A DNA stretch of 64,000 bases, from NCBI GenBank assembly GCA_963971405.1, contig OZ020492.1, forward strand, positions 21,730,204 through 21,794,203, in the 5' to 3' direction. Source of the DNA: Psococerastis gibbosa. Taxonomy: Eukaryota; Arthropoda; Insecta; Psocodea; Psocidae. Made by a program: the position numbers and the translations under genes. Of the stretch, positions 1-64,000 are shown piece after piece. The first letter of the stretch is position 1. Each line of letters opens with the position of its first letter. A model generated the notes under the pieces. That model ran no database searches, had not been told where the DNA came from, and saw nothing but the letters and a program-made list of their open reading frames with translations.

Positions 1-606
1 TGCTAACCAGTACGCCCAATTATTTTGGTTGTAACCTAAAAAACCGAAATTCATCAACCCCTTTAATGCATTATTACAGCATACGATATGCTCTAATTTT
101 CAGGTGGGTAGACATTCGTAGAAAATACAAAGTAATAAATAAGAAGAAAATTTAATTTTTTTAAAAAGGCCGACTTAATAAATTGAATTCTGATGTTTCT
201 GATATAGTGATTAGTGAAGTAATAATTTGTTAAACCCTGTAAATAAGATTTGTCATAAGGAAAGAATGTTTTGAGCACGGTTGGTGTATTTTCAAAAGGC
301 ATTTGCAGTTAAATTTGTCATTCAATTGAAATCGTATGTGTTTGCCATCCCAAATACGGCCACAAAATTCTGATATGGCCTGAAAACAATGAGTTTTAGT
401 TCAGTCAAGGACACGCAATGGGAAGTTACAAACTTCATTTGTTATTTGGATTCCAGTCATCTCAAGATGACATCACACCCCTGTTTCTTTTAATTATTAT
501 TATTTTTTATTGCATTAAATTTTGATTGACTGGTATTGAAACCAGCGCAATCAATAACTCTACACAAAAGATATCAATATGAAAGTAATACGATGACATT
601 AGCCAG
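1..606. other. AT-rich intergenic DNA, no gene seen
   Basis: No coding signal, RNA gene or recognisable repeat was found here. The one short open frame (93-302) has no family resemblance and a low-complexity composition. The stretch is simply the left flank of the copia insertion. Confidence 0.5.
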
Positions 607-611
607 CATGT

Positions 612-868
612 TGTTGGGTTATGCCTTGGATCGGTTTTAAATTTATAGATAAAAAAATATCACACTTTGAATTAATATTGTGTATTCGCCATCTTTGTAG
701 CAAGGAAGTAAAAAAAACATTGTAAACTCTAAACAGTGTCACAGACAATGTCATAGACAAACAAAAATATTATTAAATTAATATTTATTTTCATTATTAT
801 TATTTTTAATTTTATTATTATTTTATTATGAAATAGCAAAAATTATAATTTAAAAAATTATTTCAACA
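612..868 (-). repeat. 3' LTR of the copia element
   Basis: This is the downstream LTR in element orientation. It is 257 bp and matches 4988-5244 throughout. It is very AT-rich; on the element strand it carries an AATAAA polyadenylation-type motif and a TATAAATT-type sequence near its 3' part. The short terminal inverted repeat is TGTTG/CAACA. Confidence 0.95.
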
Positions 869-878
869 TCCTCCCCTT
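869..878 (-). promoter_or_regulatory. Polypurine tract of the copia element
   Basis: On the element strand the bases AAGGGGAGGA lie directly against the 3' LTR. This is the position and composition expected for the primer of plus-strand DNA synthesis. Confidence 0.8.
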
Positions 879-961
879 AATTTTTGCATGAATAATTAAA
901 TTCCAAACTTTTAGTAAAATAAAATAAAATTCCTTCATTATATAGAAATACAATAAAAAGT

Positions 962-3900
962 TTAATCAACAAGCATTTTTCTAAACTTTTCAAATGAAGA
1001 ATTAGGTAGAGCTTTTGTAAAAATATCTGCTGCTTGTTCACTACTTGGAACATGTTTTACTTCTACTACCTTGTTCTTTACTAGATCAGTAATAAATTTA
1101 TATCTTACATCTATGTGCTTTGTTCGTTTTCCACAACCAGTTTTCATTACTTCAATTGTACTAGTATTATCAACAAATAGTAAGATTTCCAATTTTTCAC
1201 CAGTTAATTCCTGGATTAAAGATTTCAAAAACAAACACATTTTTAGACATTCTGCAGCTGCTATATATTCAGCTTCAGTAGTGGAAAGTGTTACAATATT
1301 TTGTTTCTTTGAACACCAAGCTACAGGTCCGCCACAATAGTAAATCACGAAACCTGTGGTACTTTTCCGAGATATTTCATCATCTGCGTAACTTGCATCT
1401 GAATATGCAATTAGTTTATTACAATTTGAACCATTATACGTTATTCCTAAATTCTTTGTACCTTTTAAATATCTTAAAGTTCTTTTTACATCGGAAACAT
1501 TATCAGTTTTAGGTTCAATACAACGACTTTCATAATTCACACTGAAAGTTATATCTGGTCGTGTTTTAGTAGAACAATATAAGAGACTACCGACTGCTTC
1601 GCGGTATGGAAAGGATATATTTTTACTGTTATCTGACTTTTGATTACATATTGGAGTTTTAACAGAATTTGCTTCCGACATATTATAAGTTTTAAGCATG
1701 TTTTCAACATATTTCTCCTGGCTAATTTTTATACCAGCTTTAGTTCTCAAAATTTCAATACCTACATATTTCTTTATGTCTTTGTTATAGGTAACTTCGC
1801 AAAGTTTGCTTAGCTTTTTTACAAAATCATTCAACATCAATTCATTTTTACTTATTATTAATCCATCATCAACATGAATTGAAATTATCAAGCTTTTATC
1901 AGTATTACAATAAATACAAGGATCTGATTTTAATCTCTGTAAACCAATCGATAATAAATAATCATTCAACTTAGAATTCCACAATGCTGGAGATTGTTTA
2001 AGTCCGTACAATGACTTTTTTAATAGACATACTTTGTCTTTGTTTTTAGCGTTTTTAAATCCTTCCGGAATATGCATAAAAATTTTCTCATTAAGATCGC
2101 TATTTAAAAATGCAGATTTTATATCAAATGAAGCAATTAGCATTTTTTTCTTTGCTGCTAAAGCAAATAACAATCGTAAACTATTTGAATCTACCACTGG
2201 ACTAAATATATCGGTAAAATCTATGCCATTTTCTTGTTCGAAACCTCTTACAACGAGTCTGGCTTTAAAAGTATTATTATCTTTTTTGCGAAAAATCCAG
2301 CGAGAAGTCAAAATCTTATTATTTTCAGCTTCTGCTTTTGGAATATAAATCCAAGTTTTATTAGAAATCAACGATTCTTTCTCCTTCTCTACAGCATCTA
2401 CCCATTCTTTACATTCATTGCCTTTTACGGCTTCTTCAAACGTTAAATATACGCTATCATCAAATAGATCAGTTAAATTAGTTTCACAATCATCAAGTGT
2501 AGCAGGTTTCCGTAGATTAATTCTACTTCTTAATTTATAAGGGTATTCCTTTGGAGTTTCAGGTTCTGATTCAGACTCACCGTCAGCATCATTTTCACTG
2601 ATTATTTCCTCCACAGATTCATTGACTCTTCGTGGGCTCACTTGGTGCTTGTCTGATTCAGACTCTGAATCCTTGAAAAATTCTGAAACATTAAAATCAA
2701 GTTTTACCATTTCTTCAGGTTTTAGCTTATTTTTAATTTTAAGTGAGTTTTCAGGAAAAATAACATCCCTAGAAATAACAATCTTTTTAATGTTTGGGTC
2801 AAACAAACGATAACCATTATGATTATAACCAACGAATATCAATTTTCTTGATCTTTCATCAAGCTTCTTAACACGAGGTAGAATTTTAGCATAAGCTTCA
2901 GAACCAAAAATTTTTAAATTTTTTAAATCTGGTCTTTTTCCAGTCCAATTTTCTATAGGCGTTGCCTTGCTATTAACTGTTGGACTGCGATTAAGTAAAA
3001 AACAACTTGTCTTAGCCGCTTCACTCCATAAATTTTTATTAACATTACTATCAAAGAGTAAACTTCTTATTTTTTCAGTAATTGTCCGATTTAATCTTTC
3101 TGAACGAGGGTTCATTTGAGGACTATAACTAGCAGTTACATCAAAAAATATTCCTCTATTATAAAACCATTGTTTTAATGGCAGGTATTCACCTCCACCG
3201 TCACATTTAAATCTGCATACTTTTAAACCTTTTTCATTTTCGGCTCGCAAAATAAAATTTTTTATAACATTTGCTGCGTCTGATTTTGCTTTTATAGGAT
3301 GTACTTCACTATAACACGTAAAATCATCAATTATTGATACATAATATTTGCATTGATCAATAGATTCAATTTCAAAGGGACCTTCGACGTCACTATGAAT
3401 TATTTCGAGCATTCGAGTAGCACGCTTTAAATTTCCACTAAAGGGATCACGAGCATGTCGAGCTTTAATACAAATTTCACAATTTTTAATATCTAAAGAA
3501 TTTTTAGTTATTTTTATTCCATCTGACATTGTTGCAAGTCTTTGCAAATTTTTAAAACTAATATGACCTAATTTTCTATGCCATTCATAAATGTCGTCAT
3601 AATCATTCACAGAAAAAACATTTTCTCTATTTTTTAAATTTTGGTTTTTACCATATTTTAAATTAACAACGAACAAACCGTTATTTTCTTTACCTTCCAT
3701 GACAGTTTCGAATTTTGAATTAATAATTTCTACGTTTCCTTTTGAAAATAATACAAACCCACCTTTATCGGTGATTTTTTTAACAGAAAGAAGATTTTGA
3801 GATAACTCCGGTACGTAAACTACATTGTTTAATGTCACACTCTGACTCTTTAATGTTCCTATGGCCGTTCCAAATAAGGATTCATTCCTTTTTGCTAAAC

Positions 3901-4858
3901 TGAATTTTGATATTGCAGGATTACTATTCTCAAGACAATTTAAATTATTAACTAAATGTTTACTTGCTGCACTATCGACAGCTAAGCTAATACTTTTATT
4001 ATTATTAAAGTAATTGGAATTTTTAGATACCAAAAAAACTTTATTATTATTGCTGTCACCATTTTCTCTATTTCTGTTACGGAAAAAACACTCTGAGGAT
4101 CGGTGCGAATTCCTCTTTTTACAAATTCCGCAATAAAGCGTATTTCTTTCATCTCTAGCTTTTTTAAAACATTTTTCAATCCTATGATTTCTTAATTTGC
4201 AATACGTACAGAAAAGTTCATTTTTATTTTTAAAATTAGAATTAGATAGAGTACTTTTACCTTGGGCTAGTGTTTTGAATGCTACTGAGTTGTTTCCACA
4301 TCGTTCGTCCTCTAATTGAAGGCGAGAAAAAAGATTGGCAAGCGTCTTATCTTTTGCAGTGACTGACTCCCAAGCACTTCTGAAGGCGTTGAATTTTTCG
4401 GGAAGAGAAGATACAATCTTTGTTACAACCATCTCGTCTGTTAACTTTTCTCCCAATGAAGCTAGTCTATGGATAATTATTTTTATTTCAGCAATTCCCT
4501 TGTTGACATCTTCCAATTTAAAGTTGTAAAAATCCGTTAGAAGAGAACATTTTTGTTGATGAGTGTCCTTATTGTAGAGATCATTTAATGCTTTATACAT
4601 TTCGGCTGATGTTGTACATGTTAGTAAATGCACAATTTGGCTGCTATCCACTGAGGTTACAATTAGTCGTTGAGCTTTTATGTCAGTTTTTATCCACGAT
4701 GTATCATCTTTTTTATCCTTGGTAAGGATACTTGGTAAAGGTTCCGTTCCGGTTGCAATGTCGTACGCATATATCGATTTTAAGATGACATCTATTTGAA
4801 ATTTCCACGTGAGGTAGTTTGGACCATTTAATTTTTCAATTTTTACGTCTTCGGGCAT
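962..4858 (-). CDS. Copia Gag-Pol polyprotein
   Basis: A 1298-residue polyprotein in one frame from ATG to TAA-type stop. Domains in order: Gag core of the UBN2/copia type (residues ~1-200); a CCHC zinc knuckle CTYCKLRNHRIEKC (~217-230) and a second, irregular one CGICKKRNSHRSSEC with one extra residue before His (~243-257); aspartic protease with active-site segment DSAAS (~295), where DSGAS/T is usual; GAG-pre-integrase HHCC zinc binding (WHRKLGH...CEIC, ~425-462); integrase core with D (HSDVEG, ~489), D (KCDGGGEY, ~553) and E (NPRSERLNRT, ~588); copia reverse transcriptase with KSLYGLKQSPALW and HVDD in place of the usual YVDD; RNase H with SDASYADD, STTEAEY, VDN and RTKHIDVRY at the C-terminus. 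All catalytic acids are present. The Gly-to-Ala change in the protease loop and His for Tyr at the polymerase site are unusual and could lower activity. No second frame or shift site is seen, so Gag excess would need splicing or proteolysis. Confidence 0.96.
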   Translation of the reverse strand: MPEDVKIEKLNGPNYLTWKFQIDVILKSIYAYDIATGTEPLPSILTKDKKDDTSWIKTDIKAQRLIVTSVDSSQIVHLLTCTTSAEMYKALNDLYNKDTHQQKCSLLTDFYNFKLEDVNKGIAEIKIIIHRLASLGEKLTDEMVVTKIVSSLPEKFNAFRSAWESVTAKDKTLANLFSRLQLEDERCGNNSVAFKTLAQGKSTLSNSNFKNKNELFCTYCKLRNHRIEKCFKKARDERNTLYCGICKKRNSHRSSECFFRNRNRENGDSNNNKVFLVSKNSNYFNNNKSISLAVDSAASKHLVNNLNCLENSNPAISKFSLAKRNESLFGTAIGTLKSQSVTLNNVVYVPELSQNLLSVKKITDKGGFVLFSKGNVEIINSKFETVMEGKENNGLFVVNLKYGKNQNLKNRENVFSVNDYDDIYEWHRKLGHISFKNLQRLATMSDGIKITKNSLDIKNCEICIKARHARDPFSGNLKRATRMLEIIHSDVEGPFEIESIDQCKYYVSIIDDFTCYSEVHPIKAKSDAANVIKNFILRAENEKGLKVCRFKCDGGGEYLPLKQWFYNRGIFFDVTASYSPQMNPRSERLNRTITEKIRSLLFDSNVNKNLWSEAAKTSCFLLNRSPTVNSKATPIENWTGKRPDLKNLKIFGSEAYAKILPRVKKLDERSRKLIFVGYNHNGYRLFDPNIKKIVISRDVIFPENSLKIKNKLKPEEMVKLDFNVSEFFKDSESESDKHQVSPRRVNESVEEIISENDADGESESEPETPKEYPYKLRSRINLRKPATLDDCETNLTDLFDDSVYLTFEEAVKGNECKEWVDAVEKEKESLISNKTWIYIPKAEAENNKILTSRWIFRKKDNNTFKARLVVRGFEQENGIDFTDIFSPVVDSNSLRLLFALAAKKKMLIASFDIKSAFLNSDLNEKIFMHIPEGFKNAKNKDKVCLLKKSLYGLKQSPALWNSKLNDYLLSIGLQRLKSDPCIYCNTDKSLIISIHVDDGLIISKNELMLNDFVKKLSKLCEVTYNKDIKKYVGIEILRTKAGIKISQEKYVENMLKTYNMSEANSVKTPICNQKSDNSKNISFPYREAVGSLLYCSTKTRPDITFSVNYESRCIEPKTDNVSDVKRTLRYLKGTKNLGITYNGSNCNKLIAYSDASYADDEISRKSTTGFVIYYCGGPVAWCSKKQNIVTLSTTEAEYIAAAECLKMCLFLKSLIQELTGEKLEILLFVDNTSTIEVMKTGCGKRTKHIDVRYKFITDLVKNKVVEVKHVPSSEQAADIFTKALPNSSFEKFRKMLVD

Positions 4859-4973
4859 GGTGTACTGGTAAGATTAGGTTACACAAGCACTTTGCACACG
4901 CGACAATTTTAATTATTATTTTTAATTTTTCTTTTTAATTGATTTTACGGAACATCTTGGTTTCCCGATTTAT

Positions 4974-4987
4974 CTGGGCCCATAACC
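4974..4987 (-). promoter_or_regulatory. Primer binding site, internal part of initiator Met-tRNA
   Basis: The plus strand reads CTGGGCCCATAACC directly against the 5' LTR. This equals the anticodon-stem and loop region of eukaryotic initiator methionine tRNA, so the element RNA is complementary to the inside of that tRNA rather than its 3' end. Priming from a cleaved half-tRNA is the known habit of Drosophila copia, and this arrangement supports the same mechanism here. Confidence 0.9.
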
Positions 4988-5244
4988 TGTTGGGTTATGC
5001 CTTGGATCGGTTTTAAATTTATAGATAAAAAAATATCACACTTTGAATTAATATTGTGTATTCGCCATCTTTGTAGCAAGGAAGTAAAAAAAACATTGTA
5101 AACTCTAAACAGTGTCACAGACAATGTCATAGACAAACAAAAATATTATTAAATTAATATTTATTTTCATTATTATTATTTTTAATTTTATTATTATTTT
5201 ATTATGAAATAGCAAAAATTATAATTTAAAAAATTATTTCAACA
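4988..5244 (-). repeat. 5' LTR of the copia element
   Basis: This is the upstream LTR in element orientation, identical to 612-868. It should hold the element promoter; a TATAAATT-like sequence lies about 35-45 bases before its inner end on the element strand. Confidence 0.95.
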
Positions 5245-5249
5245 CATGT

Positions 5250-7090
5250 GAGCTTCAAATTTTATCCAACGTTAAATAATAAAATAAAAATATCATTGAA
5301 TAGACTCGCGTCTCCCGCATATACTGCAGCCTAATCGTCTCTCTAATAATTATGCTGTTTACTTTGGTTAAAAACGTTCTACTAACTTTGGAAATTTCAA
5401 TAAATCATTTAATGTTTTTAATATTGTAAAAAGTAATTGATAGTGAATAATTAATGTTGAATGATAGTTATACACACAAAGAGCTTTAAAAAATCGATGC
5501 ATAACGATTCCAAACAAAAACCATATTATTACGCTGAATATGTTAAACTCCTAATTAAAATTTATGCAGCCTTCTCCCTTCATCCCCGGGGAAGAACTTT
5601 GAATAAAAACCAGACGCAAATTTCATACGGTGATGAATGATTTTCAAGTAGCTAGATCCCAGAGGTGATTTTTCACGGTTCCCCGACTTGAGGGTGGTCG
5701 GCCCCACAAGAACCTTGCTGACTGGACGGAGACGGATTCCAGCGCATTAAACTACTGCGAGGGCTTTAATTGGTTCGTATCTGTTAGAGGCCCCTGACAC
5801 CGATGGATTTCTTGGAGGGAGAATCTCTCGGCCCAGGCAACCCGAATTACACAATATCCGTATATTTTGTTACGCGTTAGCCCCCATTTCTTGGAGCAGA
5901 TGAAGCGCGGACAGTGGTTGCCACCTATGTTGTGCATGTTATTTTATAAAACGATTTGGCCTATATAATTTAACAGTGAAATCTGGGAAATAGTTTAAGA
6001 ATCATTTATTTGTTTCAGAGATGGGCCTAATGTTTGACTTAGTTTTGAATTGGCTTGAATTCAGAACCAAGTCGGGTAGCAACCAAATTTAACTTACAAT
6101 TACTCACATTATCAATTTAAGGGTTAGTTTTCTCTAATTTTAATTATGAACATGCATCTATTATTAGTCACACAGTGCACACAAGGAATTTACTTCAACT
6201 TTAATTTTTTAAATAAACGTCATTATTTATAAAAGTACTGTACGGTATATGTTTAAAACATTAAACTATGACACAAATAAGTAAATAAATGGCTCTTAAA
6301 CAATTTCCCAAAATATACTGTTAAAGTTATAACGTCATAAATACGGGTATTTATAGGATTTGGTGAAGTAATGGGGGCAGCATAATAAGTTTCATATGTT
6401 GGCACCACAAAGAAATTCATGGCAAAACTTTTCTCGATAAGCAAGAGTCTCTTCATGAACACGCATAAAGGCAACCGAGATTTTACATTTCCAAAGTCCG
6501 TGAAAGCCTTCAAAGGCAGCGGCTTTGGTTGGATACCTTATCGGTGTAGCTTTTCCGTGGTTTCCTCGTCAAAGAAAATTCCCGTCACACAAAGCTAACA
6601 CAAGAATTTCAGTCCAGCGATACAACACTCTGCCCAACATTAAAGATGCACAGACTTCCAATTTTGATAATGGAGGCTGATTTGAATCAAAAATGCAACA
6701 AACTACTTCTCCCCCGGAGAAAAATTTGGAAAAAAATAGCTCTGAAGTATTGGGGTTTTAAGCATTTTGAGTAATATATTTTTTGTAAAAGTACTTGGTC
6801 AATATGTTGATTTTTTTCATGTAAAATAAGCATACTAAGAATTAATTTCCCTTTCATTATTCTGGATACTATGCCTTTAACCTCCATAAAGTCATCAGCA
6901 GAAATCCTGGGGGGGGGCCTATGCCCCCCCCCCAGGATCCCCCTATTTACTCCAATGCATTTGTCCTTTTAATTTACGCAACAGTTGGACAAATTGTAAG
7001 TAGACCTCTTAATAATACAAGGGCTTTCCCAGCGCACTGTCTTTCGAAGTTTCTTTTAGAAGACAGGTAAGGGGCAGGGTAGATCTAATT
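5250..7090. other. Unassigned DNA
   Basis: No gene recognised. A GC-richer patch at about 5640-5940 and a short frame at 6253-6513 on the minus strand have no family resemblance that I can name. A G8/C10 pair at 6910-6935 can fold on itself. The rest is AT-rich and featureless. Confidence 0.4.
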
Positions 7091-7927
7091 GCTTTCCAAT
7101 TTATACGTAGTATAAGGAAAGCTTTGTGATGGTCGAAATTTTCGATTCCGAGATTTCAACGGATTTACACGTTTTCACGTCCCAGGAACCCAAAAAAGGG
7201 TTTTTTACGAAATGTCCGTTTGTCTGTACCGATTTCCGGGCAAACTACTCGGTGGATTTGGATGAAATTTGGCATATAGGTTTACAAAAATCATACCTCG
7301 GGACCACTGTTTTTTTTGGGGCCAATTCAATTTGGGGGGGTTTTATTTTCAAAAAACTAAAAAAAACGTCTAAAAAAATTATTTCTCAAAAACGGCTCCA
7401 ACGATTTCTTTTAAATTCTCATATATTGTATTCGTTATGAATTTCAACAAAATGCGGGGGGTCGCTTGCCCCGTGATAGTTTGCTTCTGGGGGTAAAAAA
7501 ATAAAAATAACTAAATTTTAATGAAAAATGACTAAAAAATAATTTTTCTGCAAACGTTCCTATCGATGATTTCTACCTTCAAGCATGTTTTAGGTGTTAA
7601 ATTGAGTAACGAAACTGGACAGGTTGCTTCCCAAAAAAATATTTGGTTTTGCACAAAAAATTATTTTTTAAAGGAATGATAGAAAATTCGCGCTCAAATG
7701 CATTGCGTGCCCTGCCATTTATGCTGTGTGGTCATTAATGTGTTGGTCTGACCTATCTGAAGTTTATCTCACTTCCAGTGACGTCAGGTGGACAACCTCC
7801 CCCCCCCCCCAAGATATCGGAAATTTAACCACTGGAAAATTATTTTCCATGAGATTTTTCATATTCTCTATCTACTAATGTTGACAAATTGGAAAGCATG
7901 TTCGAGTAAACTCGGACCGGTTCTTTT
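7091..7927 (+). mobile_element. HINE-like interspersed repeat, copy 1 (full length)
   Basis: A member of the dominant ~840-bp family. Its 5' end is the near-palindrome starting GCTTTCCAATTTAT and ending GGAAAGC. Near the 3' end that motif returns inverted (AAATTGGAAAGC), followed by a small hairpin (CGAGTAAACTCG) and GGACCGGTTCTTTT. Inside are a GTCT-type microsatellite region (short here), a C-run before GAGATATCGG-type sequence, and AT-rich blocks. There is no coding capacity: the short frames recurring in different copies are shadows of the conserved DNA. Palindromic 5' end, GTCY microsatellite and 3' hairpin recall Helentron-derived HINE/DINE-1 elements, but the class is my inference. Confidence 0.8.
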
Positions 7928-9566
7928 TATTGCATTTGTTATTTATTTTTTGTGTTCTTAATGTGCAAGCACCCGGCCATTTTAATTATAATACTGCACA
8001 TGCAGTATAACTGGGGAAGATCAAAATTGATTAAGAGTTTTTTGTATTTTGTATTTTTCCACGTTGGTCTGATGAGAGCTAAATTATTATTGAATTGTTA
8101 TAAAACGACCTAATTTGCAACTTGACCACAATTGTAACACCTGCCATTATATTGTTCTCAGATATTAGGGGATCGTTTTACAAGTGAAAGTTTTACTGTC
8201 TTATGACGACCATTTTTTTAAAAGCAAATTTGTCCATTTTTAGGCTCCTCAGCTATTTCATCATCGCATCTGGTCGCTGGTAAGACAGTTAGCAAACATA
8301 CCTGTACAACCTGTAAACCTGTACACAATATAGATACTTAGTTAAGAAGAACTAAATAATAGACAATAATACTAACTTAGTAGTACCTAATAAGTTTTTC
8401 GTTGAAGAGCCAATTATTTATAATGTCTGCGCATATGAAGTATGTGTAAAAGTAAACATTTTGCTGTAAGACGAACCATTTTCAGCTACCGGTTGCATAC
8501 AGTACATGAGCGTGAAATTAATCAACTAAATGGAGTCTGCTTTGTAAAACCCACTCCGTCGGAAGCCTCTTTGATCTGCGATTTCTACAGCGAAAATTCT
8601 CGGAATTCCATCATAATACTCATGTAAATCCGTTGCCTGCGATTTCTTAAGGATGGCTTCGCCTCGGCCTACGGTACCAAAAGCCAGATTCATATTAACT
8701 CGCATAATGTATTGGGTTGAATGAAAGAATCAAAAAAAGAGCTGACGGTGATAAATTAAGGTCAACAGCTCATAAGTATCTATTACTGAACAATAAATCT
8801 ACGATTAGTGGGATACGCTATGAGCTTTGTAAGGGAGTAGGTATGCGTAATCAATATTACGTCGGGTGCGTTTGCTAAAAGTGTTGTTTTGTGCCAATTT
8901 TGACGCTTAGGTCCCAGTCCACAAAGTGCCCATGAAACGACTTGTAGTACCTATTGATTTTGTTGCAATACAGTATTCTTATGTAGGTAAGTTATCATTG
9001 AACGGAATTCTTTCGACTTGTGTGATTCCTCCAATTCCGTTCCCAAGTAACTCTGCAATCCCGCATTAATTAAATGCAAGCAGTAAATCCTTGGGGCATT
9101 GCAAAATTGTCGCCAAAAAGGCTCTCGCATTTTACTAGTTAATAGCTTGGCAGGGCCTCTATTACCGTAGACAAAGCGTTGGCTTCCTTGGGGACCCCAG
9201 CACTTTTATTCCCAGCTTTATCGAAGTCTGCCAGCCACCCGTTCAAAAGGCTGCAACCGCTCAAACTTGTCACGTAACTTTAAAAGTAGATTAATTTATG
9301 TAAAGCACCTTTTATAGTATGGCTATCCTAAAGAAATGATAAAAGAATAGCTTAATATACATCTTACATAAAAATAAATATTAAAATTTGCCTATACTAA
9401 AGTAGTGAAATGGAAACGAACGAAATTGAATGTATTATTACGTATTTCCCCATAATTACAATCGTATACAAAATCAAAAATAATTGGAGATTCATTTTGT
9501 CGTATATTGCACGTGCGTGTATTATTTTTGTTTTCTTATAAAAGTAAAAGAGGCTCAATTTTAATG
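7928..9566. other. Unassigned DNA
   Basis: No gene or RNA seen. The block at about 9000-9300 has more even base composition than its surroundings, but no open frame or splice-bounded exon that I recognise. It could be conserved non-coding DNA or an old repeat. Confidence 0.35.
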
Positions 9567-10378
9567 AAAAAGAACCGGTCCGAGTTTACTCGAACATGTT
9601 TTCCAATTTATCAAAATTAGTAGATAGAGAAAATGAGTAATTTCATGGTAAATAATTTTCCTATGGTTAAATTTCCGATATCTCGGGGGGGGGGGGGGGG
9701 CCCGGGGGGGGGGGGGTTGTCCACCTGACATCACTGGAGGTGAGGTAAATTCTAGATAGGGCAGACCAACACATTACCACACAGCAATACTGGCAGGGCA
9801 CGCAATGCATTTGAGTGTGAATTTTCTATCACTTTTTCAAAAAAACATTTTTTTTTACAAAACCAAATGCTTTTCTGGGAAAGCAACCCATCCGGTTTCG
9901 TTACTCAATTTAGCACCAAAAACATACCTGAAGGTAGAAATCATCGATAGAAACGTTTCGCAGAAAAATTATTTTTTAGCCATTTTTCATTAAAATTAAT
10001 TATTTTTATTTTTTTACCCCCAGAAGTAACCTATGAAGGGGCAAGCGACCCCCGCATTTCGTTAACTTTAATAACGACTACAATGTTTGTGAATTTAAAA
10101 GAAATCGTTGGAGCCGTTTTTGGGAAATAATTTTTTTAGACATTTTTTTTGTTTTTTGAGAATGAAACCCCCCAAATTAAGTTAGCTCCAAATAAAACAA
10201 TTTCTTCCGAGGTATGATTTTTGTAAGCCTACATTCAAAATTTCATCAAAATCGACCGAGTAGTTTGCCCGGAAATCGACGCACAGACAGACATACAGAC
10301 ACACAGACAGACAGGCAGACCGAGCGACAGACAGACATTTCGTAAAAACCACTTTTTTGGGTTCCTGGGACCTAAACA
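9567..10378 (-). mobile_element. HINE-like repeat, copy 2 (5' end missing)
   Basis: Same family as 7091-7927 on the opposite strand. The 3' hairpin end is at 9567-9600. A run of about 16 G interrupted by CCC occupies 9686-9715. The GTCT-type microsatellite (read as CAGACAGA on the plus strand) is at 10285-10340. Homology stops abruptly at about 10378, so the last ~65 bases of the 5' palindrome are absent. The truncation coincides with the start of the ~600-bp tandem repeat. Confidence 0.8.
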
Positions 10379-10380
10379 CT

Positions 10381-11680
10381 GTCTTCGTCCATTCTTCCTT
10401 TTTCAGGCCATGCTAAACATGATGTAATGGGGCAGGGGGTTCGACTTTGGGGGGTGGAAACTTGAGGGGGTGCGCCCAAATTTTCCGATTTTCAGCGAAA
10501 ACAGGCCTTTTTCGGCCGCGTTTTTGGGGGTGTTAGTATCAATCCGAAAACTTCAAACTTCTTTAGTTTTTTTCCACTGTTCTTATTCTTTTAAGTCATA
10601 TATTCAGTTTTTCTATGCGCCTTTTCGTTCTGGCTCAGGTGAGTTGGTAAGCAGTCCCTGTTTTACCGGTTTAATTGGTATATTTCCAAACATATGCATA
10701 GAGTAAAAACTTTCCACAGCCTGCAATTTTCAACCGAAATTAATATATAATGTCTCATTAGAAGCAGTATGAAATACGCTTTAAAAGGAGTATAAATACA
10801 TAATTTCAAATCCACCCCTTCACCCCTCAAACACGAGTGGAACACAAAGTTTTTAAAAATTACGCGAAAAAAATTCATTTCCAGCAATCCCATTTAAATT
10901 GCATGGGCGGGTTTAAAGCAATATTTTGGGCAGATGCAGAAGGCCTACCTTAATTTAAATTACATCAGTGTCTTTGTCTGTTCTTCTTCTTTTAGGTCAT
11001 GCCAAATTTGTTGTGATCCAGCAAGAGGTTCTGCTTTGGGGGGGGGGGGGGGGGGTTAAAACGTGAGGGGGTGCGCCCAAATTTGCAGATTTTCAGCGAA
11101 AATAGGCCCTTTTCGGCCGCGATTTCGGTGGTCTTGATATCATTTTGAAAACTTCAAACTACCTTCGTTTGTTTCCACCTTTCTTTATCTTTCCAGAGAT
11201 ATATTCAATTTTACTATCCGTCTCTTTGTTCAGGCTTAGGTGAGTGTGTAAGCCATCCGTGTTTCGGCGGAAAACTGGTTGAAAAGGTACAATATTCATT
11301 ACATGCATAGAGTAAAAAAATTCCACAGCCTGCAATTTTCACCAGAAATGAATAGTTAATGTCTCATTAGAAGCAGTATGAATTAAGGTATTAATAAGTA
11401 TAAATAAATAATTTCAAATTCGCCGCTTCATATCTTAAACACGGCTGGAACACAAAGTTTTTAAAAATGACGCGAAAAAATGCATTCCTAGCAATCCCAT
11501 TTAAATTGCATGGGCCTGTTTAAAGCAATATTTTGGGCAGATGTAGAAGGCCTATCTTAATTTAAATTTCATCAGTGTCTTTGTCCGTTCTTCTTCTTTT
11601 AGGTCATGCCAAATTTGTTGTGATGAAGAAAGGGGTGAGGCATTGGGGGGTGGAAACATCACGGGGTGCGCACGATGCGC
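10381..11680. repeat. Tandem repeat, unit about 600 bp, just over two copies
   Basis: Units start at 10381, 10970 and 11577, each with GTCTTYGTCYRTTCTTC followed by TTTAGGTCATGCC-like sequence. Units 1 and 2 are near-complete (589 and 607 bp, the difference partly from a 16-17 base G run at 11038-11055). Unit 3 ends after about 100 bp. All share a block around GGGGGTGCGCCCAAATTT and another around GCATAGAGTAAAAA. No convincing coding frame. It looks like a satellite or the internal tandem array of a larger element. Confidence 0.8.
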
Positions 11681-11744
11681 ATGTACGGGTTCACTTGTAC
11701 CGATTTTTTATTAAGTGAGGGTCTGAATCTGAATTTTGTAGGAC

Positions 11745-12260
11745 TGTTCTTCTTTCAATGCTCCTTCTACCGAAGATTGTGGATCATCATGGCAATTTAG
11801 ACCTTGGAGACCGCTGCTCTGAAAAGGGAAGTCGTGCTCTTGCCAAATCACTGCCCCAGGTTTTTCAACCAGGATGTTGTTCTTCTGCTATCTATCTACC
11901 CCCTAACCTTCTAACTTCCCTTAGTTTATTACATGCAGAAGACAATACTTTTCGCTCCTCATCACATGACCTAAGTGTGTTAGTTTCCGTTTCTTAACCG
12001 TCAGCAGCAGGCTGCCTTCTGTATCCATTTGCCTATGGACCTCAACATTAAGTACACGATCTCTCCAGGATACGCGCAGCATTCGTCTGTAAACCCACAT
12101 TTCAAATGCACTGATTCTGTTTCCCATGGCTTGTGTCAACATCCCTCCAATAGGGGTGGCCTTAGCCATTGCGAGGCTCCGGGCGGCAGGTCATTAAGAG
12201 GCCCTTTGTCAAGACTTGACGAACGAAATGAAACACGGGGATTCCCCGAGCTATAGAGGA
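11745..12260 (-). pseudogene. LINE ORF2 C-terminal remnant (endonuclease/RT type)
   Basis: The minus strand encodes a piece with RISAFEMWVYRRMLRV, then KKRKLTHLGHVMRSEKY and, after stop codons, a degenerate SWLKNL...LFRAAVSKV-like tail. This order (EMW.YRRML, KKRKL.FLGHVMR, then a basic tail ending in an Ala-rich segment) is typical of the C-terminus of non-LTR retrotransposons of the RTE or related clades. Reverse transcriptase and endonuclease parts are missing, as in 5'-truncated copies, and the tail contains in-frame stops. It has no function of its own. Confidence 0.75.
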
Positions 12261-12284
12261 GCAGACGACTCCCGAGCTGACCCG

Positions 12285-12570
12285 AGTAGTGGCGTAACGA
12301 TAGGTTTTCGAAGGGGGGGGGGGATAGTGGGATTTTACGCATTTTGAGAGCAGTAAAAGTCAGATATTCCTGGCGATGAATATAATTGCAAAGAAAGGGG
12401 GCCAGGGAGTCCCCCGGGTAAATTTCTCTGTAAAATTGCCTTGAAATAATGGAGTTTTACGCAATTTGATAGGAGTACAGTTCAGATTTTACAGGCAAAA
12501 AATATAATTAGGCTACCAACAAGGGGGGCCAGGAGGTCTCCCCGGGTGAATTTTTTTAAACCATTTTGAG
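12285..12570. repeat. GC-run repeat of the 'gggttttacgcattt' type
   Basis: Starts near TAGTGGCGTAACGATAGG and holds two internal subunits, each with TTTACGCA-TTT-GA-AG-AGTA and a GGGGGCCAGG(G/A)(A/G)GTC(C/T)CCC block. Related sequence lies at about 18980-19330, 32610-32780, 59810-60187 and 62110-62400. The copy at 59810 shows hAT-type ends, so this family is probably a hAT-derived MITE. Confidence 0.5.
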
Positions 12571-13392
12571 AGCAGTAGCAGCTATATTTGGATTGTGTAA
12601 TTAATTTTCAATCAGAGAAAGAAAGACCTCTCACATGTGGCCAACGACAGATATAAGTTAAGATAAGTTGAGAAACCAGCGTTATTTCAGGTAGTTCCTG
12701 CCTATAAAAACCCCCAATTCATTATGAAATCCATATAATAAACAGTATGTTCTGTTATTTTTATTTTTAAATTTTAGTTAGTTTTATGTTTTTTAATGTT
12801 ATGTTATAACCTTAATAAATAATTATTTATCAATATCAAAAGTTTTAAATAAAAAAATTTAGTTAAAAAATCTATATATTCTTTTAATTTGCTACGGTTG
12901 TTGCGTGAGGCCCCTGCGACCTTGCAAGCGTGCCATTGTCCTGTTCGCCACCCCCTAAGGCCGCCTCGGTCCATACCATATGGAACACACGACATTTGAC
13001 CATTTGCAATCTAAGGTTCAACTGCAGATTTCGACACTGAAGTACAATACTTTTGTAGCATACAGAAGGAAATTAAGCCCTGGCGACGTGAGAAAAACGC
13101 AGCTGATTCACGGCACAAAATGATATGAAATCTCGGACAAGACAGCGATAGAGTGTATCCAAGTGTGAAAATTTGATATTTCCAAAGTAACGCCTCAGGA
13201 AAAGGATAACATGGACAAGGGTAGTGGTGCATAACGATCCTAGGACTGGCGGACCCTCACACAGGGAACCGTCACTAACTAACCTTTTGATTATTGATTG
13301 ATTGATATTGCCCTATTTAACATTTTATTGTATGGGGTTTATAACACTGACATTAAATTAACTTTTGGTTGAAGAGGCAATCTCCACGATAT
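12571..13392. other. Unassigned DNA
   Basis: No gene recognised. Sequence at 13320-13392, including TAACACTGACATTAAATTAA, belongs to the outer flank of the tRNA fold-back repeat that follows. Confidence 0.35.
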
Positions 13393-13418
13393 AAACGAAA
13401 TTTAGAGGATATAAAAAC

Positions 13419-13491
13419 TGGGCTTAGCGGGACTCGAACCCACGTTCTACGCCTAACCGGGGCGTCGTCTCAACCGCTCGACCACAAGCCC
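13419..13491 (-). tRNA. tRNA-like unit, left arm (anticodon loop CCGGTTA)
   Basis: The minus strand folds as a full cloverleaf of 73 bases: acceptor stem GGGCTTG/TAAGCCC with A discriminator, a D arm containing GAGCGGTTGA, anticodon stem ACGCC/GGCGT, a 5-base variable region and T arm GTGGG-TTCGAGT-CCCGC. The loop CCGGTTA would place GGT (Thr) as anticodon, but the universal U at position 33 is C. With its place in a fold-back repeat this suggests a tRNA-derived sequence rather than a working gene. Confidence 0.45.
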
Positions 13492-13761
13492 GCATTAGAA
13501 CCAGTGATGTATATCCTCCACTTATAATAATTTGCTCGTGTTGACAAGAATTGTAATGTTAGACAGGTTAGTACAGCGACACTAAATTTACTATCTAACC
13601 GAACAAGTCTGAGAGTTTACTTTTAATGCCAAAAAGGCAATGCTTTTTAACATCATATTGCAGTATTATATGGAGTATATAACACTGACATTAAATTAAC
13701 TTTTGGTCTTGTCAATACGAGCTTATTATAAGTAGAGGATATACATCACTGGTTCTTGTGC

Positions 13762-13834
13762 GGGCTTGTGGTTGAGCGGATAAGACGACGCCCCGGCTAG
13801 GCGTAGATCGTGGGTTCAAGTCCCGCCAAGCCCA
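13762..13834 (+). tRNA. tRNA-like unit, right arm (anticodon loop CCGGCTA)
   Basis: The plus strand forms a cloverleaf with a perfect 7-bp acceptor stem (GGGCTTG/CAAGCCC), anticodon stem ACGCC/GGCGT and T arm GTGGG-TTCAAGT-CCCGC. The loop CCGGCTA would give GGC (Ala), again with C at position 33. It differs from the left-arm unit at several bases, mostly keeping the stems paired. It may be transcribed through its internal A and B boxes, but decoding function is doubtful. Confidence 0.45.
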
Positions 13835-13944
13835 GTTTTTTTATCCTCTAAATTTCGTTTTTAACTACTACCTACTTAAATTTACACCTACTTGGCTTCA
13901 GGCTAGGTTTCAGACCACAGGACGTCAGGACATGTAGGCTAGTG

Positions 13945-14326
13945 TTAAGAGTGAACAGCCCGTTGGAAAGTGGCAGCCCGAAATTTAATACTTTTTATTT
14001 TCTATTTAAGCATGTTATTAAAGATTTGGCTCATCAAATTTGTAGAAGACTACTTCATGCATCATATAATAAGGTTTTTTTAGTTTTCGAAATTGTAGTT
14101 TTTTTATAAACTCGTTAATACGTGAAAAGTTATTGTTTATAAAATATTTGCATGTTTCTGAAAAAACTACAATTTCGAAAATTAAAAATATCATAACTTA
14201 TAATATGATGCATGAAGTAATCTTCTACAACTTTGATGAACCAAATCTTTAATAACATGCTTAGTTAATGAAATATAAAATATGAAATTTCGGGCTGCCA
14301 ATTTCCTACGGGCTGTACACTCTTAA
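13945..14326. mobile_element. Family E MITE, complete, TTAA-flanked palindrome
   Basis: A 382-bp element bounded by TTAA on both sides. Left end GAGTGAACAGCCCGT, right end (inverted) GAGTGTACAGCCCGT. The arms remain inverted copies for most of the length (including AAGCATGTTATTAAAGATTT near both ends and TGATGCATGAAGTA inside), so a single strand could fold into a hairpin of about 180 bp. No coding capacity. TTAA target use is known for piggyBac, Kolobok and some Sola elements. The ends match those of the gene-bearing element at 24534-30771. Confidence 0.85.
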
Positions 14327-14487
14327 GGACTCGGATTTTCACCCAAAAAGTTGTCGGTGTGAGTCCCACACTCGCTACATGATCTGGCCATGCGGGCACG
14401 TGAAGCATTTTGAGTGTAAGTGAGGGCTTTATAGCCCCAACTTCGCTAGGTTGGCTTGGCAATAGAAAAAAAGTCGTTGTTTATTTA
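14327..14487 (+). mobile_element. tRNA-derived SINE (family S1), copy 1
   Basis: Related to six other stretches in the window. A B-box-like segment (TGTGAGTCCC) is followed by a shared body with TGGCCATGCGGGCA, GAGTGTAAGTGAGGGCTTTATAG and CGCTAGGTTGGCTTGG, and a tail GTTTATTTATTTTG. Pol III transcription from the tRNA-like head is the usual SINE mode. It is inserted directly behind the family E MITE. Confidence 0.7.
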
Positions 14488-16279
14488 TTTTGAAAATGTA
14501 AATGTAAAAATATTGTATTGTATTGTATTGTCAGTAGGAAGCCAATCTGATGAATGGACATATCCTGGCAATGGCGCCATATTATTTTTGAGGGGGTAAA
14601 ACCAGTACCAGTACCGCTCCATATTCCAGAACTAGTTGCTCTTTTTAAAGTTTTTATTAAATTTTATAATTTAACAGCAGCATAACAACAGAGCACTGAA
14701 GTAAGTTTAGTGAATAGTCTCTAAATAATAATGACGTCATAAGCTCTTCTATTGAAGAAGACCTACGAGTATACAAATATTTGCAATATTTTAAATTCCA
14801 AAGCTTGGGGAGGGGGGGGGTCTGGTTCTCCAAGGAAAAGTGGTAGGTGGGTTGGCCAAATGTTTTAGACCTCGTTGCCCAGTGCCGTCCTGATAGCCTG
14901 ATGACATGTCTGTTATCTTATCTTATCTCTGCTGGAACAGTCGAGTGTCACGTCCTCTGCTGAAAGTCCTGTAGCCTTCCCAAAGCAGGATGTCACAAGA
15001 ATTTAACCGAGTGCCTTCAACGACAAATTGGAATTTTTCCCGAACTTGGGAGTTGTGACATCCACGTTTATATGAAAGACAGTTTCAGACATTTTTGGCA
15101 TAACTCGCGCATTTTTCAAAAAGAATCACTGGTAAGCGTTTTCAGGCTTTCCATTCCTTTGCATTGCTTTGCATACCGGTACCTACATTTGTTCATTTTT
15201 TCCTTTTTCCTTAACTTAACCGTTTTGTTAGGCAACCGAAAATTTACACTCATTGCTTGGAAAGAAGAATACCTACGTAGGTCTACTTGACTATATCTGC
15301 TGGAATAAATATGGCCAAACAAATAAAGTTTACACTTTGAGACAAATTACTCATAATTTCGATGGGTTTCAGCTTGGGTTCAATTTTTTATTTTTTGAAC
15401 ATATGGTCGGTATATAACTAATAAAAACTACCAATATATACTTGTTACAAAGTGCCATGGCGGAATAGCACCTGAATAGTTGCTTATAAAAGTATAAATA
15501 AATAAATACTTTTTGTTTTATTACGAATTATGGCAAACTTTAGCGTCTATTTTGCCCATACATGCATTAGAGATAGGAAGATGTCGCTGACTGCTGCGCT
15601 TAATCTTTCGAGCGGGGATTCCCTCCACTTTATGTTTGTTCCGCCGGCGTCTTCTCCATTGTAGCCATAGGGCTTGCACAAGGTTTCTTCCCAGCTGGCG
15701 TGAAGCCGACCGCACAAAACAGCACGGTTTCCCCCAAGACACGCCCCGAACACGCGTCTACGTCACAAAACCTTTGGAAGTGCGTTCAGACATTAACTTT
15801 TCTTTGCACCAGCCTATCACCAGCCAATTTGTTATTCCATTCCCTGTTAGATAGGTACTATATACCTCTAATTGTATGATAACATAAGATATAACATGTC
15901 CATATGAAGTTAAAATATAGAAACATGCCAACAATTAACATCTCTGCATGTTTATTGAAAGTTTTCGAATTTTCTGAATCCCGATTCCCGGCGATGATAA
16001 TTCGATTTTTACCGTTATGGGTTTTTTATTGTTATGAGAAGCCCGCTTGACAGCAAGTAGCCATGTAGGCCTAAGGGCCATTAGACGTATTTCAATTCAA
16101 TTCGGATATGAAAACCAGTTTTTGCAAGGCATGCTAAACCATTCTTCCCCATTGCAAACTTACCGTATTTATACTGAGGGTTGGGTGTGGTCAAATGAAT
16201 TGTATTGTATAGCTTCCTTACAACATTCTGCCCAGTACTTATTGTGTAAGCACAAATAGAATAAGAAATAATTATACTA
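14488..16279. other. Unassigned DNA with a TATTG microsatellite
   Basis: A short (TATTG)n run sits at 14511-14530. A GC-richer segment at about 15560-15830 has overlapping short frames on both strands (for example 15547-15753 minus), but none resembles a known protein or shows a convincing splice-bounded exon. Nothing else is identified. Confidence 0.35.
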
Positions 16280-16560
16280 TATAACATGTAAAGGCAGTTT
16301 AGTGTAAGAAAGGGCCACTGGCCCTAACTACGCTGTTCAATAAAGACGATTTATTATTATTAATATTATTATTATTATTATTATTATACTTTCACTCGAA
16401 AGGTTATTGGTTCGAGTCCCACTCCCACACATGCTACATTTTCTGGTCATGCTTCGGATGGCATGTAAAGCAGGCGGGTCTGGGTCTTCCTAGTTGAAAG
16501 TATGAGAGGGCTTTATAGCCTTAACTCCGCTAGGTTGGCTCAGTAATAGAACAAAAAGTC
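16280..16560 (+). mobile_element. Two adjacent S1-type SINE units
   Basis: A diverged tail-like unit (GTGTAAGAAAGGGCC..GGCCCTAACTACGCTG, ending in an ATT microsatellite at 16353-16387) is followed by a better S1 copy from 16388. The second has B box GGTTCGAGTCCC (16402-16420 region), the shared body with TTCGGATGGCATGTAAAGCA, and AACTCCGCTAGGTTGGCT near its end at 16560. Confidence 0.7.
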
Positions 16561-17410
16561 AATATTCAATTTAATTTAATGCCAGGCCTACATTAAAATT
16601 TAAGTACAAAAAGCACACATCTGAAATTAATATGAAATGTTTGTGGCAATGACTGTAATTTCTCACCCGTTCGCAAAAAACAAGTTGAGACTAATGTCGG
16701 CTAATTTGGGCGAGCACTGTGAGGCTTTCCCCAAAACTGGAGCCCCATTAAGCAATCGTCCATATGGCCCCTTCATATAACTCACCCAGGCACACCACCT
16801 ACAGACCTATGCATATCACCTGTCAACCTAAGTTCTGATGAATTTGCAATCGAAATTTACTCAAAGTTTAGTTATTGAAAAAGGCAAAGTCATTATAAAT
16901 ATGCTTTTAAGGTAATTCACAACTACATTTCCTACTTTGTTATTACAATTTTTTATTTATTCAATGTTTGCCAGAGGTCTTAAAATGTGGTCAAATGTGC
17001 AACCGCAGTGTTTTACTGTTGGGGACAGAACCTAGAAACAAGGGGGGATCTGTTTTTAGCAGATTTTCAAAATTATGACATTCCCTGTTTTCATTGGGCA
17101 CTTGATTCAGACATTGTCCGACTACATTTCATGTCGCCTTGTCGGCCTATATTTTTTTTGCACTCACAAGCTAAAAAATTTAAATTGGAGGCTTGCTTAT
17201 TTGTATTCCACTATCCAGAACATTTTTTACTTCATTTTAATAGCAGAACCTGCATTTTGAATATCATCAGATTAAAAAATTAGTATTAAAAATTAACACT
17301 TTTAGCAACAATTTCGAGCTGCCACCAGATTGGCTATTTCTTCCAAATGGGTCCACTTAGGACCGCATGCTACACACTATATAGGGAGGCCTAAAAAGGT
17401 AATCACTTTA
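16561..17410. other. Unassigned DNA
   Basis: No gene recognised. The frame at 16987-17283 is AT-rich and lacks any family resemblance. Confidence 0.35.
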
Positions 17411-17585
17411 ATAAATAAATAAATAAATAAAGACTTTTTATTCTGTTGCTAAGTACAACGTAGAGGAGTTAGGGCAATAATTAAGCTCTCTCTTACACTC
17501 AACTTGGAAGGCCCGGGACCGCCTGCTTTACATGCCCTACGAAGCATGATCAGAAAATGTAGCAAGTGAAGGACTTTCCAATTCA
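17411..17585 (-). mobile_element. tRNA-derived SINE (family S1), copy on minus strand
   Basis: Begins on the plus strand with the (ATAA)n tail and continues into the inverted S1 body (GGCCCGGGACCGCCTGC, CATGCCCTACGAAGCATGA). The tRNA-like head is missing or too diverged after 17585. Confidence 0.7.
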
Positions 17586-19434
17586 GAAACCCACAGGAAA
17601 ATTGATTGATCGATATCCAGTCATATACAGGTGTGACAGTTCATATAGCAAGACACCAAACAGGGGAAAGCTCATGAGAATGGCTTTTGGAAAAGTTGGA
17701 AATCTTGGAAAACTTTCAGCATAGTTCTATACTTGGATTATGCTTTCGTTGACGACTATACCAAGTCCTTATTACAATTTGACTTACATGCCTAGCTGAA
17801 TCGCGGTTCGTCTTTTGAGTTTCAGATCATTTACAAGTTCATTACGATTTTCAATTTTCAGTAGGTATATAACTCGTCTAATTGAAGTGAAGTCGTTTCT
17901 ACAGCAGTTCAAATTACAGCATGAAAATCGATCAAATTTACAGTTCATTACGTTCAATTCCAACCCCACGTCTTCAGCACCCCACAAGTAAAGTAACATT
18001 GGGAAGGGGGGGGGGGTCGTCCAAAGTATTGCCTCCCCCCTTCCCCTCATGTAGCAGATGGATAGAGCTCGCGGGCTTTTCCGACACTGATAAATTGCCC
18101 CTCCCGCTACATCTTAATTTGGAGAGCTACGCTAATTAATCGAGGCCAATGTTATTGGGACAAAAGGCCCAAAAATAATAGTATTCTCAAGTGGATTTCA
18201 TCAACGTCTGGCTACCATTTGTCAAGGGTTGACGGCTATTCTACGTTACTGTAGGTTCAATGGTAACCGGAAGGCTGTGACTTTGCCGTGACATTAATTA
18301 ACAGAATTAATACCGTCCTTAGAACTTGGTCACCCCTGTATGCATTTTATAATAAATTTTCAATAATAATTCGGCTAGGTCTATCAAAATTATAATAACG
18401 ATGATTACTTTAGTGAGTTTTTAATTATTGGTGCAGTGAATTTTCCACATGTACGTAAATTTGGCCAACTTCGTTCCTTCGGTCGCTACAAATAAAAAAT
18501 TCTTGAAGAGCACCTCCGAGGGCTCCAATGCTAGGAGTTGACCAAGAAGAGTTAGAAGACTGCAGACATGAGAATCGGAAATTATACTGTGCAAATACCT
18601 ACAGCCCATCAAAATCTAATGAATAGAATGCAAATGGAGACGGAAAAAAATTGCTGGAAACCATACTGTAAGTTCATAGTTCGGCCACCAGTTGGCCCTA
18701 CATAAGTCATAACCCATTATGATCGAGCCGATTTATTATTAGTATTAGGCCACTGGCCAGAGAGCAGGACCACAGGAGAGGCAGAAGCTGCACCGTGTAC
18801 CTGTACAGTACAGTACCTTTGCCAGTTCAGGAGCAGGCCTACAGCGGGATTCGCGATCGGTGCCTTGTTCAGCAGGCCCAACTCAAGTCTCCACACAAAC
18901 GCTTACTGTTTCTTCTATTACAATGGCCGTAATTACATAATGTTTTTGATGATGTACCTAGTATCCATGGTAAGGCCGTAGCCAAGGAGGGGGGGGGGGG
19001 CTTATTGATCTGCAGCCCCCCCCCTCCCCCCGAAATAAAAAGTTGAGAATTAAATAAATCTAGTTCGGTAACATGAATATGTCTTCCTCAGTAAATTATA
19101 TGCTTTACTGCTGTTAAATTTTTTTTTCAAAAACTTTCGCCCCACCCCTCTTTGGTTAAATGCAATATTATTTTTATGAATAAGCATTCTTTGGTAAGCT
19201 TTGTACAATCCATACTTTACTGCTGTTAAATGCGTTAAACCCCACTATTTTGCACTTATATTTTCAAATTTTTCCCCCGGGGGAGGCCCCCGGGCCCCAT
19301 CTTCGGGTGAAATGCGATATTATTTCTGCACTATCTAAACCGTCGCAATGATAACATTCCGATTTAGTCCGCATATCCGCAAAATTTTATAAGTCTGTGT
19401 TCACGCCGAAACTAAAGCCTCCAATAAATTGACG
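17586..19434. other. Unassigned DNA with GC-run repeat remains
   Basis: No gene recognised. About 18980-19330 holds a relative of the GC-run family, with a G13 run, C-rich blocks, TTTACTGCTGTTAAAT twice (about 19100 and 19230) and TTTTTCCCCCGGGGGAGGCC. A G10 run lies at 18006-18015. Confidence 0.4.
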
Positions 19435-20056
19435 TTTTTTTTTTTTTTTTTAATGTACCGGCCCCAACCGCGCCAGTGGAAATGATGATGGCCGACCTGG
19501 TTTCAAGTACCAAGTGCCACCTCTCGAAATCGAAAAAGTGATTGGGAAGAGCCTGCCCCATGCGGCACTTTTGCTCAATCCGACGGGATAAAGGATATTA
19601 AAGCATCAGCTTTTTGTCTAGGAACTTGTTACTTACTTTTTGGGTGGAAAAAGGTACCTTGCGGCCATTAAAACCACCCAGCAGTAGTTATGAGAATGAG
19701 GTGCAAGCATAATATTAATTAAATGTAATAATAGTGAGAGATATTTTGCTGGTTAATTATAATGATAATTGTAAATTAAATGTAAGGTAAGTGAAACAAC
19801 AGGCTGTTTGTTGGGTTGCTGCAGTATTAATGTGCTGTTGTTATTGGGCCTCAGACAGTAGGTAGATGGACAGTAGATAGGAAAGACAAGTGTGGGATGA
19901 TAATAGTAGTAAGAGATGATAGGGCCAGCAGAGCGAACAATTTCATTTACTATGTTGCTAGAAGTTTGATTTACCAGAGAGTAACATGTTTTAAATATTG
20001 GAGTACAGGGGTTTGCCCTTATTATCAGTGTGGTGATTTCATAGGTATGATAGTTA

Positions 20057-20214
20057 CAATTTCTACTAACTAAGTTATAAACTATGTCGGATGCTATATA
20101 AAGATCTATATAGTTGTATCCATTTAAGCATATGTAATTTCTACAAGCTAAATTATAGACTATGTCATATGTTATATAAAGATCTAGACAGTTGTATCCA
20201 TTTAAGCATATGTA
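20057..20214. repeat. 78-bp tandem duplication in the LINE 3' region
   Basis: Two head-to-tail units, each ending GTTGTATCCATTTAAGCATA plus TGTA (ends at 20136 and 20214). They lie downstream of the end of the reverse transcriptase frame, in what should be the LINE 3' UTR. Confidence 0.8.
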
Positions 20215-20339
20215 GTAAGTTAGTTTAAAAGGGGATAGGATTGTTAAGGAGCATCCGGGGAGAGTAGGAGAAAGTCTTTGGGAAAGGGGTATTTTCGAGG
20301 TGCCAGTTGGTAAGCGCCCAGGTTTCTGATAAGGGGGTA

Positions 20340-22957
20340 GGGTGATGATTGGAGTTTTTTCGTAATTTTTTTTAACAATGTCCTGAATAAATTGAGTTAT
20401 GGGGGGTATGTCGGCGAGCTCTCGGTACATAAGTTGGTTTGATAGATAGGGGGGGGGGGGGGGGATGTGATGAAGAATGCTCTATTTCGTGCCGTTTGAA
20501 CTTCCTTAAGTACTGCCTTGGAGGCACCGCCCCAGATGGCTGGGGCGTAGGTTATGGCTGGTCTAACCACTGCTTTGTACAGTGTTAGGCCATTTGCACG
20601 GTATATATGTGCCTTTCGGGTTAGAAGTGGTTTGAGGTTGTTAAGGACCATGGAAGCTTTCCGTTTGGCATTGGTAACATGGGTTTTAAATCTGAGCCGT
20701 TGATCGAGATGTACCCCTAGGTACTTAACAGTTGTCTTCCACGGAATCGGCTGGTGGTTAAGTGTTGGTGGAGTGACATGGCTCGTGGGGTTATAAGTTC
20801 TGCTAAAGATTATTGCTTCTGATTTCGTGATATTTATTTTTACGCGCCAGAGTGTGCACCATTGATTTATGTTCTCCAGGGTGGTGTTTAGGCGATTGAC
20901 TATTGTGGTTCTATTTTTAGCCGATGTGTATAGTATGGTGTCGTCGGCATAAATGCCGACCGTAATCGGCGGAGCAGTGGGAAGGTCATTGATATAGATA
21001 TTAAAAAGTGTGGGGCCTAGGATGCTTCCCTGAGGAACGCCTGCAGCTATGGAGTGTCGGGGAGAAGAGATGCCGTTGAGGTCAACGAAGATGTGTCGAT
21101 CGCGTAGGTAAGAGGAGAGAATGGTGATTATCGTAGGAGAAATGCCATTTAGCCGAAGCTTAAAGAGAAGGCCCTCAGTCCAGACGGAGTCAAAGGCCTT
21201 TTCAATATCAAGGAGCACCGCGCCTGTGCTTTCCCGATGACCCCATCTGGCGGTGACATGCTCTGTAAGCCGCAGTATCTGATGCTGCGTATTGTGTTGC
21301 TTGCGAAATCCGAATTGTTCTCATCGGATAACCTCGCGGCGTTCTATCTCATCATTGAGGCGATAGGAGATGAGTCTTTCCAGTAGCTTCCTCAGCGTAG
21401 GAAGTAGACTAATAGGCCTATAGCTGGTAGGGAGGGTTAGGTCTTTACCCTGTTTGGGGAACATCAGAACTTTAGCGGTTTTCCAGGATTGTGGGAAGTA
21501 GCCTAAGTATAGGCATGCGTTGAAAAGGGTGGTGAGTTTGTGGATCTGATTATCTGGGATGAGCTTAATGATGCCATTAGTGATACCATCTGGTCCTGGG
21601 GCTTTGCCATTTTTGAGGGTTTTTATGACAGTTTGGATTTCTTGATCTGTGATATTGTCGACATTTGGGTCTTGTAGGAGGTCCTCAAGTTCTGCTTGGT
21701 TTACAGCAGTTGTGACTTCCGCTGTGAACGCGGGATTTTGGGGGTTATGATGCGGTTGCAGTGTATTGGCGACTGAGGTGGCTCGTGCCTCAGCCTTGTC
21801 GGATGGTGTGTAATACGTAATGACGCCTTTGGAGTCCTTGAGGGGAGGTATGTTGATATGCTTTGTTGTGAGCTTTTTAGTTTTGTGCCACAAGCTCTTG
21901 TCACCAGGTTGTAGTTTGGCGAGGTTGTGGATGGTGGTAGCTGTGGTGTATATTTTTATTTTGTTGGCGATGAGGCGTTGAAGGGTATTTATTTCTTTTT
22001 TGGTTGAAGTGTTAGGGGCTTTAGAATAGGCATTTCGAAGTCAATTTCGTTGTTTATGAGGTCTACGATGTATTTAGGGAGTGGGCGGTCGACTTTGTTT
22101 CCTCTTCCTACTCTTGATTTCCGGATCTCGGCTTTTTCGTAGGCCTGCACTATATGGGTTGTAAGTTGTCTGATTGCGATGTCGATGTCATTTGACGTGT
22201 TATACGTGTCAGGAAGGGATTGTAGGGATTGTATCGCTAGTTGAAAAGCCTTGGGGTCTAGTCGAGTGTGGCTGAAGCGCTGGGGGTTAGTTGTTGCAGC
22301 TGCTGTATAGATGACAATTTCAACAGGGTAATGGTCAGATGATAATCCTTGTATTGTGTGTATGTCTAGTTGGTGTTGAAGGTTTTTAGTTATGGCAATG
22401 TCGAGGATGTTTGGTACCTGCGTGTGCACCGGGACTCGCGTATAAGAATCAGGAGCGTGTATCGCGAGTTGGGAGTCCCGATCTATAAAGTTGATTAGTC
22501 TTTTGCCCCGGGGGCAGTTTGTACGAGCACCCCAGATGGTGTGTGGTGCGTTTAGATCTCCAGCCAGGATGACCTTGTCCGCAGTAGCAAGAAGAGTGCC
22601 CATCAGCTCTTTGCCTAGGAAGGGGAAGGCAGGGGAGTGGTATGCTGCTATAACGGCCGTTCGCTGGCCGCCTAATGATATCATTACTCCAGTGGCTTCA
22701 AGGTTGCCAGAAGTGAGTGGCAGTTGGTGATGATTTATGTTGCTGCGTATGACTATGGCTGTGCCCTGTCCACAGTCATTGACATAGGAAGTATAGCCAG
22801 GAAGATTAATGTAGTTGGTATTGATTTCATTAAGAAGCATAATGTCTACTTGATGTGTTAAGAGAAAGTGTTGGAGCTCAGGGATCTTGTGACGGACACC
22901 CTGAGCATTCCATGTGACAATTTTAAGCGAAGTGGCTGATTTATCTATAGAATTCAT
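20340..22957 (-). pseudogene. LINE ORF2: endonuclease and reverse transcriptase (broken)
   Basis: Starts with ATG at 22957. The endonuclease domain follows (VTWNAQGVRHKIPEL, LLNEINT, GDLNAPHTIWG, then the SSDHYPVEI catalytic end) down to about 22310. The frame then shifts near 22040. Reverse transcriptase follows: LKNGKAPGPDGITN and SYRPISLLPTLRKLLERL (21321-21893), an in-frame TGA just before the EQFGFR-type segment at about 21320, then LDIEKAFDSVW, GVPQGSILGPTLFNIYIND and YADDTILY with intact catalytic YADD (20397-21218). A shift in a 14-15 base G run at about 20450-20464 separates the last part, ELADIPPITQFIQ. Domain order and the short C-terminal helix fit Jockey. Beyond about 20340 the frame merely runs into the 3' UTR. 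Confidence 0.88.
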
Positions 22958-22977
22958 GTTTATTTGGTGAACGTGAT

Positions 22978-23683
22978 TTAAAGTGCAGCTACTGTCATAT
23001 CTGCGATTAGTCCGTTAATTTTCGTGAAAGCCTCTTCAAAAGAGTATTTTCGTTGTAGTATATCAGTTGTAAGTTCTGTTGCATTTTGTAAGATGCTGAT
23101 GAGGAATGTCTGGGCCAGGTCCATTTGTGCGGAAGATGGGGGGTTGTTTGGTTTGTGCATAATACGATGGGGGGGGGGGGGGCTGTGACGAGTTAGTGGT
23201 TGGTAGGCGGCTGGGTGTCATATGATCAGGGCTGGGGGGCCTCTGCTGTTCATGTTGAGATTGCTGATTGTCAGAGTGGTTTTGTTTAGTTTGTTTAGTT
23301 GGGATCGAGGCGAATGTAGCTGGTGAGGCATAGAGTACCTCTCTTGCCCATGGTGCTGTGTGCGTGGGTCTACTTAACGGAGTGAGAGGGGGAAATTGAT
23401 CTGGCGTGAGTTTGGGATTACTGGGTCGGGATTTTTGGAGCAGATGTGGGTTTTTAAGCAGTCCTCTCTTGTGTAGAATGTTGATGTGCGTGTTTCCGGC
23501 TACTTGGTACTGTGGGCATCCTCTGAAGTTTGCTGCATGTCGTCCTTGGCAGTTTGCACGGCAGAGTTTGTCAAGGTCTAAATTTTTTGTTGAGCAGTCT
23601 TTTGTGAGATGGGGCTGGGCGCACTTTAGGCAACGCGGGTCGCCGGACCATCTCTTCTGTGCTTCCTGCTTCCTTATATTCAT
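22978..23683 (-). pseudogene. LINE ORF1 (Gag-like), C-terminal part, frameshifted
   Basis: Holds two Jockey-type zinc knuckles: CLKCAQPHLTKDC (CX2CX3HX4C) and CRANCQGRHAANFRGC. A Pro/Ser/Gln-rich linker follows, and then a last segment in another frame (22978-23160: MDLAQTFLISILQNATEL). The two frames join at a 12-base G run (23169-23182). The first knuckle and the domain before it are not present upstream. The protein would bind the LINE RNA in the normal life cycle. Confidence 0.8.
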
Positions 23684-23697
23684 CTGATTATAATATA

Positions 23698-24533
23698 ATT
23701 ATCTAAAAACAACTTCTCTTAAGCAGCCTAGCTCTTAGGCTAGTGCCTTGAACATAAACATTATATCATTATAAACATTATAAACTTTATTTTATTAATT
23801 AATTTTGACATTTTTATAAATATAAACTCCGTCTAGACTTTACACTATCTGCCTTCCACCTTTATCTTAGTGTGTGTGAAGCAGTGCGCCCAATAGTGTG
23901 CCCCCCCCCCCCGCCACTCCTTCTGGATTACAAGACATCAAACTCCACTGGAAATGGATACACACACCCACCTACAAGTAGTACCTAAGTCTACTAACGT
24001 AGTACACCTGGATCCGCCGAAACTACAAACTCATTCTTCCTGCGCTAGGAACTGTTTCGCCTATTTAGCTACTAGCTATAAAACATAGCCCAGTGAGGAC
24101 TCTCGTGTAATATAAACCTCTAGCTCGGTTAGGCCCGTACAATTAGCAAATGTCATAGTTAGATCACTGCTACTTTGATGGATAGACCCCCTAAGTACTC
24201 CAATCTCCACCAACGGTTTTAAGAGTGAACAGCCCGTAGAAAATTTTGGCAATTCCATATTTGGTACCACAGAGCAAAAAGAGAATAATTTTTTAGAATA
24301 GTTCAATTTTTGTCAAGTTGTCAACACACATTGGGAGATCCTTGAGGGTCGGCAGCAGGTATACGAGCGAAGGGTGTGAGTGATGACTCATCATCTGATA
24401 TATTTACGACCCTCTATGCCTCAATAACAGCCGAGTTCCTATATTCCTTCATCCAGCCAAAAAGCAGTGGCGTGCCGTATCTTCCAGGCCGCAGTTATAG
24501 CAGTGGCGTCTCCTTACATTTTGTATTCTTTAT
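23698..24533. other. Unassigned DNA with one family E end
   Basis: AT-rich DNA. A C10 run lies at 23903-23912. At 24219-24250 a lone family E end occurs (TTAA then GAGTGAACAGCCCGTAGAAAA) without a matching partner nearby, probably a MITE remnant. Confidence 0.5.
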
Positions 24534-24645
24534 GAGAATACAAGCCGTAGAATGGTGTTTTGACATATGTATAAACACATGTGAAGCATGTTCCAATAAA
24601 ATTATGATTTATGATTGCATTAAATGTCTACCATAATTAAAAAGG
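24534..24645 (+). repeat. Left terminal inverted repeat of the transposon
   Basis: Starts GAGAATACAAGCCGTAGAAT. Inverted partner at 30660-30771. The first 31 bases are highly similar; further in, AAGCATGTT and TGTCTACCATAATTA keep the register with the right end. Confidence 0.75.
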
Positions 24646-24745
24646 CAATGATATGGGATGTAAATAAATGTATTGACTTACAATTTTGATATGTACAGTC
24701 ACGTATGAGAAAAAGTTTTTGCTTTCCTGTTTGTTCGTAATATAT

Positions 24746-25230
24746 ACAGGGTGTTCCAGACCACCCGGACACCCCCTATATCTCGGTTATTACGAGGAAT
24801 TTTGAAATGCGGTAAAAATCTACGATAACAAAGTCAAGATTGAACTACCTTATGGTGCAATCAAATGTTTTTTTCGGGGAGTCCGAAAGGGGAGTTTCAG
24901 GGGGTCATAGGTGGTATCTCGGAATTTTCAAATGCAAAGGTATAACGTATTGCATATCAAATGAAAGCCCTGTGAGGGATATCCTTTTCATCCAGAACCC
25001 TTAGGACTCTTTTAAGGAGTATAGCCTCAAAGAATTGGCGCATTGTGGCCCCATTGTTTTTTAATCTACTCAGTGAGTCTAATAATCTGCTGTTGTGTGC
25101 TACAGCCTTTCCGGATACCAAAAGGTTCTGGACGCAGGATATCCTTTTCATCCAGAACCTTGAGGACTCTTTTAAGGATTATAGCCCCCCCCCCCCTCAA
25201 AAATTTGGGAATTTACATCAATCCCGGGAA
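24746..25230. repeat. Repeat starting ACAGGGTGTTCCAGA with an internal duplication
   Basis: The start (TATACAGGGTGTTCCAGACC) resembles ends of dispersed invertebrate repeats whose class I cannot name. A segment with GATATCCTTTTCATCCAGAA occurs twice, at about 24978 and 25138, with a spacing near 160 bases. A C10 run at 25187-25196 follows. No coding frame. Confidence 0.45.
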
Positions 25231-25252
25231 ATAGCAGAGCTCAAAGCAGGCA

Positions 25253-26167
25253 TTAACAGTGTACAGCCCTTAGGGAAATTGCAAATTAAATTTAACATTT
25301 TATTTATTATTTAATTAACTAAGCAAGTTCATAAAGATTTGGCCCACTTAAGTTCTAGAAGATTACTTCATGCATCGTATAATAAAGTATTTTTAATTTT
25401 TGAAGTTCTAGTTTTTTCATAAACACGATAATAATTTATACTCGGTAATTTATAATACGCAATGCGTTTCACCGTGAATTTTCTATCATTTAAAAAAAAA
25501 AACCTTTTTTCCACAAAACCAAATAGATTTTTGCGAAAGCAACCTGCTCGGTTTCGTTACTCAATTAAACACATAATTCATGCCTGAAGGTAGAAATCAT
25601 CGATAGAAAGGTTTCGCAGAGAAATTATTTTTTAGTCATTTTTCATTCAAATTTAGTTATTTTTATTTTTTAACCCCCAGACAGAAACTATCAAGGGGCA
25701 AGCGACCCCCCCCCCCATATTGTAAACATTAATGGCGACTGAAATATACTGTATGTGAATTTAGAAGAAATCGTTGGAGCCGTATTTGAGAAATAAATTG
25801 TTAGACGTTTTTTTGGAGATTTTTGAAAATAACCCCCCCCCAAATTGAGTAAGCCCCATTTAAAAAAAATTGTCTCGAGGTATGATTTTTGTAAACCTAC
25901 ATAGCCTACCAAATATCATCAAAATCGGCCGAGTAGTTTGCCCGGAAATCGATGAACAGACAGACAGACAGAGCTACAGACAGTCATTTCGTAAAAAGAT
26001 TTTTTTTGGTTCCTGAGACCTCAAAACGTGTAAATCCGTTGAAATCTCAAAAACGAAAATTTCGACCATCACAAAGCTTTCCTTATACTAGGCTACGTAT
26101 AAATTGGAAAGCAATAAAAGGTACTAAATATCGGGCTGCCAATTTCCTACGGGCTGTTAATTCTAAA
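25253..26167. mobile_element. Family E MITE interrupted by a HINE-like repeat
   Basis: Left end TTAACAGTGTACAGCCC with the family body to about 25445 (AAGATTTGGCCCACTT, TTCATGCATCGTATAATAAA). The right end (GGGCTGCCAATTTCCTACGG, then GGGCTGTTAATTC) is at 26131-26167. Between them sits a minus-strand HINE-like piece, so the HINE-like element entered the MITE. Both lie inside the larger transposon, just downstream of the stop codon of its gene. Confidence 0.75.
25459..26112 (-). mobile_element. HINE-like repeat, copy 3 (3' part missing)
   Basis: Begins within the family body near the GTGAATTTTCTATCA segment. It includes the inverted microsatellite (CAGACAGACAGACAGAG) at about 25957 and ends with the 5' palindrome (GCTTTCCTTATACTA...TAAATTGGAAAGC). 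The 3' hairpin end and its C-run are absent. Confidence 0.8.
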
Positions 26168-26221
26168 AGACCGCCGTTATGGCAAAGAGAGGGAAGGACT
26201 GAGACTGGGCGAGCACTAATT

Positions 26222-29200
26222 CTAAAAAACACTTAGAAAGGCCTGTCTGATGTCGTTAGTCCGCTCTGCAAGGGTGTACCGTGGTGAAACAATTTCGCAT
26301 AATAAGGCTTCCTTGTAAAACCTCTCGAGTTTTGGCACCATGACTGAACGCCAAAGACTCTGGTCCCTGGTAACTTCAATGACCTCTTGCCAATGAGGCG
26401 TGTATATGAAAAGGTAGCACTTATTCACCTTCAAAATGTTCAGCTGCCCCTGTATCTGGTAGTGCCAGTAACTTTTTGGTTTAAGCTGGACGACACCTTT
26501 TTCGCCAAGTTTCAACATTGCAGTCTTCTTCTGCCTGACAGCATCTGCCAGCGACGTCGTCTCAGCTTTTGTGGCTGCCCACAAACATTTTATCTCCAGT
26601 AGAGCATCCTCTCCACAAACTAATCCGTCGGGCGAATCAGCGAGAAAGGGATACGTGGGATCAACAAAGTGACCACATTTTTTCACTTTCTTGCCGTTTT
26701 TGCAGCAAAATATTTCCCGGGCCAAATCCTCGTTCGTTTTCCCAAACTTTACGGCTTGAGTCCGTGAAATATCACTGTACAGGATCGACTTCACAGTGTT
26801 TCGGGTTGAGGTCGTTGGCCTTAAGCACATCACTTTACCAAAATTTGAAGCAGTGAGGCGTTTCACCCTTTCCACCATCCAATCTTCCGAAAGGTCTTGA
26901 CCCATTGTCCTCAACTGTAATTCTTCCGGATCAACAGAACTCAACTCTTCTAGGAAACGCTCTTTACTCTGACGCAACTGCGATTCTGGGATATCTGGAA
27001 TATCCTCAACGTCCCCGTAATCTTCATCTGGACCCGCTTCTTCTTTCCACTGAGTCGGTTTGCTTCTTTTAAACAGTTCTCGCCGTCGCCTGTTATGTTC
27101 CGTTCTTAATTTTGCCCGTGAAACGTATCCCTTCGTTCTACTCCCTGGGGTTCGAATGTTACAAATACGCCGTGCGACATCTGCTAAAAAGGCACCCTCG
27201 TTAAATTGAAGACATGCGGCTTCCATTCTCATGTTGTAACTTCCGCGAGCACCATAAAAAATTCTCTTGCCACCAATTAATTTATTTGCTAGGCTATTGA
27301 GTTGTTCGCATAGATTGCTTTCAACATCAAGCAAGAGTGAATCAGCATGGTGTGCGACCCTGGTCATCAATCTTATCAAATCATCAGCTAGGCCAGATTT
27401 TGTCATCACATTGTACAAGCTGGACTCATTTACGCCTTTCTCTTTGCAATAGTACTCCAGGCAATCATGATGAAGACCAAGTATGTGTTTAGGGGCATTT
27501 AAAATGTCCTTGTGCAATCCCTCACAACGAATTGATGAAAGGCCAGCTGCATTTTTCCAATGCTTAATCGCGCCTCTCACAGCCTGGCGAAAGCGGAAAA
27601 CGTTGGATGCTAAGGCTTTTCGCTCTGCTATGGGGAACTTAGTCGCCTTCAAAAACCCACGCAAGTGGCCGTCCATATTTCTGAGTAAATGGTTGCGGCA
27701 TTCCACTTTTTTTATTGCAACGGTAAATCCGTACGGCTGTGCCCCTAATAGACGCTTCATAACACTTGAATCCCCATCACCAATGAGCCTCGTGTAAGCA
27801 ATGCCTTGCGTCTGTATGCTCCGCCGAAATCCCTCAACAATTATATCAGCTTCCATGGCAGTTGAGGAACGTTTCCAGTTCCTAAAGCATTTGTGGGGCG
27901 CCTTCTTCCCCGTTTTTTTTTTCTCTACAACACAAGGAGCAGAACTTATTACGCGTGCCCACAAAAACAACTTTCCTTGTCCTGTACCCAATAATTGACG
28001 CCATCCCCGACAACGAATTATATTTCGTCTTATATGACCTCTTAGCCCACATTCCATCAGCCACAACTGTAATAAAAGGAGTGCCATCTGGCAAGACGTC
28101 TCCAGCTTCTAAAGCTAACTGTTTTTCTTCAGCCGCAGCTGCAGCCATGGACTGAGAAAGGCTAGCTCCAATTCGCTCGGACACTTTCAGTCCCTCTTTC
28201 ATAAATTTTCTCTCACTCATGAAAGGGATGTTCAACGCAGCAAAAATTGGTTCAGCGGCTGCAAAGCCCACACCACCAGATATCACGCCGTTCACCAAAT
28301 TACCTTCGATGTTTTCATCGTTAGGCTGAAGGGCGTATTTTCTAGTGGAGTTGCACATGCGGCATTGAAATAGCAACTGCACCGTCATTATGCTGTGCTT
28401 TTTTATGGGCACCTCCCTTATGAAGTCCATGTCAGCAATAGTGCACATGAATGGTTTGTGCACGTCATTTTTTAATTGGGTGAAGAGGTGAGCCAAGTTA
28501 ACAATCCTGTTGCCTGGTAAAGTACCAGTTGGCAAAATTGTGTTGGGTTCATCGGCCCCGATGGACTGATTGCCAACAGTCTCATTAACTGGGTCCTCTT
28601 CCTCCATAAGAAATGGGCTGGGCTCATCGGCCCCAATGGATTGATTGCTAATGACTGTCTCATCAGCTGGGCCCTCTTCCTCCATAGCAATTGGGCCAGC
28701 AAGATTAAGGCTGTCAGATACGTCGTCTGGCGTGGATGTTAAAATAACACCTTCTCTTTTAAGATAATTATCAACCCTACAAAAAAGTATTAGACATAAA
28801 TATAACAGCAGTGAATATTGTATAAGCTTACACCATGGTTTGATTATACTCTACTGTTCATGCAATCACAATTGGGGATACACATTGTATATATTGTAGT
28901 TATTTTTTCGTCTCCGAGGTAGAGACTCAGTTTCTGGGCCCAGTGCTCTGCCAATCAGACGCAATGGTCGGTGCTGACCCAAAGGTCGTTGAACTGTTTA
29001 AGTCGTTGGTCTCTTTTCGGTGGTGGAAGGATTAGCCGCTAGATATTTCCACTTTGCATTGCCTGGGGTACGCCCGATCGTAATATAATAATAAGACTCG
29101 TAAATGTAGTGACGAACAACACTTAGTCTACATGTTTCAATTTCACTATATTTACTGCTCAAATGCAAATGCTAATTTCAGAGTAAGGCACTATATACCC

Positions 29201-30183
29201 GGGTATTGTCATCCGCCATGTTGTATCCTAATTCCTATATGGTAAGTATTGTAAGAAAAGTAAGAGGTTGAGAAATATTGAAAAAACTAATACACGTTTT
29301 AGTATTTTTTTATTAAACACTTCCCTAATTGGTAGCACGTTTTTTTAAATAATAATAAATAAACAACGATAAATTTCTAAAAATAAATAGGTAAACACCC
29401 AATGCTTGGCTTATACACCAGACTTATAATGAATATAATGTGGCGGATGACAATACCTGTCTAATATAGAGCCCTATTTCAGAGAAAACAATTCGAAATT
29501 TGTAACTCTGTAACAATCACTTCTTTCTCTCTGGATAAAAAAATTGAATGAATTTTTAAAACACTAAATTCATCAGAATCAGTCTGGAAGTAGGTTTTTC
29601 CCCCAAACAAAGCTTGTGACCAGGTAACCAAGGCACAAAGTCTCCCAAGATTGATACATGTATGTTTATAAATGATATGGCGGCTATTCCACTTGCCGAT
29701 ATTCCCTCATTTATGCATCAATAATAAGTCTCTACCATATTATAACTTAATTTATAATAGATAAGTTAAGTATCTACATTATCAATCAATCAAAATTTAT
29801 TTCCAAAATAAATTTTTTTACAGTTTTTTGTCACTAGTCTCATTCAAAGAAAAATCGCATCAATTATTGATGCACAAATGTGGGAATATTGACAAATGCA
29901 ATAGCCGCCTATGCCCATGGTTGCTCCTGACTGGTTACAATTAAAATGAGGTCCCCACATACAAATCTCACTTAGAACGAAAGATCACTATCCTCTTTAA
30001 ATTGGCTGTCGATCTATCTAGACATAAATAGCAATTACAGATACGTACTACATTTCTTATAACAACATGTACTAACCGTTCCATTTCCTTTTTTTTATGG
30101 GGTGCTACGCCTTTAAACCCTTTCCGATATGCTCGCGTCCGTCTATTTTTTTCATATTCCTTCTGGCCTTTAAATTTACCCAT
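26222..30183 (-). CDS. Mutator-like transposase fused to YqaJ-type nuclease, two exons
   Basis: Exon 1 is 30183-30077 (ATG, 35 codons plus two bases, basic: MGKFKGQKEYEKNRRTRAYR) and ends at donor GTTAGT. Exon 2 is 28776-26222, after acceptor TTTTTTGTAG. The join in phase 2 forms an Arg codon, giving about 886 residues. Order: basic N-terminus; acidic stretch with a tandem ~23-residue duplication (both copies contain NQSIGADEP, 28545-28685); a CRMC cysteine pair; Mutator-like domain with VVADGMWAKRSY, RNKFCSLC, HKCFRNW and IGDGDSSV followed by ECRNHLLRN; a basic linker (RRRRELFKRSKPTQ); and a YqaJ/lambda-exonuclease-like PD-(D/E)xK domain with RVKRLTASNFGKV, FLADSPDGLV, ALLEIKC and HYQIQGQLNI. 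One base too many in an A10 run (27922-27931 on the plus strand reads T10) shifts the frame between the two longest ORFs. The protein should cut and move the surrounding element; the nuclease may trim ends or donor DNA. That role is inference. Confidence 0.85.
29202..29457. mobile_element. Small MITE in the intron (GGTATTGTCATCCGCCA ends)
   Basis: Perfect 17-base terminal inverted repeats GGTATTGTCATCCGCCA at 29202-29218 and 29441-29457, enclosing about 220 AT-rich bases. No coding capacity. Confidence 0.75.
29679..29910. mobile_element. Second fold-back MITE in the intron
   Basis: Inverted arms of about 47 bases (29679-29725 and 29863-29910). Outer ends are GGCGGCTATTCCACTTG and AAATGCAATAGCCGCC; inner ends are TGCATCAATAAT and ATTATTGATGCA. 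About 140 AT-rich bases lie between. Confidence 0.75.
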
Positions 30184-30659
30184 TCTCAGTACGCCAAGAA
30201 AACAATGGACAAAATCATAAAATATGAAATAATGCGAGAGTTAACAAATTACTTTGTTTACAAGCTCTGAACGCAATGCTAACAACGTAACAGAACAAAA
30301 CCAAAACTGCGACATATAAATCAGTGCGACATCTTCTGGAAATTACCTACAACATTGTTCACGTCGATTGTGCTTGGTTTCACAACAGATTAGCTTTCTG
30401 TTCTCAGCCATCTTATTTGAAATGTAAACAGATAATATAAATAATTTATTTATTATGCTATTAATGGAAATTAGTAAAATGTGATTCATTAATTTCTTAG
30501 ATATTGTAATTTAGTTGCCTTAAATATATGTTGTAGTGCCACATTACCAACGGTAAGATCTCAAATTCCCTGTTCTGTTTTATTTTTTAGCCTTTTTTAA
30601 CAATTTTTTTCTCCGTAGTGACTAAATATATCAAAATTGTAAATCGTTAATATTATACC

Positions 30660-30771
30660 CCACATCTTTACCTTTGTTATCATGGTAGATATGTAATAAA
30701 GGCATTAATTAAACATGCTTAAAAGGCCCTATTGCTTTAGGTCCAAACACCATTCTACGGCCTGTACACTC
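30660..30771 (-). repeat. Right terminal inverted repeat of the transposon
   Basis: Read from the outside (minus strand) it begins GAGTGTACAGGCCGTAGAAT. TTAA follows on the plus strand at 30772-30775. It pairs with 24534-24645. Confidence 0.75.
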
Positions 30772-31074
30772 TTAAACTTCAGAACGTTCTAGAAACTGCC
30801 CAGGATTGCACAGGATTGGCTCAGTAAGTCATTACTATCCGGTTAAAGGCAGAAATCAACCAATAAGCACCCTACACTGACTCGTATGTCTCTCCATCTG
30901 TGTATGCACGCTACCAAATTATTTATGTCTGCACTAGTCGGTTATTAACTTATATTAGCGAACTACAGTAACTTAGCCTGCCAACAACATCTGCCTAGTG
31001 TATTCAACTATGTGTCTTAACATTAGTTAACAGTCCTTGTCTTAATTATATAGTACTCAGTATTTTCCCTTAAT

Positions 31075-32534
31075 TCATAAATCATAAATTAGTCGGTTTC
31101 TCAATTAGTCGCTTTTTTCAAAGGCAGATCTACATAATTCCTATATCTTAATTAGTCGGTTGTATATTTAGTCGGTTTTTTAACACATAACCAACGTATA
31201 TTTACTATTTATATCAAGTTTGTTTTCCTAGATAGAATTGGTCGTTTACAATCAACTATGTGTGCATAGCCGGTTTATATTTAGTCTACTCTCTTAGATA
31301 CGAATTAGTCGGTTTTACAATTAGTCCGTTTTTCCTAGATACGGATTAGTTGGTTTTACAATTAATCTGTTTTTCCTAGATACGAATTAGTCGGATCTTG
31401 ATTTCGTAGGTTTTAACATTGCCTGGTTACACTTAGTTGGTCTAATATTTAAGTTTTATTGTAAGCATACATGTCCTCCAAGCACTTGGAATTGTCCCCT
31501 GTAGAATTCCCCTCGCGCTCAAGCCCAAAGGTCTTCCCCTGCCCCAATCTACTACATTACACACATCTTGCTGCCCACCAACCTTCTAGATCTTAATCTA
31601 AATTAGCACAGTACATAGCTGACCAAGAGGCCTTGCACGGCTCCAACCGAAGCACAAGCCCGGCATACAACATGGAAATCCCCTACACAACTCGCAGCCA
31701 AACCCTGCGACAAAGGCTTACGCCCTCGCCACCGGCACCAGACCCACAAATTCAGGAAATGAATCACCACTTTGCAGAATTACCATCACACCAACCGATA
31801 GATATAAACACCACACACGCGTGAAACACTACACAAAAAGTCACAGTGCAGCCACCGTCGGACTGTCAGACGCAGCACAGTACATAAACAATATTCTTAC
31901 ACAAGCACCGCCAACAGAGACACTAGAACCCCAAGAGACAGCTGCTTCAACCCAAAATGAGGAAATTACCACCTACCAGATCCCTGTTGCAAACAGGTTC
32001 GAAGCCCTATCAAATCTGGACTTCCCCAAGCCTCTTTCCCCACGACCAGAGCAAGATAAGATCAAAATCCTCCCAATCAACATCATAGTTGATGATTCAC
32101 GCACACATCCAGACCTATTAAAATTAATTAATGCTGCCCCACTTTATAAAATGGGCCCAAACTTATACACGGCAAGGACCGCTACAATAGGAGATTTTAA
32201 GAAGCTCCAGCTGCTTCTTACAGAAAAGGACTTCCAGCACTACCTATATGCGTCAAAACCGGCGGCCCCCAAGCCGCTAACACTGGTAATAGGCGGATTA
32301 CACCATACCACAGCACTAGAGGAAATTAAAAACACACTAACATTTGAAGGCCTAACGGTCCTAAACACATCACAACTTCGAAAAACTGGCACCAGAGCCC
32401 CCCTTTCCAAATTCTTGATTACACTGAAAGACTCCCCCGATGCTAGGGATTTCAGCAAGGTGAAATACTTATTGACGTTTGATGATGTGCCTGTGCTATC
32501 ATATATATATACGAGTAACACCATAACCCCCTAA
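31075..32534 (+). mobile_element. Jockey-like LINE, 5' UTR and front of ORF1 only
   Basis: The 5' UTR region (31088-31440) holds many copies of AATTAGTCGGTTT-like units, often next to TTTTCCTAGATACG. ORF1 follows from the ATG at 31672. The element stops inside ORF1 at about 32500, and what follows is unrelated. Presence of a 5' end with loss of everything 3' is the reverse of normal LINE truncation, which points to a later break. Confidence 0.75.
31672..32534 (+). pseudogene. LINE ORF1 (Gag-like), N-terminal part
   Basis: A Pro/Thr/Gln-rich start (MEIPYTTRSQTLRQRLTP) is open to 31824. A frameshift near 31800-31820 leads into the second frame to 32534. That frame carries the domain found before the zinc knuckles of Jockey-type Gag proteins (PRE_C2HC type): PLTLVIGGLHHTTALEEIKN, then LSKFLITLKDSPDARD and VKYLLTFDDVPV. 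After FDDVPV the family normally continues into CCHC knuckles. Here the frame runs into AT-rich DNA and stops. Confidence 0.78.
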
Positions 32535-33160
32535 GGAATACACTATATACAATTCAATTCCTTTTTCAGCTTTGTAAAATCTACAGCTATACTTTACAAC
32601 TATTAAAATGCGTAAAACCCTACTGTTTTGCTCTTATATTTTCAGTTTTTCCTTATCCACTTCACACTAGCCACATGAACAATTTCGCATTCAAAAATAA
32701 TAGCTCTCGCAGCTAAGGGCTGCATCAGATATGAAATGTCATGAGCAAGGGGGGGGGGAGGGGGGGGGGGGGGTAGCCGAAAATGGGGGTTTAATTAGTT
32801 TAGCTGGTGTTGTGTTTGAATGTTTTCGGTGTTGGTCAATTAATGGGAATTACCGTAGTTGATTCAGTCATGTGTTTGACAATTAAATTGATGCTGCCAT
32901 CAGGTTAACCGCCTCTTGCATTATTCATGACTTATTTGCTTGCACCAATGGCAAAAGTTAAACTAAATGCCAACCCTGTAATTTCCACCAGCAAATTTTT
33001 CCAGAGGATGTTTGATTATTCACATTATTCGCATTATTCGCATGCATGTCCACACAAAACGATTGCTAATTCTTGCTTCATGATTCGGAGGGTATGTCGA
33101 GGGTAAGACAGATTTGCATTCAATTGGACTTTCAGGTCTGTTTGCGAATAAATGGTTATT
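32535..33160. other. Unassigned DNA with long G runs
   Basis: No gene. 32610-32780 has GC-run family traits (AAAATGCGTAAAACCCTACTG-like sequence, then runs of 10 and about 16 G at 32750-32776). The rest is AT-rich. Confidence 0.4.
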
Positions 33161-33238
33161 TAGTACATTGCAGTATCATATAGTATAATATAACACTGGA
33201 TGGCATTAAATTTGGTTGAACAGGTAACCTCCTCGTTA

Positions 33239-33328
33239 TAACCGAAATTTGAGGATATGGAAAAAAACTGGACTTTGCGGGTTCGAATTCCACCAAGTCC
33301 AGTTTTTTCCATCTTCTAATTTCAGTTA
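33239..33328. repeat. tRNA fold-back element, reduced copy
   Basis: Left arm AACCGAAATTTGAGGATATG with A7 and CTGGACTT, right arm AAGTCCAGTTTTTTCC then CTTCTAATTTCAGTT. Between them only the T arm of a tRNA (GCGGGTTCGAATTCC) survives. The left flank (AGGTAACCTCCTCGTTATA) is the inverse of the right flank of the 63.7-kb copy. Confidence 0.75.
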
Positions 33329-33708
33329 AATGGTTATTTATTTATTTAATTTATTTATTTATTTTAAGGCTTGATAGCCCTCTAGTATGTCTAGACGGTT
33401 GGTTTAGGAGTACTACAGGCCGATCGAATGCCTATATGGCATGGATGAAGTCACAACTTGTAGCTGTTGGAGCTAGGACACAAAAATGTAGCCTACTCCA
33501 ATTGCGATATTAGTGGGCTTCTCTTTCTTACTTTTTTTCACGTAGTACTAATTTAAAAAGAATAATTTGGGGAAATGGTGGTGAGAGAGGGAGCCAGAAA
33601 GAGAGAGCGAGAGGTGCTAAGGCCCAGAAGAAAGTTTGAAAGCCCCTTTCAAAAAAGGAACAATTGAAATGGATTAAAGAAAGGAAGGTGCCGTGGCTGT
33701 ACTTCTAA

Positions 33709-33843
33709 AATAAATAAAATAAATAAATAAGGACTTTTTTGTTCTATTACTAAGCCAACCTAGCGGAGTTAGGGCTATAAAGCCCTCTCTTACACTCAAC
33801 TAGGAAGGCCCGGGACCGCCTGCTTTACATGCCCTCCGAAGCC
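33709..33843 (-). mobile_element. tRNA-derived SINE (family S1), tail and body
   Basis: (AAAT)n tail, then TTCTATTACTAAGCCAACCT, GAGTTAGGGCTATAAAGCCC and CCCGGGACCGCCTGCTTTAC on the plus strand, the inverse of the S1 body. Truncated before the tRNA-like head. Confidence 0.75.
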
Positions 33844-35102
33844 CTTTGACCCCTATCTAATTGCAAAGGTCAGTCGGTGTCAAAATAGTTATGTTTAGTT
33901 AGTTAAGCTCATAGAACCCCAACGCCCAAAACTTATACCTAATTCCTCCAACTATCTGCCCCCTTCCCAAGGATATCCTTTCAGAAAGGTTAGTTACTCT
34001 CTGCAAAGACAGAATCAGAATTATGTCATTTCGTAAAGCATAATACCCTTTTACCTGTACATCATGTGGAGGACAATAGTCAGTTAACCCAATTTAAAGC
34101 ACAATAATAACTATAATAATAATTATAATAATATTTTGTAGTTTTAATAGATTTATTACTGAATTATTGCAGGTGTAAGAGATCTGAAAACATACCGAGC
34201 AATTTTGTGCCTTTAACTGGAAAATAAAGCAAAAACACGCAAAATGAACCATATACACTAACCGATTTTATCCATTATAACTCAACTACGTATAGCCGCT
34301 CTAACAAGTTAGATAGTTTAGGTTACAAGCTGATGCTGCGAAATTGTGAAAATTATTATTTTTGTCCAGTGGAAAACTTTATAAAACTTGTTTTCAATTA
34401 TTTTGGTGACCCAGTTTTCACTCGCGAAAAGTGGTTGTCTTTTCCATTTGGAAATAATGTTGCAAGAGGAAATTACAAAGAAAACATGATTTTCCTTTTC
34501 ATTGTGGCGGTTTTTGCCATGGAAACCTTCGTTTAACCTTTTCTTCCATTTAAGTATAATTATTCAAATGTTACTTAAGCTTACTTACTGCCCGTTCAAA
34601 CTTCATTGGCTCAAAGGTAATATGACGATGACGTGTTCCAATAACATACCCTACGCAGGGTGTTGTCCCAAATTCGAAGGATATGGCCATATAGGTATAA
34701 GCCGGCAGTTTTAATAGCTGCACCTCATACCACTATATTGACGTCGTACTGGAACCTCGAAATAACACAAGTCGTCAGGTGTCAAGGTTAAAGACTGTTG
34801 GCCTCTATTTTGTGTAGGGAGGATCTATATCAGGCGGGGACCTGATTGCCCAATTTTTTATAATGAGAGATGATGTTGATGTACTGTATATTGCAGCAAT
34901 AGCTTATAATATATCTTACCCTCCCTAATCAGAGCCACCCGAGAGAGTCAGACGAATTTCCTCACCCCCCTCCCCTTCAGGGGCAGATCCTGAATTTTAG
35001 TCAGCGCGGAACTCAAAAAGGGCTGTGACCCAAGGGGGAATGCTAGTTGGATAGAGCACCCCTTGTCGCCCTATAAACTTTAAAGGGGCTAAATAGTGTT
35101 TT
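33844..35102. other. Unassigned DNA
   Basis: No gene recognised. Short frames at 34333-34714 lack family resemblance. About 34970-35090 is a diverged stretch that may belong to the GC-run repeat family. Confidence 0.35.
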
Positions 35103-35839
35103 GCTTTCGTATTTACACGTTACTATAAGGAATGCTTTGACATGGTCGAAATTTCGATTCCAAATTTTCAACGGATTTAGACGTTTTGAGGTCCCAGGAA
35201 CCCGAAAGCCTGTTTTTACGAAATGTCTGTCTATTGGTCTGTCGGGAAGATTTTGGTGACATTAGGCATTCAGGTTCACAAAAATCATTTCTCAGAATGA
35301 ATTGTTGTATTTTGGACTAGCTCAATTTCGAGGAATTTCACCCAAAAAGCTCCAGAGAAGAGCTAAAACAGTTTTTTAATTGGCTCCAACGATCTCTTTA
35401 CTCCTTAAATTGTTCTGGGGAAATATTTTAAAAATATTCTCAATTTTCATGAGAAATGGCTAAATAATAACTTTTCTGTGGAACCTCTCCACCGATGCTT
35501 TCCAACTTCAGGTATGGTTTCGGTATTGAATATAGTAACTAAACCAATTAGGTTGCTTTCCCAAAGTGTTGGTTTTGAAGAAAAATTAATTTTTGAACAA
35601 TTATGGATAATCCCAATACATTGCATACCCTCCCATTATTACTGCTTAGCATTATATTAGTCGGCCGTTATAGACTATGCCTATGTCCCATGAATGCTTT
35701 GGGGTAGGGAAAGTTGAGGCAAGTATTTACCATGGAACTACCAATATTTAGTATCTATTTCGGTGTCTATACTAAATGGTACCTATATTAATACGGTATA
35801 TATAAATAGGAAATAGGGTTCAGTCGTACTGGTTCTTTA
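35103..35839 (+). mobile_element. HINE-like repeat, copy 4 (old, diverged)
   Basis: Alignable to the family from the 5' palindrome (TTACTATAAGGAATGC) through GAGGTCCCAGGAACCC and TTTTTACGAAATGTCTGTCT to a 3' GGTTCTTT. It lacks the C-run and carries many substitutions, so it is older than copies 1, 6, 8, 9 and 10. Confidence 0.7.
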
Positions 35840-37332
35840 TATATCTTGTGGTATTGTAGTAGCCTACAAAAAGAGAGAGAAACTATAAAATTTACATGTA
35901 GATTAAATTGTTTCCGGCATTGCATTTCAGGCTAATACTGCAAATTTCAGAAACAAAGAATTATTAATTTTACGAACGTATTCGTAGCTGATATATCAGA
36001 GGTAACGTCCCTGGCCCCGACAGAAAAGTTTGTAGAGAAATGTGCCAAAAAGCTTTCCTTGTTCTAGTATAGCAGCAAATATTTTTTTGGCTTTAAAATT
36101 GTACAATAAAAAATTGCATCGGGGTGAAGGCCCGAAGTTTCTCCATTTCCTTTTGAATTGGGAACACAGACACATCATTTTCAAGTGATTAGCAAAGAGA
36201 AAGAAAAATATTTCGCTGTACTTATTTTGTTCACGAAAAACATGGCTTATCAATAAGAAAAACGTAAACATTGTTCATGTCTAATGCCATGCCATGATCG
36301 CATTAAATGCGATGAATCCGAAATTTTTAAAACATTTAAAATGCCGGGGAGGGGGGTGTCACTGGATCCGTCTCAATTCAATGATCATCACGTGCCGAAA
36401 ATTTTGACGATGATTGGGAAGGCTTCGGGATAACAGGGTGATGACATCAACCAGCGGCTTTCCTGCCGGCATCACATTTAAAGCAGCCCAGAAACTTAAA
36501 AAAAAAATATTTCTACTTATGTAGGTATTGCATAAGACCATGGTTTCTTGGGCAACATTAAAATGATAAAACATTCTGAATTTACCGCAGAGCTGAACAA
36601 ACCCCATCTGGGTTGACAGGCGGTTGTCGGAAATGAACAGGGTGGAAAGCTTTGGATTAATTTTCCAGCAGAAATGGAAAAGCACTTGTACACGAGCTTC
36701 GATTAACTTGTGCAGACCTTCCTCCGCCAGAACCGTGTTAAGGCTAACTCAACTTTAAATATTAAAACCCTCTGTATCTCATATGACGGCTTATGACTTA
36801 CGCTGTACCTACGATCATTGGGTCGTCACCATCTCGGTCTAAGGTGGGATAGGCCTAGCTATAATCGTTTAGGTCATTGCGTAAAACACTGTGAAAAGTG
36901 GTTGTTAGGGTTATAGTACTGACGGTAGCAATGTAATGTACTCTTAATATTTAAAACTATAGCACAACGTTCTAACCGTGACGTCATACGGATATCCTTC
37001 TAAAACAGTTTGAAGACTTGCTGTAGCCCGCGGTATAAGTTTGCGTGGGGAATGAATTGAACGGTTATGAGGTAAAGCGAACCCCAGATTTCGAGTCTTG
37101 TAATTATGGATCCAAAAGCAAATGACATGAGATTCGATCAGGCTGCTGATCGAGGGGATTATAATACCGGGGTTAAATAAATACTCTAGGATTATAACTG
37201 TAAACAAACAAATTTTGAATAGCACTTTCCATTATAAAATTATCTTGTTTACATTTTTAATACCAGGGGATTAAATAAATACAGGTATTATAATCACCTC
37301 GATCAGGCTGCAGGCTGCTGATCTTGTTTACT
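35840..37332. other. Unassigned DNA
   Basis: No gene recognised. The 108-codon frame at 36359-36685 (minus) has no family resemblance. A modest inverted repeat (GGATTATAATACC-type arms with GATCAGGCTGC) lies at about 37137-37175 and 37280-37315. Confidence 0.35.
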
Positions 37333-37970
37333 GATTTCCTATTTATGCGTTAGTATCAGAAAAGTGTTGTGGTTGTCGAAAATTTCAATGTCGAGGTTTC
37401 AGAGGATGCGTTGTGAGCTACCAGGAACCCAAGAAAAGTGTTTTTACGAAATTTCTGTTGGTATCTCTGTCTGTCCGTCGATTTGAGGGCAAACTACACG
37501 GCGGATTTCGATTAAATTTGGCCTATAGGTTTCCAAAAAGCATATCTGAAGATTTTTTTTATTTTGGGTTGTCTCCATTTCCCAAAACTCGGCTAAAAAA
37601 ACGGCTAAAATATTATTTTTTCTGAAATTTCTGATATTTCTTTTATTTCTGATCAAAATGGCTCAATTTCTTTGGTATTCAATGTTGTAGGTGTAAAATA
37701 GAGCAACAAATTCGAGCAGGTTGCTTTCTCAAGCAAAGTTTTGGTTTTGAATAAAAAAGTATTTTTTGAAGAAATTATGGACAATTATTTCTCCAATACA
37801 TTGCTTACGGTGTCATTATTACTGTGTTGTATCGTATTATATTGGTCCGTCCATTCTTAACAATGCAATAGTTCCATCGATCAATTCAGTGATTAGGGAA
37901 TGGGGAAACTTGCAATTTATACTTAAACCGAAATTTAACCACAGGACTATTATTTACCCTGGAGCTACTC
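37333..37970 (+). mobile_element. HINE-like repeat, copy 5 (old, diverged)
   Basis: Starts GATTTCCTATTTATGCGTTA in place of the normal palindrome, then TTTTTACGAAATTTCTGTTGG, a GTCTGTCC-type region and GGGCAAACTAC. The 3' end fades at about 37970. Heavily substituted. Confidence 0.65.
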
Positions 37971-38003
37971 ATACAATGTATCGGTGGATATACTAATTTA
38001 ATT

Positions 38004-38175
38004 ATTCCAAGCGGAGTTAGGAATTGGGGCTACAAAGCCCTTTCTTACACTCCACTAGGAAGCCTACTTTACATGCCCTCCGAAGCATGACCAGAAAACC
38101 GTAGTGAGTATACGGGACTCAAACCAGTAACTTTTCGGCGAAAGTCCGAGTCCGTAGCACTACTCTATACCTGCC
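38004..38175 (-). mobile_element. tRNA-derived SINE (family S1) with tRNA-like head
   Basis: Inverse S1 body with AAGCGGAGTTAGG, TACATGCCCTCCGAAGCATG, then the head. On the minus strand the head reads GTATAGAGTAGTGCTACGGA, then the B box region GGTTTGAGTCCC. This copy keeps the most complete tRNA-like start in the window. Confidence 0.7.
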
Positions 38176-41100
38176 CTGCAAATTTATATGTACGCAATAC
38201 GCTGTAACAGTACTGTGAATGCGACCTTAACCGCAAATAAAAATAATTAGTGAATTCGCACACGCCCGAACTGTGCACGGGCTAGCACCGGTGCTGTTTT
38301 GGCAGTCCTTGAGAGATGTCCCTACATTAGCATTCGAATCAATTCCCCCCTCCCCCAGAATCCAATTCACACTTCACCCCTCCCGAGCAACCCCTACCGC
38401 TCTTCAACTTTGGCGTCTCTTTTTTCACGCGTCCCTGCTAATTTTCCGAATAATTAAAAGCAATCCTCATTATTAGTCGATTCTGCCGATTGCTTTCATG
38501 CCAATTCGTCTGGAAGATATTTTTGTCGGCCATTTCTTTTTTATTCCTTTGTGCCGAAAGCCTTTAATTATTAATTCCATTTTCTTATCATTAATGATCT
38601 CTGACAATAATTAGTTCATAAGATTTTTTTTATTTTTTTTTCTTAATTCGTTGGAGCATACTGTTGAAGTCTGTTCTGTATTATTTAGCTTGAATTCAAT
38701 GGTGGCCACTCGGTATACATTTTTTAATAAAAATAATAATTTCTGAACACATTTTTAAGTGTCCGAAAATTCCTCTAAAAGACTCTGAAATCGGTATTGA
38801 AACGTAAGAAAGAACGCTTCGAATAAAAATGAAACCAGAGGTCAGCAAAAGACAGTCAGGGGGAAGGTGGGGAAGGGCTAGATAGAGCTGTGTAATGCTG
38901 CTGAGTCAGCCTAATCAGGGGGTAAATATTTGAAACTCGATATTGTGTCCCATCAGCATTTCAAATTTTGGCGGTAAAACTAGGAACCTCAATCGAGTTT
39001 GTTTGCCCTTGTCGCGGCTGGTTCTTTTCCCTTATTTTTCCACTGACTGGCTTTGTCTCTATATTTCTTGCTCACAGTTTACATCAAATCGCAACATGAT
39101 TTTGCTACATATCCTTTTTATTTAATTGTAATTTATTTTTAATCCACATATGGATATTAAAATAATGTTATTTTTGTTATTATTTATGTTGATTCGCTTT
39201 GCCATAAATAGCATTGGGAATGAAGATGTGTATTTTCAAATACAGCAGCTTAGCCTATATTAGATAGCGTTTCGGTTCTGATGAGCTCCATTCCTGATTG
39301 TTTGCTGAAGTATTTTTTCTAATACTAACTACTATCTACTACTACTACTAGTCTACTAACTATTATCAGGCAAATGCTATTTGCCATTTTGCACTATAAC
39401 ACGGCTGAAAATCCTAATAAATGTTTGAGAATAACATTCACTAATCGCCCTATCAGCTAGGTTACATTAAGTTTGGTGGATTGTTGTAAGACAATTAATT
39501 GATTAGGCACACTAAGTTACTGAAAATGAAGTAAAATATTTCATGTGGTATCGCTGATAGAAACATGGAAATTAGGCTACACACAGCTCACGGTGTATTC
39601 ATCCAAAAATTGCATTGTCTTGTGCTGGAACGTAGTGCGAGATAAGCCTATAAAGTCTTAAGGAAATTAGCATTGTCTTATCTCGCGGCCAAGCTGATTA
39701 AAGCTTTCGTTTTATCTTTTCTTATCTTTACAATTTGCATTCCAACTAATGCTACATTATTATTAATATATTTAAAACCCCTACAAATTCCGACCATTTA
39801 GTTAATGGATCCTTTCAACAAATTCTTCGCTTGTATTTTCCAAGAAATTCTTTTTTCTATTATAAATTGTGAAAAGTTGATGGATATTTTTATTAGATGA
39901 TTAAAATATTCAGAAATTCCTTTTTATTAAATTACAGTACGTATTGAAGCGATGTAGAATATTTATGAGTTAGTTGATGCATAAAATTATTTCATCTCTT
40001 CAATCAACTCTAAACTTTTCTTTTAAATGCGGGCCAGCATGGAAAGATTTTGTTTTACTCAACGACGAAATGTTTTGCTTCAATTTTTATGTGTGAATGG
40101 TATTAGGTTTCATGATACTTTAAAAGTGTCTCCTGGCAGGCTACTGTGGACTTGGGTTTTGTAAATACAGACATACTTGTTAGGTTGCTTTGCAGATTTT
40201 CTATTTTTCGAAACACATCAGGCCAGCCCATTACTCAAAATTCATACGAACAGCAATTACAATGCAATACAATTAATACAAATAACTTACTAACTTATCT
40301 ACCACAGTAGACCATGAAAAATTTAACCATAATGCTTGAGACCTCCACCCAGATTATTGTGGATCGTTCCATAGCAACATGTTTTGGTATCTTCAATACC
40401 TTGTTCATGCATATTCCAAAGACCTCGTTGCGAGATTGGGTACCAAATGTCAGCTGGCGGTGAGTGGCACTTAGAACCTCAAGTCACTGATGCACTGTAC
40501 TCATGTTCTTAAGCCCGGTACACACGGACGATTTTGCCGGTCGCGATTTGCCGACGTCTTTTCCCTTGTAGGGGTTAATTATCAGTGCAAACCCACTGAG
40601 ACTAGTTCAGAAAGTTCCTGTGATCTGGCGTGTCTGTAGGAAACTCGTGCACTTTTGTGCGACCGGCTTCACGCCAGCTTCTGAAATCGTCGTGAAATCG
40701 ACAAGAAGTCATCTGCTAGCCCTATGACTACAATAATAATGGCGTCGGCAAATTGGTTACCGTTTCAACACGTATTTTAGCCTCGTTGGCATGGTGTAGT
40801 TCCACGGGCTCACAAAGAACTTAACTCCAATTTCTACCTTCTTACCTTCAAAATGGACTGTTGATGTCATTGATTTTGTTGGTGTGCATTAAAGAAAAGT
40901 AGCATATTACACGTACTTTTCATGAAGAAACAAATAGACCTACAGGTGACAAAAAGCGAGAAAACTCGATTGAACATAAAATAGTTTCCATTCCAATACA
41001 AATATTCACATCATGTCTACATGTATGATAGCGACAGGAGGAATACGAATCCTCCACCATGTCTTTTCCATCATAAGGTTAACATAGAAAACGACTTCAT

Positions 41101-41278
41101 TCTCATTGTTATGCGGAGTCTTTTGCAAAAAGAAACTGTATAAATTACGTGCCAAGCTCATCTTTGGTGAGATTAACATGCGGGTTTGGACCAAAAAATA
41201 CTTAAACCAAACGAAATAGTAGAGGCCTACAGTAGCCAGTAGGTATACTATATACCTATAGTTATTTATAGCATTGTT
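38176..41278. other. Unassigned DNA, about 3 kb without a recognised gene
   Basis: The largest stretch not explained by repeats I recognise. 38270-38640 mixes a C-rich part with ATTA-rich sequence; 40505-40760 begins GCCCGGTACACACGGACGAT and may be a DNA-transposon MITE, though I could not find a clean inverted partner. Short frames (38273, 38943) have no family resemblance. Confidence 0.35.
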
Positions 41279-42181
41279 GCTTTCCAATTTATACGTAGTA
41301 TAAGGAAAGCTTTGTGATGGTCCAAATTTTCGATTCCGAGATTTCAACGGATTTACACGTTTTCAGGTCCCAGGAACCCAAAAAACTGGTTTTTACGAAA
41401 TTTCTGTCTGTCGCTCTGTCTGTCGCTCTGTCTGTCGCTCTGTCTGTCTGTGCGTCTATTTCCGGGCAAACTACTCTGTCGATTTTGATGAAATTTTGCA
41501 TATAGGTTGACAAAAAATCATACCTCGAGACAATTTTTTTGTATTTTGGGCTAACTCAATTTGGGGGGGGGGGGGGGGGGGGGGTTTATTTACAAAAAAA
41601 CTCCAAAAAAACGTCTAAAAAAATGATTTCTCAAATATGGCTCCAACGATTTCTTTTAAATTCACATATATTATAGTCGTTATCAATGTTAACAAAATGT
41701 GTGGGGTCGCTTGCCGCTTGATAGTTTGCTTCTGGGGGTAAAAAAATAAAAATAAGTCAATTTTCATGAAAAATGACTAAAAAATATATTTTCTGTGGAA
41801 CCTTTCTATCGATGATTTCTACCTTCAGGTATGTTTTAGGTGTTGAATAGGGTAACAAAAACGGACAGGTTGCATTCCCAAAAAAATATTTGCTCCTGTG
41901 CAAAAAATTATTTTTTGAGAAATTGTGGAAAATTCCCGCTCCAATGCATTACGTGCCATGTGTCATTGTTACTACTGTTACAATATATTGGTCTGTTCGT
42001 TCCAGAATATGCAATTGAGTTTTAAGGGGTTTTTAATATATATTGAGATGGACCCCCCTCCCCCCCTCGAGGGGTCTGAAATGTAACCATAGGGAAATTA
42101 TTTCCTATGAAATTACACATGTCTATATCTACTTCTTTATAAATTGGAAAGCATGTTCGAGTAAACTCGGACCCTTTCTTT
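41279..42181 (+). mobile_element. HINE-like repeat, copy 6 (full length)
   Basis: Complete from GCTTTCCAATTTATACGTAG to GTAAACTCGGACCCTTTCTT. The microsatellite is expanded as three GTCTGTCGCTCT units (about 41405-41450). An uninterrupted G run of about 20 follows CAATTTG at 41564-41584, and a second C-rich patch lies at 42053-42066. Confidence 0.85.
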
Positions 42182-43158
42182 GTTGAGCACTGGAGACGTG
42201 CCTGTTGTACCCGTTTGCCGTGTGTACAACAGATAATAACAATAATTATCAAAGCGAATAGTGACTATGTGCCCTACTGGCCCCTATTTCTCGGTGTTAA
42301 ATTAATAGCTATTCAACGAACTGTCCAAAGGATTTTTTTATTTCTTTCATTTTCCTTAACCCAAAGCAATTAAGACCGCAATGATTCACAGTAAATTAAT
42401 TATTAATATACAATTTTCTATATTTCGGATATCATTCATATATACGATATTATACTAGCTTGCAATATCATATTTATGATCATTAGATTTTGCGTTTCAA
42501 AAACTGTTGTTATTGTCAATTGACGAAAAATGATAATGTATGTTCATTGCTTACGTCGGAATTCCCACCCCCCACAAGAACTAACTATTAGGGGTGATCC
42601 CAACGCGCCTTTTTGGCTTTGTGGCACTGGTTTTAGTAAACATTGTAATGTTTTTTTCGATAAATAAACACATTATTATTATTATTATTATGCCTTGTTT
42701 AGCAGCACTGTATAAGCTGATTGCCCCAATCGAGCGCTAGCTTGGGGGTGCGGGCATTTTGGTATTATTATGTATCGTATTATGTGTATACCTATACATA
42801 GTCAGGGAATACTGGGCAAGGAAAACATAGAAGATTATTATTATTAATTAACATTTTGCCAACGGCCTTACCATGTTGAATTCATGAGAGCAGAGCATGT
42901 TTCAAACTGCGGCAAACTTGGTTGTGTGCACAGCCACAGCGTTGGCAGGGGCACATGGTGGGACATGATAACGCGCTGAGACTATACCAGTCAGTCTACG
43001 TGCGTGTCGAGTCCTGGTCACCTGTGATTTAACCGTGTGACTTCACCATGTTCTCCAAGTGGTAACAACAACAACAACACATTTCACGCCGCCTTCTGAG
43101 ATTTGCTAGGCTTAAGGTAATAACTTTGCAAAAGCCGAAGGCAGACGTAAATATTTTT
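42182..43158. other. Unassigned DNA
   Basis: No gene recognised. (ATT)n runs at 42672-42692 and a CAA run at 43066-43080. A repeat tail ending TTCGATAAATAAACACATT precedes the ATT run. Confidence 0.35.
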
Positions 43159-44095
43159 GATTTCCTTTTTATGCGTTATATACGTTAGTATCGGGAATGC
43201 TTTGTGATGGTATTTTTTTGTTTTTTGTTCGAATTCGAGATTGCAACGGATTTATACGTTTTGAGGTCTGTCGGTAAGTCTATCTGTCTAATGGTCTGTC
43301 TATCTGATGTCTGTTGGTATAGTCCACACAAAATGAGAAAAGTATGCCCGTGGAATCTTTTGATCCTGTGCAACACTGTAAAAATATTCTTTGCACCATT
43401 TCGTGTTACCTTGTTGCATTGGATGCAAGGCATAACAAAAATTGTGCAAAGAATAATTTTACAGTGTTGCACAGGATCAAAACATTCCATGTCCATACTT
43501 TTCTCATTTTGCGTGGACTATAACTCAATTCGGGGCCGAAGAGCTCAATATAATTTGATGGATGTTCACAAAAATATTGCCTTTTGATAAGATTTTTGAA
43601 CTTCATTTTGGAGGTATAGGTACTCGTACTCGTACAACGATTATAACGGTTAAAAATATTTTTTTCTGAAAAACTGTTTTATTTTAAATTCACACTATTT
43701 ATATTGAAGTACGGTACTTATTGATAATGTATTAAAAATCCGCAAGGTCGCACGGCTCATGAAAGTTTGGTTCGGGGTGAAAAAAATAATGACTGGCTAA
43801 ATTTCCATGAAAAATGACTAAAAGACAATGTTTGAGTAGAATCTTACTGTCGATGTTTTCTAAACTCAGGAATGGTTTTAAAGAGGAGCAAAACTGAATA
43901 GGTTAGGTTTCGGTTTTGAATAAAAATTATTTTATGAACACATTGCGCCAAAACATTGCCATTGTTATCACTTTGTTGAATGGCAATGGTTTGCCCGACT
44001 ACATGCAATCATCCCATCGATAAATTCAGTGCTTTAGGATAAAAAAAATTGAGGCAACCGAAATTTAGTCTTAGAGAAATTATTTAAGAGTTGCT
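43159..44095 (+). mobile_element. HINE-like repeat, copy 7 (old), with a MITE inside
   Basis: Diverged family member: GATTTCCTTTTTATGCGTTA, AATGCTTTGTGATGG, a GTCTATCTGTC-type region, then family sequence resumes after the inserted MITE (43320-43520) and continues with GAAAAATGACTAAAAGACAA. Confidence 0.65.
43320..43520. mobile_element. 201-bp fold-back MITE with TA target duplication
   Basis: Ends TAGTCCACACAAAATGAG and CTCATTTTGCGTGGACTA. The arms stay inverted for most of the element (ACAGTGTTGCACAGGATCAA on one side pairs with TTGATCCTGTGCAACACTGT on the other). It is flanked by TA on both sides (43318-43319 and 43521-43522), which fits Tc1/mariner-type integration, and it sits inside a HINE-like copy. 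Confidence 0.85.
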
Positions 44096-44408
44096 ACCTC
44101 CCACCAAACATAGTTGTATTAAACTCTCGTGTTTCTTCCTGCTCTTGTGGCCAAAATAGTTCTCGTGGTGGAGTGTGAAGTGGTAAAGAAAGAGGGCACC
44201 AGTCATCAAGTGTTTTTGAAGTGTTAGTGTTGTGAAATCGGGTGTCTTTCTTGGCTTATTCTTTGATTTGTTGGCAAACTGTTGAGAACCGGAGGCAAAC
44301 TCGGGAGGTTCAAGTACACTGAGTTATCAACTGCGAGCCTGAGAACCATTTGGTCTACTTGAGTGAGGTTGGATGGATTGTCCGATTGTACTGGTGCCTG
44401 CCCATGTA

Positions 44409-44410
<2 letters not shown>

Positions 44411-44444
<34 letters not shown>

Positions 44445-46010
44445 CGCGGGTCCCTGTTGGGAATTTGCGCTAGGAAATTGGGAATGTTTACCAATTATTT
44501 AGTGGTAGAGAGTTATCCGTTCTTTTGTGTAAGTAGTGGGGAGGGGGGGGGGGTGGTTAAATGTTGAAGAAGAGACCGGTGGCTCTTAGGAATTGAATGA
44601 TATTATTTGTGGCTGTTATTGTTTCCTAGAGCATCGGAGAGGGAGGAGGGTGCTCGTAGGACGGAGGCTCGTTGGACCGAGTAGGTTGGGCAATCGAGAA
44701 GAAGGTGAGCTATTGTGAGGGCCACTCCGCACCTTGTGCATAGGGGGGGCGCCTCATTCCTCATCAGATGTTTGTGAGTGAGGTTTGTATGCCCTATTCT
44801 AATTCGGGCCAATACAATTTCCTCCTTGCGGCTGATTCGATAGGACGTGTCCCATTCTGTTATGATGGGCTTAACTGCTCGCAATTTCTTTTGCACGTAG
44901 GCTGGCCCATTCCAGATTTTGTGTTGCCATTTTTTCAAGATAGATTTGCGTAGGTCACTTACGTCACTTAGTACCAGGGTGGGCCATGGGGCAGACACTA
45001 GTGTGGCAGCTGTCTTTGCCGCTTTGTCGGCTTCCTCATTTCCTGGTATACCAGCATGAGACGGGACCCAGTGGAAATGGATTTTTTGGTAGGGGGCCAT
45101 GATATTCAGTAGTTGGTGGATTTCTTGGACTAAGGGGCATTCCTTGCTGTAGGTAGGTCCTATTGCTTGAAGTGCGCTCTGGCTGTCAGAAAAAATGACT
45201 ACGTTCGGTATGGGGTGTAGGTGGATGAAATTTAGGCACTGAAGGATGGCGAATAGTTCAGCAGTAAATATAGAGCATATAGGCAAAAGCGGGAATAAGT
45301 ACGGCACTGTATCATGGATAAAGGCAGCAGCCACACCAGTGTCTGTCCTGGAGCCGTCTGTGTAAAAGTGGGACCAACTCGGTCGTGGGAACTGCAATGT
45401 TAAATTACGGAATAGCTTACGGTATATGAGGGTTGGAGTGTTGGCTTTACTTAATATTTGGAGACCAAAGGAAGGGACGGGTGGATTGTAAAACCAAGGC
45501 GGTATAGGCGAGCCGTGAATCGGACTAACATTCAGGTCGTAAAGTCGGAGTTCAAAATTTAAAGTTGAGTAGCGGTAATGCAATGGCTTTGATGAGCGTG
45601 GGCGGACTCGAAATAAATTGTGAAATTTATCTGAGAAAATCGCTGAGTAGGTAATATGAGTTTGGCAATGCTTCAGCCTGCTAGAAAATTTTAGCATTAA
45701 GTGCTCTCGCCGTAGTTGCAAGGGTGGTTCATATGCGTCCACACATAAACTCATTGTGGGGCTGGACTTAAAAGCACCGGTGCAGATTCGAAGGGCCTCA
45801 TAGTGGACGGTGTCTAGACTTTGTAGAAGAGTTTGTGTAGCTGCTCCATACACTATGCTGCCGTAATCTAGACGAGACCGAATCAAGGCTCGATACAGTT
45901 GAAGCAGTGTAAGTATCCTTGGCAGGGAAGAAGCCAATGGTTGGGCAAAAGCCTTTGCCAATTGCCGGTTGAAGAATACCTAGATATAAGTGACTTTCAC
46001 AGGATTTCAA
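44411..46010 (-). mobile_element. 5'-truncated LINE with RNase H
   Basis: A minus-strand non-LTR element ending in a 30-base poly(A) tail (T run at 44411-44440). About 160 bases of 3' UTR, then the C-terminal half of ORF2. Reverse transcriptase is reduced to its end, after which the protein keeps RNase H. The 5' side fades before about 46085. Confidence 0.85.
44603..46010 (-). pseudogene. LINE ORF2 C-terminal half with RNase H
   Basis: The 45961-44603 frame is open for 452 codons but has no ATG at its start. The upstream part (SESHLYLGI-type end of the reverse transcriptase, to 46010) is in another frame, so a shift lies near 45968. After a thumb-like segment (RALIRSRLDYGSIVYGAA), RNase H follows with intact acidic residues: FYTDGSRTDTG, AELFAILQ, FSDSQSALQA and WVPSHAGIPGNEEAD. 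Last comes a zinc-finger-like tail CTRCGVALTIAHLLLDC. The order is typical of LINE clades that keep RNase H (I, R1, Ingi and relatives). The remnant cannot act alone. Confidence 0.85.
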
Positions 46011-46085
46011 GCGAGAATGGTGGCAGCAGTTGTGGGAGAGCTAAGATAGAGGACCTCAGGTGGTCCTTCAATATATCACGTGGTG

Positions 46086-47589
46086 TGGGGTCATCATTCT
46101 AAAACTATTAAACTACTCATACTATAGTATCTATTACGGAAACTATACTAATTTATAAATAGGAAAGCAGGGTTCTGGACTTGAGAATAATAAAATTGCG
46201 TTATTCCGTTGAAACGTCGGGACCGTTATCGGCACAAGTTGGACTGATGTAATGTAAAGATAGGATAATAATAATAATAATAAAAATTAATGTAATTGAA
46301 TAACCGTAAATAGAAAGAAAGAAAGAAAATTGTCTTTATTTTCCATCTGGGCGAATTTTGGGCTTTTCGGCTCACTCTTACAATTAACCCCCAAATAGGG
46401 CGTCTTCTCTATCACATGTTCAAATCTTAGACCAATCTTAGTCCATATTAACAATCTTAATTAATTCTAACCTACTGCACTCATCATGTGCGTATAAGTT
46501 AATACTTGCTTCAGCTACTAGGAATACACTATACCCTCCCTTACATAATGAAAATTTGAAGGGGGAGGTGAAAGTGAGTTGATAAAACAAGAGCCGCAGT
46601 GTAGTTGTGTTGCTGATGCGACAGCCCTTAAAGTCGGGGAAACTCACTACTCCCAGGAATTTAAGCTATTTCCCCGGCTCCTACGTAATTCGGCAATTTT
46701 ATTTTATAAAGACTGTTAAAAATGCCCCGAACTTATACAAGAACGCGGATTCTTAGGTTGAACATGCAAGGAAAATCAGTTAGAGGTGGTATGCTTTAAC
46801 GGAGAAGCGGGACATAGGATTTCCGCGATGGAATACAGGCGGCCCACGTTTAATCAACATTGATTCCTCCTACACTGATAACCTAATGACCGCATACAGT
46901 TAATTAACTTTACATTGATTATCCTCACCGCATTTTCTACATAGTTCAATCACTTAATCCGTCCGTCTGTCTCCAAGAATGGCTGCTGCATAAGCTTAAC
47001 GTAAGCGGGTACGTTTTACTAAGAGCACCATTGACCCGCCAAGCGGATACAATCCTCACAACCCTTTGTACGTTATTACAAAACCTTAGATATTAACACG
47101 TTCATAACGACTACATAACATCCAATTGCTATGGTACTCTAAATATTCTTCTTCTTCCTCTTTGTTGTGGGGTTTCAGGTATCAACTAAGACATTTTTAC
47201 ACTGACATCATGATTAAAATCTATGATTTTAAACTGCAAAAATAAATTATACCGTAGGTTATAATAAGTTCTTGAGACTTTGACATATAGGTACATACAT
47301 ATATATTTATAGATACTGCGGACTCAAGGATACAAAACGTAATGCAAGCCAGCATAAACTGCGTGTTACATAACAGTTCATTATATAGTTATAAGTTTGC
47401 TTGGTTATTCTAAATATTCACCATTGAAAAAAATTGAAAAATAAAATATTGTACAATTTTGTGCTCAGCACAATTGCAAACTCAAGTGCTAAATGAATGA
47501 ATAAATGAATTGTTGCCTACGTCCCGCAGATATGTACATACGTAACTATAATTTTTACGTTTATCCATGCTATTTATTCAAGACATGTA
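46086..47589. other. Unassigned DNA with a (GAAA)n-tailed fragment
   Basis: At 46311-46400 the plus strand reads GAAAGAAAGAAAATTGTCTT, then TTTTCGGCTCACTCTTACAA. This is the inverse of a LINE/SINE-like 3' end that recurs at 53574-53650. No gene recognised in the rest; a short (AATA)n run lies at 46267-46282. Confidence 0.4.
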
Positions 47590-47805
47590 GATTGATGGTA
47601 CGGACTCTGACTTTCATCCGAAAGGTTGTTGGTTCGAGTCCCGCATTACCTACATTTTCTGGCCATGCTTCGGAGGGCATGTAAAGCAGGCGGTCCCAGG
47701 CCTTCCTAGTTGAGTGTAAGAGAGGGATTTATAGCCCTAACTCCACTAGGTTCGCTTAGTAATATAACAAAAGTCCTTATTTATTTATTTATTTATTTAT
47801 ATTTA
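47590..47805 (+). mobile_element. tRNA-derived SINE (family S1), near complete
   Basis: Head with GGACTCTGACTTTCATCC and B box GGTTCGAGTCCC, body with TTCGGAGGGCATGTAAAGCA and CTTCCTAGTTGAGTGTAAGA, and a (TTTA)n tail at 47780-47802. One of the best copies of the family. Confidence 0.8.
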
Positions 47806-47846
47806 TTAAAACCAGAAAACAATAGTTAGTGTCGGAGGCAATAGAA

Positions 47847-48517
47847 CAGCGTCGGCAACCTATTTTTCTCCAGTGGGCCATTTTTTTTATTCTGTTCCTT
47901 CCTGCGGACCGCACTTATTAAATACATGTAGGTACCTATTACGGAAACTCTAAAAAGTAGGCATTTTCTGTTCTTAAGTAGGCTATATTTTCCAATAATT
48001 AATGTAAACCTCTACAAAAATTCAAAGTTAAAAATCGCATTAACATTTAATGCAATCATATGCAATTTCGGACATGTTGGGCTTTGTTTTTACTTCACGC
48101 AATCCAAATGGGGCTCTGTGAGGCGGTTACGATTCTTGTTCTTGCCATATTTCAACTTAGAAAATGATGCTTCGCACAGGTATGTGGAGGAAAACAAAGT
48201 AAGAAGGATGAGGGAACAATTCTTAATTAAGATCCCCAAATTTTTCGGGGACGCCCTGCCAAAATTGACAATAATCCACAATAACTTTTCCCATCCCGCT
48301 TTCCCTTGAAAATTGATTCCAAATTGGAATCGTTTTTGAAATCAATGAACTGGTCGATCAACGTTGCAACATTGAATCCAAAGGCGGAAAATTCCGAAAT
48401 AGTTTATGTAAATGCGTAAGTTCAAAATTCAAATATTTCTGTTTTTATTTGTCGACTTTGTCTGCATTACGCTGGCCGCCGAAAAACACTCCGAGGGCCG
48501 CGGGTGGCCGAACGCTG
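47847..48517 (-). mobile_element. Deleted hAT element with 8-bp target duplication
   Basis: Left end CAGCGTCGGCAACC, right end (inverted) CAGCGTTCGGCCACC, flanked by CAATAGAA (47839-47846) and CAATAGAG (48518-48525), 7 of 8 identical. The minus-strand frame at 48090-48281 holds the hAT transposase C-terminal dimerisation segment (FSSTYLCEASFSKLKYGKNK, NRNRLTEPHLD). The rest of the transposase is deleted, leaving 671 bp. Confidence 0.85.
48090..48281 (-). pseudogene. hAT transposase C-terminal fragment
   Basis: A 63-codon frame with LTLFSSTYLCEASFSKLKY and NRNRLTEPHLDCVK. The order STYLCE.xFS.(M/L)K...KNRNRLT..HL is characteristic of the dimerisation region of hAT transposases of the ZBED5/SCAND3-like (Charlie) group. 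Catalytic parts and the BED finger are missing. Confidence 0.85.
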
Positions 48518-48525
48518 CAATAGAG

Positions 48526-49410
48526 CCTAAGAGACTGATAATACTAGTAGTGTAAATATATTGATAAAGTATGGTCAATGGAGTATTCGAACCCTCCACG
48601 TTTAACTTTGCTAAATTTAAATTTTTGTTGTTGTCATGTTTTTCGTTAGATGTGTTTCATTTGTGCATTGTATTGTTCTATTCCATTGATCAATATAGTT
48701 TAATCTGATTCTGAATCTGGTGAGAACCGTAAGGATAGTTGCCGCGGATAAGTTACATAAAAATTGTAGCAACAAAGAGACTTAAACCAGACGCGGCTTT
48801 GTTATGTGCCCAAGCTTTTAAAACATATTACTTATTCATGGTTTCAAGCTATTACACCGAAAAGAAGTGGCTATAAATGGGCCATTTTATAACGTGAAAC
48901 CTCTTTTCAGAATTATAGCGCTTTAATGGAGTAAAATTAGGGCGTGATACGGAGTAGGGTTTTCAGCCCCAGGAACCCAGTTCACAAGCCCAATACTGCC
49001 TCCAGATTGACGGATACCTAATGAACGTACGAACTCTAGAACACGGGAAATCCTAGGCATTTGTTCTCTGATTTGATTTTGACTATTTTTTTTGTAAATT
49101 ACTTTACTGTTGTTCAATAAAATATTCATGCATTTACATTATTGGCGGAGGTGCGAGCACGAGTCCCGCCCAAGTTTGTTTTTCTTACATTGACTTCTCC
49201 CACTCGTAGGGGGTTACCTCCTGTTTTAATACTGTATATACTAGAATAATGTATACAAGCTGCAGTGATAACCCATTAGGTTTTTAAAAACAACCTACTT
49301 TAAGCAATTGTACACTTTTTAGGTGATGCGGCCTGACGCTGGGTTCACCAGCCCCTAGCTAGTTAGAGGTCGTACTCAGCTCTCATTATGATTGCTAGTG
49401 ATGTGTTTTT
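48526..49410. other. Unassigned DNA
   Basis: No gene recognised. Short frames only. Confidence 0.35.
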
Positions 49411-50129
49411 GCTTTCCAATTTATACGTAGTATAAGGAAAGCTTTGTGACGGTCGAAATTTTCGATTCCGAGATTTCAACGGATTTACACGTTTTAAGGT
49501 CCCGGGAACCCAAAAAAGTGGTTTTTACGAAATGACTGTCTGTTTGTCGTTCTGTCTGTCCGTCAATTTCCGGGCAAACTACGCGGTCGATTTTGATGAG
49601 ATTCGGCATGTAGGTTCACAAAAATCATACCTCGGAACAATTTTTTTTTTATTTGGGGCTAACTTAATTTGGGGGGGTTTTATTCTCAAAAAAACTCCAA
49701 AAAAACGTCTAAAAAAATTATTTCTCAAAAACGGCTCCAACGATTTCTTTTAAATTCACATATATTGTAGGCGTTATTAATGTTAACGAAATGCGGGGGG
49801 TCGCTTGCCCCTTCATAGGTTGCTTCTGGGGGTAAAAAAATAAAAATAACTAAATTTTAATGAACAATTACTAAAAAATAATTTTTCTGGGAAACCTTTT
49901 TATCGATGATTTCTACCTTCAGGTATGTTTTAGGTCTTAAATTCAGTAACGAAACCGGACAGGTTGCTTTCCCAGACAAGTATTTTGTTTTGTGCAAAAA
50001 AATGTTTTTTTGAGAAAATGATAGAAAATTCACGCTCATGAGCATTGCGTGCCCTGTAAGTATTGCTGTGTGGTAATGTGTTGGTCTGACCTAACTAGAA
50101 TTTACCTCACCTCCAGTGACGTCAGGTGG
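49411..50129 (+). mobile_element. HINE-like repeat, copy 8 (3' end lost)
   Basis: Well-preserved from GCTTTCCAATTTATACGTAG to GTGACGTCAGGTGG. It stops exactly where the C-run would begin and is followed by an 18-bp minisatellite. The G run after TTAATTTG is short (7). Confidence 0.85.
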
Positions 50130-50205
50130 TAATTTCTACTACTACTATAATTTCTACTACTACTATAATTTCTACTACTACTATAATTTCTACTACTACT
50201 AATTT
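50130..50205. repeat. Minisatellite, 18-bp unit, about four copies
   Basis: Unit TACTACTACTATAATTTC repeated head to tail; the last unit lacks the ATAATTTC end. It joins the truncated HINE-like copy without a gap. Confidence 0.9.
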
Positions 50206-50477
50206 TTTCTACTCATTGTTTTCAATTATATCAGTGAGGGACATTGTTGAAACAGTGAATAATGAATATGGAGTTAGAGCGGAATAGGAAGTCTTTATCC
50301 CGGAACATTTCACTGCCCCTGTATTCAGGTCATATGTTATTCGACTTGTAGAATAGAATAGAATTGAATTGAACAGAATAGTCCTTTTGGCAATCGTCAA
50401 TAATAAACACACAAAACTAAAACACACAAAACCATTTATAAATTTTGTCATCAAACATAGACGGCACATACAATTAA
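50206..50477. other. Unassigned DNA
   Basis: No gene. A short (GAATA)n-like stretch at 50351-50382. Confidence 0.3.
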
Positions 50478-50847
50478 CAGTGATTTCTTGATAATCCGAC
50501 AGATATCGTATCAGACCACCGCCGGATTATCGAAAACGCCGGATTACAAGAAAATCGTGAAAAAAAAACAGTACAGTACGTACAGTATAAAACTTGTAAT
50601 AACATACAGTACTGTACCAACAATAACTAGATAGAAGTCATATTTTAGAGGAATACAGTACAGTAACAAACTCACGTCTTTCCATTGAATTTGAAATCCC
50701 ATCAAAATAGTTCACAATAGTCGTCAGCTTTTTTACTGAGAAAGACGACCTTAACACTTATTCACATCCTCAGCTGCCACATTGCTAAGGCCGGATTACT
50801 GGCATGGCCGCATTAGCGAAGAGCCGGATTACAGAGGGACTATACTG
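50478..50847. mobile_element. pogo/Tigger-like MITE
   Basis: Left end CAGTGATTTCTTGATAATCC; right end, inverted, CAGTATAGTCCCTCTGTAAT then CCGGC. The word CCGGATTA is repeated on both sides. CAGT ends with AATCCGG-type inner sequence recall Tigger/pogo elements, which insert at TA (TA follows the right end; on the left TA is one base off). No transposase remains. Confidence 0.55.
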
Positions 50848-51116
50848 TATATGGAAGTATATTGTCAAATGTGATCACAAGAGAAATATATTGTCAGTCA
50901 AAATCAATTCATGAATTCATGTATAGTATAGTATGATTTCTCAATAAGAAAAGTTTTTAGATATTTTAGAAACTCTTTCTTGTTTTTCTCTCTTAGTGTG
51001 GCCCGTTTTCAGGAATTATTATTATTGTTTCCGAATTAATTTTAGATTGGGGTCATAGGGTTGATCAGGGCATAGACAGATATACAATTTTATGGTGGAG
51101 GCGCAGTAGACCTTAT
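50848..51116. other. Unassigned DNA
   Basis: Nothing recognised in this gap. Confidence 0.3.
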
Positions 51117-51971
51117 TGGTTTCCAATTTATACGTAGTATAAGGAAAGCTTTGTGATGGTCGAAATTTTCGATTCCGAGATTTCAACGGATTTACACGTT
51201 TTGAGGTCCCAGGAACCCAAAAAAGTGGTTTTTACAAAATGTCTGTCTGTCGGTCGGTCTGTCGGTCTGTCTGTTCGTCGATTTCCGGGCAAACTACTCA
51301 GTGGATTTGAGTGAAATTTGGCATGTCCGTTCACAAAAATCATACCTCGGGACCATTTTTTTTTGGGCTAACTCAATTTGGGGGGGTTTTATTTTCAAAA
51401 GACTCCAAAAAAACGTCTAAAAAAATTATTTCTCAAAAACGGCTCCAACGATTTCTTTTAAATTCTCGTAGATTGTAGTCGTTATTAATTTTGACAAAAT
51501 GCAGGGGGTCGCTTGCCCCTTGATAGTTTGCTTCTGGGGGTAAAAAAATAAAAATAACTAAATTTTAATGAAAAAATGACTAAAAAATGCGAAACCTTTC
51601 TATCGATGATTTCTACCTTCAAGCATGTTTTAGGTGTTAAATTGAGTAACGAAACCGGATAGGTTGCTTTCCCAAAAAAAATATTTGGTTTTACCCAAAA
51701 AATTATTTTTTGAAAAAAATGATAGAAAATTCGCGCTCAAATGCATTGCATGCCCTGCCATTATTGCTGTGTGGTAATTAATGTGTTTGTTTGACCTATC
51801 GAGAATTTACCTCACTTCCAGTGACGTCAGGTGGACAACCCCCCCCCCCCCCCTGAGATATCGGAAATTTAACCATAGGAAACATATTTGCCATAAAATT
51901 ACTAATTTTCTCTATCGAATAATTTTGATAAATTGGAAAGCATGTTCGAGTGAACTCGGACCGGTTCTTTT
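51117..51971 (+). mobile_element. HINE-like repeat, copy 9 (full length)
   Basis: Complete from the 5' palindrome (first GC changed to GG) to GGACCGGTTCTTTTA. The microsatellite is GTCTGTCTGTCGGTCGGTCT-like at 51240-51275. A C run of 14-15 lies at 51838-51853. Confidence 0.85.
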
Positions 51972-52329
51972 ATTGTTATGAGGGTCGCGCTTGGAGCATG
52001 AGATACAGCCAACCTTCTATCAACATGTAAGAACGGTATTCATGCACCATCTACGATACCTTGTATAGAACGTTTTTAAACGTAACTGGCAGAGTTTTGA
52101 TGCCAATTAGCTGCCAATAAAAAGCATAGAGGGTAGCCCCTTTTTCGGCAATGTCTCCCATATGAATTTACTTTACTTCTAAAGGTGGATAGGTACAGCA
52201 AGGTCCCCATAAAAAGCTTTAAGCAAAGGATCATTTTGAGGAAAATAATTTAATTCCTCGTTAGTGGCAAAGATATGAAAATAGTCCCATGAAAAATTCA
52301 TATAAGTTACGAGCTACAGTTTCACTTCA
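51972..52329. other. Unassigned DNA upstream of the PTEN exon
   Basis: No coding signal. It may hold promoter or 5' UTR sequence of the PTEN gene, but I see no TATA box or initiator that I would defend. Confidence 0.3.
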
Positions 52330-52540
52330 GCAGCGACTTCGGTGGCAAGGTGGTAGCGTGCTTGTACTTGTTCGAGTATCTACACACCTTCCGGTCGGAG
52401 ACGTATCGTAACTCGACACAAGTACCTATTAGGTGACTTAGTGAGGCGATTGAAGAGGTTAATCGGATACATTCAGTAAATTATTGTTTGTACGTGATTT
52501 AACCTTTTTATAAATAAATAAATAAATATCAATAAAACAG
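52330..52540 (+). mobile_element. tRNA-derived SINE (family S2)
   Basis: Head with A-box-like TGGCAAGGTGGTAGC and B-box-like GTTCGAGTATC, a body of about 120 bases, and a tail (AAAT)n at 52512-52535. A shortened relative lies inside the hAT-type MITE at 59953-60045. It sits about 200 bases before the PTEN start codon. Confidence 0.65.
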
Positions 52541-52745
52541 TTTGTTGTTTAATTTATTTTTACTTCTTTATTTAGTTATTTTCGGATATTTTTATAGTTA
52601 TCATGTTACTAACTTACTAACAATTAAAAAATCTTAAAATAGAGTTTTGCGTGCTCTAACAGAACACTCGACTGTGTTTTATATAATATTGATTAAGCTT
52701 CGATCTATCAATTTCAGATAAAAGAATTGTTTTCGTGGGAAGAAG

Positions 52746-52821
52746 ATGGATTTTGTGAGATCTTTGGTGAGCGGGAAGCGCCTTCGCTACGTTCAAGGCG
52801 GCTACAATTTGGACTTGACTT
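52746..52821 (+). CDS. PTEN: PTEN phosphatase, first coding exon
   Basis: ATG at 52746 opens 25 codons plus one base and ends at a GT donor (GTATCA) at 52822. Residues 8-25 read VSGKRLRYVQGGYNLDLT. In PTEN the N-terminus has a basic lipid-binding motif (KR.RY) followed by (F/Y)(D/N)LDLTY, and the first intron of human PTEN also cuts one base into that Tyr codon, with a GTATC donor. The match in sequence, length and intron phase makes the call strong despite its shortness. PTEN removes the 3-phosphate of PIP3 at the plasma membrane and opposes PI3K/Akt growth signalling; these residues form its PIP2-binding start. Exon 2 (which would begin by completing the Tyr) was not found downstream to 64000, so the first intron seems longer than 11 kb and is full of repeats. 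The ORF shadow in another frame (52727-53020) is not the gene. Confidence 0.82.
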
Positions 52822-52823
52822 GT

Positions 52824-53573
52824 ATCATTTTATTTTTGAAAACAAAAATGGTCTCAGATGTAATTATTTGGTTGGGGAAAATACTACCGGGATGATAGCT
52901 CATATCACTATCATCAAAGATTTGGAATTTTCAGATGCTGAATTTAAGGCGCACCTTGTGAGTGCGCCCGAGAGCATGGGCACCTGTTCCTGGGGACAAG
53001 AAATTAGGATAAAAAAATAACAATAATAATAAGTGAAATGGAAAAACGAAGACAAAAATTTGACAAAAGTGAAAAACAAATCAATTCTTTGTAATTTCGC
53101 GCGAAGATGAAATGAATGTGCTTCACCATTGGAGTTATTATTTTAAATAAGATAGTACCTTAAAACTGATGCATTAGGTATTACATCCAAGCAACAATTA
53201 TCATGAGTTGGTACCTATAAGGAATAAGGATAATTATGTATTGATTTTGATTTAGTTGCAAACATTCCGGTGAACCTGAATTTTTTGTGTATGTTTTTCG
53301 GTACCGACGAGCAAAGTTTCACCAACTTTACAGTTTTCAACATCGAAAACCTTGTTCTAGCTGAGCAGTTCTCGAGACAAGTCGAAATATTTTCTAGAAC
53401 TTTCATAATTTATATTAATAAACAATTTACAGAAAAAACGGTGGCAACCTGTTTTAAAGTATTGTAAAAATAATTTGACACCAACTTTGTTTATGTATCT
53501 TTGATAGAGCCCGAGATATTATCGAGTTTTAAAGTAAGGCATATGTTTAGGGTGTGTTACGGATATAAGAGAG
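52824..53573 (+). other. PTEN intron 1 (inferred), no recognised feature
   Basis: Follows the donor at 52822. AT-rich, no exon, RNA gene or repeat recognised before the LINE tail at 53574. Confidence 0.4.
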
Positions 53574-54006
53574 AAAGAAAGAAAATTGTCTTTATTTTCA
53601 AAATGGGTGAATTTCTGGTCTTTTGGCCCTCTCTTACAATTAACCAAAAATAATTAATACATTTTACAAATTATATTAATTTAGCTAGAAAAAAAGTAAA
53701 AAACTGAATCAAACAGACCATGTACCCACCATTTTTACGCCATACATACCCTTAAAAAATAGTTTTGACACGCACCCTTAAACTTCTTTCATTTCTTATG
53801 GGATCCAGCAGTGAGTTCCGAAGCCTCACCGCCTGCACCGAAAAAGGAGAAGATAAGGCCTGGGACGTGTGGATTGGAAAGAATAATTTATTTTTTCTTT
53901 GGTGTTCCGGGCGAGGAAGAAGGATAACGGATGGAAAAAGGTGTAAGGTTGGGAGGCGTATGCGTCTCAAGCACATTGTACAAAGTACGGAAACATATAT
54001 GCGCAT
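53574..54006 (-). pseudogene. LINE ORF2 end with (TTTC)n 3' tail
   Basis: Minus strand: a short frame ending FFPIHTSQALSSPFSVQAVR, then LRNSLLDPIRNERS. This resembles the final segment of CR1/L2-like LINE ORF2 (VRLWNSLP..IR). About 100 bases of 3' sequence follow, ending AATAAAGACAATTTTC then a TTTC microsatellite. A second copy of the 3' end lies at 46311-46400. Confidence 0.6.
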
Positions 54007-54898
54007 TCCTTCTTTTGCTAATTTTCAATCAATTTACAGTATATAAATAATAAGTTGAAGAAGGTAAGGTCCCAGGCAGATTCCGGTTTGGCGACACCCT
54101 GACTATTGGGTGTGGCAACTTAGAAGCCGCTACGATGGTTCATTGGACTTTATTCGAACAGGTTCTTATAGCCTAGTGACTCTTCATTGTTAAGTAACTC
54201 TCAACAGACGAAAACCAGGTTGCCCCCTGGTATTAACACGTTCCTCACCGAATGGTATAACCAATGTCAACGAAATTTTAAATGACAAATGCGAACTATT
54301 ACCAGTGGCAAATGTTATATTGCGTTGATGGCGGGATAAGTGACTAATACTGTCGAGCCGAGATGTGAATCCAATTAATTTTATTGCTTGCTTGTACAAT
54401 TTACATTCTAACACGATTAGCAGGTAGCAGAACAGTATGTTCTCGAATGAGAAGCCTACCGGAGAGTAGACAGAGCGTCCATATTACTATATTGAACCAA
54501 CACGTATCCAGCATTTAACCATGGCATTTTGGGGAAGACTTTCACCAATAAAAAAAATTGGTTGTCTGTAAAGCCGGTTTACAGAAGATAGTTTAACGTG
54601 ACGTCATTACAAAAAAAATATAAAAAAATTATAATTAAAAATTAATAATAATAATAAACAAATAAAAAATTGTTGTTGTAATAAGCAATGAAAACTACAT
54701 TATGAAGAACCAGTAGAATCCGGGCTGATGTGCCGTGGTCGAATTGAAAGTGAACTTCCAAACGTTTCGTCAACATCTGCGGTCGACATCTTCAGTGGCG
54801 CTGCGTAGACTTCGAAGGTTGTACCTCGGTGGCTCCGTAGCGAGTGACTGGGTAGGGGGCTGAGCACTGACCTGTATACCCGGACATTGTTGTCCGGG
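54007..54898. other. Unassigned DNA
   Basis: No gene. 54715-54830 contains, on the minus strand, CACTGAAGATGTCGACCGCA and GACGAAACGTTTGG, a motif seen near 3' ends of some retroelements. A perfect hairpin (CCCGGACA/TGTCCGGG) at 54879-54898 touches the next repeat. Confidence 0.4.
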
Positions 54899-55772
54899 AC
54901 AATTTATACGTAGTATAAGGAAAGCTTTGTGATGGTCGAAATTTTCGATTCCGAGATTTCAACGGATTTACACGTTTTGATGTCCCAGAAACCCAAAAAA
55001 GTGTTTTTTACGAAATGTCTGTCTATCTGTCGCTCTGTCTGTCTGTCTGTAGCTCTGTCTGTTCATCGATTTCCGGGCAAACTACTCTGTCGATTTTGAT
55101 GAAATTCGGCATGTTGGTTCACAAAATCATACTTAGGGATATGTTTTTTATTTTGGGCTAACTCAATTTGTGGGGGTTTTATTCTCAAAAAACTCCAAAA
55201 AGACGTTTAAAAAACGTATTTCTCAAAAACGGCTCCAACGATTTCTTTTAAATTCACATATATTGCAGTCGTTATAAATGTTAACGAAATGCAAGGGGTC
55301 ACTCACCCCTTCATAGTTTGCTTCTGGGGGAAAAAAAAAAATAAAAATAACTAAATTTTAAGAAAAAATTACTGGAAAGTAATTTTTCAGCAAAACCTTT
55401 CTATCCATAATTTCTACGTTAAGGAATGTTTTAGGTGTTAAATTGAGTATCGAAACCAGACAGGTTGCTTTCCCAAAAAACTATTTGGTTTTGTGCAAAA
55501 ATTTTTTTTTCCGAAAAATGATAGAAAATTCACGCTGAAATGCATTGCGTGCCCTGCCATTATTACTGTGTGGTAGTGAGTTGGTCTGACCTCTGACCTA
55601 TCTAAAATTTACCTCACCTCCAGTGACGTCCGGTGGACACCCCCCCCCCCCCCCCCCGAGATATCCGAAATTTAACCATAGGAAAATTATTTACCATGAA
55701 ATTACTCATTTTCTCCATCTACTTATTGATAAATTGGAAAGCATGTTCGAGTAAACTAGGACCGGTTCTTTT
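54899..55772 (+). mobile_element. HINE-like repeat, copy 10 (near full length)
   Basis: Starts within the palindrome (ACAATTTATACGTAGTATAA). GTCTGTCTGTCTGTAGCTCT-type microsatellite at 55018-55060, C run of 17 at about 55639-55656, and 3' end GTAAACTAGGACCGGTTCTT. It is joined to half of a family E MITE. Confidence 0.85.
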
Positions 55773-55774
55773 CA

Positions 55775-55994
55775 GGAACATGCAAATATTTTATAAACAA
55801 TAACTTTTCACGTATTAACGATTTTATAAAAAAAACTACAATTTCGAAAACTAAAAATACATTATTATATGATGCATGAAGTAGTTTTCTACAACTTTGC
55901 TGAGCCAAATCTTTAATAACATGCTTAGATAATGAAATAAAATAAAAAAGTATCAATTTTGGGCTGCCAATTTCCTACGGCTGTACACTCTTAA
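55775..55994. mobile_element. Family E MITE, right half
   Basis: Matches the right arm of the 13945-14326 element from its centre (AGGAACATGCAAATATTTTA) to the end (GGGCTGCCAATTTCCTACGG, then CTGTACACTC and TTAA). The left half is missing, replaced by HINE-like copy 10, which joins at the centre of the palindrome. Confidence 0.8.
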
Positions 55995-56245
55995 CGGCGT
56001 CTTATCCCTCCCACGGGGTCGGCGGCACAGATCTTCAACTTATTGGTGTTCCGGTCTTGAGTATCATCCGGTGAGAGACCGAGGGTCCTGGGGTTTTCCT
56101 TTATTTTTGTTTCAAGGGACATCCTCGGTCGTCCTATATGTCTTGTGCCCTCCACCGTATAGTCCCTCACACGTTGTAGCAGATGTCCATCTTCTCTTCT
56201 TTTCGTGTGTCCCCACCACTCCAGTCTTTGTTCCCTGAATTTTTT
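55995..56245 (-). pseudogene. LINE ORF2 C-terminal remnant
   Basis: The minus strand reads REQRLEWWGHTKRREDGHLL, then RVRDYTVEGTRHIGRPRM, SLETKIKENPRTLGLSPDDT and a final AADP. This is the well-known end of many non-LTR ORF2 proteins (RL.W.GH..R..., G.R..GRP, D...LG...D.A.DR..W, AADP). Everything before it is missing. Confidence 0.8.
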
Positions 56246-56253
56246 CGGTCTTA

Positions 56254-56320
56254 GTCGAAATTTTCCATTTCGAGATTTCAACAAATTTACACGTTTTGAG
56301 ATCCCAGGAACCCAAAAAAG
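56254..56320 (+). repeat. HINE-like fragment
   Basis: Sixty-seven bases matching the start of the family after the palindrome (GTCGAAATTTTCC, CGAGATTTCAACAAATTTAC, ACGTTTTGAGATCCCAGGAA). No microsatellite or 3' part. Confidence 0.7.
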
Positions 56321-57013
56321 AGCCCTGGGACCCCATCACCCATAAGTCTGACCCAAGCATTGAACTGTATACTACAATGTATATATAATATATAATGTAA
56401 ATCAATATCAATAAAATCAATCACAGGAACTTAACTTACGTTGATATTGTAGGTACTTCGGTGTCTAGGTACTGTATACCTTTGAATCGCCGCCATCTGA
56501 GTTAACAACATTGTGTGTAACAACTAGCTGTAATGTCAAATATGGCCTTGAGGGGGCACTGACAGGTCGGGCGCGCTGCTGTCGCTCGCACTCCTGCCCA
56601 GAGCTGTCGGACCCACACTAATACCAAACCTGTCAGCCTATAGTTCAATACCTTCATATCTCTCAGTAATAATAGTTCCGTGCAATCGCAGCAGATTCGG
56701 TTCTTAAGATTTTAGGTTCCTTACTGAAGACATATCTGTCGCTGCACACAGTTGGATTTGTGTCTCAGAATGAACGTAAGCTCCAACTCACTCTTGTTTT
56801 TAGCATTCGGTGTACCCATGTCTGGTTATGAAATAAAAAGAAAAACGTCTTGATATTGGGCGAGCTTCAGCCTTGATACCAGCTAACCTAGAAATGCCAC
56901 TGCCACTGCATTTGGTTAGCTCAGTGCTGTATAAGCTACACTGTATAAAGGCATTCTTTAGAATGGATGTGCAGCCGTCTAATTCAACGTCGCACAGCCT
57001 TTTGCCAACCGAG
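56321..57013. other. Unassigned DNA
   Basis: No gene recognised. 56530-56640 is richer in G and C than its surroundings. Confidence 0.3.
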
Positions 57014-57412
57014 GTATTTAGGCGCAGATTCCACCGACCGGCTAGGGCTAAATACAAAAACGATGACGTGGTAGCAGACATATAAGACTTAGGCGGTGTC
57101 TCCACCGACCTCACATTGCAGAATGCAAATGACATTGACGGAAATGTTTGTTTTCCTCTATGCCATAGATAAAATTGATCAATGATCATAGGGTAAAATC
57201 ACAAACAAACAAACTAAAATTAAAAAATGGCGTCATGGTATATGTGAATTACAAACATTTTAATAAATGTCTATAAAAAGAAAAACAAACATTTCCGTCA
57301 ATGTAATTTGCATTCTGCAATGTGAGGTCGTTGGAAACCCCGCCTAAGTCTACCACGTCACCGTTTTTGTATTTAGCCCTAGCCGGTCGGTGGAATTGGC
57401 CCCTAAATAATA
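57014..57412. mobile_element. Long fold-back element
   Basis: Left arm 57014-57165 and right arm 57284-57412 are inverted copies. Both contain CCGACCGGCTAGGGCTAAAT (or its inverse) and GACCTCACATTGCAGAATGC. The left arm has 13 extra bases (around GACATATAAGA). About 120 bases form the loop. The outer ends read ATTTAGG(C/G)GC on the left and GCCCCTAAAT on the right. No coding capacity; the frame at 56800-57189 is a shadow. Confidence 0.8.
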
Positions 57413-58861
57413 ATATTAATAAAATAATAATAATAATAAATAAGATTCGGAAAATAGTGCCAAAAGTCAGAAGGCGCCTGAAGGTGGCTGGGTTTGTATT
57501 GGTAGGCGATCAATTAATAATAATTTTAATGTTAAATTTACGTTGTGCCCATCGCTATGGTCCTCGCTTTTGCCCCTAGGTGGGGTCAGCGATACGGCAG
57601 GTTCTTTTCCTATTCGTTGCGGTTGTTGTTGCTGCAGTTGCTCAAACATATTGAGGTCTTGACGGACTTTCGCTTCTACTGATAGTCTGGGCTGTGCTCG
57701 TCTTCTTCTTCCTTAAACTCTGATCAGTTATGGTCGGTAAGTCTTTTGTTATAATAATATTGTAAGTAAGGGATTTTAGTGTTTTTAGTTATTTAGGCTA
57801 AGACCAGATAAATCTAGCATACTAACTTACTAGTAAATTGTAGATATATATATATATATATATATTCAACATGTATACATAACTAGCTCAGCATCTTGCG
57901 CCTGAGAATATAGTTTATCAGGAGGCGAGCCAAGGTCCCACATGCACATTGGGAACAAAAGTTAACTTGGAAATGAATACCCCTCCAAGAAGAATTCTCT
58001 ACAGTGCAGAACGTTAATGCTGACACGCGGAATTTATAGTGGTTGAAGCCGATTAAAAAATAGGTGGGGGTAGTTCCAGTTCACTCCTTATAGCCATCAT
58101 GGCTGTAAGCCTTGCTTGTTATGCGGCATAAAATTAGTAACCCGAAACTGTTTAGATCAATAGCGAGAAACAGCAATTGAAAACAATTTAGCTCGTTCAA
58201 ACTAACGAAAGAAGAAGAGTTGGAATTCTTAAAACGAAAATACCGTAACTGATGACGGATCCTTTTACGACAAGATTTAAAGATAGGTCCCGCCACCCTC
58301 TCTAACCCCGCCCCCCCTCCCCATTCTTACCCCCTCCCGTTCACGCAACTTTTAAAAGTTATAATTGAAAAATACACTCTGCAGCTGAAACTTGCTTTTA
58401 TCACATCATAAATATCCACACTTTCATCGGCAACTATATATATTTTCATCAAGTTACTTGGTGCTAAGTATTACTATCCTTTAAAGTTTAAACTTATAAA
58501 TTTAGACATTTTTCAGTTCTTTTTTATTCCTTCTCCCTCGTATTTTTACCTGGGCTGAGCTTTGTTCAGTTCCTTGATATTCCCTTTTTCTGCTAACACG
58601 GTATAGCAATATGTTTCTATAGTCTGGTGCTTTATATTTTTGTATTATTGCAATGGGTAATAATTAACAATGATGTGCCTTATCTTACCATGTCTTATCT
58701 TACAATGTCTTATCATACAATAGAATGATTTCTTCTGTTATTTTAATTCATGTCGGTTTGTTAATTAGGGTAGGGCAAAAAAAAGATCGTTATGTTAAAA
58801 AGTTATGCTATGTTATTGTTAAGCCTTACAGTGAGTCTGAAAAACTGCCTGATATAAAATA
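57413..58861. other. Unassigned DNA
   Basis: (AATA)n runs near 57418-57440 and a (TA)n run at 57845-57866. No gene recognised. Confidence 0.35.
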
Positions 58862-59703
58862 AAAGAAGCGGTCCGAGTTTACTCGAACATGCTTCCTGAT
58901 TTATCAATTAGTAGACGGAGAAAATAAATTATAGGCCTATCATGGTAAATAATTTTCCTATGGTTAAATTTCGGATATCTGGGGGGGGGGGGGAGAGGGG
59001 CTGTCCACCTAATGTCACTGGAGGTGAGGTAAATTCAAGATAGGTCAGACCAACACATCACCAAACAGTAATAATGGCAGGCACGTAATGCATTTGAGCG
59101 TGATTTTTTTTTTTTTTTAATTTTTTTTGCACAAAACCAAATATTTTTTCGGGAAGACAACCTGTCTGGTTTCGTTACTAAAAATTAACACTCAAGACGT
59201 GCCTGAAGGTAGAAATCATCGATAGAAAGGTTTCGCAGAAAAATGATTTTTTAGTCATTTTTCATTAAAATTTAGTTATTTTTATTTTTCAGAAGCAAAC
59301 TATCAAGAGGCAAGTGACCCCCCGCATTTTATTAATATTAATAACGACTACAATATATATGAATTGTAAAGAAACCATTGAAGCCGTTTTTCAGAAATAA
59401 TTTTTTTAGACTTTTTTGCGTTTTTTGAGAATTAACTCCCCCCCCCCCCCCCCCCAAATTGAGTTAGCCCAAAATAAAAATAAATTGGCCCCAAGGTATG
59501 ATTTTTGTAAACCTCCTACGTGCTAAATTTCATCAAAATCGACCGTTTAGTTTGCCCGAAAATCTATGAACAGACAGACATTTCGTTAAAACCACTTTTT
59601 TTGGATTCCTGGGACCTGAAAACGTGTAAATCTGTTGAAATCTCGGAATCGAAAATTTTGACCATTGCAAGGCTTTCCTTATACTACGTATAAATCGGAA
59701 AGC
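58862..59703 (-). mobile_element. HINE-like repeat, copy 11 (full length)
   Basis: From the 3' hairpin end (AAGAAGCGGTCCGAGTTTAC) to the 5' palindrome (CTTTCCTTATACTACGTATA). Long G/C runs at 58980-58993 and 59437-59455 (17-18 C). The microsatellite is reduced to GAACAGACAGACATTTCG. Confidence 0.85.
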
Positions 59704-59809
59704 AATAAAAAATACTATATTAGAGTGGACTTTTGATGCATCTCCATCATCATTTCTTTTGCAAAATAAATCCGAATCTGATAGTAAAAAATTAAATTTC
59801 AGCCTTAGC

Positions 59810-60187
59810 CAGGCGCGGATCTAGAATGAGGCCAAGGAGGGGCTAGGATTAAATACGATTAAAAAAAAAATTGGGCTGACATATTGGGGTTTTACCCATT
59901 TTCAGAGCAATAAGGGGTCTATATTATAGGTAATAATATATAAGTAATTACACGGCCTTCGATGGCATAGTGGTAGCTTGTTTGCACTTGTGCGAGTCTC
60001 TACACATCATGCATTGAATTGTTTGTACGCGAATAATCTTTTTTTTTTGGAAAAAGAAAAAATTAATACAATCGAGCACGAGGGGGGCCCGGGGGTCTCC
60101 CCCGGGAGAAGATTTTGGAAAAATAAGACTGAAATAGTGGGGTTTTATAGCCCCCCATAGCCCCCCCCCCCCTTAGATCCGCGCCTG
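59810..60187. mobile_element. hAT-type MITE with perfect 8-bp target duplication
   Basis: Ends CAGGCGCGGATCTA and TAGATCCGCGCCTG, 14 bases inverted and exact. Flanked by GCCTTAGC at 59802-59809 and 60188-60195. An 8-bp duplication with a CAGG-type end is the mark of hAT elements. The interior belongs to the GC-run family (TTGGGGTTTTACCCATTTTC, GGCCCGGGGGTCTCCCCCGG, a C12 run), and a shortened S2 SINE is nested at 59953-60045. No transposase. Confidence 0.92.
59953..60045 (+). mobile_element. S2 SINE fragment nested in the MITE
   Basis: GATGGCATAGTGGTAGCTTG then GTGCGAGTCTCTACACATCA matches the head of the S2 SINE at 52330. The middle is deleted and GAATTGTTTGTACGCGA resumes the end. Confidence 0.6.
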
Positions 60188-60195
60188 GCCTTAGC

Positions 60196-61040
60196 CCTAG
60201 CTGTATTCCAATAAGATTTTACACCATTACACTATCATTACACCTGCGCCATTGTTTGTAATTTGGTGTATTTACCCTTCAGCAGATAGCACTTATATTT
60301 CGCTTGAAAATAATAGTTGACAATGGTATAACTGCGTGAGGTTGGGGTAAAGAAAGGGAGCGCCGTGTTTTGTGAAATTAAAGGGCTCAAACAATGCCTG
60401 GATGTAGCCTGCACCGGCCAGATAATGTCCCGAGCCTCGCTCTACTCCCTCAAGATCACACAAAAACATGCCGAATCCCACCATCACTTGCAAAGTGTCA
60501 ATATGATACCAGAAGGCACCGCCATCTCACGATGTGCCGTTTAGTATTTTGAATTTTGGCATCCTGTTTGTGCAGCAGACCGACTGGAATACATTTTCAG
60601 GACACAATTAACGAACATAAAAGAGGGGTGAGGAAACCACCAAATCTGCTTTTGCCTCACAGGCCATTTTGACTAATCAAGATCATTATATAGCATTGAG
60701 CTGTATATAAGTACACTGGAAATATACCTGGAGCAGCACGACTGTCGGCAACGGACAAAACCTGACATCTTGGTTTATATGGCAGAAGCGTGCAAACCAT
60801 ATTATACTTTATACTTTACGTGTAAATTTGTTGTATTTAATTAACTATTTTAAAACGTTTAATCTATATTTTTTGCTTTTGTATATTTTATTTATTTATT
60901 ATAGAAATATATTCTATGGTCATACATCGCCATTCTTATTTATTTATTTATTTATTAATATTTAGCTAGGAATATTTAACTAAGAAATATTGTGTTAAGG
61001 AGCAAGTTAACAAAAGATACTAAAAGTATTTAGACCAACC
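60196..61040. other. Unassigned DNA
   Basis: No gene recognised. (TTTA)n at 60938-60957. Confidence 0.35.
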
Positions 61041-61107
61041 TTACCATGTTTGCCTATTTAATTTATTTACTTACTATTATTAAATTTATTATTATTATTA
61101 TTATTCA

Positions 61108-61593
61108 ATGATGAGGTCAGGATGTTGTGCTATACAAAAATTAAAATTAAAATTAAAAATGAATTACCATGCATTAATAGAATCGTTATTAAATTATGGA
61201 ATACAAACCTGGGGGAGAGATAACAACAGCCATTTCACAAAAATACAAAAAATGCAAAATAAATTAGTAAAAAACATGCTATCTAATAAATTAAACAAGA
61301 AATTTAAAAATATACATGAAAAGTACAGCTTTTTAGATATACTACCAATAGGAAAACTGTACAAATATCTTAAAATAAAGAATAACTATTTTATGTATTT
61401 AAGCAAAATTGTTGGAAACACACAGAATAAGAGGCAACTGAGAAATGAAGACGAAACATTGAGACAGGATATTCCTATAACACATAACAAGTACCGCAGA
61501 CGCCTCAATGAAACAGTTTTACCAGAGATATTTAGCAAATTGCCACTTAAACTAAAAGAATTGAACAAAATAGGGAAAAAAATTAATAAATAA
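61108..61593 (+). pseudogene. LINE ORF2 C-terminal remnant (CR1/L2-like)
   Basis: A 161-codon open piece with ALIESLLNYGIQTWGRDNNS, then IQKMQNKLVKNML, YSFLDILPIGKLYKYLKIKN and, later, YRRRLNETVLPEIFSKLPLK. It matches the thumb and C-terminal region after the reverse transcriptase in CR1/L2-type LINEs (nYGi..WG, iQk..Nk, L.i..ly.y...). No catalytic motif remains. AT-rich codon use, and the start is merely the first ATG after truncation. Confidence 0.75.
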
Positions 61594-61809
61594 AAAATAC
61601 TTAATTTCAAATACAGACTATTAGCCATTTTATTATACATATAATTTCATAGATATATTTTTTTTATTATACAAGCGGTTCCCGCAGCAGCCTCCGGCTG
61701 CTGACTCCACCCCTTGCGCCTGCAGCGGGCGGCAGCTCGTGCCTTCGGGGCCTCGCATTGGGCATTACGCAGCTCGCCCCTTCTATCCTATTCTATCTAT
61801 TTTCTATCT
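61594..61809. other. GC-rich patch after the LINE remnant
   Basis: 61676-61785 is a GC-rich block (GCAGCAGCCTCCGGCTGCTG forms a hairpin) of unknown nature between AT-rich sequences. Confidence 0.4.
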
Positions 61810-62031
61810 ATTCCTTAAAATTACCTTAATGCGTAATTTCAACAACAAAACCATTTAAAACACTCCAAATAAAACAATAACCGGTGACAAACATTTTATA
61901 GCTTCACTGAAAAGTCATAAATAGTGGTCAAGAAGTGAATTATGTATCGTAATAACGGTATTCCTTAAAATTACCTTAATCCGTAATTTCAACAACAAAA
62001 CCATTTAAAACACTCCAAATAAAACAATAAA
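61810..62031. repeat. 71-bp direct repeat, spacing 151 bp
   Basis: TTCCTTAAAATTACCTTAAT begins both units (about 61811 and 61961); they continue through TTTCAACAACAAAACCATTT and AAACACTCCAAATAAAACAA with a single G/C difference. Nearly identical copies imply recent duplication or insertion-linked duplication. Confidence 0.85.
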
Positions 62032-62109
62032 ATTAACAAAAATGTCTTACTTACGTTTTTTCACAACTAATGAAAGTTAACCAAAATATGTCACGAAGCA
62101 AATAACTGA

Positions 62110-62400
62110 TTAATTCTATACTCGAAAGGGGATTTGATCTGCTGCCACGCAGCCCCCCCCCCCCCCAATGAAAAGTTGGTAAAATCTAGACGCTACTGCT
62201 GTTAAAATGTGTACAACCCCACTATATCACGCCAACTTTTTCAACACGTTTCTGGGGGACCCCCGTTCCCACCTTTTTGCAGTAATATATGAGTAAGCTT
62301 CTTTAGTAAATGTAAACTTTACTGCTGTTAAAAGGCGCAAACCCCCACTATTTTGCGCCTATATTTTCCAAAAATTTCCCGGACCCCCTCTCTGAGATAA
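62110..62400. repeat. GC-run family repeat
   Basis: C14 run at 62152-62166 and two subunits with TTACTGCTGTTAAAA..CG.ACAA(A)CCCC(C)ACTAT. Similar in build to 18980-19330. Confidence 0.5.
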
Positions 62401-62660
62401 TGAAGGCAATCCATATATAATGTATTTATCAAAAAAATTTACAGTTTATGAGCTTTAGAAGCATGCTTTCCTTTTTAATTGAGACTAGAAGTGAATTTTT
62501 TGGATTAGCCATTTTTATAATATAACACGACCTTATGGGTGAACGGCACACATCTAGCCTGTATAAATTACATACCTGTATAGGCCAATGGTAATAAAAT
62601 CAGCTTACGCAAACGACTTGGTAGTTTCGAATTTTTGGCTTGCCTTACGTCTCTATGACT

Positions 62661-63345
62661 TTTTTTTTTTTTAAATTGGGGTACAGGTGTTACCTGTGTG
62701 CACTTAAGCCTATTTGGCCTATTGTGCCCCTACAACAAAGTATCTACATCACTTCTACATCTCTTCCTCGAGAACTATCTCCCTCAGGAGAACCAGGATC
62801 TTGAGGGGATTTAGAAGTGGTAGGTCTTTTACATGTAACTGTAAGCTTCCCGAGCATGCTGCTTTTCTTCGTGTGATTGTATCGCAATGAAGGAGAATGT
62901 GCTTGAGGTCCTCCACTCCTTCATTGCAGAATCTGCAAGACTGTAGTTGTATCCCCAAGAGACTCTGATATATAACCCTAAAGACGCCAAGGCCTGTTCT
63001 TGGTTTTGTATGTCCCAGCTTAGAGCCATCAGTAAACCACTTGATTGTGTGACTATTGAGAATTCCTGCTGATTCGCAGTATTCTTTCTTTGTCCCTAAT
63101 ATAGTTTCGAATTCCCTCCCAAAACAGTATTTTGGATGGATTCTATCGCTTGGCATATCCAGGCAGTGGTCAGACGTAGTCAGAGAGGCTGAGTCTCTCT
63201 TAACTGCCCTTCCACTCCTTCTTAACCCGCTCCTAATAATGCCCTTTCGGCTGAAGTTTCCACTGCAACATGGAGGGGTGGGAAGTCTAGTACTATCTCC
63301 ATTGCTGCAGTGGGACAGGATTTCATAGCCCCTGTAAAGCATCAT
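62661..63345 (-). pseudogene. LINE ORF2 remnant with RNase H start and zinc tail
   Basis: A minus-strand LINE ending in a poly(A) of about 12 (T run at 62660-62673). The frame from 63345 to 62755 contains DRIHPKYCFGREFETIL, the beginning of RNase H (IKWFTDGSKLGHTKPRTGLG) and then, after an internal deletion of most of RNase H, the cysteine tail CRFCNEGVEDLKHILLHC. The layout fits R1/Jockey-related ORF2 ends. Not functional. Confidence 0.75.
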
Positions 63346-63702
63346 GTTAGAGAATACGGGCTTCTGAATTTAGCCATAATTTGGATACCTAATTCAGAGA
63401 AAAATTCTCATGTGGTTTGATTTTGCCGTGTCCATGAAGCCATGACCAATGGTATGGTTACAGCAGGAAAAGACAGGCTGAGTCTCTATAACTAGTCAAA
63501 CGCTGAATTTTTGATAACCTTAACCTTGCGGTAACTCAGATTTCTCTGGAGGCTTTAAAGAATGTTGCTAATATCATATATCGTATGAGCTTTTGGACCA
63601 TTTCGTGTATGTTTATTTTAAGTAAATTAAATTTTCGGAAAAGTGACTGCAAAGTGGTTTGTGTATGTTATATAGTAACTCAACTATGATAAGCACATGT
63701 AT
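63346..63702. other. Unassigned DNA
   Basis: Nothing recognised here. Confidence 0.3.
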
Positions 63703-63890
63703 GACCGAAATTAGAAGATATAGAAAAAAAATGGACTAGCGGGATTTGAACCCACGATCTACGCCTAACTGGGGCGTCGCACGTCGTCTTAACCGATAGA
63801 CCACAAGCTCTGACAAGTAAAATGACATGTAAAAATCGTGAATTCGAATCCTGCCAAGTCCAGTTTTTTCTATATCCTCTAATTTCGGTT
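63703..63890. repeat. tRNA fold-back element, copy with one full tRNA-like unit
   Basis: Left arm GACCGAAATTAGAAGATATA then ATGGACTAGC; right arm CAAGTCCAGTTTTTTC then TATATCCTCTAATTTCGGT. The left arm holds a nearly whole tRNA-like unit on the minus strand (63732-63815); the right arm keeps only its T arm and acceptor end (about 63836-63862). The right flank (ATAACGAGGAGGTTACCTCA) is found inverted at 33220-33240. Confidence 0.78.
63732..63815 (-). pseudogene. tRNA-like pseudogene with an insertion
   Basis: T arm GTGGG-TTCAAAT-CCCGC and anticodon arm ACGCC-CCAGTTA-GGCGT are intact, but about 11 bases (around GACGTGCGACG, a local duplication) are inserted between the D and anticodon arms, and the acceptor 5' strand (GAGCTTG) no longer pairs with the 3' strand. 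It cannot form a normal tRNA. Confidence 0.6.
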
Positions 63891-64000
63891 ATAACGAGGA
63901 GGTTACCTCATGAACCAAAGTTAATATTTATTATTATATATGGGTAAAACGTAAAACAGCAATTCCACGTAAATCAGAGTCGAATTCTGAGTTTTATGAC
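63891..64000. other. Right edge of window
   Basis: The first ~40 bases are the outer flank of the fold-back repeat; nothing else is recognised. Confidence 0.3.

Follow-up and report, generated by a model that had tools for sequence, protein, structure and literature searches.

At positions 24534-30771 of the window, by which we mean the whole 64-kb stretch of DNA that was analysed, lies a degraded transposon copy whose gene is read from the minus strand. The features of this copy, together with those of a complete MITE in the same window, are as follows.

13949-14322, no strand assigned: complete MITE of 374 bp, with TTAA at both sides and an end motif in common with the large element
24530-24533, no strand assigned: left target site TTAT, with one mismatch against TTAA
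24534-30771, gene on minus strand: probable KolobokE-type DNA transposon copy, decayed, 6,238 bp, recognised by its terminal inverted repeats, end motif and Pfam domains
24534-24714, plus strand: left terminal inverted repeat, strong over the first 31 bp, then patchy
25257-26163, plus strand: nested insertion of MITE type whose ends are related to those of the element; carries a 660-bp repeat
26222-27934, minus strand: second frame of exon 2, with PF20700 positions 198-357 (HxC, GDGDSS, CRNH, CEQLNS), then a YqaJ/lambda-exonuclease-type nuclease
26441-26884, minus strand: YqaJ PD-(D/E)xK nuclease domain, with the active-site pattern SPDGL..EIK and YQIQ
27885-28776, minus strand: first frame of exon 2; a spacer containing a 78-bp tandem repeat precedes PF20700 positions 1-208
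27900-27934, minus strand: frameshift zone, in which both frames overlap inside one profile match
28777-30076, minus strand: probable GT-AG intron with two MITE-like inverted repeats
29202-29457, no strand assigned: intronic MITE-like inverted repeat, arms of 25 nt at 88%
29679-29909, no strand assigned: intronic MITE-like inverted repeat, arms of 47 nt at 87%
30077-30183, minus strand: probable exon 1, judged from frame and splice signals; starts MGKFKGQKEYEKNRR, basic, with a GT donor next to it
30606-30771, minus strand: right terminal inverted repeat
30772-30775, no strand assigned: right target site TTAA

The transposase part of the gene is split between two reading frames. Pfam family PF20700 ('Mutator-like transposase'; model length 357 positions) matches with its positions 1-208 in the minus-strand frame 27885-28847 (E 3.3e-39) and with positions 198-357 in the minus-strand frame 26225-28108 (E 6.4e-35), where YqaJ (PF09588, E 2e-12) follows it in one reading frame; the order of domains given in an earlier, sequence-only reading of this DNA, a Mutator-like domain and then YqaJ, is confirmed by these matches. 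Because the two PF20700 pieces share 11 model positions, within 35 bp of DNA (27900-27934), no DNA is missing between them and an intron at this point is ruled out: the break is a frameshift. Ten consecutive A lie in the frameshift zone (27913-27922, read on the minus strand), and exon 2 has no other stop in either of its two frames. A separate small first exon is likely from the splice signals, the AG acceptor ending at 28777 joining exon 1 (30183-30077) in frame with the first transposase piece; no Pfam family was matched within this probable exon. The two-exon gene that had been proposed may refer to this small exon 1, but the interruption of the transposase domain is not an intron. A scan for bacterial promoters, which has no relevance to a transposon gene, found 4, against 3.3 in shuffles.

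Across the two frames the catalytic patterns VVADGMW, GDGDSS, CRNH and CEQLNS occur in this order, giving a DDE arrangement with C/DxxH between the second D and the E; CEQLNS, picked by its pattern, is what we take to contain the last catalytic E. In exon 2, the first frame carries VVADGMW, with the first catalytic D, and after it the CxxC half of a CCHC zinc finger, whose two parts stand on either side of the frameshift (CSLC in the first frame, HKC in the second). A stretch rich in C and H, CEGLHKD...HHDCLEYYC, fits a zinc finger between CxxH and the last E by eye only. The three protein pieces scanned gave no THAP match at E up to 0.1, and there was no NCBIfam match to the first frame.

The nuclease domain matches the phage RecE-like phrog_434 (E 4.2e-15), phrog_149 (E 2.9e-12) and, more weakly and overlapping the PF09588 match, the viral alkaline exonuclease family PF01771 (E 2.1e-4). 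TIGR03033 gave E 5e-16 but 59.2 bits, under the model cut-off of 68.05. The sole match to a solved structure at E up to 1 was the exonuclease 3syy (E 1.3e-05), with SPDGLV and EIKC kept, and 10 of 50,697 phage records matched the nuclease at 25-34% identity. A predicted structure of the nuclease domain alone had a mean pLDDT of 34.5, too low to use.

At the tips of the element, the terminal inverted repeats 24534-24564 and 30741-30771 pair at 27 of 31 bases, exactly as had been read from the letters; widening the match to 24529-24567 / 30738-30776 pairs 33 of 39 bases, and beyond the tips a weaker inverted match reaches about 170-187 bp (68%, BLAST E 1.7e-11). For comparison, 200-bp stretches drawn at random from the 64-kb window were aligned as 5000 opposite-strand pairs. 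Seven of these 5000 scored at least 123, the score observed for the terminal repeats; they form three clusters at other places in the window, and two of the clusters link inverted copies of the 660-bp repeat. The target sites, TTAA at the right end and TTAT at the left, were also correctly given before; they make the target duplication imperfect in what is probably a KolobokE-type copy. If the boundary is set at TTAA, the termini are GAG...CTC, and GA...TC is consistent with an RR..YY rule. When the boundary was slid over 441 combinations, no good direct repeat of 8-11 bp was found around the element ends, the best being 6/8, 6/9, 7/10 and 7/11.

The proposal of a 6.2-kb transposon holds for the unit of 6,238 bp but not for its whole length as the element's own, which is overstated by that figure because repeats are nested inside 24534-30771; the same nested repeats make the copy look old. 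The 660-bp repeat within the nested MITE-type insertion (25457-26117) belongs to a set of eight long copies in the 64 kb, the others being 77-83% identical to it. Further copies of this repeat include 49406-50050 and 51113-51749. Neither of the MITE-like inverted repeats in the intron has a second copy within the window.

Ends related to those of the element occur elsewhere in the same stretch. The end motif GAGTGTACAGSCCGTAG, which was derived from ends already seen and does not have TTAA in its own letters, has 7 matches in the window when up to 3 mismatches are allowed (100 shuffles gave 0.05 on average), and the bases just outside them are TTAA in 5/7, TTAT in 1/7 (the element's left end) and TTTA in 1/7. 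The binomial value for five of seven ends at TTAA, 1.7e-9, is an overstatement, since the two ends of a single insertion are not independent. An eighth end at 55990, which has a deletion and adjoins TTAA, came from a loose scan (up to 4 edits) whose pattern included TTAA, and hence it provides no test. Of the 12 matches from that scan, 6 run on as the end motif and were kept; the six judged unrelated by eye are at 730, 5106, 36703, 40579, 62201 (+) and 58998 (-).

The eight ends derive from about five insertions, with at least one TTAA at each. Both ends are seen for three of the insertions, of which one is flanked by TTAA/TTAA and the other two show a single mismatch at one of their sides. 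The insertion with TTAA/TTAA is the 374-bp MITE at 13949-14322, which has inverted arms of 56 nt at 89%, TTAA included; another of the three is the one nested in the large element. Related ends beside TTAA support the element's TTAA boundary. With seven such ends, five of them at TTAA, they also strengthen the earlier claim that the fusion gene sits inside a mobile element that has defined ends and prefers TTAA. That the MITEs share the end motif suggests that they are non-autonomous partners of the large element; for the GAGTGTACAG MITEs, the outer 17 bp are nearly the same as in the element (0-3 mismatches), and by this likeness it is plausible that they are its passengers. Two tRNA genes lie close to the 374-bp MITE, at 13419-13491 and 13762-13834. 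A lone end-motif match flanked by TTAA is found at 24223, 311 bp to the left of the element, with no partner end evident among the seven matches.

What kind of element this is can be judged by setting its features against published descriptions. Kojima and Bao (2022; PMC9587614) describe KolobokE as a combination of transposase and nuclease with TTAA targets and 5'-RR..YY-3' ends, its DDE transposase having C/DxxH between the second D and the E. A CCHC zinc finger after the first D is described for Kolobok lineages, and a zinc finger between CxxH and the last E is a further KolobokE feature. Most of the KolobokE features that can be checked are found in the fusion gene and its surroundings, the less clear ones being the element's own TTAA duplication, which is imperfect, and the second zinc finger, which fits by eye only. 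By these features we consider it probable, at roughly 0.88, that 24534-30771 represents a KolobokE-type DNA transposon in decayed form, differing from KolobokE as described in its frameshift, its nested repeats and its mismatched left target site. That no THAP domain was found in the pieces scanned counts against placement in Kolobok; according to PMC6004289, Kolobok transposases 'usually' carry this domain, a usual and not a defining feature, and it is not named for KolobokE in the portions of PMC9587614 consulted. The link between fusion gene, ends and target preference, which had been put forward as the main novelty, had already been named KolobokE by 2022 in that paper. Among the matches listed, no other report of a Mutator/Kolobok-YqaJ fusion was recognised.

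The Pfam name of the transposase family, 'Mutator-like transposase', would suit a classic Mutator (MuDR/MULE) element to which TTAA happens to adjoin by chance. The target site duplication of Mutator elements is 8-11 bp. The flanking repeats found here are poor over that range and the related ends of the window adjoin TTAA in five of seven, so that a Mutator element is very unlikely, the more so as a CCHC finger that follows the first D is described for Kolobok lineages. A YqaJ-domain protein is encoded by most autonomous candidates of ISL2EU, in the PHIS superfamily (PMC4482050), and an ISL2EU element with a second ORF encoding the YqaJ exonuclease would likewise be a DDE transposon carrying such an enzyme. 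However, ISL2EU is described in that paper with the nuclease on a separate ORF, a THAP domain and an AT target duplication, whereas here the nuclease follows PF20700 in one frame, THAP was not found in the pieces scanned and the flanks are TTAA/TTAT; we regard this assignment as extremely improbable.

Both domains keep their catalytic patterns, as might be expected if a transposon of this kind had been domesticated into a host gene, but the gene is bounded by matching inverted ends and has a frameshift within its catalytic domain, and domestication seems highly unlikely. A further alternative concerns the state of the copy and not its family: the frameshift may be a homopolymer sequencing error, in which case the coding region of this KolobokE copy would still be whole. 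The run of 10 A in the frameshift zone, and an exon 2 otherwise without stops in the two frames, speak for such an error, but the copy bears signs of age in its left target mismatch, its differing end repeats and its three nested repeats, and on balance we find an artefact rather unlikely, if conceivable.

For a KolobokE-type transposon in its intact form, one protein would join a DDE transposase to a lambda-exonuclease-type nuclease. From the chemistry of the known superfamily, the DDE transposase would bind the terminal inverted repeats and move the element into TTAA sites. Lambda-exonuclease-type enzymes act on 5' ends, and for this reason the predicted role of the nuclease is most likely the processing of 5' DNA ends, either of the element or at the donor site. 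Within the reaction it could serve donor-site resection, end trimming or second-strand cutting. We think it unlikely that the fused nuclease, instead of being an accessory for repair, is itself part of the cut, cleaving or trimming the non-transferred 5' strands as the DDE domain handles the 3' strands. Under such a cutting scheme the fusion of nuclease and DDE domain would be a one-protein analogue of the division of labour in the bacterial TnsA-TnsB system.

The KolobokE type is already known, and the gain here is a modest one, namely MITE ends that carry the element's terminal motif within the same 64 kb. These small relatives help to fix the start and end of the element, and a candidate autonomous/non-autonomous pair with firmer boundaries offers a way to test the part played by a lambda-exonuclease-type domain within a DDE transposase. 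The Xenopus T2-MITE / Kolobok system (PMC6004289) provides a parallel, in that its TTAA-flanked MITEs are thought to be moved by Kolobok transposases, but it differs in its end motif, AGGRR, and in the usual presence of THAP, and no nuclease is mentioned in the passages of that report consulted.

With the 628-aa second frame as query, relatives were found at 0 loci in viral_contigs (0/9 pattern stretches confirmed) and 0 loci in genome_contigs (0/28 confirmed), and exact matches to the end motif numbered 0 in each; neither a second copy of the gene nor an empty site turned up. These viral and microbial collections are poor places for an animal transposon, and the repeats of the window give the impression of an animal host, probably an arthropod. 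Other mobile elements are present in the window. A LINE-like element occupies 20397-23014, its endonuclease and reverse transcriptase spread over several frames. A copia-type retrotransposon at 607-5249 has an unbroken frame of 1303 aa (RVT_2, gag), a pair of long terminal repeats, each of 257 bp and identical to the other (612-868 and 4988-5244), and the 5-bp direct repeat CATGT at both sides, and looks like a very recent insertion.
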